Part shown: piece after piece, positions 1-64,000 of the stretch | Layout of the letters: every line of letters begins with the position of its first letter | Numbering within the stretch: position 1 is the stretch's first letter | Source of the DNA: Noviherbaspirillum pedocola | Lineage (GTDB): Bacteria; Pseudomonadota; Gammaproteobacteria; Burkholderiales; Burkholderiaceae_D | Assembly: GCF_016632335.1 (NCBI RefSeq) | Contig: NZ_JAEPBG010000018.1 | Coordinates: 1-64,000 of the forward strand | Length of the DNA stretch: 64,000 bases | Reading direction: 5' to 3' | The notes under the pieces: generated by a model | Databases searched by the model: none | What the model was told of the DNA's origin: nothing | Seen by the model: only the letters and a program-made list of their open reading frames with translations | Program-made: the position numbers and the translations under genes

Positions 1-50
1 CGAATTTCACACTTCCGAATATTCGCTGTAACACCTCGCCGCACCTTCTC

Positions 51-91
51 TCCTCTTGCAGTTGGCGCCTTCAGCATCCGCTGCAAGAGGA
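51..91. other. inverted repeat downstream of the enoyl-CoA hydratase gene
   Basis: An 11-bp arm TCCTCTTGCAG (51-61) is mirrored exactly by CTGCAAGAGGA (81-91) around a 19-bp spacer. It lies just beyond the stop codon of the minus-strand hydratase gene, so it could end that transcript or stabilise its 3' end. No T-run follows on either strand, so it is not a classical intrinsic terminator. The rest of bases 1-102 shows no coding signal. Confidence 0.5.
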
Positions 92-102
92 CGCGCACTA
101 TA

Positions 103-879
103 TCAAAGGTTGCGAAATGATGGCAAGCGTTTTTCCAGAAAAGCCTTCATGCCCTCTTTCTGGTCTTCGGTTGCAAAAGTGCCATGGAAGAGCCGACGCT
201 CATACTGCACGCCTTCGGACAGCGTTGTCTCGTAGGCGCGATTGATGGATTCCTTGATCATCATGACCGTAGGGAGCGACATCGATGCGATCGTATTGGC
301 TGCATTCATCGCCTCGTCCATTAACTTCTCCGCGGGAACGACACGCGATACCAATCCACTTCGCTCTGCTTCCACGGCATCCATCATGCGCGCGGTCAGA
401 CAGAGGTCCATAGCCTTGGCTTTGGATACCGCACGCGGCAGTCGTTGTGTTCCCCCGGCTCCCGGCATAGTGCCAAGCTTGATTTCGGGCTGGCCGAACT
501 TGGCGTTGTCAGCCGCAATAATGAAATCACACATCATCGCAAGTTCGCAGCCACCGCCAAGCGCATAGCCGGCTACCGCCGCAATCACTGGCTTGCGCAC
601 CCTACGTAAATGTTCCCAGTTCCGAGTGATGTATTCGCCCTTGAACACGTCCATGTAGCTGTAATTCGCCATCGCGCCGATGTCAGCGCCCGCGGCAAAC
701 GCCTTTTCATTGCCTGTGAGCACGATGCAGCCGATAGCCTCATCCTGATCGAACAGACGCAAGGCGGCGCCTAGCTCGTCCATCAACTGATCATTCAGCG
801 CATTCAGCGCCTTGGGCCGATTTAACCTCACCAGTCCAACCCTGCCGTGCGTCTCGACGAGAATGTTTTCATATTGCAT
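103..879 (-). CDS. enoyl-CoA hydratase
   Basis: A 258-residue crotonase-family protein, predicted to hydrate trans-2-enoyl-CoA to 3-hydroxyacyl-CoA in fatty-acid or amino-acid breakdown in the cytoplasm. The length is typical. It carries the oxyanion-hole stretch around AFAAGADI, the helix [15 protein letters not shown] and the two catalytic glutamates expected of true hydratases (GGGCE and QPEIKLG). The start is the ATG at 879, which has AAGGAG just upstream; the reading frame continues about 50 codons further upstream, but that stretch does not look like crotonase sequence. It stands alone on the minus strand, divergent from the hemerythrin-like gene. The exact substrate cannot be read from sequence. 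Confidence 0.93.
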
Positions 880-1107
880 GGGAGCTCCTTGTTGAAATAA
901 GCCGATGGCGGCGTAGATTGTAGCCGCGCAAGTCCCCGGCACAAGGCTCGCTCTTCGTTGAGATCGGGCGCTTGACATCCGCGACTCCCACACTAAGTTG
1001 AACGCATATCGACATGGAAGCGGGTAAAGCTGCAACGAAGCGCCACACAGTGCAGCGTCGCGTCCCTCTACCGGACACCCGCATCAGGAAAGAATCAGGA
1101 GACTTCT

Positions 1108-1554
1108 ATGCAATATCACATTCCGCCGGCAAAGCTGTTCGCATCCAACTTGCCGGCGAATCCCTTGCTGGGCCGCGTGGCGAAAGCGCTGCAAAGCGCG
1201 GCCAAGGCCAAGGATGCGGAGTTCGAAAAGCGTTTCCTCGAACTGACTGCCGAGATCGAGTCGGCTTTCTTCATGGAAGAAGCATGGATGGAAATCAGAG
1301 GTCTGCCGACGCTGAAATCGCAGCGGGAACAGCATGCGCGAGTCCTGCAGGGCATGCATTATGCCCATGCCGCGCTGATGCAAGGGCAGACCGCATCAAG
1401 CCGCAAGGTGGTTACCAGCTTGCTGCCTTTGTGGTTGCCAGAGCATTTCGCCAGCATGCGGCAAGCACTCGGCCAACGGAAAGTCCACAACGTGCTTACA
1501 CACGTTACGGCACCGCGGCGAGACGCATCAGGAGGCCGGCGATTTCGGCAATAG
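1108..1554 (+). CDS. hemerythrin-like protein
   Basis: A 148-residue protein that I read as a small all-helical hemerythrin-like cation-binding protein. Candidate metal ligands are Glu57/58 (FFMEE), His76 (QREQH), His84 or His87 (MHYAH) and His113 in LLPLWLPEHF, which resembles the hemerythrin LxxWLxxH signature. The usual N-terminal His of a diiron site is not obvious, so metal binding may be altered. AGGAG precedes the ATG. The last 27 bp overlap the end of the convergent mltA gene, and the final 20 or so residues (rich in Arg) may be an unstructured tail. Function is unknown; oxygen or iron sensing is only a family-based guess. Confidence 0.6.
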   Translation: MQYHIPPAKLFASNLPANPLLGRVAKALQSAAKAKDAEFEKRFLELTAEIESAFFMEEAWMEIRGLPTLKSQREQHARVLQGMHYAHAALMQGQTASSRKVVTSLLPLWLPEHFASMRQALGQRKVHNVLTHVTAPRRDASGGRRFRQ

Positions 1555-2712
1555 CACCCACAGCATGCCGCGCTGCTTCATCTTTCCCGCCCTATCGCCC
1601 GCTTCGGGACCATAGCCCCAGAAGAAGTCGGCCCGCACGGCATTGCGAATCGCGCCGCCGGTGTCCTGCGCAAGCATCATGCGCTGCAGCGACGCCTTGC
1701 CACCAGGCTCCGTCGTGGAAAGGAATACCGGCGCGCCCAGCGGTATGTATTGCGGATCGACCGCCACCGAACGCTGCGGCGTCAGCGGTACGCCGAGCGC
1801 CCCCTTGGGACCTTTGCGCGGATCGAGGAGCTTCTCTTCCTTGAAGAACACATAGCCAGGGTTGGCGTTCAGCAGCTCCTGCTGGCGCGAGGGATGCGCC
1901 GCCAGCCAGGCCTTGATGCCCTGCGCCGAAGCCTGGTCCATCGTCAGCTCGCCCTTGTCCACCAGATAGCGGCCGATCGAACGATACGGCTGTCCGTTCT
2001 GGTCCGCATAAGCGACGCGCACAGTTTCTTTGCTGTCGGCCAGATGTACGCGACCCGAGCCCTGCACCTGGAGGAAGAATGCGTCGATCGGATTGTCGAC
2101 CCACAACAATTCCTTCCCGGCCAGCGCGTTTGATCCCATCAGTTCGGCGCGCGCCGGATAAGGCACGACCTTGTTGCCGACCAGCCTGCCGCGCAGGCGC
2201 ATATTCTTCAATTCGGGATAGACACTGGAAAGATCGATCGTCAGCAGATCTTCCGGCGCGCGGTACAGCGGTGTCTGAAATGTCCCTCCGCGCTTGCGAC
2301 TGCCATTCAACAGCGGCTCGTAATAGCCGGTGATGAGGCCGTTGTCGCTGCCATCGGGATTGAACACCTGGTTAGGCGTGAAGAAAGCTTCAAAAAAGGT
2401 GCGGATCGCGCGATCGCTGCCGGCATCGACATCCCGGGCAATGGCGCATGGCTCCTTCCATTCCGCGCGACGCGCCATCGCCTCGCAGGTATTCAGGAAT
2501 GCGGGCCAGGCCTCGCGCAGATCGTCGCGCTCCCATCCTGGCAGCGCCTTGAAACTGACCGGGCGCAGCACCGGTCCCGGCTTGGCCGGCGCAGCAGGCG
2601 TTTCGACCTGCCGGGCTGGTGGCGCGCTGACACAACCTGCAAGGCCCGCAACTAGAGATGCGGCGCATGCGAGTACACTGAGGCGCCCGAAAAAACTGGA
2701 GGACAAGGACAT
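1528..2712 (-). CDS. mltA: membrane-bound lytic murein transglycosylase A (lipoprotein)
   Basis: A 394-residue MltA, an outer-membrane lipoprotein that cleaves the MurNAc-GlcNAc bond of peptidoglycan to give 1,6-anhydromuropeptides. The N-terminus is a lipoprotein signal with lipobox LAGC. The family motifs LITGYYEP, FFLQVQGSGR and the C-terminal 3D domain containing AQDTGGAI are present; the Asp in the last is the family's catalytic acid. The ATG at 2712 gives a normal signal-peptide length; an in-frame ATG 51 bp upstream is possible, and neither has a strong ribosome site. The chosen start shares the bases CATG with the start of the 45-residue gene on the other strand. The 3' end overlaps the hemerythrin-like gene by 27 bp. 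Confidence 0.93.
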   Translation of the reverse strand: MSLSSSFFGRLSVLACAASLVAGLAGCVSAPPARQVETPAAPAKPGPVLRPVSFKALPGWERDDLREAWPAFLNTCEAMARRAEWKEPCAIARDVDAGSDRAIRTFFEAFFTPNQVFNPDGSDNGLITGYYEPLLNGSRKRGGTFQTPLYRAPEDLLTIDLSSVYPELKNMRLRGRLVGNKVVPYPARAELMGSNALAGKELLWVDNPIDAFFLQVQGSGRVHLADSKETVRVAYADQNGQPYRSIGRYLVDKGELTMDQASAQGIKAWLAAHPSRQQELLNANPGYVFFKEEKLLDPRKGPKGALGVPLTPQRSVAVDPQYIPLGAPVFLSTTEPGGKASLQRMMLAQDTGGAIRNAVRADFFWGYGPEAGDRAGKMKQRGMLWVLLPKSPAS

Positions 2713-2848
2713 GTGGCTGTTATTGCTGGAAGCGGGTATCGCAATGTTCCTGCTGATATTCATCGTGTGGTGGACCATGTTTGCGGGCAGGAAGCCGGAG
2801 CGCCCCGCCGCGAAGCGGCCGCCGGAAGATGACGACCGCAAAGCCTGA
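2711..2848 (+). CDS. small single-span membrane protein (45 aa)
   Basis: A 45-residue ORF with a hydrophobic segment at residues 2-24 (WLLLLEAGIAMFLLIFIVWW) and a charged, proline-rich tail ending DDDRKA. This fits a single-pass inner-membrane protein with a cytoplasmic tail. It has a good ribosome site (GGAGG about 7 bases before the ATG). It is transcribed away from mltA, and the two start codons interlock on the palindrome CATG, so the two genes probably share a promoter region. Function is unknown; the position suggests an envelope role beside a peptidoglycan hydrolase. The alternative is that it is an unexpressed ORF inside the mltA upstream region. Confidence 0.65.
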   Translation: MWLLLLEAGIAMFLLIFIVWWTMFAGRKPERPAAKRPPEDDDRKA

Positions 2849-2858
2849 AAAGAGCGGG

Positions 2859-3233
2859 CTAGTGTAGCGTGCGCGGAAGCGACAATACAAATTCGGGAAT
2901 CGGCGCCTCGAACTGCGCGCCATCCTCGGCCACGCAGAAATACTCGCCCTTCATCGATCCCTGCGGCGTCTTCAGCGACGTGCCGCTGGTGTATTCGAAC
3001 TGCTCGCCCGGCCGCAGGAAAGGCTGGTAGCCTACGACGCCCAGTCCGCGCACTTCCTCGACATCGTTGTTGGCGTCGGAGATGACCCAATGCCTGGAAA
3101 TCAGCTGGGCTGCGACTTCGCCGGTATTCCGGATCGTGATCGTATAGGCGAACACGAAGCTCGATCGCTCCGGGTCGGACTGACTTTCCAGATACTGGGT
3201 GTGCACGGACACCGTGAATTCATAAGCTGCCAT
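2859..3233 (-). CDS. apaG: ApaG family protein
   Basis: A 124-residue ApaG/DUF525 protein with a fibronectin-III-like fold and the usual family length. Recognisable stretches are TITIRNTGEVAAQLISRHW and the glycine-rich segment VVGYQPFLRPGEQFEYTSG. ApaG is linked to magnesium or cobalt tolerance in enterics, but its biochemical role is unsettled. The ATG at 3233 has AGGG upstream and matches the family N-terminus; the open frame upstream of it is not conserved-looking. It is divergent from rpe and convergent with the 45-residue membrane protein. Confidence 0.93.
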   Translation of the reverse strand: MAAYEFTVSVHTQYLESQSDPERSSFVFAYTITIRNTGEVAAQLISRHWVISDANNDVEEVRGLGVVGYQPFLRPGEQFEYTSGTSLKTPQGSMKGEYFCVAEDGAQFEAPIPEFVLSLPRTLH

Positions 3234-3393
3234 CGGCCCTGTCTTTTCGATGCGGCGCATGCCGCGGTTGATGCGGCATCGGAGCATGCCTGCGTAACGA
3301 GGCCCCGATTCCACACGAAAACGCTCCAAGGCGCAAGCCGCCCAAAAGAGCTGAGCGCGGTAGAATGCCGGCTTCCCTGAAAGACCCCAAGCC

Positions 3394-4059
3394 ATGCGCA
3401 ACTACCGTATCGCCCCGAGCATCCTGTCCGCCGACTTCGCCCGCCTCGGCGAAGAAGTCCGCAACGTCGTCGCCGCCGGCGCCGACATCATTCATTTCGA
3501 CGTGATGGACAACCATTACGTTCCCAACCTCACCATCGGCCCGCTGGTCTGCGAAGCGATCCGGCCGCATGTGCAGGTGCCGATCGATGTGCATCTGATG
3601 GTCAAGCCGGTGGATCGCATCATCCCCGACTTCGCCAAGGCCGGCGCCAACATCATCACCTTCCATCCCGAAGCCTCCGAGCACATCGACCGCTCGCTGC
3701 AACTGATCCGTGACCACGGCTGCAAGGCCGGCCTGGTGTTCAACCCGGCCACGCCGCTGCACTACCTGGATCACGTGATGGACAAGCTCGACATCATCCT
3801 CTTGATGTCGGTGAACCCGGGATTCGGCGGCCAGTCCTTCATTCCCGAGACGCTGAAGAAGGTTGCCGAGGCGCGCCGCCGTATCGACGCCAGCGGCCGC
3901 GACATCATGCTCGAGGTCGATGGCGGCATCAAAGTGGACAACATCGCGCAGGTCGCCGCCGCCGGCGCCGACACCTTCGTCGCCGGTTCCGCGATCTTCG
4001 GCAAGCCGGACTACAAGGCTGTCATCGACGCGATGCGCACGCAGCTGGCCGGGGCATGA
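3394..4059 (+). CDS. rpe: ribulose-phosphate 3-epimerase
   Basis: A 221-residue TIM-barrel enzyme that interconverts D-ribulose 5-phosphate and D-xylulose 5-phosphate in the pentose phosphate pathway. Metal and catalytic residues are visible: His34 and Asp36 (IIHFDVMD), His67 (DVHLMV) and Asp176 (LEVDGGI). The phosphate-binding VNPGFGGQ and the C-terminal GSAIF are present. It overlaps gph by four bases (ATGA), so the two are translationally coupled, the usual rpe-gph arrangement upstream of trpE in Burkholderiales. Confidence 0.97.
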
Positions 4060-4754
4060 GCGCGGCGCACGAGCTGTTTCGCGGCATCCGCGCCGCCATC
4101 ATCGACCTGGACGGCACCATGCTCGATACCGCGCCGGACTTCCTGGTGGCGGTCAACCGCATGCGCGACGAACTGGGCCTGGCGCCGGTAGGCATCGACG
4201 TGATCACGCGCTTCGTCGGCAAGGGCACCGAGCACCTGGTGCGCAGCCTGCTGTCGCTGGATTACGCACCAGACGAACTCGATGCGCATTTCGATGCCGC
4301 GCTGGCGTCCTACCTGCGTCACTACCGCGAAATCAATGGTCTCCATGCGAGCATTTACCCCGGCGTCGAGGAAGGGCTGCGGCACTTCGCACAGCTGGGG
4401 CTGCGCCTGGCCTGCGTCACCAACAAGCCTCATGACTTTGCGCTGCCGCTGCTGGAGCGCGCGGGATTGCGTGGGCATTTCGAGCTGCTCTACGGCGGCG
4501 ATTCGCTGCCGAGGAAAAAGCCCGACCCGCTGCCGCTGCTGACCGTCTGCGCCGACTTTGACCTGGCGCCAGCGCAAGTCGTGGCCATCGGCGACTCGTC
4601 CAACGATGCGCAAGCCGCGCGCGCCGCCGGCTGCCGCGTGCTGAATGTCCCTTACGGCTACAACCATGGCCAGCCTATACAAGATGTCGACTCCGATGGT
4701 ATAGTCGCCACGCTGTTTGATGCAGCCCTCCTGATATCCGCGGCAAATTCCTGA
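4056..4754 (+). CDS. gph: phosphoglycolate phosphatase (HAD family)
   Basis: A 232-residue HAD hydrolase that dephosphorylates 2-phosphoglycolate, a product of DNA repair and oxygenase side reactions. HAD motif I is DLDGTMLDT (nucleophile Asp17, acid Asp19), motif II lies near VTNKP, motif III is the lysine region RKKPDP, and motif IV is [11 protein letters not shown]. Its start overlaps the rpe stop. The 3' end appears to hold the promoter of the trpE leader (4676-4705). Confidence 0.94.
4676..4705 (+). promoter_or_regulatory. candidate sigma-70 promoter of the trpE leader
   Basis: A hexamer TATACA (4676-4681) is followed after 18 bases by TATAGT (4700-4705). The second is close to the -10 consensus, while the first is a weak -35 match (4 of 6). 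It lies within the last 80 bp of gph and would start a transcript near 4712, about 45 nucleotides before the leader peptide. It is the best candidate for separate initiation of trpE, but read-through from rpe-gph is equally possible. Confidence 0.4.
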
Positions 4755-4757
4755 TAC

Positions 4758-4844
4758 ATGTCTCTCGTTAAAAAACATGGCTACCCGATGCCGGGCTCGT
4801 TTGAGGCCTGGCCCTGGCGACGCTGGCAATCCCGGACCAATTAG
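4758..4844 (+). CDS. trpL: trp operon leader peptide
   Basis: A 28-codon ORF, too short for routine gene finding, that runs from ATG 4758 to TAG 4842-4844. It contains three tryptophan codons in a six-codon cluster (W-P-W-R-R-W) near its end, in an organism whose ordinary proteins have about one Trp per hundred residues. A strong hairpin with a T-run follows 14 bases after the stop, and trpE begins 93 bases downstream. This is the architecture of ribosome-mediated transcription attenuation: stalling at Trp codons when tRNA-Trp is uncharged would prevent the terminator. No good ribosome site is visible before the ATG. I could not derive a convincing antiterminator pairing by eye. Confidence 0.8.
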   Translation: MSLVKKHGYPMPGSFEAWPWRRWQSRTN

Positions 4845-4857
4845 TCCCCGATATGCC

Positions 4858-4891
4858 TTCGGCCCCATCACGACGGGCCGAAATGTTTTTT
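4858..4891 (+). terminator. attenuator terminator before trpE
   Basis: A perfect 8-bp stem, TTCGGCCC (4858-4865) with GGGCCGAA (4875-4882), closes a nine-base loop and is followed by ATG and six T residues (4886-4891). It lies between the leader peptide and trpE on the same strand, where no gene ends, so it is best explained as a regulated premature terminator. A second weak hairpin (4825-4857) overlaps the third Trp codon and the leader stop and may be part of the switch. Confidence 0.8.
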
Positions 4892-4937
4892 GAACTCGCA
4901 AGCCGCAAACCGTACCTCATGCGGCAAGGAGAGAACC

Positions 4938-6434
4938 ATGACTGAACTCGAATTCAAATCGCTCACCGCGCAGGGCTACAACCGCATTCCGCTCATCGCC
5001 GAAGCCTTTGCCGACCTTGAAACGCCGCTGAGCCTGTACCTGAAACTCGCGCAAACCCAGAACGCCGGCAAGAATACCTTCCTGCTCGAATCCGTCGTTG
5101 GCGGCGAGCGCTTCGGCCGCTATTCCTTCATTGGCCTGCCCGCGTCCACGCTGCTGCGCAGCCATGGCAGCCGCACCGAAGTCATCAGGAACGGCGCCGT
5201 CACCGAAAGCCATGAAGGCAATCCGCTCGACTTCATCGCCGAATTCCAATCCCGCTTCAAGGTCGCGCTCCTGCCCGGCATGCCGCGTTTCTGCGGCGGC
5301 CTGGCCGGCTATTTCGGCTATGACACCGTGCGCCACATCGAGCGTCGCCTGGCACACAGCGCGCCGCGCGACGATCTCGGCCTGCCGGAGATTCAGCTGC
5401 TGCTGACCGAAGAGCTGGCCGTCATCGACAACCTGTCGGGCAAGCTGTACCTGATCGTGTATGCCGACCCGACCCAGCCCGAGGCCTATCCCCGCGCACG
5501 CCGGCGTCTGTCGGACCTGCGCGCGATGCTGCGCCGCGCGGTCGATGCGCCGGTCACTTCAGCCTCGGTGCGCACCGAGACCATCCGCGATTTCGACAAG
5601 GCCGATTACCTCGAAGCCGTCGCTCGCGCCAAGGAATACATCATGGCCGGCGATCTGATGCAGGTGCAGATCGGCCAGCGCCTGAAGAAGCCGTATGTGG
5701 ATTCGCCGCTGTCGCTGTATCGGGCGCTGCGCTCGCTGAATCCGTCGCCCTACATGTACTTCTACAACTTCGGCGACATGCACATCGTCGGCGCGTCGCC
5801 GGAGATCCTGGTGCGCAATGAAGCGCTGCCGGACGGTGGCAAGAAGGTAACGATCCGCCCGCTGGCCGGCACCCGGCCGCGCGGCAACACGCCGGAACGC
5901 GATGCGCAACTGGCCACGGAGCTCCTGGCCGACCCGAAGGAGATCGCCGAGCATGTGATGCTGATCGACCTGGCGCGCAACGACATCGGCCGCATCGCCG
6001 AGATCGGCAGCGTCAAGGTCACCGACAGGTTCGTGATCGAAAAGTATTCGCATGTGCAGCACATCGTTTCCAATGTCGAAGGCACCTTGAAGCCCGGCAT
6101 GTCGAATCTCGACGTGCTGCGTGCCACCTTCCCGGCCGGCACGCTGTCCGGCGCGCCCAAGGTGCGGGCAATGGAAATCATCGACGAGCTCGAGCCGGTC
6201 AAGCGCGGCATCTATGGCGGCGCCTGCGGCTATCTGTCCTTCGGCGGCGAGATGGACCTGGCGATTGCGATCCGCACCGGCGTGATCAAGGACGGCATGC
6301 TGTATGTGCAGGCTGCCGCCGGCATCGTCGCCGACTCGGTGCCCGAGATGGAATGGCAGGAAACCGAGAACAAGGCGCGCGCGGTGCTGCGCGCGGCCGA
6401 ACAGGTGCAGGACGGCCTGGACGGCGGACTGTGA
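4938..6434 (+). CDS. trpE: anthranilate synthase component I
   Basis: A 498-residue enzyme that makes anthranilate from chorismate with ammonia supplied by TrpG, the first committed step of tryptophan synthesis. The N-terminal domain carries the tryptophan feedback region (LLES, about residue 50), and the C-terminal chorismate-binding domain shows [36 protein letters not shown] and a C-terminal IQAAAGIV-like stretch (VQAAAGIV). The start is the ATG at 4938 with AAGGAGAG upstream; the frame is open a little further but overlaps the attenuator. The partner genes trpGDC are 3.2 kb downstream, not adjacent, because two opposite-strand genes intervene. Confidence 0.97.
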
Positions 6435-6503
6435 TCCCGCCGCTGGCGACAGGAATCGCCGGCGGCATACCTTCCGACATCAGATCGCGCCGTGATTGCG
6501 GCA

Positions 6504-6535
6504 TGCCTGCGCGCCGCAGTCGCGCCGCGCAGGCA
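6504..6535. terminator. hairpin between the convergent trpE and hypothetical genes
   Basis: The arms TGCCTGCGCG (6504-6513) and CGCGCAGGCA (6526-6535) form a 10-bp perfect stem with a 12-base loop. They lie between the trpE stop and the stop of the opposing gene. There is no T-run, so termination would be weak or factor-dependent; it is listed because it is the only structure in this convergent gap. Confidence 0.35.
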
Positions 6536-6547
6536 GCACTTGCCGCG

Positions 6548-7225
6548 TCAATCGGGCTCGATATCGCCATTGGCGTCGTTGTAGACGAACCCCGCGTCAT
6601 GGATGTCGAAGGTCTTCGCCGGGATCGGCTTTCTGTCGATTTCCGTGATGCGCCATACCACCCTGCCGTCCTGTGCTGCGATCAGCATCGGCACATGCTG
6701 CTGTGCGCTCCAGCAGATGCGGCTGGAGCGGCCATCCTGCTTCAATTCATACCAGGAGCAGGATTGCAGTGGCTTCGTCGCATCCTTGGGCGCCATGGCA
6801 GCGCTCAGCGTGTAGCCGCCCTTCGGATGGCGCAACGCATGACCGAGGTCGAACCAGTCGGTGAAATTGCCGATGCGGTAAAGGTTCGTGCGGCTGACCT
6901 TCGTGTGGATGCGCTTCTTCAGGTCGAGGATGGACATGTCGAATTCCGCGTCGCCCGGCTGATGCGATGCATAAGTCTCGACGCGGTCGTCAGTGCGGCG
7001 CTTCACGCGGCGATCCGCGTCGCGCCAGACTTCCATCCGGTGCTCGGCGCCGCCGCTGCTGTAGACGGCCTGGTAATGCAGCGCGGCCGGTTCGCCGCGC
7101 TGATGGAAGACCTGCTCGAATGTAAGTTCACTGGCCTCAGACTGCAGGGAAAACGCGGCCGCCGCGCACAGCGCGGCGATCCGCCATCCCTGCCCCCGAA
7201 AGCCACGGTATTGCTCGTGGTTCAA
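6548..7225 (-). CDS. secreted hypothetical protein
   Basis: A protein of about 225 residues with an N-terminal hydrophobic stretch (IAALCAAAAFSLQSEAS) that looks like a Sec signal peptide ending near residue 30. The rest is a soluble domain with several Trp and Tyr, two cysteines close together (SCSWYEL and ICWSAQ) and an acidic end. I do not recognise a family. No ATG is available: two in-frame TTG codons exist at 7231 and 7225, and AGGAG is only one base before the first but seven before the second, so 7225 is preferred. Its stop faces trpE. It lies just downstream of the phosphodiesterase gene on the same strand (60-bp gap), so the two may be co-transcribed. Confidence 0.7.
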   Translation of the reverse strand: MNHEQYRGFRGQGWRIAALCAAAAFSLQSEASELTFEQVFHQRGEPAALHYQAVYSSGGAEHRMEVWRDADRRVKRRTDDRVETYASHQPGDAEFDMSILDLKKRIHTKVSRTNLYRIGNFTDWFDLGHALRHPKGGYTLSAAMAPKDATKPLQSCSWYELKQDGRSSRICWSAQQHVPMLIAAQDGRVVWRITEIDRKPIPAKTFDIHDAGFVYNDANGDIEPD

Positions 7226-7285
7226 GGACAAACTCCTGTCAGGTTGTCGGCGGCCTTTGCCAACGCAAGGCCCCCGATACGGCGC

Positions 7286-9448
7286 TTATTTGCGCACTGC
7301 CTTCGCATAGTCAAAGTAGCGGTAGGTCTTGCCATCCACGCTCAGGTCCTTCACCGCCATGTTGATGGTGTAGGTGCCTGCGGCGAGCGACGCATCCTTG
7401 GTCGCGCCGGTGAGGTCGGTCGGCAGCTCGAACGCCAGGCCGCTGGCCGCGGACGAGCTCACGGTGGACGCGGCCACGTTCGGTTGCGACTTCGATGCCG
7501 GAGTGACCAGCGCTTCATTGATCACGCGACCGTCGGCCTGCGGCATGGACAAACCGAGCAGATAGGCCACGGTCGGCGCGACGTCGACGTTGCCGGTCGG
7601 CGTGGTCAGCGTCAGGCCGCCCTGGAAGGACGGTCCATTTGCAATCAGCGTGTTGTGCACGTCGGCGATGCCGAAGCTGCCATGCATGCCACGCTGACCG
7701 CCGACGCTTTCGAACTCGATACCGGGCATGCCCTGGATGGACGTGTCGGCATCCCAGTTGAAGGACACCACCACGTCGGGCTGGCCATTGTTCTGGCGCT
7801 TGCCGTTTTCCAGATTGGCCTGCGCCATCGTCAGCGTGCCGGGAATGGAACCGTAGCGGCTGTCGACGAAGATCGCGCCGTATTCCTCGCGCTGCTGCAG
7901 CACCTTCACCAGGTTCTGCACCGTGGCCGCATCATGGCTGGGAACATAGAAGTAATCCGAGCCGCCGTTGGCCGCGACGACGATGCCGTTGGCCGGAAGC
8001 GACCCCGGCGCCGGCACGGTGAAGCGCGCGGTCGGGTTGCTGGTCTTCGTGGCGCTGATGGCCTGGTACTTGGTATTGACGGTGCCGCACAGCGCGCCGT
8101 TGGCGTCAGTCTTCACCGGCAGGGTCGGATTGCCGTTTGCATCCAGGCCATACATGGCGCTGGTGCTGCAGCCGCTGCCGTCATAGGCGTTGAAACCGCG
8201 ATAGGTCAGCAGGTCGGCCGAGCGCACGTCGCCGGAGAAGGAATAGCCATTGGCGTTGACCGCGCCCAGCGATGCCGCGCTGGTGCCGCTGGTGGAACCG
8301 TTCACCGCCGTGCCGTTGGGCAGGCTCGCCGACGGCGTGATCGCGCGCAGCGGATACAGCGACAGCGGACCGGACACGCTCGAATGGCCATGGTCGGACA
8401 CCACGACGAGGTTGGTGCTGTTGTCCATGCCGTTGGCGCGCAGCGCAGCGATCAGCTCGCCCAGGCGCGCATCCTGCGAGCGCAGGCCGGCTTTCATGTT
8501 CGCGGTGCCCGGACCGTAACCGTGCTCGACATTGTCCGGCGTGCGAAACCAGATCAGCGACAGCATCGGCTTCTTCTTCGGCAGGATGTACTGCGTGTAG
8601 ACCGACAGCATGTATTTGTTGGCCGCGTCTTCCGGCGCGCCCTGGGTGGTGTCGGCCGAATCGCGCGCGGCCACGGTCAGCGTGCCGTTCGGATCATAGG
8701 CGGTGGTATTGAAGGTGATGTAGCCGGCGCGCGCGGTCGGATTGCCGTTGGACGAAGCCAGCGTCACCGCATCGGCGCCGGAATAGTTCTTTACGACATT
8801 GGCCGGCAGTGCGATGCCGCTGTTCTGCAACTCGGTGGCCAGGCTGCGCGGCTGCACCGTGTTTTCATCGAGGAAGACGCCGCCCTGTCCCAGGTCCTGC
8901 AGATAGGCAGCGCCGGACTTGCCGATGGTCGCGGTCGTCAGACCGGCGGCCTGCGCGGTCGCGAACAGGCTCTTCACCAGCAGCAGCTGGCCGCCGTAGT
9001 AAGTGTTCAGCGTGGCCAGCACGGCATAGTCTTCGGTGAAGACCGGGTCCTGGTAATCCTGCGCGCTGCCGGACGCGCCATTGCCCGCCGGGATCGTATT
9101 GGCGCTGCCTTGCGGCGGCGTCCAGAAAGTGTTGCCGTAGAAACCGCTGGTCTTCGGGAAGGAACCGGTCGCAAACGACGACGAGTTCATCATCGTGAAG
9201 GTCGGATAGGTCGAATGGTTGTCGCTGAAGTTCACGCCGGATTGGCGCAGCGCGTACAGGTTGGGTGTGTCGGTGGCATTCACCGAGTCGGGACGCAGGC
9301 CGTCCCAGACCATGATGATGGTGCGGGTCGGCGTCAGCGTGGTCGTGCCGGCCGCCGCTGCGGCGGGCGCATCATCGGAGCCGCCGGCGCAGCCGGCGAG
9401 AACGGCGCTCGCAATCAATGCGCCGATCAGGGTAAGGCGAAACTTCAC
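7286..9448 (-). CDS. alkaline phosphatase superfamily phosphodiesterase (lipoprotein)
   Basis: A 720-residue lipoprotein of the type I phosphodiesterase/nucleotide pyrophosphatase clan. The signal ends in the lipobox LAGC (Cys20). Metal and catalytic motifs are present: Asp49 in IIMVWDGLRPD, a Thr nucleophile at about 85 in YPTFTMMNSSSFATG, the VVSDHGHS metal site, and a C-terminal HGSFGI. It probably hydrolyses a phosphodiester or phosphate ester at the cell surface or in the periplasm; the substrate is unknown. The start is a GTG at 9448 with GGAGG upstream, which places the lipobox correctly. It sits backwards inside the trp gene order, divergent from trpG. Confidence 0.85.
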   Translation of the reverse strand: MKFRLTLIGALIASAVLAGCAGGSDDAPAAAAAGTTTLTPTRTIIMVWDGLRPDSVNATDTPNLYALRQSGVNFSDNHSTYPTFTMMNSSSFATGSFPKTSGFYGNTFWTPPQGSANTIPAGNGASGSAQDYQDPVFTEDYAVLATLNTYYGGQLLLVKSLFATAQAAGLTTATIGKSGAAYLQDLGQGGVFLDENTVQPRSLATELQNSGIALPANVVKNYSGADAVTLASSNGNPTARAGYITFNTTAYDPNGTLTVAARDSADTTQGAPEDAANKYMLSVYTQYILPKKKPMLSLIWFRTPDNVEHGYGPGTANMKAGLRSQDARLGELIAALRANGMDNSTNLVVVSDHGHSSVSGPLSLYPLRAITPSASLPNGTAVNGSTSGTSAASLGAVNANGYSFSGDVRSADLLTYRGFNAYDGSGCSTSAMYGLDANGNPTLPVKTDANGALCGTVNTKYQAISATKTSNPTARFTVPAPGSLPANGIVVAANGGSDYFYVPSHDAATVQNLVKVLQQREEYGAIFVDSRYGSIPGTLTMAQANLENGKRQNNGQPDVVVSFNWDADTSIQGMPGIEFESVGGQRGMHGSFGIADVHNTLIANGPSFQGGLTLTTPTGNVDVAPTVAYLLGLSMPQADGRVINEALVTPASKSQPNVAASTVSSSAASGLAFELPTDLTGATKDASLAAGTYTINMAVKDLSVDGKTYRYFDYAKAVRK

Positions 9449-9677
9449 GGGAGATCCTCCGGGGGTCGTGGCTATCGGAACGGGCAAAACATTGCCTCTT
9501 GTCAAAGACGCCATATGATGGCGGGCTCAAATGACATGCCGGTGACCAACCGGTTTCAGCACGATGACGCGCGCAGCGGCCGATGGCGATGCTGCCCACC
9601 CCGACCTCTTCTTTTCGGCGAAAATAGCGCCCTGTTTGCGGATCTTCCGCAGTCAAACACATAGGATGACAAGCGAA

Positions 9678-10241
<564 letters not shown>

Positions 10242-10264
10242 AGCGCTTACCCACCGGAGCCACC

Positions 10265-11314
10265 ATGCCGATCACCCCCCAGGAAGCGCTGTTGCGCTGC
10301 ATCGAGCACCGCGAAATCTTCCACGATGAAATGCTGTCCCTGTTCCGCCGCATCATGTCCGGCGAGATGTCGCCGGTGATGATCGCCGCGCTGACCATGG
10401 GCCTGCGCGTGAAGAAGGAAACCATAGGCGAGATCACCGCCGCCGCGCAGGTCATGCGGGAGTTCTGCACCAAGGTGCCGTTGGAAGATACGAGCGGCCT
10501 GCTCGACATCGTTGGCACCGGCGGCGACGGTGCCAATACCTTCAACATCTCGACCGCATCGATGTTCGTGGCCGCTGCCTGCGGCGCGCGCGTGGCCAAG
10601 CATGGCGGGCGCAGCGTGTCCTCGTCCTCGGGCAGCGCCGATGTGCTCGAAGCGCTGGGCGCGAATATCAACCTGCAACCCGCGCAGGTGGCCGAGAGCA
10701 TCGCGCAGACCGGCATCGGCTTCATGTTCGCGCCCAACCATCACGCGGCGATGAAGCATGCGGCGCCGGTTCGGCGCGAACTCGGCGTGCGCACCATCTT
10801 CAACATCCTCGGTCCGCTGACCAACCCGGCCGGCGCGCCGAACATCCTGATGGGCGTGTTCCATGCGGATCTGGTCGGCATCCAGGTGCGCGTGCTGCAG
10901 CGCCTCGGCGCCGAGCGTGCCATCGTGGTCTGGGGTCGCGACAACATGGATGAAGTCTCGCTCGGCGCGGCAACCGCGGTCGGCGAATTGCGCGACGGCG
11001 AGGTGCATGAATATGACATCCATCCGGAAGACTTCGGCCTGTCCATGATCGCCAGCCGCAACCTGAAGGTGTCCGGCGCGGCCGAGTCCAAGGCCCGTGT
11101 GCTGGAAGCGCTCAGCAACGAGCCCGGACCGGCGCGCGACATCGTGATCCTGAACGCTGGAACCGCGTTATATGCGAACGGCAGCGCGCCGGCGATCGAT
11201 GCCGGCATGGCGATGGCGCGCGAAGCCATCGCCTCGGGCGCGGCGCGCGACAAGCTGGAGCAATTCGTGCGCGCCACCCGCGACATCGGCGGCGCGCCCG
11301 CAGACAAACACTGA
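10265..11314 (+). CDS. trpD: anthranilate phosphoribosyltransferase
   Basis: A 349-residue enzyme that transfers phosphoribose from PRPP to anthranilate. The PRPP loop GTGGDG, the [21 protein letters not shown] segment and the [10 protein letters not shown] motif are all intact, and the length is normal. The start at 10265 has GGAG about five bases upstream. It lies between trpG (23-bp gap) and trpC (11-bp gap), so the three form one operon. Confidence 0.97.
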
Positions 11315-11325
11315 GCCTCATTCCC

Positions 11326-12123
11326 ATGTCCGACATACTCGAGAAAATCCTGGCCGTGAAGGCCGAAGAAGTGGCTGCCGCGAAAAAGGAACGCAGCCTG
11401 GAAAGCCTGCGCGCGCAGGCCGAATCCGAAGAAGCGCGCGACGATCTGCGCGGCTTCGAAGGCAGCCTGCGCGGCAAGATTGCCGCCGGCCGCGCCGGCG
11501 TGATCGCCGAAGTGAAGAAGGCTTCGCCTTCGAAAGGCGTGCTGCGCGCGGACTTCCATCCGGCGCAGATTGCGCAAAGCTATGAAGCGCATGGCGCGGC
11601 CTGCCTGTCGGTGCTGACGGACGAGCAGTTTTTCCAGGGCGCGCCGGACTACCTGCGGCAAGCGCGCGCAGCCTGCGAGCTGCCGGTGCTGCGCAAGGAT
11701 TTCATGATCGATCCGTATCAGGTGTATCAGGCCCGAGCCTGGGGCGCGGATTGCATCCTGCTGATCGTCGCGGCGCTGGACGCGGGTCGCATGGCCGAGC
11801 TTGAAGCCTGCGCGCATGAGCTGGGCATGGATGTGCTGGTGGAAGTGCATGGCGGCGATGAACTCGACGCCGCGCTGAAGCTCAATACCCGGCTGCTCGG
11901 CATCAACAACCGCAATCTGCGCACCTTCGAGACTTCGCTGCAGAACACCATCGACCTCCTGCCGCGCATACCGAAGGATAAGCTGGTTGTCACCGAGTCC
12001 GGCATTCTTGCACCGGCGGATGTGCAGCGCATGCGCGAGGCCGATGTGCATGCCTTCCTGGTCGGCGAAGCGTTCATGCGCGCGCCGGAGCCGGGGGTGG
12101 AGCTGGCGAGACTGTTTGGTTGA
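11326..12123 (+). CDS. trpC: indole-3-glycerol phosphate synthase
   Basis: A 265-residue TIM-barrel enzyme that closes CdRP to indole-3-glycerol phosphate. The active-site stretches [39 protein letters not shown] and VTESGI are present. It is monofunctional, without a fused TrpF. It is the last gene of trpGDC in this window and ends only 5 bp before a palindromic GTAG repeat. Confidence 0.97.
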
Positions 12124-12128
12124 TGTTC

Positions 12129-12208
12129 GTAGGTTGGGCTGACGAAGGAAGCCCAACGGAAGTCCGCAAAGGTTTGGCCTCCATGTTGGGCTTGCCAGCC
12201 CAACCTAC
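12129..12208. repeat. GTAG palindromic element, family A (80 bp), copy 1
   Basis: An 80-bp element that begins GTAGGTTGGGCT and ends AGCCCAACCTAC, so the ends form a 12-bp perfect inverted repeat. Inside it are further TTGGGCT/AGCCCAA arms, giving a nested hairpin at each end. A copy of the same length, differing at only a few positions, lies at 45299-45378. The GTAG base and palindromic form resemble REP elements mobilised by REP-associated tyrosine transposases; no such transposase is in the window. Confidence 0.85.
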
Positions 12209-12242
12209 GCATGGCCAACATACCTGCGGCCGGCGGGCGCCT

Positions 12243-12269
12243 GATGTTGGGCTTGCCAGCCCAACCTAC
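12243..12269. repeat. family A element, extra right arm
   Basis: The right half of the 80-bp element (TGTTGGGCTTGCCAGCCCAA and on to CCTAC) is repeated here, 34 bp after the complete copy. Its terminal CTA, read on the minus strand, is the TAG stop codon of the M61 peptidase gene. The 34 bp between are unrelated GC-rich sequence. Confidence 0.8.
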
Positions 12270-14068
12270 GAAGCTTGCGTCAGCCAGGCCCGCCGCATCT
12301 TCGCCGCCGACGCCGGCTTATCCTGCGCCGCAAAGCGCAACTGCGGCGCGCCGTCCGCGGTGAGTTTCACGTCGAAGGCCATCAGCTCATCGCGCCGGAA
12401 TGCATGCACCCGCACCACATCGTTGACCCGGTAGCGCGATAGCAGCGTATCGAGATTGGATGCCGTCACGCGCAAGCCGTCGATGGCCACCAGCAGATCC
12501 AGCGCCGACAGCCCTGCCCGATGCGCGGCGCCGCCTTCATGCACATTCGCCAGCTTGCAGTCATTGCCTTCTTTCGTCGTGCGCACGCCCAGTGATGGCT
12601 TCGGGTTGTCGCGCTTGTCGTCGACATCGATACCAAAGGCCGCGAACAGCTTCGCCAGCGGCACATCCTCGGTGCCATGGATGCAACGGTCGAAGTAGCG
12701 CTTGAGCTTCAGGCCGGACACTTCCTCGAACAAGGCCAGCACGTCGTCCTCGCCGATGCCGCGTCCCGCGTCCTCGCCTTCGCCATAGAAACTGCTGCCA
12801 TAGCGCTGCCACAGCGCGCGCATCACGTCGTCGAGGGAGCGCTTGCTGCGGGTTTCGCTTCGTATCGTCAGGTCCAGGCCGAGCGCTACCAGCGAACCCT
12901 TCTGGTAATAGCTGACGATGGCGTTCGGCGCATTCTCGTCCTGGCGGTAATACTTGATCCACGCATCGAAGCTGGACTCGGCCACGCTCTGCTTGTTGCG
13001 GCCGGCGCCGCGCTGCACGCCGCTGGCGGTCTTGGCCAGCATCTTCAGGTAGTCGTCTTCATCGATCAGCCCGGCGCGCATCAGCATCAGATCGTCGTAA
13101 TAGCTGGTGAAGCCTTCGAACAGCCACAACAGCGAGGTATAGCCTTCGTTCTGCAGGTCGTAGGGCGCGAACGCGGCCGGCTTGATGCGCTTCACATTCC
13201 AGCTGTGGAAGTACTCGTGGCTGCACAGGCCGAGATAGGTACGGTAACCCTCGCTCATCTCCTTGCGACCCATGACCGGCAGGTCCGCGCGCGAGCAGAT
13301 CAGCGCGGTCGATGCGCGATGTTCCAGTCCGCCATAGCCATCGCCAATGGCCAGCGTCATGAACACATAGCGCTCCATCGGCGCGCGCCGGCTCTTCGGT
13401 TCGAACAGCCGGATCTGCGCTTCGCATACCCGCTTCAGATCGGCGGTGAGTCGCGCCATGTCGAGATTCGGCACGCGGCCGGTGATGACGACATCATGCT
13501 GCACGCCATGCGCCTTGAAGCTCGCCAGTGCGAAGTCGCCCATCTCCACCGGGTGGTCGATCAGCTCGTCATAGTCCTGCGCCACATAGCGGCCGAAGCC
13601 ATAGCGCTCGGCATCGAGCTCCGGCAGCGCGGTGGCCACGCGCCAGGCAGCATAGCCCTCGCCATCCGGGCGGCGGATATCGACTTCATGCGGCGCGTCT
13701 TCCTGGCCGATTACGCGCAGGAAGACGCTGGTGCCATTGAAGAAGCCATGGGTCGCATCCAGATGCGCGGCGCGCACCGACAAGTCCCAGGCATAGACTT
13801 CATAGGTCAGCACCAGCGGACCATCGCAACGCGCGGCTTGCCAGCTGTGCTTGTCGAGCTTCTTCAACGCGACTTTCCTGCCCTGCGACGCCGCGGCGAT
13901 GCGCACGATGTTGCGCGCGAACTCGCGGATCATGTAGCTGCCCGGTATCCATGCCGGCAGCGCGAAACGCTGGCCGGCCGGATCGGGTGTATCGACGGTC
14001 AGCGTCACCTCGAACAGATGCGCGGCCGGGTCTTTCGCGGTGATGCTGTAGCGGATGGGATGGGACAT
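12266..14068 (-). CDS. M61 family metallopeptidase with PDZ domain
   Basis: A 600-residue protein of the glycyl aminopeptidase family. It has an N-terminal beta-rich domain (1-180), a GGLEH aminopeptidase-type substrate motif (247-251), the zinc motif HEYFH (284-288), a helical catalytic domain, and a PDZ domain at about 490-570 that could bind peptide C-termini. No signal peptide is visible, so it is probably cytoplasmic. The start at 14068 has AGGAG upstream. It follows the AcuI-like gene by 12 bp. The stop codon lies inside the terminal CTAC of a palindromic repeat, which implies that insertion of the repeat replaced the original 3' end. Confidence 0.93.
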   Translation of the reverse strand: MSHPIRYSITAKDPAAHLFEVTLTVDTPDPAGQRFALPAWIPGSYMIREFARNIVRIAAASQGRKVALKKLDKHSWQAARCDGPLVLTYEVYAWDLSVRAAHLDATHGFFNGTSVFLRVIGQEDAPHEVDIRRPDGEGYAAWRVATALPELDAERYGFGRYVAQDYDELIDHPVEMGDFALASFKAHGVQHDVVITGRVPNLDMARLTADLKRVCEAQIRLFEPKSRRAPMERYVFMTLAIGDGYGGLEHRASTALICSRADLPVMGRKEMSEGYRTYLGLCSHEYFHSWNVKRIKPAAFAPYDLQNEGYTSLLWLFEGFTSYYDDLMLMRAGLIDEDDYLKMLAKTASGVQRGAGRNKQSVAESSFDAWIKYYRQDENAPNAIVSYYQKGSLVALGLDLTIRSETRSKRSLDDVMRALWQRYGSSFYGEGEDAGRGIGEDDVLALFEEVSGLKLKRYFDRCIHGTEDVPLAKLFAAFGIDVDDKRDNPKPSLGVRTTKEGNDCKLANVHEGGAAHRAGLSALDLLVAIDGLRVTASNLDTLLSRYRVNDVVRVHAFRRDELMAFDVKLTADGAPQLRFAAQDKPASAAKMRRAWLTQAS

Positions 14069-14080
14069 GCGGCTCCTTGG

Positions 14081-15070
14081 TTAACCGTGCACGTTCACGA
14101 CCAGGCGGCCGCGAACCTTCCCCGCCAGTATCTCCGGGGCCTTGGCGATAGCCTGCGACAAGCCGATCTCGGTGGTAATCGCATCAAGCTTTGCCGCGTC
14201 GAGATCCGTAGCCAATCGCTGCCATGCCTCGATGCGCTTGGCCTTCGGCGCCATCACGCTGTCGATGCCGATCAGCTTCACGCTGCGCAGGATGAAGGGT
14301 GCGACCGATGCCGGAAAGTCCATGCCTTGAGCCAGGCCACATGCGGTGACGGTGCCGCCGTAGCGGGTCTGTGCCACCGCATTGGCCAGCGTATGCGAGC
14401 CAACGCAATCGATGACGCCGGCCCAGCGTTCCTTCTGCAAAGGCTTGCCCGGCGCGGACAGCTCGGCGCGGTCGATGACTTCGGCTGCGCCCAGGGACTT
14501 CAGATAATCGGCTTCATTCATCTTGCCGGTGGAAGCGACGATGCGATAACCCCAGCCGGCCAGGATCGCGACCGCGACGCTGCCCACGCCGCCGGAAGCG
14601 CCGGTGACCAGCACTTCGCCGGCATCCTTGTCCACGCCCTGCTGCTGCAGCGCGAGCGCGGAAAGCATGGCGGTATAGCCGGCAGTGCCGATGGCCATCG
14701 CGCTGCGCGCGGACATGCCCGCGGGCATGGGAATCAACCAATCGCCTTTCAGGCGCGCGCGCTCGGCCAGGCAACCCATGTGGGTTTCGCCTACGCCCCA
14801 GCCATTCAGGATGAAGCGGTCGCCCGGCTTCCAGTCCGGGTGGCTGGATTCGATGACTTCGCCTGCGCCATCGATGCCGGGCACCATCGGCCACTTGCGC
14901 ACCACCGGGGACTTGCCGGTGATGGCCAGGCCATCCTTGAAGTTGATCGTGGAATAGTCGACGGCGACGGTGACATCGCCATCGGTGGGAAGCTGCGCTT
15001 CATCGAGCTGCGTCAGCTGCGCATCGGTGCTGCCGTCCTCTTTCTTATTGAGCAGGATCGCTTTATACAT
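14081..15070 (-). CDS. acrylyl-CoA reductase-type (AcuI/YhdH) oxidoreductase
   Basis: A 329-residue zinc-independent MDR-family enzyme, close in length and layout to AcuI/YhdH, which reduces acryloyl-CoA to propionyl-CoA with NADPH. It shows DYSTINFKDGLAITG, the proline-rich PMVPGIDGAGEV, the dinucleotide motif VTGASGGVGSVAVAIL and the C-terminal LAGKVRGRLVVN ending. AGGAG precedes the start. It lies in a minus-strand series between dsbC (99-bp gap) and the M61 peptidase. A general quinone or enone reductase cannot be excluded. Confidence 0.88.
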   Translation of the reverse strand: MYKAILLNKKEDGSTDAQLTQLDEAQLPTDGDVTVAVDYSTINFKDGLAITGKSPVVRKWPMVPGIDGAGEVIESSHPDWKPGDRFILNGWGVGETHMGCLAERARLKGDWLIPMPAGMSARSAMAIGTAGYTAMLSALALQQQGVDKDAGEVLVTGASGGVGSVAVAILAGWGYRIVASTGKMNEADYLKSLGAAEVIDRAELSAPGKPLQKERWAGVIDCVGSHTLANAVAQTRYGGTVTACGLAQGMDFPASVAPFILRSVKLIGIDSVMAPKAKRIEAWQRLATDLDAAKLDAITTEIGLSQAIAKAPEILAGKVRGRLVVNVHG

Positions 15071-15169
15071 GGGAGTCTCCTGGTTGGGGAGACCCGATTA
15101 TAGACGCGGCCCCGCTCGAGGACCTGCGCGGCGCCATGCATGGCGACGGACCGCGCGGCATGCCGGCAT

Positions 15170-15892
15170 TTACTTCACGGAAGCGAATTTGGCTTCCAGT
15201 CCCTTCGCATCGATCGCGCCCGGAATGCGCGTGCCGTCGGTGAAGAAGATGGTCGGCGTGCCGGTGATGTGCAGGTTCTGGCCGAGCGCGAAGACCTTGT
15301 CGTTCGGCGTATTGCAGCTTGCCGGCGCGGCGGGCGCGGCCTTGCCATCGAGCATCCAGTCGTCCCAAGCTTTCGCGCGGTTCGGCGCGCACCAGACGTT
15401 GCGCGACTTGTCGGCGGAATCCGGCGACAGGATGTTGTACAGGAAGGTGTAGACGGTCACGTTGTCCACGTCCTTCAGCGTATGGCGGAAGCGCTTGCAG
15501 TAGCCGCAGTTCGGGTCCTCGAAGACCGCGATCACGCGCTTGCCATTGCCCTTGACGGTCTTGATCGCCGCATCGAGCGGCAGGTCGGAGAACTTGATCT
15601 TGTTGATCTCGTCCACGCGCGCCTTGGTGTAATCCTCGGTGGTGTTGGCATCGAGAATGCGGCCGATGAACAGGTACTTGGCCAGGCCATCGGTATAGAA
15701 CAATTCATTGCCGACGCGGACTTCGAACAGGCCGCTGTACGGCGTCTTCGTTACCGAGGTGATCGAGGTGTTCGGACCCAGACGCGGCTGTATCAGCTTG
15801 CGCACTTCGGCTTCCTGCGCGTTTTCGGCGAGCGCGGACAGCGCGGGTACCAGCAGGGCCAGGGCGGCAAGGCTGCGTTTGATGGTGAGCAT
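15170..15892 (-). CDS. dsbC: thiol:disulfide interchange protein DsbC
   Basis: A 240-residue periplasmic disulfide isomerase. It has a Sec signal peptide (1-22, ending SALA), an N-terminal dimerisation domain (25-90) and a thioredoxin domain with the redox motif CGYC at 129-132. The second cysteine pair (VWC and SCN) and the cis-Pro loop GTPTIFF are also present. The start is one base after the stop of the upstream hydroxylase gene, so they are in one operon. DsbC proofreads wrongly paired disulfides in exported proteins. Confidence 0.93.
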   Translation of the reverse strand: MLTIKRSLAALALLVPALSALAENAQEAEVRKLIQPRLGPNTSITSVTKTPYSGLFEVRVGNELFYTDGLAKYLFIGRILDANTTEDYTKARVDEINKIKFSDLPLDAAIKTVKGNGKRVIAVFEDPNCGYCKRFRHTLKDVDNVTVYTFLYNILSPDSADKSRNVWCAPNRAKAWDDWMLDGKAAPAAPASCNTPNDKVFALGQNLHITGTPTIFFTDGTRIPGAIDAKGLEAKFASVK

Positions 15893-15893
15893 G

Positions 15894-17099
15894 TCAATAA
15901 CCTTCTTTCATGGAGGGCGTGCGCCCCTGTCCCATCGCATGGGACATCAGGCGACGCTTCAGGATCGGAAGCTTGTCCACCAGGGACAAGCCAAGATTGC
16001 GGGCGATGCGTAGCGGCTCGAAGTCGGTGGCGAACAGGCGCTCGAGGCCGTCGGTGGCGATTTGCATCAGCAAGATATCTTCCTTGCGCGCGCGCGCATA
16101 GCGCCGCAGCACGCGCTCGTCGCCGCAATCGCGCGCGCCGCGCGCATCGATGGCGCGCACCAGTTCGGCCACATCGGCAAAACCGAGATTCATGCCATGG
16201 CCGGCCAGCGGATGCACCACATGCGCGGCATCGCCAACCAGGGCCACCTGCGGCGCGACGATGTCATGCGGACGCACCAGCATCAGCGGCAGCGCCTTCA
16301 CGGCCTCGGGCTGCAGTGGCTGCAACTCGCCGAGCGGTTGGCCCGGCAGCGCGCCAAGCCGCGCCGCGAGCGCCGACAGCGGCTGGCCCAGCAGCGAGTC
16401 GGCCAGCGTATCGGGAGCCGACCACACCAGCGATACCCGTTCGCCAGGCAGCGGCAGCAGCGCGATGATGCCCTCATTGCCGGTGAACCATTGATGCGCA
16501 ACACTGTGATGCGGCTTCTCGCAGGCGAAGTTGGCGACGATGGCGCGCTGATGATAGGAGCGGTAATCCACGCCGATGTCGCATTGCGCTCGCACCCAGG
16601 AATGCGCGCCATCGGCGCCGACCACGAGGCTTGCGGCCAGCGTGTCGCCATTCTCCAGATGTACGGTCGCATGCTGCGCGCCCTGCTCCAGGCGCAGCGC
16701 GCGGGCTGACACCTGCTTCAGGTTCTGCGCGAAGCGTAGCGCCGCATCGAGGGCAGCGTTCAGATTGGTGTCTTCGACGATCCAGGCCAGCGCGCCGGTG
16801 CGCGCGCCGTAGGCATCGAAGCCGAGCCGCGCGCCGGGGCTGTCGCCGTTGACGGACATCGCATCGACCGGCGCGATGCGCGACGCATCCATCGCATCCC
16901 AGACACGCAGCGAGCCGAGAAGTTCGCGCGCGACGCCGTTCAATGCATAGACCCGCACATCCCAGCCTTCAACGCGGGGCGCGGGATTACCGGGTGGCGT
17001 CAGCAGCGTCACTGACAGCCCGGCCTGCGCCAGCGCCAGCGCCGTGGTCTTGCCGATGATGCCATTGCCGATCACGCAGATATCGCTTGCAGACTTCAT
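15894..17099 (-). CDS. UbiH/UbiF-family FAD-dependent hydroxylase
   Basis: A 401-residue flavoprotein monooxygenase of the ubiquinone-biosynthesis hydroxylase family. It has the FAD-binding VIGNGIIGKTTALALAQAG, the DG motif VVGADGAHSWVR and the second FAD motif VALVGDAAHVVHPLAGHGMN with the family signature PLAGHGMNLG. It likely hydroxylates a ring position of a ubiquinone precursor at the inner membrane; which position (UbiF, UbiH or UbiI type) cannot be told. First gene of the minus-strand series before dsbC. Confidence 0.9.
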   Translation of the reverse strand: MKSASDICVIGNGIIGKTTALALAQAGLSVTLLTPPGNPAPRVEGWDVRVYALNGVARELLGSLRVWDAMDASRIAPVDAMSVNGDSPGARLGFDAYGARTGALAWIVEDTNLNAALDAALRFAQNLKQVSARALRLEQGAQHATVHLENGDTLAASLVVGADGAHSWVRAQCDIGVDYRSYHQRAIVANFACEKPHHSVAHQWFTGNEGIIALLPLPGERVSLVWSAPDTLADSLLGQPLSALAARLGALPGQPLGELQPLQPEAVKALPLMLVRPHDIVAPQVALVGDAAHVVHPLAGHGMNLGFADVAELVRAIDARGARDCGDERVLRRYARARKEDILLMQIATDGLERLFATDFEPLRIARNLGLSLVDKLPILKRRLMSHAMGQGRTPSMKEGY

Positions 17100-17195
17100 G
17101 GAAGCAACCGTCAGAGTGGAGTAAATGGAATGGAAAGGAGGAAAAAGCGCGGACCATTATAACGGCTGCGTCAAAAGAAAAAGCGCCGCAAGGTC

Positions 17196-17223
17196 TTGCA
17201 TATCGCGAATGGTTTGTTATACT
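17196..17223 (+). promoter_or_regulatory. sigma-70 promoter of tRNA-Phe
   Basis: TTGCAT (17196-17201), a 16-base spacer and TATACT (17218-17223) give a good -35/-10 pair 11 bases before the first base of the mature tRNA. No other gene could use it on this strand. Confidence 0.75.
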
Positions 17224-17233
17224 TCTCCGCCTT

Positions 17234-17309
17234 GGCCTGGTAGCTCAGTCGGTAGAGCAGAGGATTGAAAATCCTTGTGTCGGTGGTTCGATTCCGCCCC
17301 GGGCCACCA
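17234..17309 (+). tRNA. tRNA-Phe (anticodon GAA)
   Basis: A 76-base cloverleaf with CCA encoded. The acceptor arm is GGCCTGG paired with CCGGGCC (one G-U), the D-loop region is GTAGCTCAGTCGGTAGAGC, the anticodon loop is TTGAAAA with GAA, and the T-arm contains GGTTCGATTCC. A promoter precedes it and an intrinsic terminator follows immediately. Confidence 0.97.
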
Positions 17310-17314
17310 AGATT

Positions 17315-17345
17315 AAAGGGTTCAGTTTCGACTGAACCCTTTTTG
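17315..17345 (+). terminator. intrinsic terminator of tRNA-Phe
   Basis: A 12-bp perfect stem AAAGGGTTCAGT (17315-17326) with ACTGAACCCTTT (17331-17342), a UUCG-type tetraloop, and a short T-run continuing to 17344. It begins five bases after the tRNA. Confidence 0.92.
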
Positions 17346-17628
17346 CATTTCTGAAGTCAGATGTCGCGCATCGCGCCGCTCGGGCTATTCATGAGGCGGC
17401 ATCGACAATATCCTTGCTCCGCTACTTACCTGGGCTGCTCGCGCGACCCACTGGCAATTGAATCGCCTGAATCGCCCAAATCGTCCACTCAACCACCCTG
17501 ACGGGAGTGGATGTCGTCCTTCCCCTGGCCGCTCTTGCGCATTGCGCTGGCTATCGTGTGCGCCCCGATGCATCACTGGGTGTCAGCGCGGCGACAGACA
17601 ATAACGGCCACATCATTTTGGAGCTCCC
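17346..17628. other. intergenic region before the OsmC-YcaO gene
   Basis: About 280 bp without a recognisable gene. It ends in a good ribosome site (TTGGAGC) for the OsmC-YcaO gene. No clear promoter, riboswitch or small RNA could be identified by eye, although the promoter of the downstream gene must lie here because the tRNA terminator isolates it. Confidence 0.6.
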
Positions 17629-19833
17629 ATGGAAATCAAGGTCAATTTTCTCGACAAGCTTCGTCTCGAAGCCAAGTTCGACGATTTCACGGTAGTGGCC
17701 GACCAGCCCATCCGCTACAAGGGCGATGGCTCGGCGCCAGGCCCCTTCGATTACTTCCTGGCCTCCTCGGCCCTGTGTGCGGCCTACTTTGTGAAGCTGT
17801 ACTGCGTTACGCGCAATATCCCGACCGAGAACATCCGCCTGTCGCAGAACAATATCGTTGATCCGGAAAACCGTTATCAGCAGATTTTCAAGATACAGGT
17901 CGAGCTGCCGGAGGATATCTCCGCCTATGACCGTCAGGGCATCCTGCGCTCCATCGAACGTTGCACGGTCAAGAAGGTGGTGCAGGCCGGACCCGAGTTC
18001 GTGATCGAAGAGGTGGAGAACCTCGATGCCGATGCCCAGTCCCTGCTGACGCTGAAGCCGGCTCCGGATGCCAGCACCCGTATCGTGGGCAAGGATCTGC
18101 CGCTGGAGCAAACCATCGCCAACATGTCGGGCGTGCTGGCGAACCTGGGCATCAAGATCGAAATCGCTTCATGGCGCAACATCATTCCCAACGTCTGGTC
18201 GCTGCATATCCGCGATGCGCACTCGCCGATGTGCTTTACCAATGGCAAGGGCGCAACCAAGGAAAGCGCGCTGGCGTCGGCGCTGGGCGAGTATATCGAG
18301 CGCCTGAGCTGCAACCATTTCTACGCTGGCTCGTTCTGGGGCGAAGACATTGCCAATGCGCCGTTCGTGCATTACCCGGATGAGCGCTGGTTCAAACCCG
18401 GCCCTGATGATGCGTTGCCGGCGGAAATCCTCGATGACTACTGCCTGTCGATTTACGACGCTGATGGCGAGCTGCGTGGCTCGCACCTGGTCGACACCAA
18501 CTCGGGCAATGTGGAGCGCGGCATCTGCTCACTGCCGTATGTGCGTCAGTCTGATGGCGAAGTGGTGTACTTCCCATCCAACCTGGTCGAGAACCTTTAC
18601 GTCAGCAATGGCATGAGCGCCGGCAATACCCTGGCCGAAGCGCAGGTGCAATGCCTATCTGAAATTTTCGAGCGGGCAGTGAAGCGCGAAATCCTGGAAG
18701 GCGAAATGGCGCTGCCTGATGTGCCGCAGGAAGTGCTGGCGAAATACCCGCGCATCCTGGCGGGCATCCAGGGCCTGGAAGCGCAGGGCTTCCCAGTGCT
18801 GGTGAAGGATGCGTCGCTGGGCGGGACCTACCCGGTCATGTGCGTGACCCTGATGAACCCGCGCACCGGCGGCGTCTTCGCTTCGTTCGGCGCGCACCCG
18901 AGCTTCGAGGTCGCGCTGGAACGCAGCCTGACGGAACTGCTGCAGGGCCGCAGCTTCGAAGGCCTGAACGATCTGCCTGCGCCCACCTTCGCCAGCAACG
19001 CCGTTACCGAACCGAACAACTTCGTTGAACACTTCATCGATTCCAGCGGCATCGTGTCCTGGCGTTTTTTCAGCGCCAAGTCGAACTTCGATTTCGTCGA
19101 GTGGGATTTCTCAGGCCAGGGCGAAAATTCGAATGCCGAGGAAGCCGCGACCCTGCTCGGCATTCTTGAAGCCATGGGCAAGGAGGTCTACATGGCGGTG
19201 TATGACCATCTGGGCGCCATTGCCTGCCGCATCCTGGTGCCCGGCTATTCGGAAATCTATCCCGTGGAAGACCTGATCTGGGACAACACCAACAAGGCCT
19301 TGCTGTTCCGCGCGGATATCCTGAACCTGCATCGACTGGACAATGCCAGCCTGGAAGCGCTGCTCGATCGCCTGAACAACAGCGAGCTCGATGAATACTC
19401 CGACGTCGCCACGTTGATCGGCATCGAGTTCGACGAGAACACGGAATGGGGACAGCTGACGGTGCTCGAGCTGAAGCTCCTCATTCATCTCGCCCTGCAG
19501 CAGTTCGAAGCGGCGCACGAGCTGGTGGGCGCCTTCCTGCAGTACAACGACAACACCGTCGAACGCGGCTTGTTCTATCAAGCCCTGAACGTCGTGCTGG
19601 AGGTGCTGCTCGATGACGAGCTGGAACTCGATGATTACGTCGTCAACTTCCGCCGCATGTTCGGCAATGCGCGCATGGACGCGGTGCTGGGCTCGGTGGA
19701 CGGCAGCGTGCGCTTTTATGGCCTGACGCCAACCAGCATGGAACTGGAAGGGCTCGACAGGCACCAACGCCTGATTGATAGCTACATGAAAATACATGCG
19801 GCACGGGCAGGGGTAGCGGCTATAGCGCGTTAA
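17629..19833 (+). CDS. OsmC domain / YcaO domain fusion protein
   Basis: A 734-residue protein in three parts. Residues 1-135 form an OsmC-like domain with both redox-type cysteines, Cys50 (ASSALCAAY) and Cys112 (ERCTVKK). Residues about 150-560 form a YcaO ATP-dependent cyclodehydratase-type domain that retains the nucleotide-site residues Glu221/Glu224 (GEYIER) and Gln341/Glu345 (QCLSEIFER). Residues about 570-734 are a helical C-terminal region like that of E. coli YcaO. E. coli YcaO is associated with beta-methylthiolation of ribosomal protein S12 and lacks the OsmC part. There is no proline-rich C-terminus and no precursor peptide or partner gene nearby, which argues against a peptide natural-product role. 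It probably acts alone in the cytoplasm. Confidence 0.9.
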   Translation: MEIKVNFLDKLRLEAKFDDFTVVADQPIRYKGDGSAPGPFDYFLASSALCAAYFVKLYCVTRNIPTENIRLSQNNIVDPENRYQQIFKIQVELPEDISAYDRQGILRSIERCTVKKVVQAGPEFVIEEVENLDADAQSLLTLKPAPDASTRIVGKDLPLEQTIANMSGVLANLGIKIEIASWRNIIPNVWSLHIRDAHSPMCFTNGKGATKESALASALGEYIERLSCNHFYAGSFWGEDIANAPFVHYPDERWFKPGPDDALPAEILDDYCLSIYDADGELRGSHLVDTNSGNVERGICSLPYVRQSDGEVVYFPSNLVENLYVSNGMSAGNTLAEAQVQCLSEIFERAVKREILEGEMALPDVPQEVLAKYPRILAGIQGLEAQGFPVLVKDASLGGTYPVMCVTLMNPRTGGVFASFGAHPSFEVALERSLTELLQGRSFEGLNDLPAPTFASNAVTEPNNFVEHFIDSSGIVSWRFFSAKSNFDFVEWDFSGQGENSNAEEAATLLGILEAMGKEVYMAVYDHLGAIACRILVPGYSEIYPVEDLIWDNTNKALLFRADILNLHRLDNASLEALLDRLNNSELDEYSDVATLIGIEFDENTEWGQLTVLELKLLIHLALQQFEAAHELVGAFLQYNDNTVERGLFYQALNVVLEVLLDDELELDDYVVNFRRMFGNARMDAVLGSVDGSVRFYGLTPTSMELEGLDRHQRLIDSYMKIHAARAGVAAIAR

Positions 19834-19997
19834 CGGGACGGGCGATTGCTGGATGCGATGCCGTCTTTCATCTCCGGCAGCAGCATCCGGGAAAAAGAAA
19901 ACCGTTCGCGCTGACGGGCTGTACAAGTCCCTGGCGCTGTGCGGAGCGCGTGTATCTTGCTCGCCTTTTCGATCCGTCCCGGTTCCTCATCCGCCGC

Positions 19998-21680
19998 ATG
20001 AACGAACTTCTTCAAGCCCAAGCCCTGTTCCAGCAAGGAAAACGCGAGAAAGCCAAGACGCTGCTTCAGAAGCTCCTGAAGCAGCAACCTGATCATGCCG
20101 AAGCACTGAGATTACTGGGGTATATCGCCGGCTCGGCGGGCGACTACCAAAGCGCCGCAAAGCACCTCGCCCGCGCGCTGGAACACGACCCATCCTCTGC
20201 AGAGGGCTGGTATTACCGCGCCGTGGCATTGCAGCATCTTGGTCAGCATGCGAAAGCGCTCGACGCCTTCAACGAAGCGCTGCGCCTGTATCCGAACCTG
20301 TTCCATGCCCGACACGATGCCGGGCTGTCGCTGTCGGCGCTGCAGCGTTTCACGGAAGCAGTGGAAAGCTTCGACATGGCGATCGCACTCGATCCGCTTT
20401 CCTGGAGCGCCTACTACAACCGCGGCATCGCGCTCGGTTGCCTGGGTCGACATGAAGAAGAGCTGATCAGTTATGACAAGGCCTTGACCGCCAATCCGGA
20501 CAACGCGCCCGTTCTCGGCAATCGCGGCGTTGCGCTCGCCATGCTCGGCAGGCATGAAGAAGCCTTGCCCTGTTTCGAACGCGCGTTGCAGCTCGATCCG
20601 CATCATCCCGAAGTATTGAGCGGCTATGGCGCCACCCTGGTTCAACTGGCGCGTTATGACGAAGCGCTGGCCGCGCAGGAAAGGGCGCTGAAGCTCAAGC
20701 CCAACTTGGCGAAGGCGCATTTCAATCGCGCGCAAGTATTGCTGGTGCGCGGCGATTTCGCGCAGGGGTGGCAAGCCTATGAATGGCGCTGGAAGACGCC
20801 GGAATTCGCTGCTGGGTGGAAAGCTTCAGGGAAGTCGCGCTGGACCGGGCAGCAGGCCCTGCGCGGCAAGAGCATCTTGCTGCGTGCGGAACAGGGCCTG
20901 GGCGACACGATTCAGTTCTGTCGCTATGCGCCGCTGGTCGCCGGCCTGGGCGCCGAGGTGATCCTGGAAGTGCAGCCGCCGCTGGTGAGCCTGCTGCGCA
21001 GTCTGAACGGCGTCCAGGTCATTGCCAGGGGCGAGGAGCTTCCGGATGCCGACTATGAATGTCCATTGATGAGCCTCCCCGGGGTTTTTCACACCGACCT
21101 GACATCCCTCGGCGACACGGTTCCCTATCTTGCCGCCGACAAAGCCAAGGCGCAGTACTGGAAGGCCAGGCTGGGCGACAGGAACCGGCCGCGGGTCGGC
21201 CTGGTGTGGAACGGTGGATTCCGGGAGAACCGGCCGGACCTGTGGAGCATCAATGCCAGGCGCAATATCTCGCTGCGCCAAATCGCCACGCTGAATCGCG
21301 CCGACATCGCGTTTTTCAGCCTGCAGAAAGGCGAGCCCGCCGAATCGGAATTGCGTGAGCACGGAGCGGAACTGTGGCCGACGGACAATCTGGCCGTGTT
21401 CACCGAAGCGCTGCGCGACTTCAGCGATACAGCGGCACTGATCGCCAACCTTGACCTCGTGATCAGCGTGGACACCTCGACCGCGCATCTGGCCGGCGCG
21501 ATGGGCAAGCCGGTGTGGATTTTGAATCGTTACGACACCTGCTGGCGCTGGTTCCTCGACCACAGCGACAGCCCGTGGTATCCCAGCGCGACCCTGTATC
21601 GGCAGCCGAGCATGGGCGACTGGGACAGCGTGCTCGACACGGTCACGGCCGACCTCGCCAAATTCGCGGAATCAGCCTGA
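19998..21680 (+). CDS. TPR protein with glycosyltransferase-like C-terminal domain
   Basis: A protein of about 560 residues. The first 250 residues are six to seven tetratricopeptide repeats (for example AEGWYYRAVALQHLGQHAKA). Residues about 290-555 resemble a GT-B glycosyltransferase of the heptosyltransferase/OGT type, with LRAEQGLGDTIQFCRY near its start and DLVISVDTSTAHLAGAMGKP near its end, the latter typical of nucleotide-sugar sites. Such proteins are often protein or surface-glycan glycosyltransferases. The ATG at 19998 starts the repeats cleanly; a GTG at 19950 would add 16 residues, and neither has a clear ribosome site. It follows the OsmC-YcaO gene by 164 bp on the same strand. 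Confidence 0.8.
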   Translation: MNELLQAQALFQQGKREKAKTLLQKLLKQQPDHAEALRLLGYIAGSAGDYQSAAKHLARALEHDPSSAEGWYYRAVALQHLGQHAKALDAFNEALRLYPNLFHARHDAGLSLSALQRFTEAVESFDMAIALDPLSWSAYYNRGIALGCLGRHEEELISYDKALTANPDNAPVLGNRGVALAMLGRHEEALPCFERALQLDPHHPEVLSGYGATLVQLARYDEALAAQERALKLKPNLAKAHFNRAQVLLVRGDFAQGWQAYEWRWKTPEFAAGWKASGKSRWTGQQALRGKSILLRAEQGLGDTIQFCRYAPLVAGLGAEVILEVQPPLVSLLRSLNGVQVIARGEELPDADYECPLMSLPGVFHTDLTSLGDTVPYLAADKAKAQYWKARLGDRNRPRVGLVWNGGFRENRPDLWSINARRNISLRQIATLNRADIAFFSLQKGEPAESELREHGAELWPTDNLAVFTEALRDFSDTAALIANLDLVISVDTSTAHLAGAMGKPVWILNRYDTCWRWFLDHSDSPWYPSATLYRQPSMGDWDSVLDTVTADLAKFAESA

Positions 21681-21709
21681 GGGCGCCGTGCCGCGGCCGC
21701 GCAGCGCTC

Positions 21710-22591
21710 TCAACGCTGCCGCTGCATCCCCCAGCGCTGCACCGTCACCCGCTCCAGCGTTCGGAACACGCCGTTCTCCACCAGCAGCCCGGTCAGAATC
21801 ACCAGCGCCAGTCCGGCAAACACCTTGTCGGTGTACAGCTCATTGCGGTTCTGGAAGATGTACCAGCCCAGTCCGCCCTTGCCCGATGCCGCGCCGAACA
21901 CCAGTTCGGCGGCGATCAATGTGCGCCAGGCGAAGGCCCAGCCGACCTTGATGCCTGAAATGATGGCGGGCAGTGCTGCCGGGATCAGCACCTGCAGCAC
22001 CAGGCGCACACCGGAAAGACCATAGTTGCGGCCGGCCATGCGCAGCGTTTCTGGCACGGCGCGAAAGCCCGCATAGGTATTGAGCGCCAGCGGCCATAGC
22101 ACCGAATGCACGATGACGAAGATCAGGCTGCCGCGTCCCAGGCCGAACCACAGCAGCGCCAGCGGCAGCAGCGCGATCGCGGGCAGCGGATTGAACATGG
22201 CGGTGAGCGTCTCCAGCAATTCGCAACCGATGCGCGTCGATACCGCCAGCGAGGTCAGCAGGAAGGCCAGCACGATGCCCAGCGCATAACCCTGCAGCAG
22301 CACGATCAGCGAATTGCCGACGGAGCGCGGCAGCTCGCCGCTCATCATGCCCGCAACCAATGCCTGCGCTGTCTGCAGGAAGGTCGGCAGCAACAGGTCA
22401 TTGCCCTGCCAGCGCGCCGCGCTCTCCCACAGCAGCGCCAGCGCGGCCAGCAGCATTGCACGGCGCAGCCATGGGGATTGCCTGACGATCGCAAACGGGC
22501 GCCGCTGCGGTGTCGATGCGACGGCGCCGGTGTATGGCACCAACGGACGTTCATATTCACCGCGAACCGGCGGCTCGAGTATGGCGCTCAT
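21710..22591 (-). CDS. sulfonate/taurine-type ABC transporter permease
   Basis: A 293-residue inner-membrane permease with about six membrane segments. The coupling-loop motif lies in EtLRMAGRNYGLSG, followed by VLIPAALPAIISGIKVGWAFAW, typical of SsuC/TauC/NrtB permeases. It is the last gene of a five-gene minus-strand operon, and its ATG overlaps the ATPase stop (ATGA). The start at 22591 has GGAG upstream. Substrate by context: an organosulfur compound. Confidence 0.9.
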   Translation of the reverse strand: MSAILEPPVRGEYERPLVPYTGAVASTPQRRPFAIVRQSPWLRRAMLLAALALLWESAARWQGNDLLLPTFLQTAQALVAGMMSGELPRSVGNSLIVLLQGYALGIVLAFLLTSLAVSTRIGCELLETLTAMFNPLPAIALLPLALLWFGLGRGSLIFVIVHSVLWPLALNTYAGFRAVPETLRMAGRNYGLSGVRLVLQVLIPAALPAIISGIKVGWAFAWRTLIAAELVFGAASGKGGLGWYIFQNRNELYTDKVFAGLALVILTGLLVENGVFRTLERVTVQRWGMQRQR

Positions 22592-23466
22592 GATGCGGCG
22601 CTCCTTTGCAAAGCGGGTTCGGGTCGCGGCGTTTCGTCCGGCTGGCTCTCGAACAGCAGATGATGGATGCGCTGCGCGCTGCGCTGGAATTCCGCGCTGC
22701 CGGCACTGCGCAGGTCGAATTGATGACTGTTGATCTCGGCGCGCACCCGGCCCGGATGCGGCGACAGCAGCAGGATGCGATTGCCCACCACCAGCGCCTC
22801 CTCGATCGAATGCGTCACGAACAAGAGCGTGAAGCGCAGCTCTTCCCACAGCGCCTGCAATTCCTCCTGCATGCGCCGCCGCGTCAGCGCATCGAGCGCG
22901 GCGAAAGGCTCGTCCATCAGCAGCACCTCGGGCTGCATCGCCAGCGCGCGCGCAATCGCCACACGCTGCTTCATGCCGCCGGACAGCGTATGCGGATAGG
23001 CGTCGGCAAAGCGCGCCAGCCCCACCTTTTCCAGCCAGTGCAGCGCGCGCTCGCCCGCTTCGCGCCGCGACAGCCTGCCGCTGGCGACCAACGGAAACAT
23101 CACGTTCTGCCGCACCGTCTTCCAAGGCGGCAACTGGTCGAATTCCTGGAACACCACCACCCGATCCGGTCCCGGTTGCGTGACCGGCGCGCCGCCGAGC
23201 AGAATCTCGCCTTCGCTCGGCGCGATGAAGCCGGCCACTGCCTTGAGCAGCGAAGACTTGCCGCAGCCGGACGGCCCGAGCAGCACGAAGCGGTCACCGC
23301 GATGCACATCGAAGCTGACCTGATGCGTGGCGCGCACGCTGCGCGTGGCATCGCCAAAGTCCAGTGACACGTTCCTCACTTCCAGCAGCGGTTGCGGCAG
23401 GCCGCTCTGGCGCGGTGGCACGACCATCTTCAGGGTCTGTGTGGCTTGTGGATTGCGCGCATGCAT
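22588..23466 (-). CDS. sulfonate/taurine-type ABC transporter ATP-binding protein
   Basis: A 292-residue ABC ATPase. Walker A is GPSGCGKSS, the Q-loop is VFQEFDQLPPW, the signature is LSGGMKQR, Walker B is LLMDEPFAALD, and the switch His is in FVTHS. It has a roughly 30-residue N-terminal extension compared with SsuB/TauB. A strong GGAGG site precedes the ATG, which overlaps the stop of the binding-protein gene by one base. Confidence 0.93.
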   Translation of the reverse strand: MHARNPQATQTLKMVVPPRQSGLPQPLLEVRNVSLDFGDATRSVRATHQVSFDVHRGDRFVLLGPSGCGKSSLLKAVAGFIAPSEGEILLGGAPVTQPGPDRVVVFQEFDQLPPWKTVRQNVMFPLVASGRLSRREAGERALHWLEKVGLARFADAYPHTLSGGMKQRVAIARALAMQPEVLLMDEPFAALDALTRRRMQEELQALWEELRFTLLFVTHSIEEALVVGNRILLLSPHPGRVRAEINSHQFDLRSAGSAEFQRSAQRIHHLLFESQPDETPRPEPALQRSAAS

Positions 23467-24512
23467 CAGCTGCCTCCTGCGGTTGCCGGGTCGTCGAAGA
23501 AGTAATCCTTCCAGCTCGCCGGCCGGTTCCTGATCGCGCCGACCTTGTGCATGAACTGCGCCAGGCCCAGCGTGTTTTCCGGCGCAACCTTGAACTGCAC
23601 TTGCGGGTCCTTGACGATGGACAGCAGCAGCGCGCGGTCGATGCTGTTGCGCTTCAAGTAGATGTCCGCCGCGCCTTCCGGGTTGGCGCGGATGAAGTCG
23701 GCCGCTTCGGCCAGCGCGGCGGTGAAGGCGCGATAGGTCTTCGGATTCTCGTTGCGGAATTTTTCGGTGGCATACAGCACCGTGGCCGAGCTCGGTCCGC
23801 CCTGCACCTTGTAGGAATCGAGCACGATATGCGCATTGCGGCTGCCCGCCAGCTCCTGCTGCTGGAACGGCGGATTGCCGAAGTGGGCATTGATCTCGGT
23901 GCCGCCGGCAATCACCGCAGCGGTCGCGTCCGGATGGGGCACCGCCTGGGTGATCTTGTCCAGCCGCGCCCATTCGCTGTCGCCGAACTGCTGCGCCGCC
24001 GCCATCTGCAGGATGCGCGCCTGCACCGACACGCCCACCGCCGGCAGCGCGATGCGGTCCTTCTCGCCGAAGTCGGCCAGCGTCTTTACCTTCGGATTGT
24101 TGCTCACCAGGTAGTACGGAAAATTGCCGAGCGATGCCACGCCCTTCACATTCTGGCGGCCGCGGGTGCGGTCCCAGATGGTGAGCAGCGGGCCAACGCC
24201 GGCGCCGGCGACATCGATGTTGCCGGACAGGAGCGCATCATTGACCGCCGCGCCGCCGGAAAGCCTGGCCCAGTCCACCTTGATGTCCAGCCCTTCCTTC
24301 TTGCCCTGCTTTTCGATCAGTTGCCGGTCCTGTGTGACATTGAGCAGCAGGTAGACGATGCCGAATTGCTCAGCGATGCGGATACGGCCTTCGGCATGCG
24401 CGGGTGCTGCCAGGGCGAAGCAGGCCGCCATCGCGCCCAGCATGCCGGCGGCGCGGAAGAGACGGGAGGATCGTAACCCTGATGAAGTGCCTGGAGTTGG
24501 CGGCAATGGCAT
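23466..24512 (-). CDS. ABC transporter substrate-binding protein, sulfonate/nitrate type
   Basis: A 348-residue periplasmic binding protein of the SsuA/NrtA type. The signal peptide has a hydrophobic core AAGMLGAMAACFALAAPAHA, so cleavage is near residue 40. The mature part starts IRIAEQFGIVYLLLNV and contains GGAAVNDALLSGNIDVAGAG, the binding-lobe stretch of this family. Chosen start 24512 has AGGA upstream. Fused by one-base overlap to the ATPase gene and 32 bp after the dioxygenase gene. Confidence 0.9.
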   Translation of the reverse strand: MPLPPTPGTSSGLRSSRLFRAAGMLGAMAACFALAAPAHAEGRIRIAEQFGIVYLLLNVTQDRQLIEKQGKKEGLDIKVDWARLSGGAAVNDALLSGNIDVAGAGVGPLLTIWDRTRGRQNVKGVASLGNFPYYLVSNNPKVKTLADFGEKDRIALPAVGVSVQARILQMAAAQQFGDSEWARLDKITQAVPHPDATAAVIAGGTEINAHFGNPPFQQQELAGSRNAHIVLDSYKVQGGPSSATVLYATEKFRNENPKTYRAFTAALAEAADFIRANPEGAADIYLKRNSIDRALLLSIVKDPQVQFKVAPENTLGLAQFMHKVGAIRNRPASWKDYFFDDPATAGGS

Positions 24513-24544
24513 GAGACTTCCTTTCAGCTTGTGGGGTGGGCACA

Positions 24545-25438
24545 TCAGAACGGCGCGTCGCCTTCGATGGTGGTGCGGTACAGCGTGCGCGGCAGATGTT
24601 CAGGGCAGCCGGTGGCCAGATGCATCAGCGAGCGGTTGTCCCAGAACACCATGTCGTGCGGCTGCCAGCGATGGCGGTAGATGTGCTCGGGCTTGACGCT
24701 GTGGGCGAACAGTTCGTCCAGCAATTGCCGGCTCTCGTCTTCGGGCAGGCCGACGATGCGCGTCGTGAAATGCTCCGAGACAAACAAGGCGCGGCGCCCG
24801 GTTTCGGGATGGGTGCGCACCACCGGGTGCACTACCGGCTTGACCTCGGCGATCTGCTGCGCGCTCAGGTTCGGCCGCCAGGGACTGCGCCGCTGCAGAT
24901 CGGCATAGCGCGCCAGGTAGTTGTGTTCAGCCTGGCGACCTTGCACCGCGGCTTTCAACGCGGCAGGCAGCAGGTCCCAGGCCAGGTGCATGTTGGCGAA
25001 CAGCGTGTCGCCGCCCTCTTCCGGCAGCGTCTGCGCGTGCAGCATCGAACCGAGGCTCGGATGCTCCTTGTACGACAGGTCCGAATGCCACAGCTGGCCG
25101 GCGTCGCCCAGACCGATCGGCTGGCCATCCACCTTCACGTTGGACACCACCAGGATCTCGGGATGCGACGGCAGCTGGAACTGGCGCAGCACATGCATCT
25201 GCAGCGGACCGAAGCGGCGGCTGAACGCGATCTGCTGCTCGGGCGTGATGCGCAGATCGCGGAAGACCAGCACATGATGGTCGAGATGCGCGCGGTGGAT
25301 GCGGCGGAAATCCGCGTCGGCGAGCGGCTGCGACAGATCGAGGTGCAACACTTCCGCGCCGAGCGGCGCGTCGAATGGACGGATGGCGATGGATGCTTCG
25401 GCATGTGCGACACGCGAAGACAGTAAAGATGTGGACAT
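24545..25438 (-). CDS. TauD-family alpha-ketoglutarate-dependent dioxygenase
   Basis: A 297-residue non-heme iron dioxygenase of the TauD/TfdA family. The iron ligands are His118 and Asp120 (LWHSDLSY) and His273 (WDNRSLMHLA); the arginine for 2-oxoglutarate follows in LPRTLYRTT. TauD cleaves taurine to sulfite and aminoacetaldehyde; close relatives act on alkyl sulfates, other sulfonates or herbicides. Being in one operon with a sulfonate-type ABC importer and a sulfate-binding protein supports an organosulfur substrate that releases sulfite. Confidence 0.88.
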   Translation of the reverse strand: MSTSLLSSRVAHAEASIAIRPFDAPLGAEVLHLDLSQPLADADFRRIHRAHLDHHVLVFRDLRITPEQQIAFSRRFGPLQMHVLRQFQLPSHPEILVVSNVKVDGQPIGLGDAGQLWHSDLSYKEHPSLGSMLHAQTLPEEGGDTLFANMHLAWDLLPAALKAAVQGRQAEHNYLARYADLQRRSPWRPNLSAQQIAEVKPVVHPVVRTHPETGRRALFVSEHFTTRIVGLPEDESRQLLDELFAHSVKPEHIYRHRWQPHDMVFWDNRSLMHLATGCPEHLPRTLYRTTIEGDAPF

Positions 25439-25527
25439 GGAATCTCCGCGCGACGGCCGCTTGCCTGCGGGCCGGCGCTGATGAACGAGGGGAGGAACCG
25501 GACTTCGCAGCCCGGAAGCCGGCTGAC

Positions 25528-26535
25528 TTACTTGCGGCCCGGCTGATAGATCTGATCGAAGATGCCGCCGTCGGCAAAATGCGCCTTCTGCGCCTGCGCC
25601 CAGTCGCCGGCGACATCGGCCAGCGTGAACAGCTTCACCTTCGGGAACTGCGCCGCATACTTCGCCGCGATCTTGTCGCTGGCCGGACGATAGTGGTTCT
25701 GCGCGATGATTTCCTGGCCAGCATCGGTGTACAGGAATTGCAGATAGGCTTCGGCTGCCTTGCGCGTGCCATGCTTGTCGACATTCTTGTCGACTACCGC
25801 GACCGGCGGCTCGGCCAGAATGCTCTGCGCCGGCGCCACCAACTCGACCTTGTCCGGACCGAGTTCCTTGATCGCCAGAATCGCTTCGTTTTCCCAGGCG
25901 ATCAGCACATCGCCGATACCGCGCTCAACGAAGGTCGTGGTTGCGCCGCGCGCGCCGGAATCGAGCACTGGCACATTGCGGTACAGCTTGCCGAGGAAGT
26001 CCTTCGCGCTGGCTTCATTGCCGCCCGGCTGCTTCAACGCATAGCCCCATGCGGCCAAGTGGTTCCAGCGTGCGCCGCCGGAAGTCTTGGGATTCGGCGT
26101 AATCACCGACACGCCCGGCTTGATGAGGTCGTTCCAATCGTGGATGCCCTTGGGATTGCCCTTCCTTACCAGGAACACGATGGTTGAGGTGTACGGCGAA
26201 GCATTGTGCGGCAGGCGCTTTTGCCAGTCGGCGGCGATCAGCTTGCGCTGCGCGATCGCGTCGATGTCGTAGCCCAGCGCCAGCGTCACCACGTCGGCTT
26301 CCAGGCCGTCGATGACCGAGCGCGCCTGCTTGCCCGAGCCGCCATGCGACTGGCTGATTTTCACATCGTCCCCGGTCTGCGCCTTCCATTGTTTGGCGAA
26401 GGCGGCGTTGACGCTCTGGTACAGCTCGCGCGTCGGATCGTAGGAAACATTGAGCAACTTCACTTCGGCCGCCTGCAAGGACGGCGCGATTAGGGAAAGG
26501 GCGAAGGCAAACGGAAGAAATTTGTAGCGCAGCAT
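25528..26535 (-). CDS. sbp: periplasmic sulfate-binding protein
   Basis: A 335-residue binding protein with a Sec signal (cleaved after LQA, about residue 22) and a mature N-terminus [15 protein letters not shown] that is diagnostic of Sbp/CysP. Further family stretches are [25 protein letters not shown] and the central [15 protein letters not shown]. No cysT, cysW or cysA follows; the next genes are the dioxygenase (89-bp gap) and a sulfonate-type transporter. It may feed a sulfate permease encoded elsewhere. It is the first gene of the operon, so its upstream region should hold the promoter, perhaps CysB-controlled, but no site could be assigned. Confidence 0.93.
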
Positions 26536-26886
26536 GGAACGTCCTCGCGAATCTTGTTATGAGGGCTGCAGAGTAAATTCTTGCTTAATATTCCGGAACC
26601 GATGTTTACTGCTTTACATATGCATCAGGCGCATAAGGCGGGTACTGCGACCTGTGCGTGGATCCATTACTTCAGGCCGTCGCGCTTGAAGCGAAATCCG
26701 TGTTTCCCCTTGCGTCTCCAGCGCGTGGACGAAAAAAAACCCGCTCACTGGGAGCGGGTTAATCCATCCTTTGGAGGGTGGAGGAGACAGGTGCAACTAT
26801 AAAGACGCGGAAGCCGGAAACGAAATTGTCATTCCCGATAGCCGTTATGCGCTGCGTGAATGATGCGGCTAGCCGTGTTGTGATGC
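26536..26886. other. intergenic region between sbp and the DUF4148 gene
   Basis: About 350 bp. The part nearest sbp (26560-26640) is AT-rich and is the likely sulfur-operon promoter region. It also contains the terminator of the DUF4148 gene (26732-26760, separate entry). No supported gene; the short ORFs here lack ribosome sites. Confidence 0.6.
26732..26760 (-). terminator. intrinsic terminator of the DUF4148 gene
   Basis: Read on the minus strand, AACCCGCTC pairs with GAGCGGGTT around a five-base loop and runs straight into eight T residues. It lies about 130 bp after the DUF4148 stop and before the sulfur operon, so it insulates sbp from that transcript. Confidence 0.9.
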
Positions 26887-27189
26887 TCAGCCGAAGTACA
26901 GGCTGTTGACCGGGGACTGGCTGCGCTGCTGTTTCACAGCCTTGGCCTGCTCGATCTTCACGTCACCGCGCGCTTTCTCGCTCTTCGCATAGACCGCGTC
27001 CTGGCCGTCGTGCTGGCGCATCGCCGTCACGCCTTCGCGCTGTGCCTGCACCAGATCCTGGCGCACTTCGGCGCGGGTCAGGTTCGAATGAAAGCCGGCG
27101 TCCGGAGCGACGAACTCGGTTTGCTGGGCAAAAGCGCCGGTCGAAGCGGCAAGCATGGCGGCGGCGGCGAGAATGGTTTTGATGTTCAT
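26887..27189 (-). CDS. DUF4148 domain-containing exported protein
   Basis: A 100-residue protein with a Sec signal peptide (1-21, ending GAFA) and the short DUF4148 motif LTRAEVRQDLVQAQREG. The C-terminal half is rich in Lys, Gln and Arg. Proteins of this family are abundant in Burkholderiales and their function is unknown. TTGGAGA precedes the ATG at 27189; the longer open frame upstream is not signal-like. A strong terminator follows. Confidence 0.82.
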   Translation of the reverse strand: MNIKTILAAAAMLAASTGAFAQQTEFVAPDAGFHSNLTRAEVRQDLVQAQREGVTAMRQHDGQDAVYAKSEKARGDVKIEQAKAVKQQRSQSPVNSLYFG

Positions 27190-27528
27190 GGTGTTCTCCA
27201 AGTTGGGTATCAGTGTGTTTTCGGGCTCGGCGGTCTGACTTGGCCGGCGGGTCCTGCCTCGCTGAATCGCACTGCGTTCCTGTGTGTTCATCGATGAAGC
27301 ACAGTCTACCTATCACCACGCTGGCAATAAACATCGTCCGCAGCAATGTTTTATTCCACAAAAAGAAACAATACTGCTTTCACCGTTGCTGCCAGCTGGT
27401 GGCGCCCCTTCCTGTAACCGTAAGTAATCTCTCCTTGACCAAACGCAACATGTTTGATCTGAACCAGTGTCGACCGAAATGACATTCGATTAACACATTT
27501 TCCGTTGAAAATTCGTAAGTGTTTGATT
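27190..27528. other. AT-richer intergenic region between divergent genes
   Basis: About 340 bp between the DUF4148 gene (minus) and the PEP-CTERM gene (plus). Base composition becomes clearly more AT-rich from 27300 onward. An imperfect inverted pair TGTC-N9-GACA lies at 27468-27484. No gene is supported here; the region probably carries both promoters and the activator sites of the sigma-54 promoter. Confidence 0.6.
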
Positions 27529-27544
27529 TGTCAGCTAATTGACA
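27529..27544. promoter_or_regulatory. inverted repeat next to the sigma-54 promoter
   Basis: TGTCA-GCTAAT-TGACA is a perfect 5-bp inverted repeat with a six-base spacer, ending four bases before the -24 element. TGTCA also occurs just upstream of the other PEP-CTERM gene's sigma-54 site. It could bind a regulator, but enhancer sites normally lie further upstream, so the role is uncertain. Confidence 0.4.
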
Positions 27545-27547
27545 TAC

Positions 27548-27563
27548 TGGCAAGCTTTTTGCT
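27548..27563 (+). promoter_or_regulatory. sigma-54 (RpoN) promoter of the PEP-CTERM gene
   Basis: TGGCAAGCTTTTTGCT matches the -24/-12 consensus (TGGCACG-N4-TTGCW) at every defined position except the sixth. The GG and GC doublets are correctly spaced. The predicted start would be about 12 bases further on, giving a 5' leader of about 90 bases before the ATG at 27667. PEP-CTERM genes of Zoogloea are known to need RpoN with the PrsK/PrsR pair, which fits. Confidence 0.85.
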
Positions 27564-27666
27564 CAGAGAATCTTGTCGAAAAAATATTACAACGACATCA
27601 GCGAAGGCCAGGGAAGGCACCCGGATAACACGGGACTACTTATAAACACGATCTCTGGAAGGCATC

Positions 27667-28509
27667 ATGAAAAAAGCAATCAACAAAACTCTGGTAGCAG
27701 CAGCAATCGCCGGCGCACTCGGACTGGCAAGCTTCGGCGCGATGGCGCAAACCACCGGCGCAGTCTTCCCGGATTTCACCGTCAATCAAGCTTCCGTGCC
27801 GGGCTCGAGCGGTTCCTTCATCGCCGACAAGATCACTGGCAACTACGACGAAATCATCACCTTCGGCGCCAACAACACCTTCAACGTGTCGCTGCTCTGG
27901 AACGCAGGTCAGTTCGTCGCCAATAACGGCACGACCACGGTGCCGTCGCAGCTCGGCCAGACCGGCTCGACGATTGCGCAGCAGTACGGCCTGTATGCAC
28001 TGTACACCGGCAGCGGCACCGTCAGCTCCGCCGGCGGCAAGACCACCTTCAACTTCACGCCGGGCGGCAGCCTGTCGGTGTACATCGATCCGAACACCGA
28101 CACCACATTCAACAAGCCGGGCAACGGTTCTACGCCCTGGACGGCCAACACCGGCGGCGACGATTACCTGATCGCCACCGGCATGCCGACCTCTGGCCAA
28201 GGCACGCTGGACCCGACGCTGTCCACCTGCGGCAGCAACGGTACCGGCAGCGGCATCAACTGCGGCAGCTTCGGTTCGTCCACCACTTTCAACCTGACCT
28301 CGGCTGGCAGCCAGTTCTTCACCTCGCCGAACCCGTTCTACAACGTGTCCTTCCAGTCCGGCCAGCTGAACAACTTCACGCCGTCCGGCACGCAGGAAAT
28401 CAACGGTTCGATGGACGTCGTCTTCGGCGTACCTGAGCCGACCAGCGTTGCGCTGATCGGTCTGGGCATGCTCGGTCTGGGCCTGTCGCGCCGTAAGAAG
28501 CAAGCGTAA
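27667..28509 (+). CDS. PEP-CTERM sorting-domain protein, PepA-like (flocculation-associated type)
   Basis: A 280-residue exported surface protein. Signal peptide 1-27 (ends GAMA), a low-complexity Thr/Ser/Asn/Gly-rich beta-type body, and a C-terminal PEP-CTERM anchor: VPEP, a hydrophobic segment SVALIGLGMLGLGL, then SRRKKQA. Exosortase would cut near VPEP. The opening of the mature protein (GAVFPDFTVNQASVPG, ADKITGNYDEIITF) resembles PepA, the flocculation protein of Zoogloea, though I rely on memory for that. GGAAGG precedes the ATG, a sigma-54 promoter lies upstream, and a strong terminator follows. No exosortase gene is in the window. Confidence 0.85.
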   Translation: MKKAINKTLVAAAIAGALGLASFGAMAQTTGAVFPDFTVNQASVPGSSGSFIADKITGNYDEIITFGANNTFNVSLLWNAGQFVANNGTTTVPSQLGQTGSTIAQQYGLYALYTGSGTVSSAGGKTTFNFTPGGSLSVYIDPNTDTTFNKPGNGSTPWTANTGGDDYLIATGMPTSGQGTLDPTLSTCGSNGTGSGINCGSFGSSTTFNLTSAGSQFFTSPNPFYNVSFQSGQLNNFTPSGTQEINGSMDVVFGVPEPTSVALIGLGMLGLGLSRRKKQA

Positions 28510-28539
28510 TCGCCTGCCGCGGAGTTTTCTCTCCGCGTA

Positions 28540-28579
28540 AAAAAACGCCGCAGCGGATGCATCCGCTGCGGCGTTTTTT
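28540..28579. terminator. bidirectional intrinsic terminator after the PEP-CTERM gene
   Basis: A perfect 40-bp palindrome: A-run, ACGCCGCAGCGGATGC and its mirror image, then a T-run. It forms a stem with almost no loop and can end transcripts on both strands. It lies 30 bp after the PEP-CTERM stop. Confidence 0.93.
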
Positions 28580-28696
28580 ATTCATGGGGCAGGCCATGGC
28601 GTCAGCGGCGCTTCCCGCCAGCGCCTTTGTCGCAACGTGCAGACCGCGCTTGCCAGGAAGAATTGCCATGGCGAAAGAAATTCATCGAAACGTACC

Positions 28697-28724
28697 TAAA
28701 GTTTCCTTCCACTAAGCCCGATAA
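28697..28724 (+). promoter_or_regulatory. sigma-28 (FliA) promoter of the chemoreceptor gene
   Basis: TAAAGTTT (28697-28704), a 12-base spacer and CCCGATAA (28717-28724) match the flagellar sigma-28 consensus (TAAAGTTT-N11-GCCGATAA) with one mismatch and one extra spacer base. It lies 86 bp before the start of a chemoreceptor, a typical member of the class 3 flagellar regulon. Confidence 0.8.
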
Positions 28725-28810
28725 GTCACGAGCAATACACATTTACGGCTGTTTTCTTATCCGCTCCGAACGCCGCAACAACTCCATCGATATCCCAAGA
28801 GGAAGCGCCC

Positions 28811-30520
28811 GTGAACATCAGAACCGCTACCGTTGCCATCCGGCTGGCCGTCAGTTCAGCCATTACCATTTCTCTGCTCATCGCCGTCGGCGCGCTCGGA
28901 CTGATCCGCATGCATCAGATCGAAGCGCGGCTTGACCACATCGCCGAGGTCAACATGCGCAAGATGACCCTGCTAAACGACATGGCCGAGTCGGTCCATG
29001 TGGTGCAGCGGGTGATGCGTACGCTGATTCTGCTTGGCGACGTGCCGCAAGCTGAAAAGGAGCGCGAAAAAATCGTTGCCGCGCGCAAGCGATACGATGA
29101 AGCCGCCGCCAGCCTGGACGCCATGCCGGGTACGGAAGCCGGTCTCGCGCTGCGCCGAAAGGCCCGGGACCTCGCCGAGACCGTGCGTCCGCTGAACAGC
29201 GAACTGGTTGAACTGGCGCGCGCAGGCCGGGCGCGCGAAGCCACCGAGATCCTGCTGAAGCGTGACATTGCCGCCAACCAGGCATGGATAGACGCCATCG
29301 AGGAAAACGTCGCGATGCAGAAGACGCTCACCGCGACAGATGTCGAGGCGGCGCACCAGGCGTACCACAACGCCAGCACGATGGAACTGCTGCTGATCGC
29401 GCTTGGCGTGGCCGCCGCCCTGCTGTCCGGATGGCTGTTGAGCCGCGGCCTGCTGCGCCAGCTCGGCGGCGAGCCGGCATACGCGGCGCAGGTGGCCAGT
29501 CAGATCGCAGCGGGCGACCTGTCTGTCGAGGTACACGTCAAACCTGGCGACCGCTCCAGCCTGATGTTTGCGATGCGCACCATGCGCGACAACCTCGCCG
29601 GGATCGTCAATGGAGTGCGGCGGGATGCGGAAGCGATCGCTGCGGCTTGCGCGCAGATCGCCACCGGCAACATGGATTTGTCCGCGCGCACCGAGCAGCA
29701 GGCTAGCTCGCTCGAGGAAACCGCGGCCTCGGTGGAAGAGCTGACGTCGACGGTGAAAACGAATGCCGATCATGCGCGCGATGCGAGCGCGCTGGCCGAG
29801 TCGGCATCGGACATCGCGGTGCAGGGTGAACAGGCGATGAACGATGCGATGCACACCATGGATGCCATCAGTGAGTCGTCCAAACGGATCGTGGACATCA
29901 TCGGCGTCATCGATGGCATTGCCTTTCAGACCAATATCCTGGCGCTGAATGCCGCGGTGGAAGCGGCCAGAGCCGGCGACCAGGGCCGCGGCTTCGCGGT
30001 GGTGGCTTCGGAAGTGCGCAGTCTTGCGCAGCGCTCGGCTTCGGCAGCGCGCGAAATCAAGCTGCTGATTCAGGATTCGGTTGGCAAGGTTGCCTCGGGG
30101 TCGGAACAGGTGCAGCGCACCGGCGAGACCATGCGGCGCCTGGTGGACAGCGTCAACAACGTGTCGGCATTGATCGGGCAGATCACCGTGGCCAGCAGCG
30201 AGCAGAGCGGTGGCATCGAACAGATCAATGTCGCAATCGCGCATATCGATGGCGTCACGCAGCAGAACGCTGCCCTGGTCGAGCAATCGGCGGCCGCCTC
30301 CGCGCAGTTGAAGGACCTGGCGCAACAGCTGTGCGACGCGGTGGCCTCGTTCCGGCTCGACTCGGCGCCGCATCATTCCGCCGCACCGGCGTCCCTCGCG
30401 CCGCCGAGAGCAGCGGTGCCGGCGATGGTGCAGTCGCCGAAACCACCAAAGCCGGCCACGCGCAGGCTACAGGGCGACAGCAACGCCCGCGCCAACACCG
30501 AAGAGTGGGAAGTGTTCTGA
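28811..30520 (+). CDS. methyl-accepting chemotaxis protein
   Basis: A 569-residue chemoreceptor. TM1 is at about 10-30, a four-helix-bundle periplasmic sensor covers about 31-190, TM2 ([20 protein letters not shown]) lies at about 191-212, then HAMP (to about 265) and a cytoplasmic signalling domain with the conserved hairpin tip [19 protein letters not shown]. The C-terminus is a proline-rich linker ending EEWEVF, a W-x-x-F tether of the kind bound by CheR and CheB. The start is GTG 28811 with AGAGGA upstream; a sigma-28 promoter precedes it. Ligand unknown. Confidence 0.95.
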
Positions 30521-30791
30521 ATACCGGGCGGGCAACGCCCCGCCTTGCACTCAAGCGTCTGTCGCGGACATCATGCATCCCGGGATGCGCCTGACCATGC
30601 GCATCCGCGGTTCACTGGCCTATGCCGAGCCGCACTGCGGTACGGCGCAAAGGATGGCTCAACACACTTGAGCGCCATCAACACGAGCAAATCGACGACA
30701 TGGTGAGCGCAGACAAAGGCGACTCGCGCCAACGCCTCCATAATCGAAAGCCCCAGCGCGCCAGGCGCGCAACGCAATCGATGGAGCCTCT

Positions 30792-31214
30792 ATGCATTAC
30801 CGCATCAACAAGCAGTTCATGACCGCGCTGGCCGCGGCCAGCCTGGCCTTCTCCGCTTTCGCAGCGACCGCGCCTGGCAATACCAAGCAACTCACGCCCG
30901 ATGAAGTGGAAAAGCAGGTCAAGGCGCAATGGAAGGAGGATGCCAGCCATTGTGGCAACGATCACCAGACCCAGATCGCCAAGGTCGATCTGGTCAGTGC
31001 GCAGCAGTACAAGTCCTGGCTGGCGAAACAGAAGGGCGATCTCAGCGCGCTGCCCAAGGTGGTGCCTGATACCCAGTATGTGATCGTCAGCTCGCTGTCC
31101 AAGGGCGCGCGCCACGAGATCACTGCTTACGGCCCGGTGTCCGCCGACAAGGGCGCGACCGATTTCCGCAACCTGGTCGGCATGCATATGTGCGACCGCA
31201 GCGATCGCTCGTAA
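30792..31214 (+). CDS. exported hypothetical protein
   Basis: A 140-residue protein with a Sec signal peptide (1-25, AALAAASLAFSAFA). The mature part has two cysteines, one in ASHCGNDHQ and one near the end in GMHMCDRS, that could form a disulfide. It contains no domain I recognise. GGAG lies five bases before the ATG. It is separated from the chemoreceptor gene by 271 bp with no terminator or gene that I can see, and from the next gene by 24 bp, so it may be in one unit with the endonuclease III homologue. Confidence 0.72.
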   Translation: MHYRINKQFMTALAAASLAFSAFAATAPGNTKQLTPDEVEKQVKAQWKEDASHCGNDHQTQIAKVDLVSAQQYKSWLAKQKGDLSALPKVVPDTQYVIVSSLSKGARHEITAYGPVSADKGATDFRNLVGMHMCDRSDRS

Positions 31215-31238
31215 GGCTTCGCGCCTGCGCATATCGCC

Positions 31239-31967
31239 ATGCCGACCAGGCGCCCTTCCGCCGCAACGGTGCCCGACGACGCGCTGCAGGCCAAGGCGCT
31301 GGAAGTGCACACGCGGCTATGCCGCGAATACGGTTGTCCGAAGCTTTATTTTCATGAGCTCGATCCGCTGTCCGAGCTGGTGTCATCGCTGCTGTCGCAT
31401 CGCACGCTGAACCGCGATTCGGCGCTGGCCTATCGCACGCTGCGGGAACGCTTCGCGACATGGGAGGAAGTGCGCGATGCGCCGACCGCAGCGGTGCAGG
31501 AAGCGATCTCGGCCGCGACCTGGCCCGAGCAGAAAGCGCCACGCCTACAGGCAGTGCTCAAGGCGCTGACCGAGCATGGCCATGGCGCGCTGGACCTGGA
31601 CTTCCTGCGCGAGCTGCCGGTGGAAGCCGCGCGCGACTGGTTGGAAAGCCTGCCCGGCGTCGGCCCCAAGACCAGCGCGGCGGTGATTTCCTTCAGCACG
31701 ATGCGCGGGCGCGCATTGCCGGTGGACAGCCATCATCACCGCGTCGCCGAGCGGCTCGCATTGATTCCCAAGGGCATGGCGGTCGGACCGTCGCACCGGG
31801 TGCTGGAAGCGCAGCTGCCGCCGGAATGGGATGCGCAGGCGGTGTATGACAATCACCAGGTGATCATGCGGCATGGGAAAGTGGTATGCACTTACCGCGG
31901 CCCGGCGTGCGAGCGTTGCGTGCTGCTGGATCTCTGCCCGTATGGACAGGCGCGCGTTGATGCGTAG
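31239..31967 (+). CDS. endonuclease III-like DNA glycosylase
   Basis: A 242-residue HhH-GPD glycosylase. The helix-hairpin-helix is LPGVGPKTSAAV with the lyase Lys144, the catalytic Asp163 lies in LPVDSHHHRV, and the 4Fe-4S ligands Cys217, Cys224, Cys227 and Cys233 follow the C-x6-C-x2-C-x5-C pattern of Nth. It should excise oxidised pyrimidines or related lesions and cut abasic sites. It is divergent from canonical Nth (VDSHHHRV in place of VDTHIFRV), so it is probably a paralogue rather than the main nth. The TAG stop codon is formed by the first bases of a palindromic GTAG repeat. Confidence 0.88.
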   Translation: MPTRRPSAATVPDDALQAKALEVHTRLCREYGCPKLYFHELDPLSELVSSLLSHRTLNRDSALAYRTLRERFATWEEVRDAPTAAVQEAISAATWPEQKAPRLQAVLKALTEHGHGALDLDFLRELPVEAARDWLESLPGVGPKTSAAVISFSTMRGRALPVDSHHHRVAERLALIPKGMAVGPSHRVLEAQLPPEWDAQAVYDNHQVIMRHGKVVCTYRGPACERCVLLDLCPYGQARVDA

Positions 31968-32032
31968 GGTGGGTGCAACCCACGCGTTTCACGTTGATCA
32001 GCCAGTGACCGCGTGGGTTGCACCCACCCTAC
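31964..32032. repeat. GTAG palindromic element, family B (69 bp), copy 1
   Basis: The element begins GTAGGGTGGGTGCAACCCAC and ends with its exact reverse complement; the perfect arms are 23 bp each with a 23-bp spacer. It starts inside the stop codon of the endonuclease III-like gene and ends 22 bp before the cydB stop, so it lies between convergent gene ends. Related copies are at 34604 and 52192. Confidence 0.88.
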
Positions 32033-32054
32033 AAAACCCCGCTTTCTACTTTTG

Positions 32055-33086
32055 TCAGTGATACCCCTCCCCGGGCCGGATCTTGCCGCGGAACAGCCAG
32101 AACACCACGATCGTATAAGCCACGATCAGCGGCAGCAGGATGGCCGCGCCGATCAGGAAGAACATCTGCGAGGACGGCGGCGAGGCAGCTTCCCAGATCG
32201 TGATCGACGGCGGCACGAGATACGGCAGGTTCGATGCGGCCAGGCCGATATAGGCCAATAGAAAAATGCCGATCGAGCAGAAGAACGGCAGGAGGCTGTG
32301 ACCCTTGCGGATGCCGTAATGGCATAGCCAGGCCAACAGCGCAGTGATCACCGGTATCTCGGCCATGAAGAACACATTCGGCGTGGAAAACCAGCGCTCG
32401 CGTATGCGCGGCAACGCATATGGCGTCCAGATGCTGACCACGACGATGAAGGCCAGCAGCACCAGCAGCAGCGGCGCGGCCAGCGCGCGGGCGCGCTGTT
32501 CCACGCCATCGACGGTCTTCATGATCAGCCAGGTCGCGCCCAGGAGCGCATAACCGATCACGACCGCGCAGCCGCACATCAGCGAAAACGGTGTTGCCCA
32601 GTCGAACGCGCCGCCGGTGTACTGGAAATCGTAGACGCGGATCTGCTGCAGGATCGTTCCCAGCACCAGGCCTTGCGCGAAGGCCGCCGCGATGGAGCCG
32701 AGCGCGAAGGACACATCCCATTTGCGCTGGCGCGGCTTGGCGACCCAGCGGAATTCGAAGGCTACGCCGCGAAAGATCAGCGCCAGCAGCAGGATGATGA
32801 TCGGCATGTAGGCCGCCGGCAGGATCACCGCGAAGGCTTTCGGAAACGCGGCCCACAGCGTCACGCCGCCCAGCACCAGCCAGGTTTCATTGCCGTCCCA
32901 GAACGGCGCGACCGAATTCATGATCTGGTCGCGATCCGCCTCATGGTCAAAGAACGGAAACAGGATGCCGATGCCGAGATCGAAGCCGTCCAGCACCACG
33001 TACATCGCGACCGCAAAGCCGAGCACCATCACCAGCAGCACCGGCAGCGTATCGCCGACATTGGCAAGCACATGGGCGTCGTTCAT
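32055..33086 (-). CDS. cydB: cytochrome bd-type ubiquinol oxidase subunit II
   Basis: A 343-residue inner-membrane subunit with about nine membrane spans. Family stretches include VVLDGFDLGIGILFPF, the conserved WDGNETWLV and FRGVAFEFRW. It partners CydA in reducing oxygen with ubiquinol. Its ATG overlaps the cydA stop (ATGA). The length and the Q-loop of the partner fit the cyanide-insensitive (Cio) type better than the E. coli type. No CydX-like small ORF is seen before the downstream repeat. Confidence 0.94.
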   Translation of the reverse strand: MNDAHVLANVGDTLPVLLVMVLGFAVAMYVVLDGFDLGIGILFPFFDHEADRDQIMNSVAPFWDGNETWLVLGGVTLWAAFPKAFAVILPAAYMPIIILLLALIFRGVAFEFRWVAKPRQRKWDVSFALGSIAAAFAQGLVLGTILQQIRVYDFQYTGGAFDWATPFSLMCGCAVVIGYALLGATWLIMKTVDGVEQRARALAAPLLLVLLAFIVVVSIWTPYALPRIRERWFSTPNVFFMAEIPVITALLAWLCHYGIRKGHSLLPFFCSIGIFLLAYIGLAASNLPYLVPPSITIWEAASPPSSQMFFLIGAAILLPLIVAYTIVVFWLFRGKIRPGEGYH

Positions 33087-34477
33087 GAGGCCTCCTTCGC
33101 GGTCTGCTGCGCCGCCGACAGCGGCCGGTTCGGCAGCGCCTCGGGATCGCTGGGCGCATGCACCGGCCCCTTGACGATCATGCGGCTGATGTACCAGATG
33201 CCGATCGAGAACACGACGAAGTACACGAGCACGAACAGCACCAGCGACACCGCGACCTGGCCCCAGGTCACCGGCGAAACCGCCTGCGCGGTGCGCAGCA
33301 CGCCATAGGCAATCCATGGCTGGCGGCCGGTCTCGGTGACGATCCAGCCCGACAGCAGCGCGATGAAGCCGACCGGCCAGCCATAGGTCATCGGCTTCAA
33401 AAACCAGCGCGCGCCGTCGAGCCGCTTGCGCCACCACAGGAAGACGCCGATGAAGCCGATGGCAATCATCAACAGGCCCAGGCCCACCATCGCGCGAAAG
33501 CCGAAGAACACCGGGGCTACCGGCGGCCGGTCCTGCGCCGGGAACTCCTTCAGGCCCTTGAAGCGGCCGTTCCAGCTGTGGGTCAGGATCAGGCTGCCCA
33601 GATGCGGTATCGCGATCTCGGCGCGGTTGCGCTCGCCCTTCTGATCCGGCAGCGCGAACAGCACCAGGTCGGCCGGCCCCTTGTCTTCCCAGTGCGCTTC
33701 AATTGCCGCGACCTTGGTCGGCTGGTGATGCAGCGTGTTCAGGCCATGCGCATCGCCGACGATGGCCTGGATAGGCGCGAACACCGCGAGCATGCCTAGG
33801 CCCATGTGCAGCATGGTGCGCGCCTCCTTGTGAAAGCGCCCCGCAAGCATGTAGCGCGCGCCCGTCGCGGCCACCACCATCGAGGTGGTGAGATAGGTCG
33901 CGATCATCATGTGCAGGAAGCGGTAGGGAAAGCTCGGATTGAAGATGATGTGAAACCAGGACACCGGGTAAGCGATGCCGTTCTGCACGGTGAAGCCGGC
34001 TGGCGTCTGCATCCAGCTGTTGGCGGCCAGGATCCAGAAGCCCGACAGCGCGGTGCCGAGCGCGACGAACACCGATGCCAGCGTATGCAGCCATGGTGGG
34101 AAGCGGTTCCAGCCGAACAGCATGATGCCGAGAAAGCTCGCCTCCAGAAAAAACGCCGTCAGCACTTCATAGGAAAACAGCGGGCCGAGCACGTTGCCGA
34201 TGGTGGTGGCGAAGCGGCTCCAGTTGGTGCCGAGCTGGTATTCCATGACGATGCCCGAGACCACGCCCATGGCGAAGGAAACCGCGAAAATCTTGGTCCA
34301 GAAGCGCGCCAGCGTATGGAAGTGCTGCTCGCCGCTGGCAAGCCAGCGGATTTCCAGCGTGGCGATGAAGGCCGACAAGCCGATGGAGAATGCGGGAAAG
34401 ACGATGTGGAACGCGATCGTGAAGGCGAACTGCAGACGCGAGAGCAGCGTGGCATCCACGCCGGCAAAGCTTTCCAT
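33083..34477 (-). CDS. cydA: cytochrome bd-type ubiquinol oxidase subunit I
   Basis: A 464-residue haem-bearing subunit with about nine membrane spans. The haem ligand His of AFHIVFPAFS is near residue 19-20, and the conserved GRQPW occurs in VTETGRQPWIAYGVLRTAQAV. The protein is some 60 residues shorter than E. coli CydA, consistent with the short Q-loop of CioA oxidases; LRTAQAVSP is also typical of that group. It starts at 34477 with GGAG upstream. The oxidase supports respiration at low oxygen or in the presence of cyanide, NO or sulfide. Confidence 0.94.
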   Translation of the reverse strand: MESFAGVDATLLSRLQFAFTIAFHIVFPAFSIGLSAFIATLEIRWLASGEQHFHTLARFWTKIFAVSFAMGVVSGIVMEYQLGTNWSRFATTIGNVLGPLFSYEVLTAFFLEASFLGIMLFGWNRFPPWLHTLASVFVALGTALSGFWILAANSWMQTPAGFTVQNGIAYPVSWFHIIFNPSFPYRFLHMMIATYLTTSMVVAATGARYMLAGRFHKEARTMLHMGLGMLAVFAPIQAIVGDAHGLNTLHHQPTKVAAIEAHWEDKGPADLVLFALPDQKGERNRAEIAIPHLGSLILTHSWNGRFKGLKEFPAQDRPPVAPVFFGFRAMVGLGLLMIAIGFIGVFLWWRKRLDGARWFLKPMTYGWPVGFIALLSGWIVTETGRQPWIAYGVLRTAQAVSPVTWGQVAVSLVLFVLVYFVVFSIGIWYISRMIVKGPVHAPSDPEALPNRPLSAAQQTAKEAS

Positions 34478-34603
34478 CGCGGGCTCCTTGATTGATGGCC
34501 GGGGCACGGAGCGCCCACGAGCGGGATCTCCTTGTGCGATGGGCTGCTAAAGCCGGGGTGAAGTTCCGTAGGCGACGATCAGGGGACGAAAGGCGCAATG
34601 CCC

Positions 34604-34672
34604 GTAGGGCCTGCTCCGCCCACGCGGTCTCAGGTTGATCAACGTGAAACGCGTGGGTTGCACCCACCCTAC
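34604..34672. repeat. GTAG palindromic element, family B, copy 2
   Basis: A 69-bp element with an intact right arm (CGCGTGGGTTGCACCCACCC to CTAC) and the central GTTGATCAACGTGAAA, but a decayed left arm (GTAGGG then CCTGCTCC). It ends two bases before the stop codon of the DJ-1/PfpI-like gene. Its length matches the copy at 31964 exactly. Confidence 0.85.
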
Positions 34673-34674
34673 CC

Positions 34675-35403
34675 TTACGACTGCTGCGGCGCGCGCTTGG
34701 CCATGCCGGCCACGCCGGCGCCGACGATGGCCAACAGCGCGATCGTGCGCAGCGAAGGCAGCGGCAGCAGGTTGACCGCGCCTGCGGCCAGCTTTGGCGG
34801 TGAGGCGCGCTGCGGTGAAGACGATAGCGCGAATGATGGCACGGAGACGATGGGCGCAGTCTCGGCGAAAAGTTCGCGCATGCCGCGGATGAATGCCTTC
34901 ATGTCCTGCGGGCCGCGGCTGGTAATCCAGTTGCCGTCGCGTACCAGCTTCTGGTCGAGCCAGGTGGCGCCGGCGTGCACCATGTCGTCGCGAATGCCCG
35001 GCCAGGAAGTCATGGTGCGGCCGCGGGTCAGTCCGGCCGAGGCCAGCAGCCAGGGGCCGTGGCACAGCGTGGCGATGGGCTTCCTGCGCCGATCGAAGGC
35101 ACGCACGAATTCACGCGCATCGGCGGACTGGCGCAGCAGGTCGGGATTAATGAAGCCGCCCGGGATCAGCAGGCCGTCGTAGTCATCCGGATCGACTTCA
35201 TCGATCGCATAATCCACCGCGATCTTGCCGGCCGGCTCGTGCATGTTCATCGCGCGGATACTGCCATTACGCAGCGAGATGATGTCGACCTCGGCGCCCG
35301 CTGCGCGCAGCGCCGACATCGGCATCGTCAGTTCGATCTTTTCAAAGCCATCGGCGACCAGCACCGCGATGCGGCGTCCTTCCAGCTTGCTGCTTCCAAA
35401 CAT
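34675..35403 (-). CDS. DJ-1/PfpI family protein with C-terminal membrane helix
   Basis: A 242-residue protein. Residues 8-180 are a DJ-1/PfpI domain with the nucleophile elbow Cys114 followed by His (ATLCHGPW) and the supporting Glu in the FEKIELTMP region. Members include deglycase/protease-like stress proteins. Unusually, a tail of about 60 residues follows, ending in a predicted membrane helix (TIALLAIVGAGVAGMA) and a basic end, so it may be tail-anchored. The start has GGAGG upstream. The stop is two bases from a palindromic repeat. Confidence 0.85.
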   Translation of the reverse strand: MFGSSKLEGRRIAVLVADGFEKIELTMPMSALRAAGAEVDIISLRNGSIRAMNMHEPAGKIAVDYAIDEVDPDDYDGLLIPGGFINPDLLRQSADAREFVRAFDRRRKPIATLCHGPWLLASAGLTRGRTMTSWPGIRDDMVHAGATWLDQKLVRDGNWITSRGPQDMKAFIRGMRELFAETAPIVSVPSFALSSSPQRASPPKLAAGAVNLLPLPSLRTIALLAIVGAGVAGMAKRAPQQS

Positions 35404-35649
35404 GAGGGTTTCCTCCAGAGCGACAGGCCTGCCGCTGCATGGAACGTGCGGCAGGACGGGTGGATGTGGCATGCACTCGCGTGTAGATGCCTGTTGGCCC
35501 GGCTTGGTTCGGAGAAAGGCGGCGCGGCTTGATTCCGCTTAAGGAAGGAAAAGACGGAGAAGTCAACGACGAGGGCCGGCGCAGTGGCCGGCCCGGTGTA
35601 TGGCGGTGTGAGCAATGGTCTCGTTGGAAACCCATCGCTCATCGCGGCA

Positions 35650-35769
35650 TCAGCCGCGCACGCCTTCGAGCATGGCGCCGTCATCGGCGCTGTTGACCGC
35701 AAGGTAGACGCGCAGCACGACGCAGGCGACAGCGGAAGCGAGCGGAAGAGCGAAGGAAAGCAGGGACAT
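35650..35769 (-). CDS. possible small hydrophobic protein (39 aa)
   Basis: A 39-residue ORF that starts MSLLSFALPLASAVACVVLR and continues into a short acidic tail. AAGGAG lies six bases before the ATG, which is the main support. One hydrophobic helix suggests a membrane peptide or a short signal. It lies alone on the minus strand upstream of the DJ-1/PfpI gene. No homologue is recognised, and it may be non-coding. Confidence 0.4.
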   Translation of the reverse strand: MSLLSFALPLASAVACVVLRVYLAVNSADDGAMLEGVRG

Positions 35770-36030
35770 GGCGAACTCCTTGGATGAATGCGTTGTGTTG
35801 CGAGGAGTATAGGGAGCGTCATGCGTGCGGGCCAATTTTGATTCCGCATAGCAAATATATGCTTCGCGCATGATTTTCGGGACTGATGGCGGATATATCC
35901 CTTACGCATGATGCGCGGCGATAGTCGTGTGGCAAAGCCATGCGCTGCGACCCATGCGCTGCAGTGCTTCACGGGCTCGCATACAATGCGTGGGCCGCAT
36001 TTGAAGACAAGCCCACCATCAGGAGAACCC

Positions 36031-36417
36031 ATGTCCGGATACAGCATCAACATCGAAGAAAAGACGCTCGCGGGCGACAACTTCCGCGAAGTGCTCTACA
36101 CCACGACCAAGAGCCAGCTCGTCATCATGACATTGCAGCCCGGCGAGGAAATCGGCCAGGAGAAGCATGAGGAACATGACCAGTTCGTCCGCGTGGAAGC
36201 CGGCCAGGGCGTGGCCATACTCGACGGCGAGAAGCATGCGCTGGAAGACGGCGTGGCGGTCGTGATACCGGCCGGCACCGAGCACAACGTGATCAACACT
36301 TCCACCAGCGAGCCGATGCGGCTCTATACGCTGTACACCCCGCCAGAACATCCGGACGGCATCGTGCACAGGACCAAGGCTGAGGCCGACGAATACGAGC
36401 GCCAGCACGGACACTAG
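36031..36417 (+). CDS. cupin domain protein
   Basis: A 128-residue single-domain cupin. Cupin motif 1 is in QEKHEEHDQFVRVEAGQG with two candidate metal His and a Glu, and motif 2 is around VIPAGTEHNVIN with a third His. AGGAG precedes the ATG. Such small cupins are often isomerases or dioxygenases, or of unknown role; the substrate cannot be predicted. It converges on the GGDEF-EAL gene with only three bases between stops. Confidence 0.88.
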   Translation: MSGYSINIEEKTLAGDNFREVLYTTTKSQLVIMTLQPGEEIGQEKHEEHDQFVRVEAGQGVAILDGEKHALEDGVAVVIPAGTEHNVINTSTSEPMRLYTLYTPPEHPDGIVHRTKAEADEYERQHGH

Positions 36418-36420
36418 AAC

Positions 36421-38784
36421 CTATTTGCGCTCCCAGGCCGGCGGCGGATTGAATGCGCCGGCCTTGCCGGATGCGACCGGCCCCGGCATCTGCCCCGCCC
36501 CTGCCATCTTTCCTCTTTCCCCCGCTGCCTTTGATGGCGGCAAGCCGCGCAGCATGCGCTCCATCGCCTCGGATTCCAGAGGCGCCGAAAACAGATAACC
36601 CTGCATCGAATCGCAGCCGCAGCGCGCCAGGTAGGCCAGCTGCTCATGCCGCTCCACGCCCTCGGCCACCACCGACAGGCCGAGGCTGTGCGCCAGCGAA
36701 ATGATGGCGCCGACGATGGCTTCGCTGTCCGGGTCGCTGCCGATGTCGCGCACGAAAGAGCGGTCTATCTTCAGCTTGTCGATCGGGAAGCGCTTCAGGT
36801 AGTACAGGCTGGAATAGCCGGTGCCGAAGTCGTCCACGGATAGCCGCACGCCGAGCCGCTTGAGCTCGTTCAGGGTCGCGGCGGCCTGTTCGACATCGGT
36901 CATCATCAGGCTTTCGGTGATTTCGATTTCCAGCTGCGACGCGGCCAGCCCCGAGCGCCGCAGCGCGGCATCGATCGAGGACACCAGATCCTTCTGCGCG
37001 AACTGCCGGGCCGACAGGTTGATGGCCATCTGCAGCGGTGGGCAGCCGGCGCGCTGCCAGGCCGCCGCCTGCGTGCAGGCCTGTTCCAGCACCCAGGCGC
37101 CGATGGGCACGATCAGGCCGATCTCTTCGGCCACGCCGATGAACTCGGCCGGGTGCACCAGGCCGGGCCGCGGATGCTGCCAGCGCAACAGCGCTTCCAC
37201 GCCGGAAATGCGGCCGCTCTTCAAGTCCATCTGCGGCTGGTAATACAGCACGAATTCCTGGCTCTCGATGGCATTGCGCAAATCGCTTTCCATGCGCAGC
37301 CGGTACATCGCCAGCTCGTTCATCTCGGCTTTATAGAAACGGAAGTTGTTGCGGCCGGCCTGCTTGGCGCGGTACATCGCCACGTCAGCATGCTCGACCA
37401 GCATGTCGCCGGCATCGCCGTCGGCCGGATAGACGGCGATGCCCATGCTGCAGCTGATCAGGAGTTCATTGCCGGCGGCCGAAACCGGCGCACACACCGC
37501 GTCCATGATGCGAGCGATCAGCGCAGTGGACAGGCTGCCGGCCGGTGAATCGGGCAACAGCAGCACGAACTCGTCGCCGCCCATGCGGGCAATGGTGTCC
37601 GAGCCGCGCAGCACGCCCTGCATGCGCTGCGCGATGATCTGCAGCAGCATATCGCCGACCTTGTGGCCGAGGCTGTCGTTGATGAGCTTGAAGCGGTCGA
37701 GATCGAGGAAAACCACCCACAGCTCGCGCGACACCGCCCGCGCCTGGTCGATGGCCGCGGCCAGCCTGTCGTTGAGCAGCGCGCGGTTCGGCAAGCCGGT
37801 CAGCGCGTCGTGATGCGCGCGGAAATGCACCAGCGCCTCGGCCTGGCGGCGCTGGGTGATGTCGCGGCCGGTGCCGTAGTAGCCGAGCAGTTCGCCCGCC
37901 GCGTCGAAGGTCGGTTCGCCATCCATCGAAATCCAGCGCAGCGCGCCGGCATCGTCACGCATGCGCCATTCGATGCCGGCATAGGACTGGCGCGCATGCA
38001 CCGCGTTCTGATACGCCGCCAGTTCCTCGGGCGCCGGATCGGCGCGCAGCTCTTCGACGGTCTTGCCGATCAGGCGCGCCGGGGCGATGCCGGCATGGGT
38101 TTCCAAACCGGCCGAGACCGTGGTGAAGCGCAGCGCCGCATCCTGTTCCCAGTACCAGTCCGAAGACAGCGCGGTCAGGCGGCGAAAGCGCTCTTCGCTG
38201 GCGGCGAGCCGGCGCATCGCGGCGCGCCTGCCGGCCATGATGTTGCCGCCGATGACCGCAAACATCGGTAGTGCCGTTGCCATTGCCATCCAGCGCGCGA
38301 TGTCGTCGCTGTGCGCCTTCCAGCCGCCGACAGGCCAGGACAGCGCGATCACGGCGCCATAGCCGACCAGGATCAGGCCGCACAACAACAGCAGCATCGG
38401 GGTGCGGAAGCGAAACACGCAGAACAGCAGCACCAGGCCGAAATAGCTCACCAGCACATCGCGCGTGACATCCGACAGCGTCATCGCAAACAGCAGGGAT
38501 ACCACCGCGGAAGTTGCCATCGGCAGCGTCAGGCTGGGATCGCGGCTGCCGCGATTCAGACCAAACCAGAAGATCAGCCAGAACACCAGCACGCTGCCGA
38601 CGATGGCGGAGATCGAGAGAATCACCGCGCGGGCGTCGGTCACGCCCGCGAAATACAGCAGCACCAGCAGGATGCAGATGGCCAGCGAGCTGAAGGCCGC
38701 CATCATGAACCGGGAAATCCATAAGGTGTCGCGGCTCAGATGCGCGGGATCGTCGCCGGAGCGTGCTGCCTGGTGTCGAGCCAT
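36421..38784 (-). CDS. GGDEF-EAL c-di-GMP turnover protein with membrane sensor and PAS
   Basis: A 787-residue protein. About six membrane spans (residues 22-185) form an N-terminal sensor, followed by PAS (about 200-310), GGDEF (about 318-485; active site MGGDEF at 401-406, allosteric I-site RGSD at 393-396) and EAL (about 495-745; GVEALLRWQHP and DDFGTGYSS intact). Both catalytic signatures look complete, so it could make and degrade cyclic di-GMP; in many such hybrids the phosphodiesterase dominates. A proline/glycine-rich tail of 40 residues follows. Relevant partner in the window: PelD, a c-di-GMP receptor. Confidence 0.93.
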   Translation of the reverse strand: MARHQAARSGDDPAHLSRDTLWISRFMMAAFSSLAICILLVLLYFAGVTDARAVILSISAIVGSVLVFWLIFWFGLNRGSRDPSLTLPMATSAVVSLLFAMTLSDVTRDVLVSYFGLVLLFCVFRFRTPMLLLLCGLILVGYGAVIALSWPVGGWKAHSDDIARWMAMATALPMFAVIGGNIMAGRRAAMRRLAASEERFRRLTALSSDWYWEQDAALRFTTVSAGLETHAGIAPARLIGKTVEELRADPAPEELAAYQNAVHARQSYAGIEWRMRDDAGALRWISMDGEPTFDAAGELLGYYGTGRDITQRRQAEALVHFRAHHDALTGLPNRALLNDRLAAAIDQARAVSRELWVVFLDLDRFKLINDSLGHKVGDMLLQIIAQRMQGVLRGSDTIARMGGDEFVLLLPDSPAGSLSTALIARIMDAVCAPVSAAGNELLISCSMGIAVYPADGDAGDMLVEHADVAMYRAKQAGRNNFRFYKAEMNELAMYRLRMESDLRNAIESQEFVLYYQPQMDLKSGRISGVEALLRWQHPRPGLVHPAEFIGVAEEIGLIVPIGAWVLEQACTQAAAWQRAGCPPLQMAINLSARQFAQKDLVSSIDAALRRSGLAASQLEIEITESLMMTDVEQAAATLNELKRLGVRLSVDDFGTGYSSLYYLKRFPIDKLKIDRSFVRDIGSDPDSEAIVGAIISLAHSLGLSVVAEGVERHEQLAYLARCGCDSMQGYLFSAPLESEAMERMLRGLPPSKAAGERGKMAGAGQMPGPVASGKAGAFNPPPAWERK

Positions 38785-38944
38785 GTCGGAAAGCCTGTCT
38801 GTTCTACAAATGTGAAGGAAGGCGCATGTTTGCCGCCATCATAGCCGGGCGATTAGCGAAACTGTAATTTGATGAACGAAAAACCTGTTTCGCAGTCGCA
38901 TCGGCAATCACGGTTTTACTCTCCCTCATTTCTGCGAGCGCGAC

Positions 38945-39580
38945 ATGATCACGGTCTATACCTGGACTACCCCGAACGGGCGCAAGGTGCCCATCATGCT
39001 GGAAGAACTGGGCTGGCCTTACGAGGTGCGCACGGTCAATCTCGGACAGAACGAGCAGCATGCGCCCGAGTTTCTGCAGATTTCTCCGAACAACAAGATT
39101 CCGGCGCTGGTCGACGACGAGGCCGAGGGCGGTCCGCTGTCGATTTTCGAGAGCGGCGCGATCCTGACTTACCTGGCGGAAAAGAGCGGCCGCTTCCTGG
39201 CGCCTTCTGGGCCGGAGCGCTACAAGGCGCTGGAATGGCTGCACTGGCAGATCGGCAGTTTGGGGCCGATGCTGGGGCAGCTTGGGTATTTCGCGGTCCG
39301 CGCGCAGGACAAGACGCCGGCGGCGATCGAGCGTTTCACCGAGGAGGGAGCGCGGCTGCTGGCGGTGATGGAGAAGCAGCTGGCGCAGCATCGGTATCTG
39401 GCTGGGGAGGAATACACGATTGCGGATATCGCGGCGTATCCGTGGACGATGGCGGCGGCGAGTTTTTTGAAGGATGCGTTGGCGGAAGCTTGGAAGGATA
39501 AGGAAGCGGTAAGACGGTGGCTGAAGGATGTGGGGGAAAGGCCGGCGGTGCAGCGGGGGATGGGAGTGCCGAAGGTTTGA
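38945..39580 (+). CDS. glutathione S-transferase (YfcG/Ure2-like)
   Basis: A 211-residue GST. The N-terminal thioredoxin fold starts TVYTWTTPNGRKVPIMLEEL (Thr/Asn of the YfcG type in the active-site region), with NNKIPALVDD as the cis-Pro loop and the ES motif in SIFESGAIL. The C-terminal helical domain includes YTIADIAAYPW. YfcG-like proteins act as disulfide reductases with glutathione. No clear ribosome site precedes the ATG. Confidence 0.92.
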   Translation: MITVYTWTTPNGRKVPIMLEELGWPYEVRTVNLGQNEQHAPEFLQISPNNKIPALVDDEAEGGPLSIFESGAILTYLAEKSGRFLAPSGPERYKALEWLHWQIGSLGPMLGQLGYFAVRAQDKTPAAIERFTEEGARLLAVMEKQLAQHRYLAGEEYTIADIAAYPWTMAAASFLKDALAEAWKDKEAVRRWLKDVGERPAVQRGMGVPKV

Positions 39581-39589
39581 TTCCACAAG

Positions 39590-39614
39590 CGGCGCGACGG
39601 CTTGCGTCGCGCCG
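39590..39614. terminator. hairpin between the convergent GST and PEP-CTERM genes
   Basis: A 10-bp perfect stem CGGCGCGACG/CGTCGCGCCG with a five-base loop lies in the 44 bp between the two stop codons. Only a short T-run follows on the plus strand, so efficiency is uncertain; the position suggests a shared terminator. Confidence 0.55.
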
Positions 39615-39624
39615 ACGTTTGACT

Positions 39625-40389
39625 TTATGCCGAGATACGCTTTCTCAAGGAAAGTGCACCTAGACCAATGCCAAGCAGTGCGAGCATTCCCGGCTCCGGA
39701 ACGTTGGTCCCTGTCCCGCCACCGCCGCCGTCGCCAGTAATGTGCGGATCACTCAAGTCTGTGCCGTACTGGAAGGTGACATTCTTAAAATCCGCTGCTG
39801 TCAATCCTGAATTCGGTGCGAGAGCAAAATTGAAGACGACCGAGTTCTGGATGATTGGCACCGAATTCAGTCCCTGGTTGCCAGTAGTCAGATCGTCCCC
39901 CGCCGAGGTAATACCGAAATTCGGTCCATCCACGGCAGCGGGGTCAGCGAGATTATTGCCGTTCAAATTCGGGTTGCCGAACAACCCCAAGCCGGAGCTG
40001 GAAATGCCATAGCTTGCGCTGTATTGATCCAAGCCCGAACCATATGCCCACTCGCCGCCGACATTCGGCAAGCCGGCATATGTCTGCGGCGAGCCATTCA
40101 AGTAAATAGCGCTGCTAGCGCCCAAGTTCGCCGATGCGCCGGTCAGGCTGAGCGACGGACTGTTATTGATATTGAAAAATACGGCAGTCAATAATTGTGC
40201 AGTATTCGTTACGTCTGCAGTTGAAGTATTCGTCAGAGTAATCTGCAGTGTATTGCCGCTTACGTCGAAAGTGGCGCTTGCGCCGAGGCTTGCACTGGAA
40301 CCGGTATAGGTAATTGTGTCGGCGACGGCATTTCCAGTCGCGATGGCAGTGACAAGACCAATTGCTGAAACGAGTTTCTTAACGTGCAT
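39625..40389 (-). CDS. PEP-CTERM sorting-domain surface protein
   Basis: A 254-residue exported protein. Signal peptide 1-23 (ends NAVA), a Ser/Thr/Asn/Gly-rich beta-type body without cysteine, a Gly-rich linker (GDGGGGGTGT) and a C-terminal anchor: VPEP, a hydrophobic stretch MLALLGIGLGALSL and a basic end RKRISA. It belongs to the exosortase-dependent surface proteins; its own role is unknown. GGGAG precedes the ATG at 40389, and a sigma-54 promoter lies 45 bp upstream, as for the other PEP-CTERM gene in the window. Confidence 0.85.
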   Translation of the reverse strand: MHVKKLVSAIGLVTAIATGNAVADTITYTGSSASLGASATFDVSGNTLQITLTNTSTADVTNTAQLLTAVFFNINNSPSLSLTGASANLGASSAIYLNGSPQTYAGLPNVGGEWAYGSGLDQYSASYGISSSGLGLFGNPNLNGNNLADPAAVDGPNFGITSAGDDLTTGNQGLNSVPIIQNSVVFNFALAPNSGLTAADFKNVTFQYGTDLSDPHITGDGGGGGTGTNVPEPGMLALLGIGLGALSLRKRISA

Positions 40390-40433
40390 TTCCAACTCCC
40401 TGTCGTTATAGGAAAGTACTGCACATACGCAAC

Positions 40434-40449
40434 AGCAAGCTTCATGCCA
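40434..40449 (-). promoter_or_regulatory. sigma-54 (RpoN) promoter of the second PEP-CTERM gene
   Basis: Read on the minus strand, TGGCATGAAGCTTGCT matches the -24/-12 consensus (TGGCACG-N4-TTGCW) except at one position. GG and GC doublets are correctly spaced. TGTCA occurs a few bases upstream of the -24 element, as at the other PEP-CTERM promoter. The start codon is 45 bases downstream. Confidence 0.85.
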
Positions 40450-41129
40450 TATTGACAACCACTACGAAAAAGAAACTTTTTTCTTTCGAATTTGCAAATT
40501 TCCTTGTTGCTGTAAAAAATTTCGAAAAAGTTTTAATAGATCGTTGAGTGATCCCTGCTACGGAATTTTTCAGATATTTATTTCTAACGGGAACTTAACA
40601 TACATGAGTTTATTGCACGCAGGCACTATTCGAGAAGATTTTATTTCCACAAGGAACAAACATCCCGAAATTAATTTCCTTAAAGAATTTTAATTCAATA
40701 TATCCAGCATGAATTAAACCAATTGATTTGCGTCTTGTGGAGCCTTTATTTCCCACCAAAAATTTGTCGAAATTTTTTACAAAGAACAAGGTGCCAAAAA
40801 AGCAAAATATATTTATGCAGTTCGCATCCCCTTTCCCTAATATGCACGTTCTTTCCTCGCATTCGGGGAAATACTTCACTTACGCCCCAGCGCCCTAACT
40901 TTCTGAATGGAATCAATTCAGCAAAGAAATTTTTCATCCCTAGAAAAGTTATTGATCTTTCGAATGTCGAAAAGGATTACACCCCAAGACCCATAGCATT
41001 AAGCGGATTGCAATCTTGATTCCGATCTTCCAGTCACTATTGTTCTAGCCCGTACACTTATTCCCTCAGAAGTTGGGACACTGACGCTTGCTGCTATAGT
41101 CGCGGCCTGACCTCAACTGACAATCAGAC
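40450..41129. other. AT-rich region without a recognised gene
   Basis: About 680 bp with strikingly low GC (by eye near one third in the first 500 bp), in contrast to the GC-rich genes on both sides. Its left edge is the upstream region of the PEP-CTERM gene and its right edge the map promoter. Two overlapping ORFs of about 90 codons exist on opposite strands (minus 40610-40879, GTG start; plus 40723-41019), but neither has a ribosome site nor any recognisable motif, so I call no gene. Possibilities are acquired DNA, a silenced (H-NS-like target) promoter region or a gene remnant. Confidence 0.7.
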
Positions 41130-41897
41130 ATGAGCATCAAACTCAAGAACGACAAGCAGATCGCGCAGATGCGCGTGGCTGGCGCGCTCGCCGCCGAAGT
41201 GCTGGAAATGATCCGCGAGCATGTAGTCCCCGGCGTGTCCACCGAAGAGCTAGATCAGCGCTGCAATGAATACATCCGCAAGGTGCAGAAGGCCACGCCG
41301 GCCAATGTCGGCTACCACGGCTTTCCGAAGACGCTGTGCACCTCGGTCAACGGCGTGGTCTGCCACGGCATCCCGAGCGAGCGCGAAGTGCTGAAGGATG
41401 GCGACATCGTCAACATCGATGTCACCGTGATCAAGGATGGCTGGCATGGCGATACCAGCCGCATGTATTTCGTCGGCGCGCCCCGGCCCGAGGCCAAGCG
41501 CCTGGTCGATACCACCTTCGAGGCGATGATGGCCGGGATCGCGGCAGTGCGGCCCGGCGCGCGGCTCGGCGACGTCGGTCATGCGATCCAGAAGCTGGCC
41601 GAAGCCGCCGGCTATTCGGTGGTACGCGAATACTGCGGCCATGGCATCGGCCGGGTCTATCACGAAGAACCGCAGGTGCTGCATTACGGCCGGCCCAATA
41701 CCGGTCTGGTGCTGCAGAAGGGCATGACCTTCACCGTGGAGCCGATGATCAATGCCGGCAAGCCAGGCGTGCGCCAGCTCGACGACGGCTGGACCGTGAT
41801 CACGGCGGACGGCTCGCTGTCGGCGCAGTGGGAGCATATGATCGCCGTCACCGCCGATGGCGCGGAAATCCTGACGCCGTGGCCGTCGGCTGCTTGA
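41130..41897 (+). CDS. map: type I methionine aminopeptidase
   Basis: A 255-residue cytoplasmic metalloenzyme that removes the N-terminal Met of new proteins. The five metal ligands are in place: Asp97 (NIDVTV), Asp108 (HGDTSRM), His171 (CGHGIG), Glu204 (TVEPMI) and Glu235 (WEHMI). The substrate His of GYHGFP is also present. It is not next to rpsB, tsf or glnD, the usual position of the main map in this group, so it may be a second copy. No strong ribosome site is visible. Confidence 0.95.
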   Translation: MSIKLKNDKQIAQMRVAGALAAEVLEMIREHVVPGVSTEELDQRCNEYIRKVQKATPANVGYHGFPKTLCTSVNGVVCHGIPSEREVLKDGDIVNIDVTVIKDGWHGDTSRMYFVGAPRPEAKRLVDTTFEAMMAGIAAVRPGARLGDVGHAIQKLAEAAGYSVVREYCGHGIGRVYHEEPQVLHYGRPNTGLVLQKGMTFTVEPMINAGKPGVRQLDDGWTVITADGSLSAQWEHMIAVTADGAEILTPWPSAA

Positions 41898-42178
41898 TGC
41901 CACTGAATCGGTTGACCGACAAAACCCGGCAACTCTAGAATCCGGGGCGTTCATCTTGCGCGATGTCCGGCCCCGGCAACTGTCATACGCCAAGTCCGTT
42001 CGCTGCCATGCCGAATGCATGCGAATGCGCCGCGCGGGCATGACATTGCAGTCCGCCCTCTCGCCTTCGCGCCGATTCCATTTAGACAGCCGCTGCGCGC
42101 CATCCCCGGATAGGCACGGGGCGGCTTTATGCGACATTCCCCGGGACGCGCCCTTGTCGGCCCGGCAAGGAGCTGCAG
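41898..42178. other. intergenic region before the porin gene
   Basis: About 280 bp with no supported gene. The last bases give AAGGAG for the porin start. There are GC-rich imperfect hairpins (around 42100-42150), but I could not match a known riboswitch. Confidence 0.5.
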
Positions 42179-43510
42179 ATGTTCCGATCCACTCTTTCGC
42201 GCATGGCGCCATGGTGCTTCGCCGCGCTCGCGCTGCCTGCCTTCGCGCAGGAACCCGGCGATGAAGCCAAGCCGGAAAACTTCAACGTTCATGTGCAGTC
42301 CACCTACGTTTGGGAACGCAAGGGAGACTTCAACGCGCCCTATTCCGGTCTGCGCAGTTTGTCGCCGCAGGAGGAAACCGCTTACTCCTTCAGCGCCACT
42401 GCCGCCTTCGGCCTGCGCCTGTGGCGCGGCGCCGAACTGTACTTCAATCCGGAGGTGGTGCAGGGCGTGCCGCTGTCCGGCCTGACCGGCCTGGGCGGCA
42501 TGACCAATGGCGAGCAGCAGAAGACCGGCGGCCCGAATCCGACCTTCTACCGCGCGCGCCTGTTCCTGCGCCAGAGCTTTGACCTCGGCGGCGAAAAAGT
42601 CGCGGCTGATTCGGACATGAACCAGCTCGCCGGCATGCTGGACCGCCGCCGCATCGTCATGACTGCCGGTAATCTCTCTGTCATCGATCTGTTCGACAAT
42701 AACCCCTACGCGCACGATCCCCGCACGCAATTCCTGAACTGGGCGCTGACCACCCACGGCGCGTACGACTTCGCCGCCGATGCCCGCGGTTACACCTGGG
42801 GCGCAGCGGTCGAATACTTTTACGACGACTGGGCGCTGCGCTACGGCCGCTTCATGCAGCCGGAAGAATCGAACGGCTTGCCGCTGGATACCCGGCTCTT
42901 CAGGCATTACGGCGACCAGGTCGAGATCGAGCATGCGCACCGCATCGGCGAGCTGAACGGCAAGCTGCGCTTTTTGGCTTTCCGCAACCGCGCCGCGATG
43001 GGCAGCTTTGCCGAATCGGTCGACCTGGCGCGCACGCAGGGCGGCGTGCCGGACATTGCCACCACCCGGCGCGACCGCACCAAGCTCGGCTACGGCATCG
43101 GTCTGGAGCAGGAAATGACGAAGAACACCGGCGTGTTCGCGCGCGCCAGCTGGAACGATGGCCAGGAAGAAACCTGGGCCTTTACCGAAATCGAGCGCTC
43201 GTTGGCGCTGGGCGCGACCTTCAAGGGCGCGGCCTGGAAACGCGAGCGGGATACGGTCGGCGTGGCATTAGTGCGTAATGGCTTGTCCGGCGCACACCAG
43301 GCGTATCTGGCCGCGGGCGGCTACGGCGTCTTCATCGGCGACGGCCGGCTGAACTATCGGCCCGAGACCATCGCCGAAGCGTATTACAGCCTCGGCGTGG
43401 GCGCGCATGCCTGGCTGACGCTGGACCTGCAGCACATCGCCAACCCCGCTTACAATGCCGACCGCGGTCCGGTGACGGTGGCGTCGCTGCGGCTGCATGC
43501 CAGTTATTGA
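42179..43510 (+). CDS. OprB-like carbohydrate-selective porin
   Basis: A 443-residue outer-membrane protein. Signal peptide 1-23 (ends AFA), then beta-barrel sequence with alternating aromatic residues and a terminal LRLHASY, ending in an aromatic residue as barrel proteins do. Motifs TYVWERKGDFNAPYSG, RDRTKLGYGIGLEQEM and the C-terminal NPAYNADRGPV fit the OprB family. AAGGAG precedes the ATG. The following genes, 35 bp on, encode an ABC permease and ATPase on the same strand, so the porin may supply the outer-membrane step for that importer. Confidence 0.85.
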   Translation: MFRSTLSRMAPWCFAALALPAFAQEPGDEAKPENFNVHVQSTYVWERKGDFNAPYSGLRSLSPQEETAYSFSATAAFGLRLWRGAELYFNPEVVQGVPLSGLTGLGGMTNGEQQKTGGPNPTFYRARLFLRQSFDLGGEKVAADSDMNQLAGMLDRRRIVMTAGNLSVIDLFDNNPYAHDPRTQFLNWALTTHGAYDFAADARGYTWGAAVEYFYDDWALRYGRFMQPEESNGLPLDTRLFRHYGDQVEIEHAHRIGELNGKLRFLAFRNRAAMGSFAESVDLARTQGGVPDIATTRRDRTKLGYGIGLEQEMTKNTGVFARASWNDGQEETWAFTEIERSLALGATFKGAAWKRERDTVGVALVRNGLSGAHQAYLAAGGYGVFIGDGRLNYRPETIAEAYYSLGVGAHAWLTLDLQHIANPAYNADRGPVTVASLRLHASY

Positions 43511-43545
43511 AGTCGGGAGCCTGCGCGGCAACAAGGTAAAACCAG

Positions 43546-45282
43546 ATGCTTGAACGATTCGATCCGCGCCGCAAGGCGGTGCGCATGCTGCCGGCGAACA
43601 GCCCCAACCGCTGGGACTGGATCCTGCTGCCCTTGGTGCTGGGCCTGCTGGCCGCGATCGCCTTCGGCGCGATGCAGATGACGCGCCCGTTCACCGTCGG
43701 CCAGCCCACGCCGATCTCGCTCGATCCGATCAACCTGCCGTATTACCTGCTGCGCACCGTGCTGCGCATGTTCACCGCGCTGTTCTTCGCGCTGCTGTTT
43801 TCCTTCGCCTTCGCCGCGATCGCGGCCAAGTACCGCGCGGCGGAAAAAATCATGATTCCGCTGCTGGACATCCTGCAGTCGGTGCCCATCCTGGGCTTCC
43901 AGGCGATCGCGATCGCGCCCTTCATCGCGCTGTTCCCGGGCAATCTGCTCGGCGTGGAATCGGCGGCGATCTTCGCGATCTTCACGTCGCAGGCCTGGAA
44001 CATGGCGTTCTCGCTGTACCAGTCGATGCGCACCGTGCCGCCCGAACTCGGCGAGGCCGCGCGCATTTTCCGGCTCTCGAGCTGGCAGCGCTTCTGGCGG
44101 CTGGAGCTGCCGTTCGCCATGCCCGGGCTGCTGTGGAACATGATGATGTCGATGTCCGGCGGCTGGTTCTTCCTGGTCGCGGCCGAAGCGATCTCGGTCG
44201 CTGGCCAGGACATCAAGCTGCCCGGCATCGGCGCCTATATCGCGGTGGCGATCCAGGAGGAAAACGGCCGCGCGATCGCGCTGGCGATCGTAGCGATGCT
44301 GGCCGGCATCCTGCTCTACGATCAATTGTTCTTCCGACCGCTCCTGGCCTGGGCGGACAAGTTCCGCTTCGAGGAATCGCAGGGCGAAAGCACGCAGACC
44401 TCGTGGCTGCTGGACTGGGGCCGGCGCAGCCGCTGGATACGCGCGGCCACCGACCGCTTCTGGGAAAAGATGCGCGGCGCGCTCGGCTGGTTCGCGCTGC
44501 CGCCCGAGACCGCGGCCGCGCCGCCACCGAACCCGAAACTGGCCTGGCTGATGACGCGCGGCTGGGATGGGCTTTTGGCCGTGGCCCTGCTGCTGGCGAT
44601 CGCGCGGCTGGGCTTCTTCATCCACAGCGAAGTCGGCTGGGCCGAGGCCGCGCATGTGTTCGGACTGGGTTTCATCACGCTGTTGCGCGTCATGCTGCTC
44701 ATTGCGCTGGCCTCGCTGATCTGGGTGCCGCTGGCGGTAGCCATCGGCCTGCGCCCGGCCTGGTCGCAGCGGGTGCAGGCGGTCGCGCAGTTTCTGGCGG
44801 CGTTCCCGGTGAACCTGCTGTTCCCGCTGGTGGTGTACCTGCTGCTGCGCTTTCATCTGCATCCGAATGTCTGGCTGTCGCCATTGATGGTGTTCGGCAC
44901 GCAGTGGTACATCCTGTTCAATGTCGTCGCAGGCGCGTCGGCGATACCGAACGAGCTGCGCCTGGCGGCGGACAACCTCGGCCTGAAAGGCTGGCTGAAA
45001 TGGAAGCGGGTCTGGCTGCCGGCGGTGTTTCCCAGCTATGTGACCGGCGCCATCACCGCCAGCGGCGGCTCGTGGAACGCCAGCATCGTGGCCGAGTACG
45101 TTACCTGGGGCAAGACCACGCTGGTGGCCGACGGCCTGGGCAGCTACATCAAGCAGATGACCGACGCCGGTGACTTTCCGCGCATCGCGCTGGGCATCGG
45201 CGTGATGTGCATTTTCGTGATGCTGTTGAACCGCTTCTTCTGGCGCAGGCTGTATCTGCTGGCCGAGGATCGCGGGAGTTGA
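43546..45282 (+). CDS. double-domain ABC transporter permease
   Basis: A 578-residue inner-membrane protein with two consecutive permease domains. The first (about 25-270) carries the coupling motif near ELGEAARIFRLSSWQRFWRL, and the second (about 340-570) near ELRLAADNLGLKGWLKWKR, each followed by the typical P-x-x-x-P region. It therefore supplies both transmembrane halves. Related to nitrate/sulfonate/bicarbonate transporters. Third in the cluster porin, permease, ATPase; an 80-bp palindromic repeat separates it from the ATPase gene. No periplasmic binding protein is encoded nearby. Confidence 0.9.
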   Translation: MLERFDPRRKAVRMLPANSPNRWDWILLPLVLGLLAAIAFGAMQMTRPFTVGQPTPISLDPINLPYYLLRTVLRMFTALFFALLFSFAFAAIAAKYRAAEKIMIPLLDILQSVPILGFQAIAIAPFIALFPGNLLGVESAAIFAIFTSQAWNMAFSLYQSMRTVPPELGEAARIFRLSSWQRFWRLELPFAMPGLLWNMMMSMSGGWFFLVAAEAISVAGQDIKLPGIGAYIAVAIQEENGRAIALAIVAMLAGILLYDQLFFRPLLAWADKFRFEESQGESTQTSWLLDWGRRSRWIRAATDRFWEKMRGALGWFALPPETAAAPPPNPKLAWLMTRGWDGLLAVALLLAIARLGFFIHSEVGWAEAAHVFGLGFITLLRVMLLIALASLIWVPLAVAIGLRPAWSQRVQAVAQFLAAFPVNLLFPLVVYLLLRFHLHPNVWLSPLMVFGTQWYILFNVVAGASAIPNELRLAADNLGLKGWLKWKRVWLPAVFPSYVTGAITASGGSWNASIVAEYVTWGKTTLVADGLGSYIKQMTDAGDFPRIALGIGVMCIFVMLLNRFFWRRLYLLAEDRGS

Positions 45283-45298
45283 TTGGAATATTTAGTGC

Positions 45299-45378
45299 GT
45301 AGGTTGGGCTGACGAAGGAAGCCCAACGGAAGTCTGCACAGGATCGAACTCCATGTTGGGCTTGTCAGCCCAACCTAC
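45299..45378. repeat. GTAG palindromic element, family A (80 bp), copy 2
   Basis: An 80-bp copy nearly identical to the one at 12129: same ends GTAGGTTGGGCT and AGCCCAACCTAC, same internal arms, a handful of differences in the middle. It lies between two genes of what looks like one operon, 16 bp after the permease stop. Confidence 0.87.
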
Positions 45379-45423
45379 GAACAACGCGCAAGGACATGCC
45401 GCCACCGTGGCAAGGAATACCCG

Positions 45424-46725
45424 ATGAACCCCGACAACCTGATCGCTTTGACCCATGTCTCGAAATCCTTTCAGAGCGCCGACGGCGTGCCGCGCGCGGT
45501 GCTGGAAGATGTCGACTTCGCGCTGGCCGAAGGCGAGATCGTCGCGCTGCTGGGCAAATCCGGCTCGGGCAAATCGACGCTGCTGCGTATCATCGCCGGC
45601 CTGATCCCGGCCGACGCCGGCGGCGCGCGCTATCGCGGCCGCGAAATCGTCGGCCCGGCCTCGGGTATCGCGATGGTGTTCCAATCCTTCGCGCTGTTTC
45701 CGTGGCTGACGGTGCAGCAGAACGTTGAGCTCGGCCTGGAAGCGCAGGGCGTCGCGCCCGACGAACGCACGCAGCGCGCGGATGCGATGCTGGAACTGAT
45801 CGGCCTGTCCGGCTTCGGCGGCGCGCTGCCGCGCGAGCTTTCGGGCGGCATGCGTCAGCGCGTCGGCATCGCCCGCGCACTGGTCACCGACCCCGACGTG
45901 CTGCTGATGGATGAAGCCTTTTCCGCGCTCGATGTGCTGACCGGCGAAACCCTGCGCAATGACATCCTCGAGTTGTGGGAAGAAAAGCGCATTCCGACGC
46001 GCGGCATCCTGGTGGTGTCGCACAACATCCAGGAAGCGGTGATGATGGCCGACCGCATCATCGTGCTGTCGAGCTCGCCGGGACGCATCAGCAACGAAAT
46101 CCGCATCGATCTGCAGCGGCCGCGCGATCCGGATTCGGCGGAAGTGCGTGGCCTGATCGATGAGGTCTATGCGTTGATGACGCAGCGTACGCCGCAGGCC
46201 GCCGGCTCCGGCGCGGCGATCGCCGCGCATCCGGGCTACCGCCTGCCGGAGACCGATGTCAGCCGCATCGAGAGCGTGCTGGAGCTGGTCGCCGCGCCGC
46301 CGTTCAACGGCCGCGCCGACCTGCCGGCGCTGGCCGAAGAAGCCGAGCTGCCGGACGAGGAATTGTTTCCGGCCTGTGAAGCGCTTGGTCTCCTGGGCCT
46401 GGCGCAAGTCGAGCGCGGTGACATCGCATTGACGCCCCTCGGTGTGCGCTATGCCGAGGCGGAGCAGACGCTGCGCCAGGAAATCTTCGGCCAGCAATTG
46501 CTGACCCATGTGCCGCTGGCCGCGCGCATCCGCCACCGCCTTGAAGCCGAACCGACCGGCACGCTGCCCGAGGAACCCTTTGTCGAGTTGCTGGAAGAAT
46601 TCCTGAAAGCCGACGAAGCCAAGCGCGTGCTGGAAGTGGCGGTGGAATGGGGCCGCTATGGCGAGGTGTATGAATACGACTTCCATACCGGACGGCTGAA
46701 GCTGCCGGACCAGGAAGTGGAATAA
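45424..46725 (+). CDS. ABC transporter ATPase with C-terminal AAA-associated domain
   Basis: A 433-residue protein. Residues 1-255 are an ABC ATPase of the nitrate/sulfonate/taurine group: Walker A GKSGSGKST, signature LSGGMRQRVGIARAL, Walker B LLMDEAFSALD (Ala in place of the usual Pro) and switch His in VSHN. Residues about 280-430 form an extra helical domain, rich in Glu and Leu with winged-helix-like stretches (LPALAEEAELPDEELFPACEAL), found in a subset of these ATPases and of unknown role, possibly regulatory. AAGGAA precedes the ATG. Confidence 0.9.
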   Translation: MNPDNLIALTHVSKSFQSADGVPRAVLEDVDFALAEGEIVALLGKSGSGKSTLLRIIAGLIPADAGGARYRGREIVGPASGIAMVFQSFALFPWLTVQQNVELGLEAQGVAPDERTQRADAMLELIGLSGFGGALPRELSGGMRQRVGIARALVTDPDVLLMDEAFSALDVLTGETLRNDILELWEEKRIPTRGILVVSHNIQEAVMMADRIIVLSSSPGRISNEIRIDLQRPRDPDSAEVRGLIDEVYALMTQRTPQAAGSGAAIAAHPGYRLPETDVSRIESVLELVAAPPFNGRADLPALAEEAELPDEELFPACEALGLLGLAQVERGDIALTPLGVRYAEAEQTLRQEIFGQQLLTHVPLAARIRHRLEAEPTGTLPEEPFVELLEEFLKADEAKRVLEVAVEWGRYGEVYEYDFHTGRLKLPDQEVE

Positions 46726-47051
46726 TCCTGCGGCGCAGGTTCTGCCGCAGCATCGGCATTGCCGCGGCGACGGCCGCGGAACGCGCCTGCAGCCGGTGCT
46801 TCCATCGAGCGATGCGCGAGACCTTCAGACTTTCCTGGCGCCGGGTGCTGCGCTTGCACCCGGGTGCCCGCTCCACATAGGCCGTTTTCCTTCCCGAAAA
46901 ACAAAGCCACGGCAAAATCGCCACACGCCGAAAATTTCCTTGAAGAATTATTTTTACTGAGAAATAATACCCGTTAATTTCCACATGGAAATCCGCAACA
47001 ATGCGGCGGCGACCTGCTTCGCCGCGCGCTTCAAGGAAACGGGAACCCATT
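46726..47051. other. intergenic region before the beta-helix lipoprotein gene
   Basis: About 325 bp. The first 200 bp are GC-rich with no gene. The segment 46925-46985 is AT-rich and is the likely promoter region: TTGAAG at 46940 and TAATAC at 46965 are possible elements, but the 19-base spacing is long. An ATG at 47001 is in frame with the downstream gene and is the alternative start. Confidence 0.5.
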
Positions 47052-48689
47052 TTGAAACACTTCGGCAATCTTCCGGGCAGGCGTCCGGGTCTGCGCCTGG
47101 CGGCGGTCGCGGCCGCGGCATTGGTTCTGGCTTCCTGCGGCGGTGGCGGTGGCGCCGGTGACGCCTCCTCCGGCACTGCCTCCTCCGGCAGCTATGCCAC
47201 CACCAGCGCCAGCGGCGCCACGAGCGCAAGCGTCAGCACCGCAAGCAGCGTCAGCTCCAACGGCTGGAACACCACCGCCAGCACTACCAGCGCCGTCCCG
47301 GTGCAATATGCATCGGCGGTCACCCTGGTATCCGCGCCGGTGTCGGCCGACGGCTGGACCGTCTGCGCCAGCGAAGGCGAAGTCTGCACAGTGCCGAGCG
47401 CCCGTCAGGTGCGCTACGGCAGCAATGGCAGCTACGCCTATCAATCGGTTTCCGAGTCGATTCCCTGCAACAACGCCGCGTTCAGCAATCCGGCATCCAG
47501 CCTGCGCAAGAGCTGCGAATATGCGCCGGACAATGCAGCGACGGTTTCCGGCACGGTGTTCTCTCGCGCCAATTCCGGCCGCGTGCTGTCGGTCGGACCG
47601 GGCAAGCCGTTTTCCCGGCCTTGCGATGCCTTCGCCGCGGCAAGCAATGGCGACACCATCGAGATCGATGCCGCCGGCAGCTACAACGGCGACGTCTGCC
47701 CGATCTACCCGGACGATCTGACGATACGTGGCGTCAATGGCCGACCGCATATCGACGCGGCCGGCAACCAGTCCGGCGGCAAGGGCACGTGGGTGGTCAA
47801 GGGCATGCGCACCCTGATCGACAATGTCGAACTGTCGGGCGCGGCGGTGCCGGACCGCAACGGCGCGGCGATCCGCCTCGACGGCATCCACCTGACCCTG
47901 ACCAACAGCTTCCTGCACGACAACGAGAACGGCATCCTCACCGCCAACGATTACACCAGCGACATCGTGGTCGAGCATTGCGAGTTCGGGCACAACGGCT
48001 ATGGCGATGGCTATACGCATAACCTGTACATCGGCCGCATCTCCAGCCTGACCTTCCGCTACAACTACAGCCACGATGCCAACGCCGGCCACAACCTGAA
48101 GTCGCGCGCGGGCACGAACACCATCGCCTACAACCGCTTCTCGAGCACGCCGTACGGCGTTGCGGGCACCACTGCAAGCGGCCAGCCGAGCTATGAAATC
48201 GACCTGCCCTGGGGCGGCAACAGCGTGATCATCGGCAATGTGATCGAGCAGCCCGCGGACAACAGCAACTCGAACATCCTGGCCTATGCCGAAGAAGGCG
48301 TGAACGACAGCAATCTGCAAAGCCTGTACGTGGTGAACAACACCTTCCTCAACCATGCCGGCAGCGGGCAATTCCTGATGATCGGCGGCGGCGTGACGAA
48401 GCCGGTGTTCCTGCAGAACAATGTCTTCGCCGGCCCGGGCGGCATCATCACGCAAGGCTCGGCCATCCAGCGCAACAACTACGCGTCGATGAGCCCAGCC
48501 TTCATCAATGCGGCCAGCTACGATCTGCATCCGGCGCCGGGCGCGCCTTTCATCGGCGCGGGCGCCGCGGCTGGTTTTACGCTGACCGGCCAGGCGCTGA
48601 ACCCGGTCTTCGAATATGTGCATGTGGCCGGCAGCACGGCGCGGCCAGTGAGGAGCCCTATCGATATCGGCGCCTTTGCTGCGCGCTGA
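47052..48689 (+). CDS. right-handed parallel beta-helix lipoprotein
   Basis: A protein of about 545 residues. The signal ends in lipobox LASC (Cys29 from the TTG start), followed by a Gly run and a Ser/Thr/Ala-rich low-complexity linker of about 60 residues. From about 190 to 500 the sequence has the repeated short strands of a parallel beta-helix, for example LTLTNSFLHDNENGI, IVVEHCEFGHNGYG, LTFRYNYSHDANAG and VFLQNNVFAGPGG. That fold is used by polysaccharide lyases, epimerases and surface adhesins; no catalytic set could be assigned. TTG 47052 gives a normal lipoprotein signal, while ATG 47001 would give an unusually long basic N-terminus. A terminator follows. Confidence 0.78.
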   Translation: MKHFGNLPGRRPGLRLAAVAAAALVLASCGGGGGAGDASSGTASSGSYATTSASGATSASVSTASSVSSNGWNTTASTTSAVPVQYASAVTLVSAPVSADGWTVCASEGEVCTVPSARQVRYGSNGSYAYQSVSESIPCNNAAFSNPASSLRKSCEYAPDNAATVSGTVFSRANSGRVLSVGPGKPFSRPCDAFAAASNGDTIEIDAAGSYNGDVCPIYPDDLTIRGVNGRPHIDAAGNQSGGKGTWVVKGMRTLIDNVELSGAAVPDRNGAAIRLDGIHLTLTNSFLHDNENGILTANDYTSDIVVEHCEFGHNGYGDGYTHNLYIGRISSLTFRYNYSHDANAGHNLKSRAGTNTIAYNRFSSTPYGVAGTTASGQPSYEIDLPWGGNSVIIGNVIEQPADNSNSNILAYAEEGVNDSNLQSLYVVNNTFLNHAGSGQFLMIGGGVTKPVFLQNNVFAGPGGIITQGSAIQRNNYASMSPAFINAASYDLHPAPGAPFIGAGAAAGFTLTGQALNPVFEYVHVAGSTARPVRSPIDIGAFAAR

Positions 48690-48718
48690 AAACAGCCGCA
48701 TCGGGATCGAATCGTGCG

Positions 48719-48745
48719 CGGGAAGCTACGGCTTCCCGTTTTTTT
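48719..48745 (+). terminator. intrinsic terminator after the beta-helix gene
   Basis: CGGGAAGC and GCTTCCCG pair in an 8-bp stem with a four-base loop, followed by seven T residues. It lies 30 bp after the beta-helix stop codon. Confidence 0.92.
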
Positions 48746-48832
48746 GTTCGCCTTCGACTGCGGCGTGCGCTGCGCCGTGTCGCCATCGGTACCTGTGCTA
48801 CACAGTAAGACTCCACTTCCGTGCCGATCGCC

Positions 48833-49921
48833 ATGAAAAATCCCCCCACCCCGGAAAGCCTTGCCAGCGCGCCCGATGCGCCGACGGTCGCGCGCATGGT
48901 CGGGCTGCGCTATGTGGACGACAGCCGTCCCGGCATCACGCGCAAGCCCGCCAGGGAGGGCTTTCGCTATCTGCTTGCCGACGGCACGCCGCTGCGCGAC
49001 GAAGCGCAGGAGAAACGCATCCGCGCGCTGGCGATACCGCCGGCCTGGACCGATGTCTGGATCTGCCCGCTGGCCAATGGCCATATCCAGGCCACCGGCC
49101 GCGATGCGAAGGGCCGCAAGCAATACCGCTATCACGCGCAATGGCGCAGCGTGCGCGACGAAGCGAAATACGGACGCATGATCGCCTTCGGCCGGGCGCT
49201 GCCGGGCATACGCAGGAAGGTCGAGCAAGCCCTGGCGCTGCCGGGACTGCCGCGGGAAAAGGTGCTGGCCACGGTGGTGCGGCTGCTGGAGACGACGATG
49301 ATCCGCATCGGCAATGCTGAATATGCGCGTGTCAACAAATCCTTCGGACTGACCACGCTGAAGAACCGCCATGTCGAAGTCGAAGGCCGGGCGGTCGCCT
49401 TTCATTTCCGGGGCAAGAGCGGCGTGAAGCATGACATCCGGCTGCAGGACGCGCGCGTGGCGCGCATCATCCGGCGCATGCGCGATCTGCCCGGCCAGGA
49501 ACTGTTCCAGTATGTCGATGACGACGGCCAGACGCATTGCATCGATTCGGCCGACGTCAACGACTACCTGCGCGAGATCAGCGGCGAGGACTACACCGCG
49601 AAGGATTTCCGTACCTGGGCCGGCACCATGCTGGCCGCGCGCGAGTTGCGTGCGCTGGAAGCTTGCGCCTCGCAAACCGAGGGCAAGCGGCAGATCGTGC
49701 AAGCCATCACCGCGGTGGCCAGGCGCCTGGGCAATACGCCGGCCGTGTGCCGCAAATGCTATGTGCATCCGGCGGTGCTCGACAGCTATCTTTCCGGCGC
49801 GCTGCATGCGGCGGCGGAAAAGCTGCTGGACGCGGAAGCGGCGAACGATCCGCATGCGCTCGACGAGGAAGAACTCGCAGTGCTGGCGCTGCTCGAGGCG
49901 CAGGCGGGCCGGGCCGCGTAA
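48833..49921 (+). CDS. DNA topoisomerase IB
   Basis: A 362-residue type IB topoisomerase of the bacterial/poxvirus type, which relaxes supercoils through a 3'-phosphotyrosine. The N-terminal clamp includes IPPAWTDVWICPLANGHIQA. The catalytic domain has LETTMIRIGNAEYARVNKS, the active-site Arg region RGKSGVKHDI, AKDFRTWAGTMLAARE and the nucleophile Tyr in CRKCYVHP (about residue 310). The ATG at 48833 is chosen; a GTG at 48821 would add four residues, and neither has a ribosome site. Monocistronic between two unrelated genes. Confidence 0.93.
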   Translation: MKNPPTPESLASAPDAPTVARMVGLRYVDDSRPGITRKPAREGFRYLLADGTPLRDEAQEKRIRALAIPPAWTDVWICPLANGHIQATGRDAKGRKQYRYHAQWRSVRDEAKYGRMIAFGRALPGIRRKVEQALALPGLPREKVLATVVRLLETTMIRIGNAEYARVNKSFGLTTLKNRHVEVEGRAVAFHFRGKSGVKHDIRLQDARVARIIRRMRDLPGQELFQYVDDDGQTHCIDSADVNDYLREISGEDYTAKDFRTWAGTMLAARELRALEACASQTEGKRQIVQAITAVARRLGNTPAVCRKCYVHPAVLDSYLSGALHAAAEKLLDAEAANDPHALDEEELAVLALLEAQAGRAA

Positions 49922-50205
49922 AGCCAGCGGACAAGTGCCGGAGATGCTGTTTCCACAGCGCAGGCTATCCTTGTCTGGATGACAAAGAGGCTTTCCCGTA
50001 TCATTGCTCCCCTGCCCGGCGACCGAGTCCTGCCGCCGGACGCTGACGCATCGCCACCCATCGCCGCACCGGTGCAAATTGGCGCGTCACGCATGCTCTG
50101 CAGGGAACATGCGCCAGCAGGGCCAGCGGCGCAAACAGTTACGCAAACAGATGCACAATCGCCGGCCAGGTTTTCCATTCCCTGCTCATCCGTTTCGGGA
50201 GCCCC

Positions 50206-52119
50206 GTGTCCACTCCTCTTCCCACCCAGCACATCGATAGCCCGGCGACTCCTGCGGCAAGAAGCCGGCTCGCGGCGCTGACGCTGGCGGCCATCGGCAT
50301 CGTCTATGGCGATATCGGCACCAGCCCGCTGTACACCCTGAAAACCATCTTCACCCCCGAGCACGGCCTGGTGCTCGACCATGCCAACCTGCTCGGCGTG
50401 ATCTCGCTGATCTTCTGGGGACTGATGGTGATCGTGTCCCTGAAGTACGTGACGCTGATCCTGCGCGCGGACAACCAGGGCGAAGGCGGCATCATGGCCC
50501 TGATGGCGCTGGCGCTGTCTTCAGTTACGCGTCGCTCGCGCTGGTACCACCCGCTGCTGCTCGTTGGCCTGATCGGCACGGCGCTGTTCTACGGCGATGG
50601 CGTGATCACGCCGGCGATCTCGGTGCTGTCGGCCATCGAAGGCGTGGAAGTGGCCACGCCGGCGTTCAAGCCCTACATCGTGCCGATGACCATCGTGGTG
50701 CTGGTGGCGCTGTACGCCGTGCAGCGCAGCGGCACCGCCGGCATCGGCAGATGGTTCGGCCCGATCATGCTGGTGTGGTTCGCGGTGCTGTCGGCCATGG
50801 GCATCGTCAACATCGTGAAGGCGCCGGCGATCCTGGCCGCGCTGAACCCGATACACGCCTTCGAATTCATGCTGCGCAACGGCTGGGTCGCGTATGTGGC
50901 GCTGGGCGCGGTGGTGCTGGCCTTCACCGGCGCCGAGGCGCTGTACGCCGACATGGGCCATTTCGGCAAGAAGCCGATCCGCATCGCCTGGTCCCTGATC
51001 GTCGCGCCCGCGCTGACGCTGAACTATCTCGGGCAGGGCGCGCTGCTGCTGCACACGCCTGATGCGGTATCCAACCCCTTCTATCAGCAGCTCGGCGCGT
51101 GGAGCGTCTATCCGCTGGTGGTGCTGTCGACGATTGCTACCGTGATCGCGTCGCAGGCCACGATCTCCGGCACCTTCTCGATGACGCACCAGGCGATCTC
51201 GCTGGGCGTATTGCCGCGCATGAACGTGGTCCATACCTCGGAGCACGAGATCGGCCAGATCTACATTCCGCTGGTGAACTGGATGCAGCTCGGCGCGGTG
51301 GTGCTGGCGGTGCTGAACTTCGAATCTTCGGACCGTCTCGGCGCGGCCTACGGCATCGCGGTCACCGCGACGATGCTCGCGACCACGCTCCTGACCTTTT
51401 TCGTGGTTCGCTACGGCTGGAAGTACAACCTGTTCCTGTGCGTCTTCGCCACCGGCTTCTTCCTGCTGATCGACGTGATGCTGTTCTCGGCCAACACGCT
51501 GAAGTTCCTGCAGGGCGGCTGGTTCCCGGTCCTGATGGGCGCGATCATCCTGATGGTGATGCTGACCTGGGAGAACGGCCGCGAGACCGTCTACAAGAGC
51601 ATGCAGGGCCATGCGATACCGCTGGAAGACTTCCTGACATCGCTGTTCCTGTCGCCGCCGCCGCGCGTGGCCGGCACTGCGGTGTTCTTCCGCCCGGTCG
51701 GCGAAGGCGTGCCGCATGCGATGCTGCACAACCTGATGCACAACAAGGTGCTGCACGAGCGCATCGTTTTCCTGACCGTGATCCACGGCGATGTGCCGAC
51801 CTATCCGGATGCCGAGCGCGTCGAGGTCAAGGCGCTGGGCGACGAATGCTACGAAGTCTTCATCAAGTACGGCTTCAAGGACGAACGCGACATTCCGCAT
51901 GCGCTCGCGCTGTGCCGCGCCTATGGCCTGGAATTCGAGATGATGGAAACTTCGTTCTTCATTTCGCGCCAGACCGTGGTGCCGACCACCGGCCCCGGCA
52001 TGGCGGTGTGGCGCGAAGCGCTGTTCGCCGCGATGTACCGCAATGCGCGCGACGCGGCCGATTACTACCGGGTGCCGGCGAACCGGGTGATCGAGCTGGG
52101 GACGAAGCTGGAGATCTGA
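50206..52119 (+). CDS. kup: KUP-type potassium uptake protein
   Basis: A 637-residue inner-membrane transporter that imports potassium with protons. The diagnostic opening LAAIGIVYGDIGTSPLYTLK is followed by about twelve membrane spans (to about residue 450), with GDGVITPAISVLSA and the cytoplasmic C-terminal domain ending in YRVPANRVIELGTKLEI. The start is a GTG with GGGAG upstream. The 284 bp upstream of it hold no gene that I can support. A decayed palindromic repeat lies downstream. Confidence 0.96.
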   Translation: MSTPLPTQHIDSPATPAARSRLAALTLAAIGIVYGDIGTSPLYTLKTIFTPEHGLVLDHANLLGVISLIFWGLMVIVSLKYVTLILRADNQGEGGIMALMALALSSVTRRSRWYHPLLLVGLIGTALFYGDGVITPAISVLSAIEGVEVATPAFKPYIVPMTIVVLVALYAVQRSGTAGIGRWFGPIMLVWFAVLSAMGIVNIVKAPAILAALNPIHAFEFMLRNGWVAYVALGAVVLAFTGAEALYADMGHFGKKPIRIAWSLIVAPALTLNYLGQGALLLHTPDAVSNPFYQQLGAWSVYPLVVLSTIATVIASQATISGTFSMTHQAISLGVLPRMNVVHTSEHEIGQIYIPLVNWMQLGAVVLAVLNFESSDRLGAAYGIAVTATMLATTLLTFFVVRYGWKYNLFLCVFATGFFLLIDVMLFSANTLKFLQGGWFPVLMGAIILMVMLTWENGRETVYKSMQGHAIPLEDFLTSLFLSPPPRVAGTAVFFRPVGEGVPHAMLHNLMHNKVLHERIVFLTVIHGDVPTYPDAERVEVKALGDECYEVFIKYGFKDERDIPHALALCRAYGLEFEMMETSFFISRQTVVPTTGPGMAVWREALFAAMYRNARDAADYYRVPANRVIELGTKLEI

Positions 52120-52191
52120 GCGGCGTGAAGGGGGTTGGCTGCTGCGGATTGCAGTCAGCCACCGTACCCGGCGCCAACTAAAGTCGGATTC

Positions 52192-52256
52192 GTAGGGTGG
52201 GCAAAGCCCACGCGGCAGATCGATCAACGAAAACGCGTGTGTGTTGCCCGCCCAAC
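52192..52256. repeat. GTAG palindromic element, family B, copy 3 (degenerate)
   Basis: It begins GTAGGGTGGGCAAAGCCCAC, keeps the central GATCAACGAAAACGCG, and has a mutated right arm that lacks the terminal CTAC. It lies between the convergent kup and FUSC genes. The left arm is a variant (GCAAAGC in place of GTGCAAC) with its own internal palindrome. Confidence 0.75.
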
Positions 52257-52274
52257 GCCCCAAGCCCGGCCGCA

Positions 52275-54347
52275 CTACTTCCCGCCGCGCATCCCCGTCA
52301 CCGCCTCGTTCGCCTCCCACAGCCAGTTCGCCAGAATCCGGCTCGTGGCCACCGCGCCCTCCTCCGCATCCCCGTCCCATAATGAAGCCTTGCGCTCGCG
52401 CGGCAAGGGCTGGAACGCGGCGCCGTCGGACTTGCCTTCGAAACCATCCGCAAGCGTATCGACATTCGCGGCCACCGCATCCGCCATCGCGTGCAGCGCC
52501 TCGGCCGCCGCGGGCACGGTGTCATGCCGGTCCGACAGGTGGTAGAGATGACGCACGCAATACACGACGATCGCCAGCCGGCGCAGCCGCTCCTGTTGCG
52601 CCGCTTTCGGTGCCGGATAGAAGCTCGAAGTGACCGGCTCGAGCGCTTCACGCAAGGCCTGCAGCTTGCGGTCCAGGTCGCGCAGTGCGTCGCGCGGCTC
52701 TTCGTGCCCGGCCTCGAAAGCACGGCGCAACAGCTTCGCTGCGTCACGCAGCAGCGCCGCGCTCTTCTCGTCGGCATGTTCTCCGGTTGACACCGGCAGC
52801 ACGAAGCACGCGGCCAGCACCGCCATCACCGCGCCAGCCAGCGTTTCGGTCAGGCGCAGCGTCAGCAGGTGCGGACGATACATGCCCAGCAGCTCATACA
52901 GCAGCGCCAGCATGACGGTGAGTAGCAGCACGAAGACCGTATTGGCTGCCTGAAACAGATAGAAGCCGAGCGCGATAAGGCCATACAGCAGCGCCAGCTC
53001 CAGCGCCGTGCTGCCCTGCGTGAACTCGGCAATCACCAGGCCCGCGGCCACGCCGGCCACCGTGGCCAGCACCCGCTTCCAGGCCTGCGCCAGCGTCTGG
53101 CCCGGCGTGATGGCGCGGTTGAAGACCAGGAAGGCCGCGATCACGGCCCAGTACCAGCGCTGCGACGAGATCAGCTGCCCGGCCAGGATGGCTCCCAGGC
53201 AGGCGACCGAGGCCCGTATCGCCTGGCGCGTCGGCCCGTCCAGCGTGAAGAGGCCGGGCGTCTTCGCCGGGCCACCCGTTTCCTGCTCCATCCCGGTCAG
53301 CGCGGGCGCCGGCATGCGCCATGCCTCGCCGCGCAAGAGCGTGCGCGCCGCATGACGCAGGCGCCAGCGCTGCATGGCGTCGAGCGGCAGCGCCGGATCG
53401 GCGATGGCGGCGTACAGCTCGGCCGCATCGAATGCCGTGTCGCTGCGCACCGCTACGCGCAGCCGGGCGAGCAGCGCGGCCATGCGCTCGGCCGCCGCCG
53501 GCGCGGCATGATCGGCCCCGGCCGCCGCATGCGCCGCGCTGACAATGGCTTCCACGGCCATTTCGCAATCGAGCATCCGCTCGCGCAAGCCTTCGTTGTC
53601 GGCCTGCGCCGCACGCGCATGCCGCCGCAAATGCGCTTCGATCTGCAGCGACAGCGCATTGAGCGCCGCGCTATCCGCGCGCGCCACGGCCTCGGCCTTG
53701 TTTGCTGTCCCGCGCGCGAAGCCCTGGGTCAGCGCATCGAGCAACGCCGCCACGCGCGCGCGCATCGCGCAACGCATGCGCTGCAGCGTGGCTTGCGGAC
53801 GATCGGCGATCAGCACGAAGCGCACCATGCCGGCGATCGCATAGCCGACGCATAGCAGCAGCGTCTGCCATGCCAGCTTGTCCGGCTGCGATTTCAGCAG
53901 CAGCGCGAAGAAATACGCGTACAGCGCCGTCATGCCCAGACCGGTGCCGCGCGGACCGTAGCGCCGCGCTTCGAAAGCGAGAAAGACCACCGCGACGAAC
54001 AGGGCGCCGGAGACCCACGCCTGCCCTGCCGCAAGGCTGCCGATGGCATTGACGGCCACGGCAACCGGCACCGCCAGCAGCAGGCTGATGCGCTGCTGGC
54101 GCGGCGCGGGGTCGCGGATCATGGTGGCCGACATCATCGGCACCGCGATGCCCAGGATGGCCAGCTGCGGATCCTGGCCCAGCCATTGCGCCAGCGCGCG
54201 CAGGGCCAGCGTTGCGATGACGGCGACGATGAAGGCGCGCGCGCCGGTTTTCAGATGGTCGAGCGCGGGATCGGAGGCGATGAGCCGGTCGATCCAGTGG
54301 CGCAGGCGCGGCTCGCGCGGCGCGGCGGATTCAGACTGCGCCGTCAT
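52275..54347 (-). CDS. FUSC-family inner-membrane protein
   Basis: A 690-residue membrane protein with two sets of about five to six membrane spans (about 35-190 and 395-530), separated and followed by large helical cytoplasmic parts. FUSC proteins include the aromatic acid efflux protein AaeB and the fusaric-acid resistance proteins, which usually work with a membrane-fusion protein. No such partner or DUF1656 gene is adjacent here, so an efflux role is not established. The ATG at 54347 has only a weak ribosome site; it starts 17 bp after the radical SAM gene, so translation may be coupled. Confidence 0.85.
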   Translation of the reverse strand: MTAQSESAAPREPRLRHWIDRLIASDPALDHLKTGARAFIVAVIATLALRALAQWLGQDPQLAILGIAVPMMSATMIRDPAPRQQRISLLLAVPVAVAVNAIGSLAAGQAWVSGALFVAVVFLAFEARRYGPRGTGLGMTALYAYFFALLLKSQPDKLAWQTLLLCVGYAIAGMVRFVLIADRPQATLQRMRCAMRARVAALLDALTQGFARGTANKAEAVARADSAALNALSLQIEAHLRRHARAAQADNEGLRERMLDCEMAVEAIVSAAHAAAGADHAAPAAAERMAALLARLRVAVRSDTAFDAAELYAAIADPALPLDAMQRWRLRHAARTLLRGEAWRMPAPALTGMEQETGGPAKTPGLFTLDGPTRQAIRASVACLGAILAGQLISSQRWYWAVIAAFLVFNRAITPGQTLAQAWKRVLATVAGVAAGLVIAEFTQGSTALELALLYGLIALGFYLFQAANTVFVLLLTVMLALLYELLGMYRPHLLTLRLTETLAGAVMAVLAACFVLPVSTGEHADEKSAALLRDAAKLLRRAFEAGHEEPRDALRDLDRKLQALREALEPVTSSFYPAPKAAQQERLRRLAIVVYCVRHLYHLSDRHDTVPAAAEALHAMADAVAANVDTLADGFEGKSDGAAFQPLPRERKASLWDGDAEEGAVATSRILANWLWEANEAVTGMRGGK

Positions 54348-54364
54348 CGCCGCGCCCTTGTCGC

Positions 54365-55375
54365 TCAGAAAGTGCCGCGATACACCGCGCAGCTGCTGCA
54401 CACCTCGGGCGGCGTGTCCGACGACAGCGCGGCGCGAAACTCGCCATACGCCGTGTTGTTCCAAACCTGCGCCACGCCTTCGCGCGCCATGTTGCCGAAG
54501 TTGATGCGGTCCGGCGTGGCCACCATGCAGCAGGGCATGGCGGAGCCGTCATAGCTGACATAGGCGCCGCGCCAGGGCCAGTCGCAGCGCTTGGGTCCGG
54601 GCACGTCGGGAGCATGCTGGCGCGGCGTCAGGTTCGGCAGGCGCAGCTCGATGCCCAGCCGCTGCGCTTCGATGCGCGCCGCATCGAAATGCATTGCGAT
54701 GCGCTCGCGCTCATCCTGCAGCAGCGTTTCCTCGTCGATGAAGGCGCGCATCGGCTTGTATTGCTCGGGCAGGCTGGATTCGGCGAAGTCATGGCACAGG
54801 TGCTGCACCGACAGGCTTTCCACGCCTTCGCGCGCGGCCAGGCGCACCAGCGCCGGCAGCTGGGTCAGGTTGCGCCGCATCACCACCGCGACCAGCTTCA
54901 CATGCGGCAACGCGCTTGCCGCGGCTTCCTTCGCCGCGACGATGCGGCGCAGATTGCGCAGCACCTTGGTGAAGGAGGCGCGCAGCCGTATCGCTTCATA
55001 CGCTTCGGCCTCGGCCGCATCCAGCGATGCATGCAGCGTATCGAGCCCGCTGGACACGCACTTCGCGGCGCGGGCCTCGGTCATCAAGGTCATGTTGGTG
55101 TTGGTGGACACGCGTATGCCGCGCCCGGCGGCATAGGACACCATCTCGAAGAAGCGCGGATGCATCATCGGCTCGCCCATGCCCTGCAGGTGCAATTCTT
55201 CGATCGCGCCGAATTCATCGATCAATCGCTTGAACACATCCACATCCATAGTGGCCGCAGGATGACCCGGCGCGCTTTCGGGCCGGAAGGCGATCGGACA
55301 CATGCGGCAGCGCAGATTGCATTGGCCCACCGGCTCGATCTGCACGAATCTGGGCAAAGCGACGTCGTCTCTCAT
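54365..55375 (-). CDS. radical SAM/SPASM domain protein
   Basis: A 336-residue radical SAM enzyme. The SAM cluster ligands are Cys19, Cys23 and Cys26 (CNLRCRMC) and the GE-type motif is GMGEPMMHP. The C-terminal SPASM region has cysteines in KRCDWPW, MPCCMV and VCSSC for one or two extra iron-sulfur clusters. SPASM enzymes modify peptides, proteins or small molecules; there is no precursor peptide nearby. The ATG at 55375 with GGGAG is preferred over one 36 bp upstream. It is paired with the FUSC membrane protein, which might export its product. Confidence 0.88.
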   Translation of the reverse strand: MRDDVALPRFVQIEPVGQCNLRCRMCPIAFRPESAPGHPAATMDVDVFKRLIDEFGAIEELHLQGMGEPMMHPRFFEMVSYAAGRGIRVSTNTNMTLMTEARAAKCVSSGLDTLHASLDAAEAEAYEAIRLRASFTKVLRNLRRIVAAKEAAASALPHVKLVAVVMRRNLTQLPALVRLAAREGVESLSVQHLCHDFAESSLPEQYKPMRAFIDEETLLQDERERIAMHFDAARIEAQRLGIELRLPNLTPRQHAPDVPGPKRCDWPWRGAYVSYDGSAMPCCMVATPDRINFGNMAREGVAQVWNNTAYGEFRAALSSDTPPEVCSSCAVYRGTF

Positions 55376-55576
55376 CCGGTCTCCCTGTGCTGGATGGTCA
55401 ATATGCGTCATTCCTTGCGGAATTGCGCTTGTTGATTTTTAGGCAGGGAGGAAGGGGCTTGGTTCCGAGGGCTTGGAGGGGGTTTGCGGGAAACCAATGG
55501 ACGTGAATGAATGACAGCGTTCGCCTGCTAGATTCGAGGTCGTTTCACATGCCGCAGCAAGCTGTCCGTGGGTGCG

Positions 55577-55810
55577 TCAGACCCGCCACTTTATGGCCGC
55601 CGGTCTAGATGTTTGCTTTCTGGCGACACGTTCCCTGATATAGGCATAGACCGCGTCGGCGTCGTAGCCCAAGCCAGTGACGCGCGCTTGCTCCAGTGCG
55701 GCCTTCGCTTGGGAAATGAACTCTTCGCGCTGCGTATTGCCAGCGACAGCCGCTTGGTGCTGCAGCAGTTCGGGAAGCTTTCCTGACATGGGAGGCATGG
55801 GCTCATCCAT
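55577..55810 (-). CDS. small antitoxin-like protein
   Basis: A protein of about 77 residues. The C-terminal half, QAKAALEQARVTGLGYDADAVYAYIRERVARK, resembles the small antitoxins that precede RelE/ParE toxins, in which a helix with G-Y-x-A-x-x-V-x-x-Y/W is common. No toxin gene follows in the 200 bp downstream, so if it is an antitoxin it is solitary or the toxin has been lost. Several ATGs exist; 55810 is chosen arbitrarily among 55837, 55810 and 55798. The downstream gap (55376-55576) holds nothing recognisable. Confidence 0.5.
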   Translation of the reverse strand: MDEPMPPMSGKLPELLQHQAAVAGNTQREEFISQAKAALEQARVTGLGYDADAVYAYIRERVARKQTSRPAAIKWRV

Positions 55811-55924
55811 AGGGACAAAGGTGTGCCAAGGTAGCACTGCTTGCAGATGCCAGCAAGACAGCCGTCCCTAGCGAGGCAATGCATTCCGGCTCCGACATGC
55901 CGCCACGCAAGCATCCCGATTCCC

Positions 55925-57295
55925 CTACTGCATCATGAACGTCTCATACTCCAGCCGCTCCATCGTCCGCGACAGCATCACGAACCCGGCCAGCACGGCG
56001 CCCAGGAGCGCCAGCGCAAAGCCATAGCCATAGAAAGCCGGACCGAGCGCAATCGAAACCAGGGTCAGCAGCACATTCGTCGCGAGAAAGCCGCCGGTGA
56101 TCCACAACACGATGCGGCGCTTGTCGAGATAGAAGAACACGTTCAGCACGCCCAAGAGCACCACCTGCAGGCCGGCGGCGATCACGTCGACGAACAGCAG
56201 CGGCAGGTACAGCGTCGAAATGCCGAGCCAGGACAGGATGCGTTCGCCCAGCACCAGCACCACCAGCGTGGCGATGGCCTGGATCTTCACGATCTCGAGT
56301 ATCCCGAGCCGTACCGTCTCGACCATGCCATTGCGATGCTCTTCGATCGCCTCCAGCGATCCGCCTTCGCGCACCGCGTTGTAGAAGGCGTCGTAGTACT
56401 CGACGAAGTCGGTTTCCAGGCGCACCAGGAACACCGCCATGCCGGGGATGATGGACAGGTAGGCCAGGAACACCGGCAGGTCGTAGATGATCGAGGCGCG
56501 CAAGGGGCCGATGATGTGCTGGCTGGTGTCGGGCACGAACCAGAAGATGAACTTGTCGACCCAGACGCCGAGGTTGTAGAACAGGCCGATCGCGCACAGC
56601 GCCGGATAGCACAGGCGACGGTTGAAGAACTCGAAGGAAATGAAGCGCTCGGCCGGGAAATTGCGCAGGATCAGCGCGACCATGCCGGTGATGATCACCG
56701 TCTGCCCGAGCACGAAGCCGGCCATCAGGCCTTCGAGCTTCAAGCCGCGCAGCGCCAGCGAGGCGCCGACCACGACCGCATAGCCTGCCAGGTACAGGCC
56801 GACGATGGCGCGGTACTGCTTCATGCCGGACAGGAAGATCGTGGCGATCCACACATTGCTCATCAATACGAACGCGGCCAGCAGCAGCAGGCGGTACAGC
56901 ACGCTCTGCTGCGGAAACAACAGCACGATGGCAGCCATGCCGAAGATGCCGCTGCCGAGCGTTACCATCAGCGCCACCGCGTGATAGTTGGACAGCACGA
57001 TGGCATCGCGCCGCTCGAACAGCCGGTCCGCGGCAAAGCGGGTGAAGGCCAGCTGCACCGGCCCGGTGAAGACCAGCGACAACGCAATCACATAGGTGAT
57101 GCTGACTTGGAACTGCGTGATCAGTACCGACGGCACCACCACCGAATAGCTCAGGATGCCGACCAGCAGGATGCCGACGATGGACAAGATCCATGGCCCC
57201 GAGCTGATCACCGCCGCATAGGAATAGGCCTGCAGCAGCGACAGCAGGTTGTCGCGCTTGAGGATCTTGCGCAGTTCGAATCCGATGCCAGCCAT
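55925..57295 (-). CDS. pelG: Pel polysaccharide transporter PelG
   Basis: A 456-residue inner-membrane protein with about twelve spans, belonging to the MOP/Wzx-like flippase group. The opening MAGIGFELRKILKRDN and the stretch NLGVWVDKFIFWFVPDTSQ are typical of PelG. It is proposed to move the Pel polymer (partly de-N-acetylated, GalNAc/GlcNAc-rich) across the inner membrane with PelD, PelE and PelF. Last gene of the operon, one base after pelF. Confidence 0.95.
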   Translation of the reverse strand: MAGIGFELRKILKRDNLLSLLQAYSYAAVISSGPWILSIVGILLVGILSYSVVVPSVLITQFQVSITYVIALSLVFTGPVQLAFTRFAADRLFERRDAIVLSNYHAVALMVTLGSGIFGMAAIVLLFPQQSVLYRLLLLAAFVLMSNVWIATIFLSGMKQYRAIVGLYLAGYAVVVGASLALRGLKLEGLMAGFVLGQTVIITGMVALILRNFPAERFISFEFFNRRLCYPALCAIGLFYNLGVWVDKFIFWFVPDTSQHIIGPLRASIIYDLPVFLAYLSIIPGMAVFLVRLETDFVEYYDAFYNAVREGGSLEAIEEHRNGMVETVRLGILEIVKIQAIATLVVLVLGERILSWLGISTLYLPLLFVDVIAAGLQVVLLGVLNVFFYLDKRRIVLWITGGFLATNVLLTLVSIALGPAFYGYGFALALLGAVLAGFVMLSRTMERLEYETFMMQ

Positions 57296-57296
57296 C

Positions 57297-58898
57297 TCAG
57301 CGCGGCCTCATGCACTGGCCGGGCTGCGCCGGTGTTGGCCCGGCTGCGTCGGGCATATCGAGAAGATCGTCGTAGAGCGAGCGATACGACGAGAACATGC
57401 GCTCCTGGGTGTAATAGCGTTCGACGCGCGCAATGCCGGCCGCCTGCGCGGCATGCCAGCGCGCGGGATCGCGCAGCAGGGCGACCGCCGCCTCGGCCAG
57501 GGCCTGCGGCTCGGCGATGCCAACTACGGCGCCGGCTGCGCCGAGCGCGCGGTCTGCCTCGTCCCCGCCTTCGACCAGGTCGCGACAGCAGCCGACATCG
57601 GTGGCGATGGCCGGCACGCCGGCGGCAAAGCCTTCCAGCAGCACCAGCGGCAGCGCTTCGCTGATGGACGACAGCACTACCAGGCCGACCTTCGGCAGCA
57701 GCGCATCGATCTTTTGAAAGCCCAGAAAGCGCACCCGGTCCTTCAGACCGAGGTTCTCGGCCAGCGCCAGGCATTCCTCGGCATAGGCCGGATCTTCATC
57801 GGCGGGGCCGGCGATCCAGCCTTCGGCCTCGGGCATCAGGCTGACAACGGTGCGCATGGCGCGGATGAAGGTCTTGACGTCCTTGATCGGCACCACGCGG
57901 CCGATCAGGCACAGCACCGGCGGCACGCCCGAGACCGCTTCGGTGCGCTGCGCGCGCAGTGCCGACAAGCGCGGCAGGTCGATGCCGTTCGGTACCGATT
58001 GCGTGCGCGCTTGCCGTGCGCCGTCGCGGATCTGCCGCTGCCGGTTCGCCTCATACAGCGAGATGATGCGGTCCGACGCGTCGTAGCAGGCCGCGCCCAG
58101 CGCTTCGAAAAAGCGGATCCACAAATCGCGGAAATACGAAAGCTGCGACGCATCCTTCTCGAACACGCCGCGGTTGTCGGCGATCCATTCGCTCTGGAAC
58201 AGGTCGATCTTGCGTTCCTTGGTGTAGATGCCGTGCTCGGACAGCAGCAGCGGCCGGCCGGTCGCCATCTTCAGCATCGCGCCGAGAAAGCCGGCATAGC
58301 CGGTGGACACGGTGTGGTAGCAGCGCGCCGGGATCAGCTCGCGCGCAATGCGCGACAACAGCCATACCGGCGCATGCATGATGCGCACCGTCCAGAAGTA
58401 ATCGACGAAGGAAGGATCGGTGCAGTGCTGCCGGTATTGCCGGGTCACGTAATCCCAGGATTCGGCGCTGCGCAGAAACGCGTCCTTTTCCAGCGGCTGG
58501 CCGGGCGCGAGCAGCGGCATCAGCTCGGCCAGCGCCGCGGCCGGGGCGCTGCCGGCATGCGGCGCGGCGCGCAGCGTCTGATGCACGCGCTCGACCAGCG
58601 CGAAGGCTTCGGCGCTGCCGCGCATGGGCTTGGGCTTCTTGCCCGCGCCTTCGGGTTCATGCAGGTAATGGTCTTCGAAATGCACCACGTTGTCCGGCAG
58701 CGCATAGCGCGCGCCGGCATAGTCGCTGCGGCGGCTGCCGAGAAAGCAGATGCCGAAACGGATCTCGGGAAAGGCGCGCACGATCTGGTTGACCCAGCTC
58801 GATACGCCGCCGGCAACAAACGGAAAGGTGCCTTCGAGCAGCAGCATCACGTCGCAGTCGGACGCGCGGCGCTGCAGCTCTGGCGAAGAAGCGCTCAT
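57297..58898 (-). CDS. pelF: Pel glycosyltransferase PelF (GT4)
   Basis: A 533-residue cytosolic GT-B glycosyltransferase that polymerises Pel from UDP-sugars. The opening DVMLLLEGTFPFVAGGVSSW is diagnostic. The C-terminal domain has LIGRVVPIKDVKTFIRA and the E-x7-E motif in SEALPLVLLEG. Its ATG overlaps the pelE stop by four bases, and pelG follows after one base, so the operon is tightly coupled. Confidence 0.96.
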   Translation of the reverse strand: MSASSPELQRRASDCDVMLLLEGTFPFVAGGVSSWVNQIVRAFPEIRFGICFLGSRRSDYAGARYALPDNVVHFEDHYLHEPEGAGKKPKPMRGSAEAFALVERVHQTLRAAPHAGSAPAAALAELMPLLAPGQPLEKDAFLRSAESWDYVTRQYRQHCTDPSFVDYFWTVRIMHAPVWLLSRIARELIPARCYHTVSTGYAGFLGAMLKMATGRPLLLSEHGIYTKERKIDLFQSEWIADNRGVFEKDASQLSYFRDLWIRFFEALGAACYDASDRIISLYEANRQRQIRDGARQARTQSVPNGIDLPRLSALRAQRTEAVSGVPPVLCLIGRVVPIKDVKTFIRAMRTVVSLMPEAEGWIAGPADEDPAYAEECLALAENLGLKDRVRFLGFQKIDALLPKVGLVVLSSISEALPLVLLEGFAAGVPAIATDVGCCRDLVEGGDEADRALGAAGAVVGIAEPQALAEAAVALLRDPARWHAAQAAGIARVERYYTQERMFSSYRSLYDDLLDMPDAAGPTPAQPGQCMRPR

Positions 58899-59911
58899 GA
58901 TTCGGTGTCTCTCGGAGTGTCAGTGCCGCGCCAGTAGCGCCGCATCGCCGCCACTGCGGGCAGCGTCGCGTCCGGCGGCAATTCGTTGAACATGCGCCGC
59001 ACTTCGTCGTGCCGGCCCTGCAGAAAGCGCAGTTCGGCAACCCAGGGCGCCAGGCGCGCATGCGCGAAGCCGGCTGCCTCGGCGCGCTCGAGCGCCGCCT
59101 GCGCGGCATCGATGTTCCTGGCCTGCAGCTCCAGCCGCGCCAGCATGAACCACAGGCCGGCATCGTCCTGGCTGATGCGATGCGCCGTGCCGATGTGGCT
59201 TCGCACCTGGTCGGCGGCGAAGCGGCGCATGTCGCCCTGCACCAGGTCCTGGTAGATCAATTCGAAATACAGCTCGGCGATGCGCTTGTGGCCGGCATGG
59301 CGTTCGGTGTCGTCGCGCGCGGCATCGACAGTCAGCTGCGCTTCGCGAATGCGCGCCATCACCGCCTTTTCCTTGTTGTCGAGGATGCCGTAGGCCAAGA
59401 GGCGGATGTCATCGGCCGGGTCGGCCAGCAGCTTGCGCAGCAGTTCGCCGGTGGCATGCGCCGGCGTGTCCTGCAGCGCCACCAGCGCCTTCATGCGCTG
59501 GTCCAGGGGCGCCGCCGCATTGCCGAGCTGCGCGCGCACCTGGCCGCCGCGAAAGCCGGTGCCCTCGTGGTTGCGGTGCGTGGTGAAGCGCGGCGCTTCG
59601 ACGCTGGCGTAATCGCGCTCGCGCGAGAAGGCCGGCAGCCACACGCCAAGCACCATGCCGAACAGGCCGCACACCAGGCTGGCCAGCGGCATGAAGAAAT
59701 TGCAGGAGAACAGGAACAGCAGCACCCAGCGCCGCGGCTCGGCATAGCGGCGCGGCAAGAGCGCAAGAATCGCCGGCGCGATCAGCAGGCAGGCCGCGCC
59801 GTGCAGCGCGAAGTAGGCCAAGAGCGTGGACAGCCGCGCATCGCGCCCGACCAGCAGCGCGATCGATGCGGCTTCGAAGCCAATGGCGGGAAGAGCCAGT
59901 TTAGGCGCCAC
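58895..59911 (-). CDS. pelE: Pel inner-membrane protein PelE
   Basis: A 338-residue protein. Two or three N-terminal membrane helices (about 1-95) are followed by a TPR-like cytoplasmic helical region (about 160-325). In the Pel complex PelE joins PelD and PelG to PelF. The start is taken as the GTG at 59911, with GGTGGA upstream, which overlaps the pelD end by 11 bases and gives the family's normal length. The frame is open for another 128 codons upstream but in the wrong frame for pelD, so those are not PelE. Confidence 0.9.
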   Translation of the reverse strand: MAPKLALPAIGFEAASIALLVGRDARLSTLLAYFALHGAACLLIAPAILALLPRRYAEPRRWVLLFLFSCNFFMPLASLVCGLFGMVLGVWLPAFSRERDYASVEAPRFTTHRNHEGTGFRGGQVRAQLGNAAAPLDQRMKALVALQDTPAHATGELLRKLLADPADDIRLLAYGILDNKEKAVMARIREAQLTVDAARDDTERHAGHKRIAELYFELIYQDLVQGDMRRFAADQVRSHIGTAHRISQDDAGLWFMLARLELQARNIDAAQAALERAEAAGFAHARLAPWVAELRFLQGRHDEVRRMFNELPPDATLPAVAAMRRYWRGTDTPRDTES

Positions 59912-61307
59912 AGCGTTCCACCAGCAGCGCAAGTTCGTGCTCGGGCGCGTCGTCGCCGAGCATCGCAATGTGCGGCACCACGTGGCCGGACAGGAAGTCC
60001 ACGCCATGCTGCGCATGCAGCGCAATCTCGATGCGGCGCAGATAGCCTTCCACCGCGGCTTCACCGGCCAGCGGCAGCAGCGTGATGATGATGCGGCGGT
60101 CGGATCGCTCCAGTTCCCAAGCAATGTCCACGCCGCGGCGGGTGCGCCGCACCAGTTCGTACATGTCGCGGCCCGGATCGCTCTTCTCGAACACCAGCGC
60201 CACCAGCGCCGACGCAATGTCGACCTCGGCACGGATACGCGACAGGCGCACCAGGTCCAACGCCAGCGCCGGCGGGCAGGATGGCACCAGCGCATGGACG
60301 CCGCGCACTGCCGCGCCGGCTTCGACGCCGTCGGCGTAATAACCGATCAGCACCGTCAACAGCTTCAGCAAGTCGTCGTTCAGCGCGAAGAAAGGCAGGC
60401 GCTCGACCACCAAGAGGCCGATGGCCGCGCCGCGCGACGGCGCCAGCGGCGCGCAGATCAGGTAGCGGCTGGCGCCGCGGCCTTCCGGCGTCAGGCCTTC
60501 GCTCTGCACATGCGACAGCGCTTGCCGCTCGATCGCAAAGCGCAGCAGCGGATCGTCCAGCGCCAGCGCATCGGGCGCGCCGATGGCCGCTGCCGGCGCC
60601 GGCAGCGGCCGTCCGGCGGCATCGAGCGCATGCACCGCGGCGATTTCGAGCTGGCAGCTCTGGGCCAGCAATTGCAGGAAGTCCTGCACCGCAGGCAAGC
60701 CTTCGGCGCCGGCCTTCAGGCTGTTGTCGCGCAGCCGCTGCAGGGTTTCGCGCAGCGTCAGCGGCCGGGTCAGCAGGTCCTGCTCCAGGCGCTCGTGCGA
60801 CAGGCGCAGCAGGAAGTGGTTCTTGGTCAGCGTATTCAGGCGCTCGTCGAGATAGGCATTCACCGCGCGCAGGCGGCGGTTGCGCGCATTCCAGACGTCG
60901 GAGAACTGGCCGCAGACCAGCACCAGCGCCAGGCCGCCGAGGAAATACGCGTTCGGGAACGCGGCCAGCGGATCGGCATGCGACAGGCCATAACTGGGAA
61001 AGGCGAACCATGCCGCCAGGATCAGCAGCGCCGAGAACACGCCGGCGCCGCTGCCGTAGCGCATGGCCACCAGCGCCGGCATCAGCCAGACCCAGGGGAA
61101 GGACGCGGCCAGGCCGAACGGGTCGGACGGCGTCATCCAGACGGCGAAGGCCAGCCAGGCGTAGCACAGCAGGATCGCTTCGAGCGCGGCCCCGGCCCAG
61201 CCGGACGTGCCTTCCACGCCGCCGCGCCGGAACAGCCGGCGCGCAAGGCTGGAAAATCCCGCGCTCCTTCTCGGGATGGCGATGGACGGGGCCGCGGGCG
61301 TACGCAT
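59901..61307 (-). CDS. pelD: Pel c-di-GMP receptor PelD
   Basis: A 468-residue inner-membrane protein. N-terminal membrane helices (about 35-130) precede a GAF domain (about 170-310) and a degenerate GGDEF domain (about 325-460). The I-site R-x-x-D is RGVD at 391-394 and a second Arg pair lies about 30 residues further on, the same spacing as the c-di-GMP-binding set in Pseudomonas PelD, so binding looks intact. The catalytic GGDEF signature itself is absent, as expected. The start ATG overlaps the pelC stop by one base. Confidence 0.94.
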   Translation of the reverse strand: MRTPAAPSIAIPRRSAGFSSLARRLFRRGGVEGTSGWAGAALEAILLCYAWLAFAVWMTPSDPFGLAASFPWVWLMPALVAMRYGSGAGVFSALLILAAWFAFPSYGLSHADPLAAFPNAYFLGGLALVLVCGQFSDVWNARNRRLRAVNAYLDERLNTLTKNHFLLRLSHERLEQDLLTRPLTLRETLQRLRDNSLKAGAEGLPAVQDFLQLLAQSCQLEIAAVHALDAAGRPLPAPAAAIGAPDALALDDPLLRFAIERQALSHVQSEGLTPEGRGASRYLICAPLAPSRGAAIGLLVVERLPFFALNDDLLKLLTVLIGYYADGVEAGAAVRGVHALVPSCPPALALDLVRLSRIRAEVDIASALVALVFEKSDPGRDMYELVRRTRRGVDIAWELERSDRRIIITLLPLAGEAAVEGYLRRIEIALHAQHGVDFLSGHVVPHIAMLGDDAPEHELALLVERCGA

Positions 61308-61861
61308 CACGCGGCCTTGCGCGGCAGGGCGAGGATGGGGCCGAGCAGCTTGCGGATGAGTTGCTGCGCCACCGCCGACAGCGCCTCGCGGCTCCATCCG
61401 GTGCGCGCGCCGGTCGCGGCCCACAGCACATCGCCGCTGGCCACGTCGAGCACCTGCAGCGTCACGCCGGCGGCCGGCTCGCCATCGACGCCGACCTTGT
61501 AGCGCCATTCATCGACGCTGCCGGTCAATGCATAGCGCACGCCGGCCTTGCGCGCCCAGGCCAGCGCGGCTTCCTGGGTCTTGCGCTCGCCCGGCTCGAA
61601 CAGGGTCTCGGTGGCGATGCCGGCCGGATAGCGCTTCAGCGTTGCGGCGCCTTCGGCGCGCAACAGGTTCTCGGCGATCGCTTCGGCGCGCAGGCCGGCC
61701 TGCGGCGTCTCGGTGTGATTGGCAAACGGCAGCACCGCCCACTGGGCGTTGGCGTCGAGCTGCGGCGCGCGGCCGACATCGACGGTGGAGCAGCCGGCGA
61801 AGAAAGCGAGGAAAGCCAGGGAGGCGAGGATGGCGAGGAAGCGTGGCATCGGATGTCTCAT
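61307..61861 (-). CDS. pelC: Pel outer-membrane lipoprotein PelC
   Basis: A 184-residue lipoprotein with the lipobox FAGC near residue 24. The mature domain (APQLDANAQWAVLPFANHTETPQAG onward) fits PelC, which forms a ring at the inner face of the outer membrane and guides Pel to the PelB porin. An ATG at 61849 gives a shorter and equally plausible signal; no ribosome site decides. It follows pelB by 26 bp. Confidence 0.92.
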   Translation of the reverse strand: MRHPMPRFLAILASLAFLAFFAGCSTVDVGRAPQLDANAQWAVLPFANHTETPQAGLRAEAIAENLLRAEGAATLKRYPAGIATETLFEPGERKTQEAALAWARKAGVRYALTGSVDEWRYKVGVDGEPAAGVTLQVLDVASGDVLWAATGARTGWSREALSAVAQQLIRKLLGPILALPRKAA

Positions 61862-61887
61862 CGTTGTGCAGTATGGGCGGTGGGGAA

Positions 61888-64000
61888 TCAGTAGAAGGCG
61901 TCGTATTTCAGGCCGATTTCGCGGCTGCCCTGCTGGGCGGCCGGCGTGGCGGCGGTGCGGTCCAGATAGAGGCGCAGCATGTCGCCGCCGAGCACGCTGC
62001 CGGCCGCGCCGCCGCGCAGCTCATAGCCGTGGCCGGTGACAGTGTTGGTCGAGATGCCGACGGCGCCATACGGCCGCCACGCGCGGTGATAGCCGGCCTC
62101 GGCATTCGCGCCCGTGGCCAGCAGCAGGCCGACAGTGCGCGAGCCCTGCGGCAGCAGCGTCGTGGCCGGATCGGCGCCGGCGGGCAGGATGCTGGCGATC
62201 TGCGCGTCGAAGTTGCCGTTGGCGGCGAAGCGGTTGCCCGACAGGTAGGCCGACAGCGTGATGTCCGGGTAATCGATGCGCAGCCGCTGGCCGGCTTCGA
62301 GGCGCCAGCTGCGGCCGCTGCCCAGCGCCGCGCCGCCCTGCGACAGGAAGCGCTGCCAGCCTAGGTCCATGCGCAGGTAGGCGCGGCTGGTGAGCGCATA
62401 GGTGGCCGAGGCTTCGACCAGATGGCGCATGCCGCCGACCATCAGCGGCACCGATTCGATCGCCGCCTGGTTGACGCCGATGGCGCCCGAGACCTGCAGG
62501 TCGCGCAGCGGCGCGGCTTCGGCCGCGAGCTTCGCGCCCGTGGTGCCGGCCAGCGCCTGGCGCCGCTGCAGCGTGGCCGAGATGCTGCCGGTGTCGATGC
62601 TGCGCGTGACGGTGAGCGCGAGGCGGCGGTCCAGCGAGGGTGGATCGAGCAGCTGTGCGCCATCGTCGCTGCGCTGGCGCTTTTCGGAAAGCGCCATGGA
62701 AAAGCGCAGCCCGGGCGTGACCTGGGTGGCGGCGTCGATGCGGGTTTCGGTGGTGACGAGCGGCGATTCGCTGCGATGCACGGTGCCCACCGACAGCTTC
62801 GGTCCGTTCTCGGTCGTCAGTTCCACCAGGCGCTGATGCAATTGCTCATCGTCCGGCAGGCGCGCGAGCTGGTCGAAGGCCAGCGTCTGCGCCAGCGCCG
62901 GGCGCTGCGCGCGGCGCGCGGCATCGATGCGGTCGTACATCGGCAGCCAGTCGGCAAGATTGTCGAGCAGGCGGTTCAGGCTGTTGCGGTCGTCGTCCTG
63001 CAGCGCCAGCGACAGTTCGGCATACAGCGGGCGCGCCACCTGGCCGGCATAGCGCGCGGCCAGCCAGGCGCGGGCCAGGTCGCTGCCATCCGCATTCAGC
63101 GCATACGACAGCGCGACTTCGCGCGCGCCGGCGGCAAGCCGCGCGTCTTCGGTTTTCGTGCCGGCGGCAAGCAGCGTGGCGACATCGGCGAGTCTGGCGG
63201 TACCGGCAGTACTACCGGCACTACCCGCACCGGAGCCGCGCGCCTCATGCGCCATTTCCCGGTCCAGCCGCTCGATCAGTTCGCGCGGGTTCTGCGCCGG
63301 CGCTGCGATGTCGGCACCCTTGCCGGCGGCCTGCTGCGCGGCGATCTGCGCAGCGTCGGCACGCAGCAGCATCTGCATCACCCGCCACGCGCCTTCGCCG
63401 CCGGCGAACTGCGGCGCCAGCGAGGCCAGCCGCTCGCGCATCGCTTCGAACTGGCCAGGACGCAGGCGCGCGATCGTCTGCGGATCGCGGAGCAGGTCCC
63501 AGGCCTGGCGGCGGATGCGCCAGGCAAGCTCAGTGCGCGAATTCGCTTCCAGGCATTCGGCATAGGCCATCAGCCAGAGCACATCGTTGCGGCGCGATTT
63601 GAGGTCGAAGCGGCTGAACCAGCGCAGCGCCTCGTCCTGGCGGTTGAGGCTCATCGCGGCGGCGGCAAAGGCTTCCCACAGCGCGGGGCTGCGCACGGCT
63701 TGCGGCGACCACTGCCGCAACGCTTCTTTCAGCGGCTCGGTGTCGCGCAGCGCGATCAGCACCCAGACCAGCGCGGCGCGCGCTTCGACATTGGCCGGAT
63801 CGATGACGAGCGCGGCGCGCAGATCGGTGCGCGCGCCGGGCAGGTCTTCGCCGCTCTGTTTCAATGCCGCGCGCTGAATCAGGAAAGCGGCGCGTTTTTC
63901 CAGCGCGGCCTGCTGCTGCGGCGACAGCCGCGCCAGGAAAGCGCGCGCCGCATTGCGCTCAGACAGGGTAGCCCACAGCGACAGCGCCTCTTCGGCCAGC
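61888..64000 (-). CDS. pelB: Pel outer-membrane export protein PelB (partial, N-terminus outside window)
   Basis: At least 704 residues of the C-terminal part are visible; the frame stays open to the window edge and no start or signal is included. The first 380 residues seen are TPR-like helical repeats, and the last 300 are a beta-barrel porin ending in an aromatic residue (KYDAFY). PelB (about 1,200 residues in Pseudomonas) exports Pel and localises the deacetylase PelA. pelA is expected beyond the window, upstream of pelB. Confidence 0.94.
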   Translation of the reverse strand, partial: LAEEALSLWATLSERNAARAFLARLSPQQQAALEKRAAFLIQRAALKQSGEDLPGARTDLRAALVIDPANVEARAALVWVLIALRDTEPLKEALRQWSPQAVRSPALWEAFAAAAMSLNRQDEALRWFSRFDLKSRRNDVLWLMAYAECLEANSRTELAWRIRRQAWDLLRDPQTIARLRPGQFEAMRERLASLAPQFAGGEGAWRVMQMLLRADAAQIAAQQAAGKGADIAAPAQNPRELIERLDREMAHEARGSGAGSAGSTAGTARLADVATLLAAGTKTEDARLAAGAREVALSYALNADGSDLARAWLAARYAGQVARPLYAELSLALQDDDRNSLNRLLDNLADWLPMYDRIDAARRAQRPALAQTLAFDQLARLPDDEQLHQRLVELTTENGPKLSVGTVHRSESPLVTTETRIDAATQVTPGLRFSMALSEKRQRSDDGAQLLDPPSLDRRLALTVTRSIDTGSISATLQRRQALAGTTGAKLAAEAAPLRDLQVSGAIGVNQAAIESVPLMVGGMRHLVEASATYALTSRAYLRMDLGWQRFLSQGGAALGSGRSWRLEAGQRLRIDYPDITLSAYLSGNRFAANGNFDAQIASILPAGADPATTLLPQGSRTVGLLLATGANAEAGYHRAWRPYGAVGISTNTVTGHGYELRGGAAGSVLGGDMLRLYLDRTAATPAAQQGSREIGLKYDAFY

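Follow-up and report, generated by a model that had tools for sequence, protein, structure and literature searches.

The DNA ahead of trpE in Noviherbaspirillum pedocola raises the question of how a short, Trp-rich reading frame might control this gene, and whether it does so as the textbook trp attenuator does. The window analyzed here is a stretch of 64,000 nucleotides in which rpe-gph, a 28-codon ORF, a GC hairpin, a T6 run, and trpE follow one another in that order; NCBIfam names its genes rpe, gph, trpE, trpG, trpD, and trpC. A first-pass annotation had described a 28-codon ORF with W-P-W-R-R-W, an 8-bp hairpin, a T-run, and a trpE with its own ribosome site, all of which are present in the sequence. 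gph ends at 4754, the leader ATG follows after a gap of 3 nt, and trpE starts with the ATG at 4938. The leader ORF runs from ATG to TAG and encodes the peptide MSLVKKHGYPMPGSFEAWPWRRWQSRTN.

4758 to 4844, forward strand: leader ORF of 28 codons with Trp at codons 18, 20, and 23 (from sequence; conserved in 114 of 127 upstream regions).
4928 to 4933, forward strand: trpE ribosome-binding site (RBS), GGAGAG (from sequence).
4938 to 6434, forward strand: trpE, anthranilate synthase component I (NCBIfam TIGR00564, 546.7 bits against a cut-off of 517.7).

The leader follows gph, as annotated, and within the window trpE is indeed split from trpGDC. The gap between trpE and trpG holds two reverse-strand ORFs, one at 6548-7231 with no family assigned and one at 7286-9514 with a type I phosphodiesterase domain. 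Among 80 named relatives, 73 have trpG at most 1.2 kb 3′ of trpE (2-815 nt); the remainder are five in which no trpG was found and two with a contig too short. The separation thus seems to be a feature local to this stretch of DNA. The best named relative is Noviherbaspirillum soli, with a TrpE identity of 93%. Elsewhere in the window, an Rfam match to a Betaproteobacteria toxic small RNA family lies at 26731-26789 on the minus strand (53.3 bits; gathering score, 50).

The leader is conserved beyond chance. We found trpE matches in 143 of 145 family genomes and took upstream regions from 127 of them; the 16 left out were 10 weak or partial matches and six full-length ones from genera already sampled (g26 and g41). 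A leader is encoded in 114 of the 127 regions, across 32 genera, following the pattern M(F/S)Lx..K(R/H)...EAW(L/P)WRRWQ or, in one genus, the variant ISGGLWRRW. The annotation had predicted that a Trp cluster with changing flanks would recur upstream of trpE in relatives, and this is what we observe. One of the 13 regions without a leader (L125) carries a decayed form. A second leader type, with cores such as EWMLQ...AW, precedes trpE in other genera of the family (L116, L118, L119, and L120).

The leader recurs in named relatives. The core matches in 74 of the best 80, in genera that include Noviherbaspirillum, Massilia, Janthinobacterium, Herbaspirillum, Undibacterium, Duganella, Burkholderia, and Pandoraea; the misses are five Cupriavidus loci and L243. 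A wider pattern recovers a Cupriavidus leader, MFLNRKR...QAWPWRRW, in four loci (all three tried first, then a fourth), and L243 has MFLNRKR...GAWPWRPW. Of 40 trpE loci examined in other families of the order, 21 also have a Trp-rich mini-ORF upstream, defined by hand; WRWRR and SWRWW are examples of their cores. An exact 14-mer of the core matched 68 of 300 order genomes at positions not tied to trpE, and this count is therefore no measure of its spread.

The first Trp is codon 17 or 18 in 103 of the 114 leaders, and of the 79 loci that have the start motif, 78 have it in frame (35 loci lack it). Between leaders of the same genus, compared in pairs, we counted 484 changes at the first codon position, 344 at the second, and 637 at the third, with 325 synonymous versus 760 non-synonymous codon changes, a pattern that gives only mild support to translation. 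Clustered codons for the regulated amino acid, a mark of the E. coli trp class, are present as W-P-W-R-R-W (114 of 127 regions). In our judgement, it is very likely that trpE is under leader-peptide control that responds to Trp.

The core of the leader is conserved at the nucleotide level.

4803 to 4829, forward strand: nucleotide-conserved core GAG GCC TGG CCC TGG CGA CGC TGG CAA (codon tallies over 114 loci).

The codon after the first Trp is free at its third base (CTT 33, CTA 31, CTG 30, and CTC 7 in the 114 leaders). CGA stands beside a Trp codon in 111 of the 114 family leaders (4818-4820 in the window) and next to TGG in 13 of the 21 leaders from other families. Eight window genes use this codon for one of their 164 Arg residues, and trpE from 80 named loci for 48 of 2767 (about 2%). 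Burkholderia, Paraburkholderia, and Cupriavidus have CGT at this position. Within one genus (L104, L105, L106, and L107), the third Trp codon has become TAG, so that the peptide ends in EAWLWRR; CGACGC and the surrounding nucleotides are kept. A slow codon and an RNA contact are candidate explanations for the near-invariant CGA. Inspection of sequences and folds by eye gave no consistent pairing partner for the invariant CGACGC, and we rejected RNA pairing as its cause. tRNA binding by the UGGC repeats and a pause site for transcription were further candidates that we set aside.

Transcription of the leader probably starts inside gph. The candidate extended -10 element TGGTATAGT occurs upstream of the leader in 97 of the 114 loci, at a median of 78 nt before its start. 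A promoter scan alone performed at chance level, with two found against 1.6 expected.

4697 to 4705, forward strand: candidate extended -10 element TGGTATAGT, within the 3′ end of gph (same string in relatives).

The RNA from 4758 to 4893 is more stable than its shuffles (z -4.0, 0 of 200), and folding predicts three hairpins between the last Trp codon and the trpE RBS.

4825 to 4857, forward strand: hairpin C, from the third Trp codon across the stop codon, abutting hairpin D (minimum-energy folds).
4858 to 4882, forward strand: hairpin D, annotated as the terminator stem (probability 0.93-0.96 at all ribosome positions).
4902 to 4925, forward strand: hairpin E, directly 5′ of the trpE RBS (minimum-energy fold; similar hairpins seen by eye in relatives).

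Hairpin D has 8-bp arms (4858-4865 and 4875-4882) and a 9-nt loop, and is followed by ATG as a 3-nt gap and then by T6 at 4886-4891. These parts would suit an intrinsic terminator; a generic scan did not list hairpin D among terminator-like elements. A run of at least five T lies between leader and trpE in 93 of the 114 family loci and is absent in 21. Relatives of Janthinobacterium lividum carry a U-run, and a Cupriavidus necator locus lacks one.

This arrangement invites comparison with classical attenuation of the E. coli trp type, in which a ribosome stalled at Trp codons would allow an antiterminator to form co-transcriptionally and keep hairpin D from folding; the downstream pairing described below (helix A) would then only tidy the released leader RNA. 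Trp codons, hairpin, and U-run are correctly ordered for it, and the T-run is kept in the 93 loci just mentioned. The annotation's reading as ribosome-mediated attenuation is borne out for the conserved Trp leader and not supported for the antiterminator that was expected to compete with 4858-4882. Hairpin C, the sole neighboring helix, does not overlap hairpin D, and a single ribosome placed at each codon leaves the probability of D in the window at 0.93-0.96, in folding models that describe equilibrium only.

The same holds, on average, across the family. Over 93 loci from 27 genera, the mean probability of D is 0.72, 0.73, and 0.76 with the ribosome at the first, second, and third Trp; it is 0.75 when the ribosome is at the stop codon and 0.63 on ribosome-free RNA. 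Comparing the first Trp with the stop codon, D differs by more than 0.1 in the classical direction (lower) in four genera and is higher in two. When the RNA ends in the loop of D, the 5′ arm of D is held upstream at 0.51 (first Trp) versus 0.46 (stop); eight of the 27 genera favor an antiterminator by this measure, four go the opposite way, and the window's genus shows no difference. A kinetic antiterminator is thus possible in some genera, but models of the window show none. We find no antiterminator dependent on ribosome position in the window and no mean effect across the 27 genera. Since helix A is also retained where the U-run has been lost, we regard classical attenuation as rather doubtful here.

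The T-run has a partner that the annotation missed, namely the head of the leader (its first codons).

4768 to 4778, forward strand: helix A, 5′ strand, leader codons 4-7 (folds; covariation and permutation tests).
4883 to 4893, forward strand: helix A, 3′ strand, holding the T6 run 4886-4891 (folds).

Predicted folds pair these two segments. Because the start of the leader pairs with RNA so far downstream, the fold appears to differ from that of the textbook E. coli trp switch. Across the 114 loci, a head pairs with its own downstream region at a mean of -11.7 kcal/mol versus -9.8 kcal/mol in cross-genus combinations (median rank, 0.30).

Such pairing could be accidental: an A-rich Lys-Lys stretch would face the terminator U-run, and both ends share a CATG palindrome. 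A6 and U6 pair trivially and CATG pairs with itself; however, four observations speak against this. First, the letters flanking the runs covary in the 85 loci that combine an A run with a T run (26 genera and 67 distinct rows, with another 29 loci skipped). Position pair x1:X1 is paired at 0.82 versus 0.71 and y2:Y2 at 0.64 versus 0.47 (0 of 5000 shuffles each), and y3:Y3 at 0.51 versus 0.43 (fraction 0.021); x2, x3, y1, and y4 give no significant covariation in these 67 rows. Second, heads without a five-A run also match their downstream regions (24 distinct, 13 genera), at -13.58 against a permuted -11.66 (1 of 20,000) or, taking one per genus, at a mean z of -2.26 and a median fraction of 0.013. 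These shuffle and permutation statistics ignore kinship. Third, eight window genes use AAG for 79 of their 90 Lys codons. Fourth, the RBS test described below holds without the start codons. We therefore consider accidental pairing very unlikely.

Helix A persists through changes on both of its strands. In Pandoraea commovens the strands are CAAGAAACGG and CCGUUUCUUG, in genus g26 they are ACAACAAACG and CGUUUGUUGU (Herbaspirillum has the same head), and in genus g5 they are CAAUAAACC and GGUUUAUUG. In Cupriavidus and L243, the helix forms without any U-run. Compensatory changes are also seen where the T-run is broken or absent, as in Pandoraea, Herbaspirillum-type loci, and Cupriavidus. Because the pairing is kept with both strands changed or with the U-run missing, this suggests that helix A is selected and is more than a by-product of a terminator. 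Sequence comparison shows a conserved leader and a helix A with compensatory changes. The match between head and tail is no better than controls in six loci (L011, L055, L062, L092, L093, and L106), and in five more (L043, L051, L069, L091, and L109) the head matches best elsewhere than in its own tail.

A U-run shielded by helix A, together with the nucleotide-level conservation of the core, would also fit a terminated leader that targets other trp genes in trans, whether as a small RNA or as a peptide, with helix A shielding the U-tail. The peTrpL peptide of Sinorhizobium meliloti is different from the leader peptide of the window. A precedent is provided by S. meliloti rnTrpL/peTrpL, where a trp leader peptide likewise comes from an attenuator (PMC7298713). 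Cupriavidus, Herbaspirillum, and others have no U-tail, and we judge action in trans to be highly improbable.

The leader head has a second predicted partner, the trpE RBS.

4757 to 4766, forward strand: leader start, predicted partner of the trpE RBS region 4929-4940 (minimum-energy fold of 4712-4990; weak as a family feature).

This pairing has support outside the window's own family. In the 21 leaders from other families, which were chosen by their Trp-rich ORF and not by pairing, head and RBS pair at -13.41 versus a permuted -9.68 kcal/mol (z -5.8, 0 of 20,000). Since both segments share the CATG palindrome, the start codons were removed; the result was -10.73 versus -8.29 (z -4.2, 3 of 20,000). 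About half of the 21 loci drive the signal, and L130, L131, L132, L140, L151, and L163 are among those that show little. Shuffling the head in full-context folds raises mean RBS access from 0.295 to 0.385, with 13 of the 21 loci in the expected direction. Stalled-ribosome states raise access in these families from 0.28 to 0.38-0.46, the higher value being that of a Trp-stalled ribosome pair (0.46 versus 0.28).

Within the window's family, an effect on the RBS is predicted for the window itself but not family-wide. In the window, a ribosome covering codons 1-10 raises RBS access from 0.15 to 0.46-0.50, and shuffling the head in a shorter stretch raises it from 0.34 to 0.46 (fraction 0.07). Access in the window stays at 0.15 either way when a lone ribosome stalls at the Trp codons, and in the window's genus the RBS is not opened by a Trp-stalled pair (0.18 versus 0.22). 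RBS access across the family is 0.35 in all single-ribosome states, and shuffling heads family-wide has no effect (0.389 native, 0.381 shuffled). Own head-RBS pairs are better than cross-genus pairs in only 19 of 32 family genera, and twelve further family loci, mostly with other leader types, show no RBS pairing (z -1.27). We therefore rejected RBS pairing as the main conserved feature of this family.

These data bear on the proposal that control is mainly translational, with hairpins B, C, and D as spacers and a composite helix (leader start with RBS, codons 4-7 with U-run) hiding the trpE RBS. The RBS pairing predicted in the window and in about half of the other-family leaders is consistent with it, as is the absence of the U-run from 21 of the 114 family loci. 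Unresponsive RBS access across the family and the 19 of 32 genera argue against it. In neither the window nor its genus does a stalled ribosome open the RBS, as it would in a translational attenuator, and we think this proposal unlikely.

We favor, tentatively and with less than even confidence, a variant of leader-peptide attenuation whose likely switch is not a classical antiterminator but whether a ribosome occupies the leader head. For this variant we infer a Trp response, a promoter, termination, and ribosome queueing with a given direction of effect, as follows. A ribosome would translate the 28-codon leader and, when charged tRNA-Trp runs short, slow at the Trp codons. What the RNA does would be decided by the leader head through long-range pairing with a downstream control element; this element would be the U-run that follows hairpin D in the window's family, and in several other families the trpE RBS. 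When Trp is plentiful, the head would be mostly free, the long helix and hairpin D would form, and trpE would be kept low by termination near 4891, perhaps with RBS occlusion as well. With scarce Trp, ribosomes would stall at codons 18-23 and the next ribosome, about ten codons behind, would cover the head, so that the long helix would remain open. The following ribosome is placed on the head because the first Trp is at codon 17 or 18 in most leaders. It is somewhat unlikely, though conceivable, that Burkholderiales trpE leaders form an attenuator class of their own, with a portable anti-element head that evolution redirects to the factor limiting trpE (the U-run after a hairpin in the window's family, the RBS in others); ribosome queueing behind Trp and a conserved, probably slow CGA would read this switch in place of a competing antiterminator.

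Known systems resemble this head-occupancy variant in part. E. coli trpL shares a short leader peptide with clustered Trp and an adjoining Arg codon, a GC hairpin, and a U-run before trpE; the window differs in having no overlapping antiterminator in its predicted folds, a leader start that pairs with the U-run, another peptide, and no Rfam match. In Rfam 15, positions 4650-5000 gave no match up to an E value of 10 and none at gathering scores, Trp leader and T-box included. The nearest printed parallel that we found is the LEU element of Actinobacteria (PMC1262725), whose leader ORF likewise carries codons for the amino acid under control. In that system the pairing partner of the box is the Leu codon run, and a pseudoknot has been proposed; in the window, by contrast, it is the first codons that pair, with the Trp codons enclosed between the two strands, and the partner in the family is the U-run. 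In ermC-like macrolide translational attenuators (named in PMC2965389), leader translation would likewise decide whether the RBS is hidden, whereas the window has an amino-acid signal, a Trp-rich leader, and the U-run as the main conserved partner in its family.

Among the literature matches listed, none describes a trp leader in Burkholderiales in its title or the opening of its abstract; subscription journals are thinly covered there, and an older prediction may exist. Neither of two Burkholderia cenocepacia papers uses a word starting with trp in its main text. One of them, PMC5688073, reports 82 short 5′UTRs in a supplementary table that may include a trpE leader.

If our reading is true, lineages differ in where the same leader start is aimed, either at a terminator-like U-run or at the RBS. 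A change between transcriptional and translational control would thus be open to comparative study. If the leader head is the switch, then ribosome queueing and a rare Arg codon would have a testable role in amino-acid sensing.
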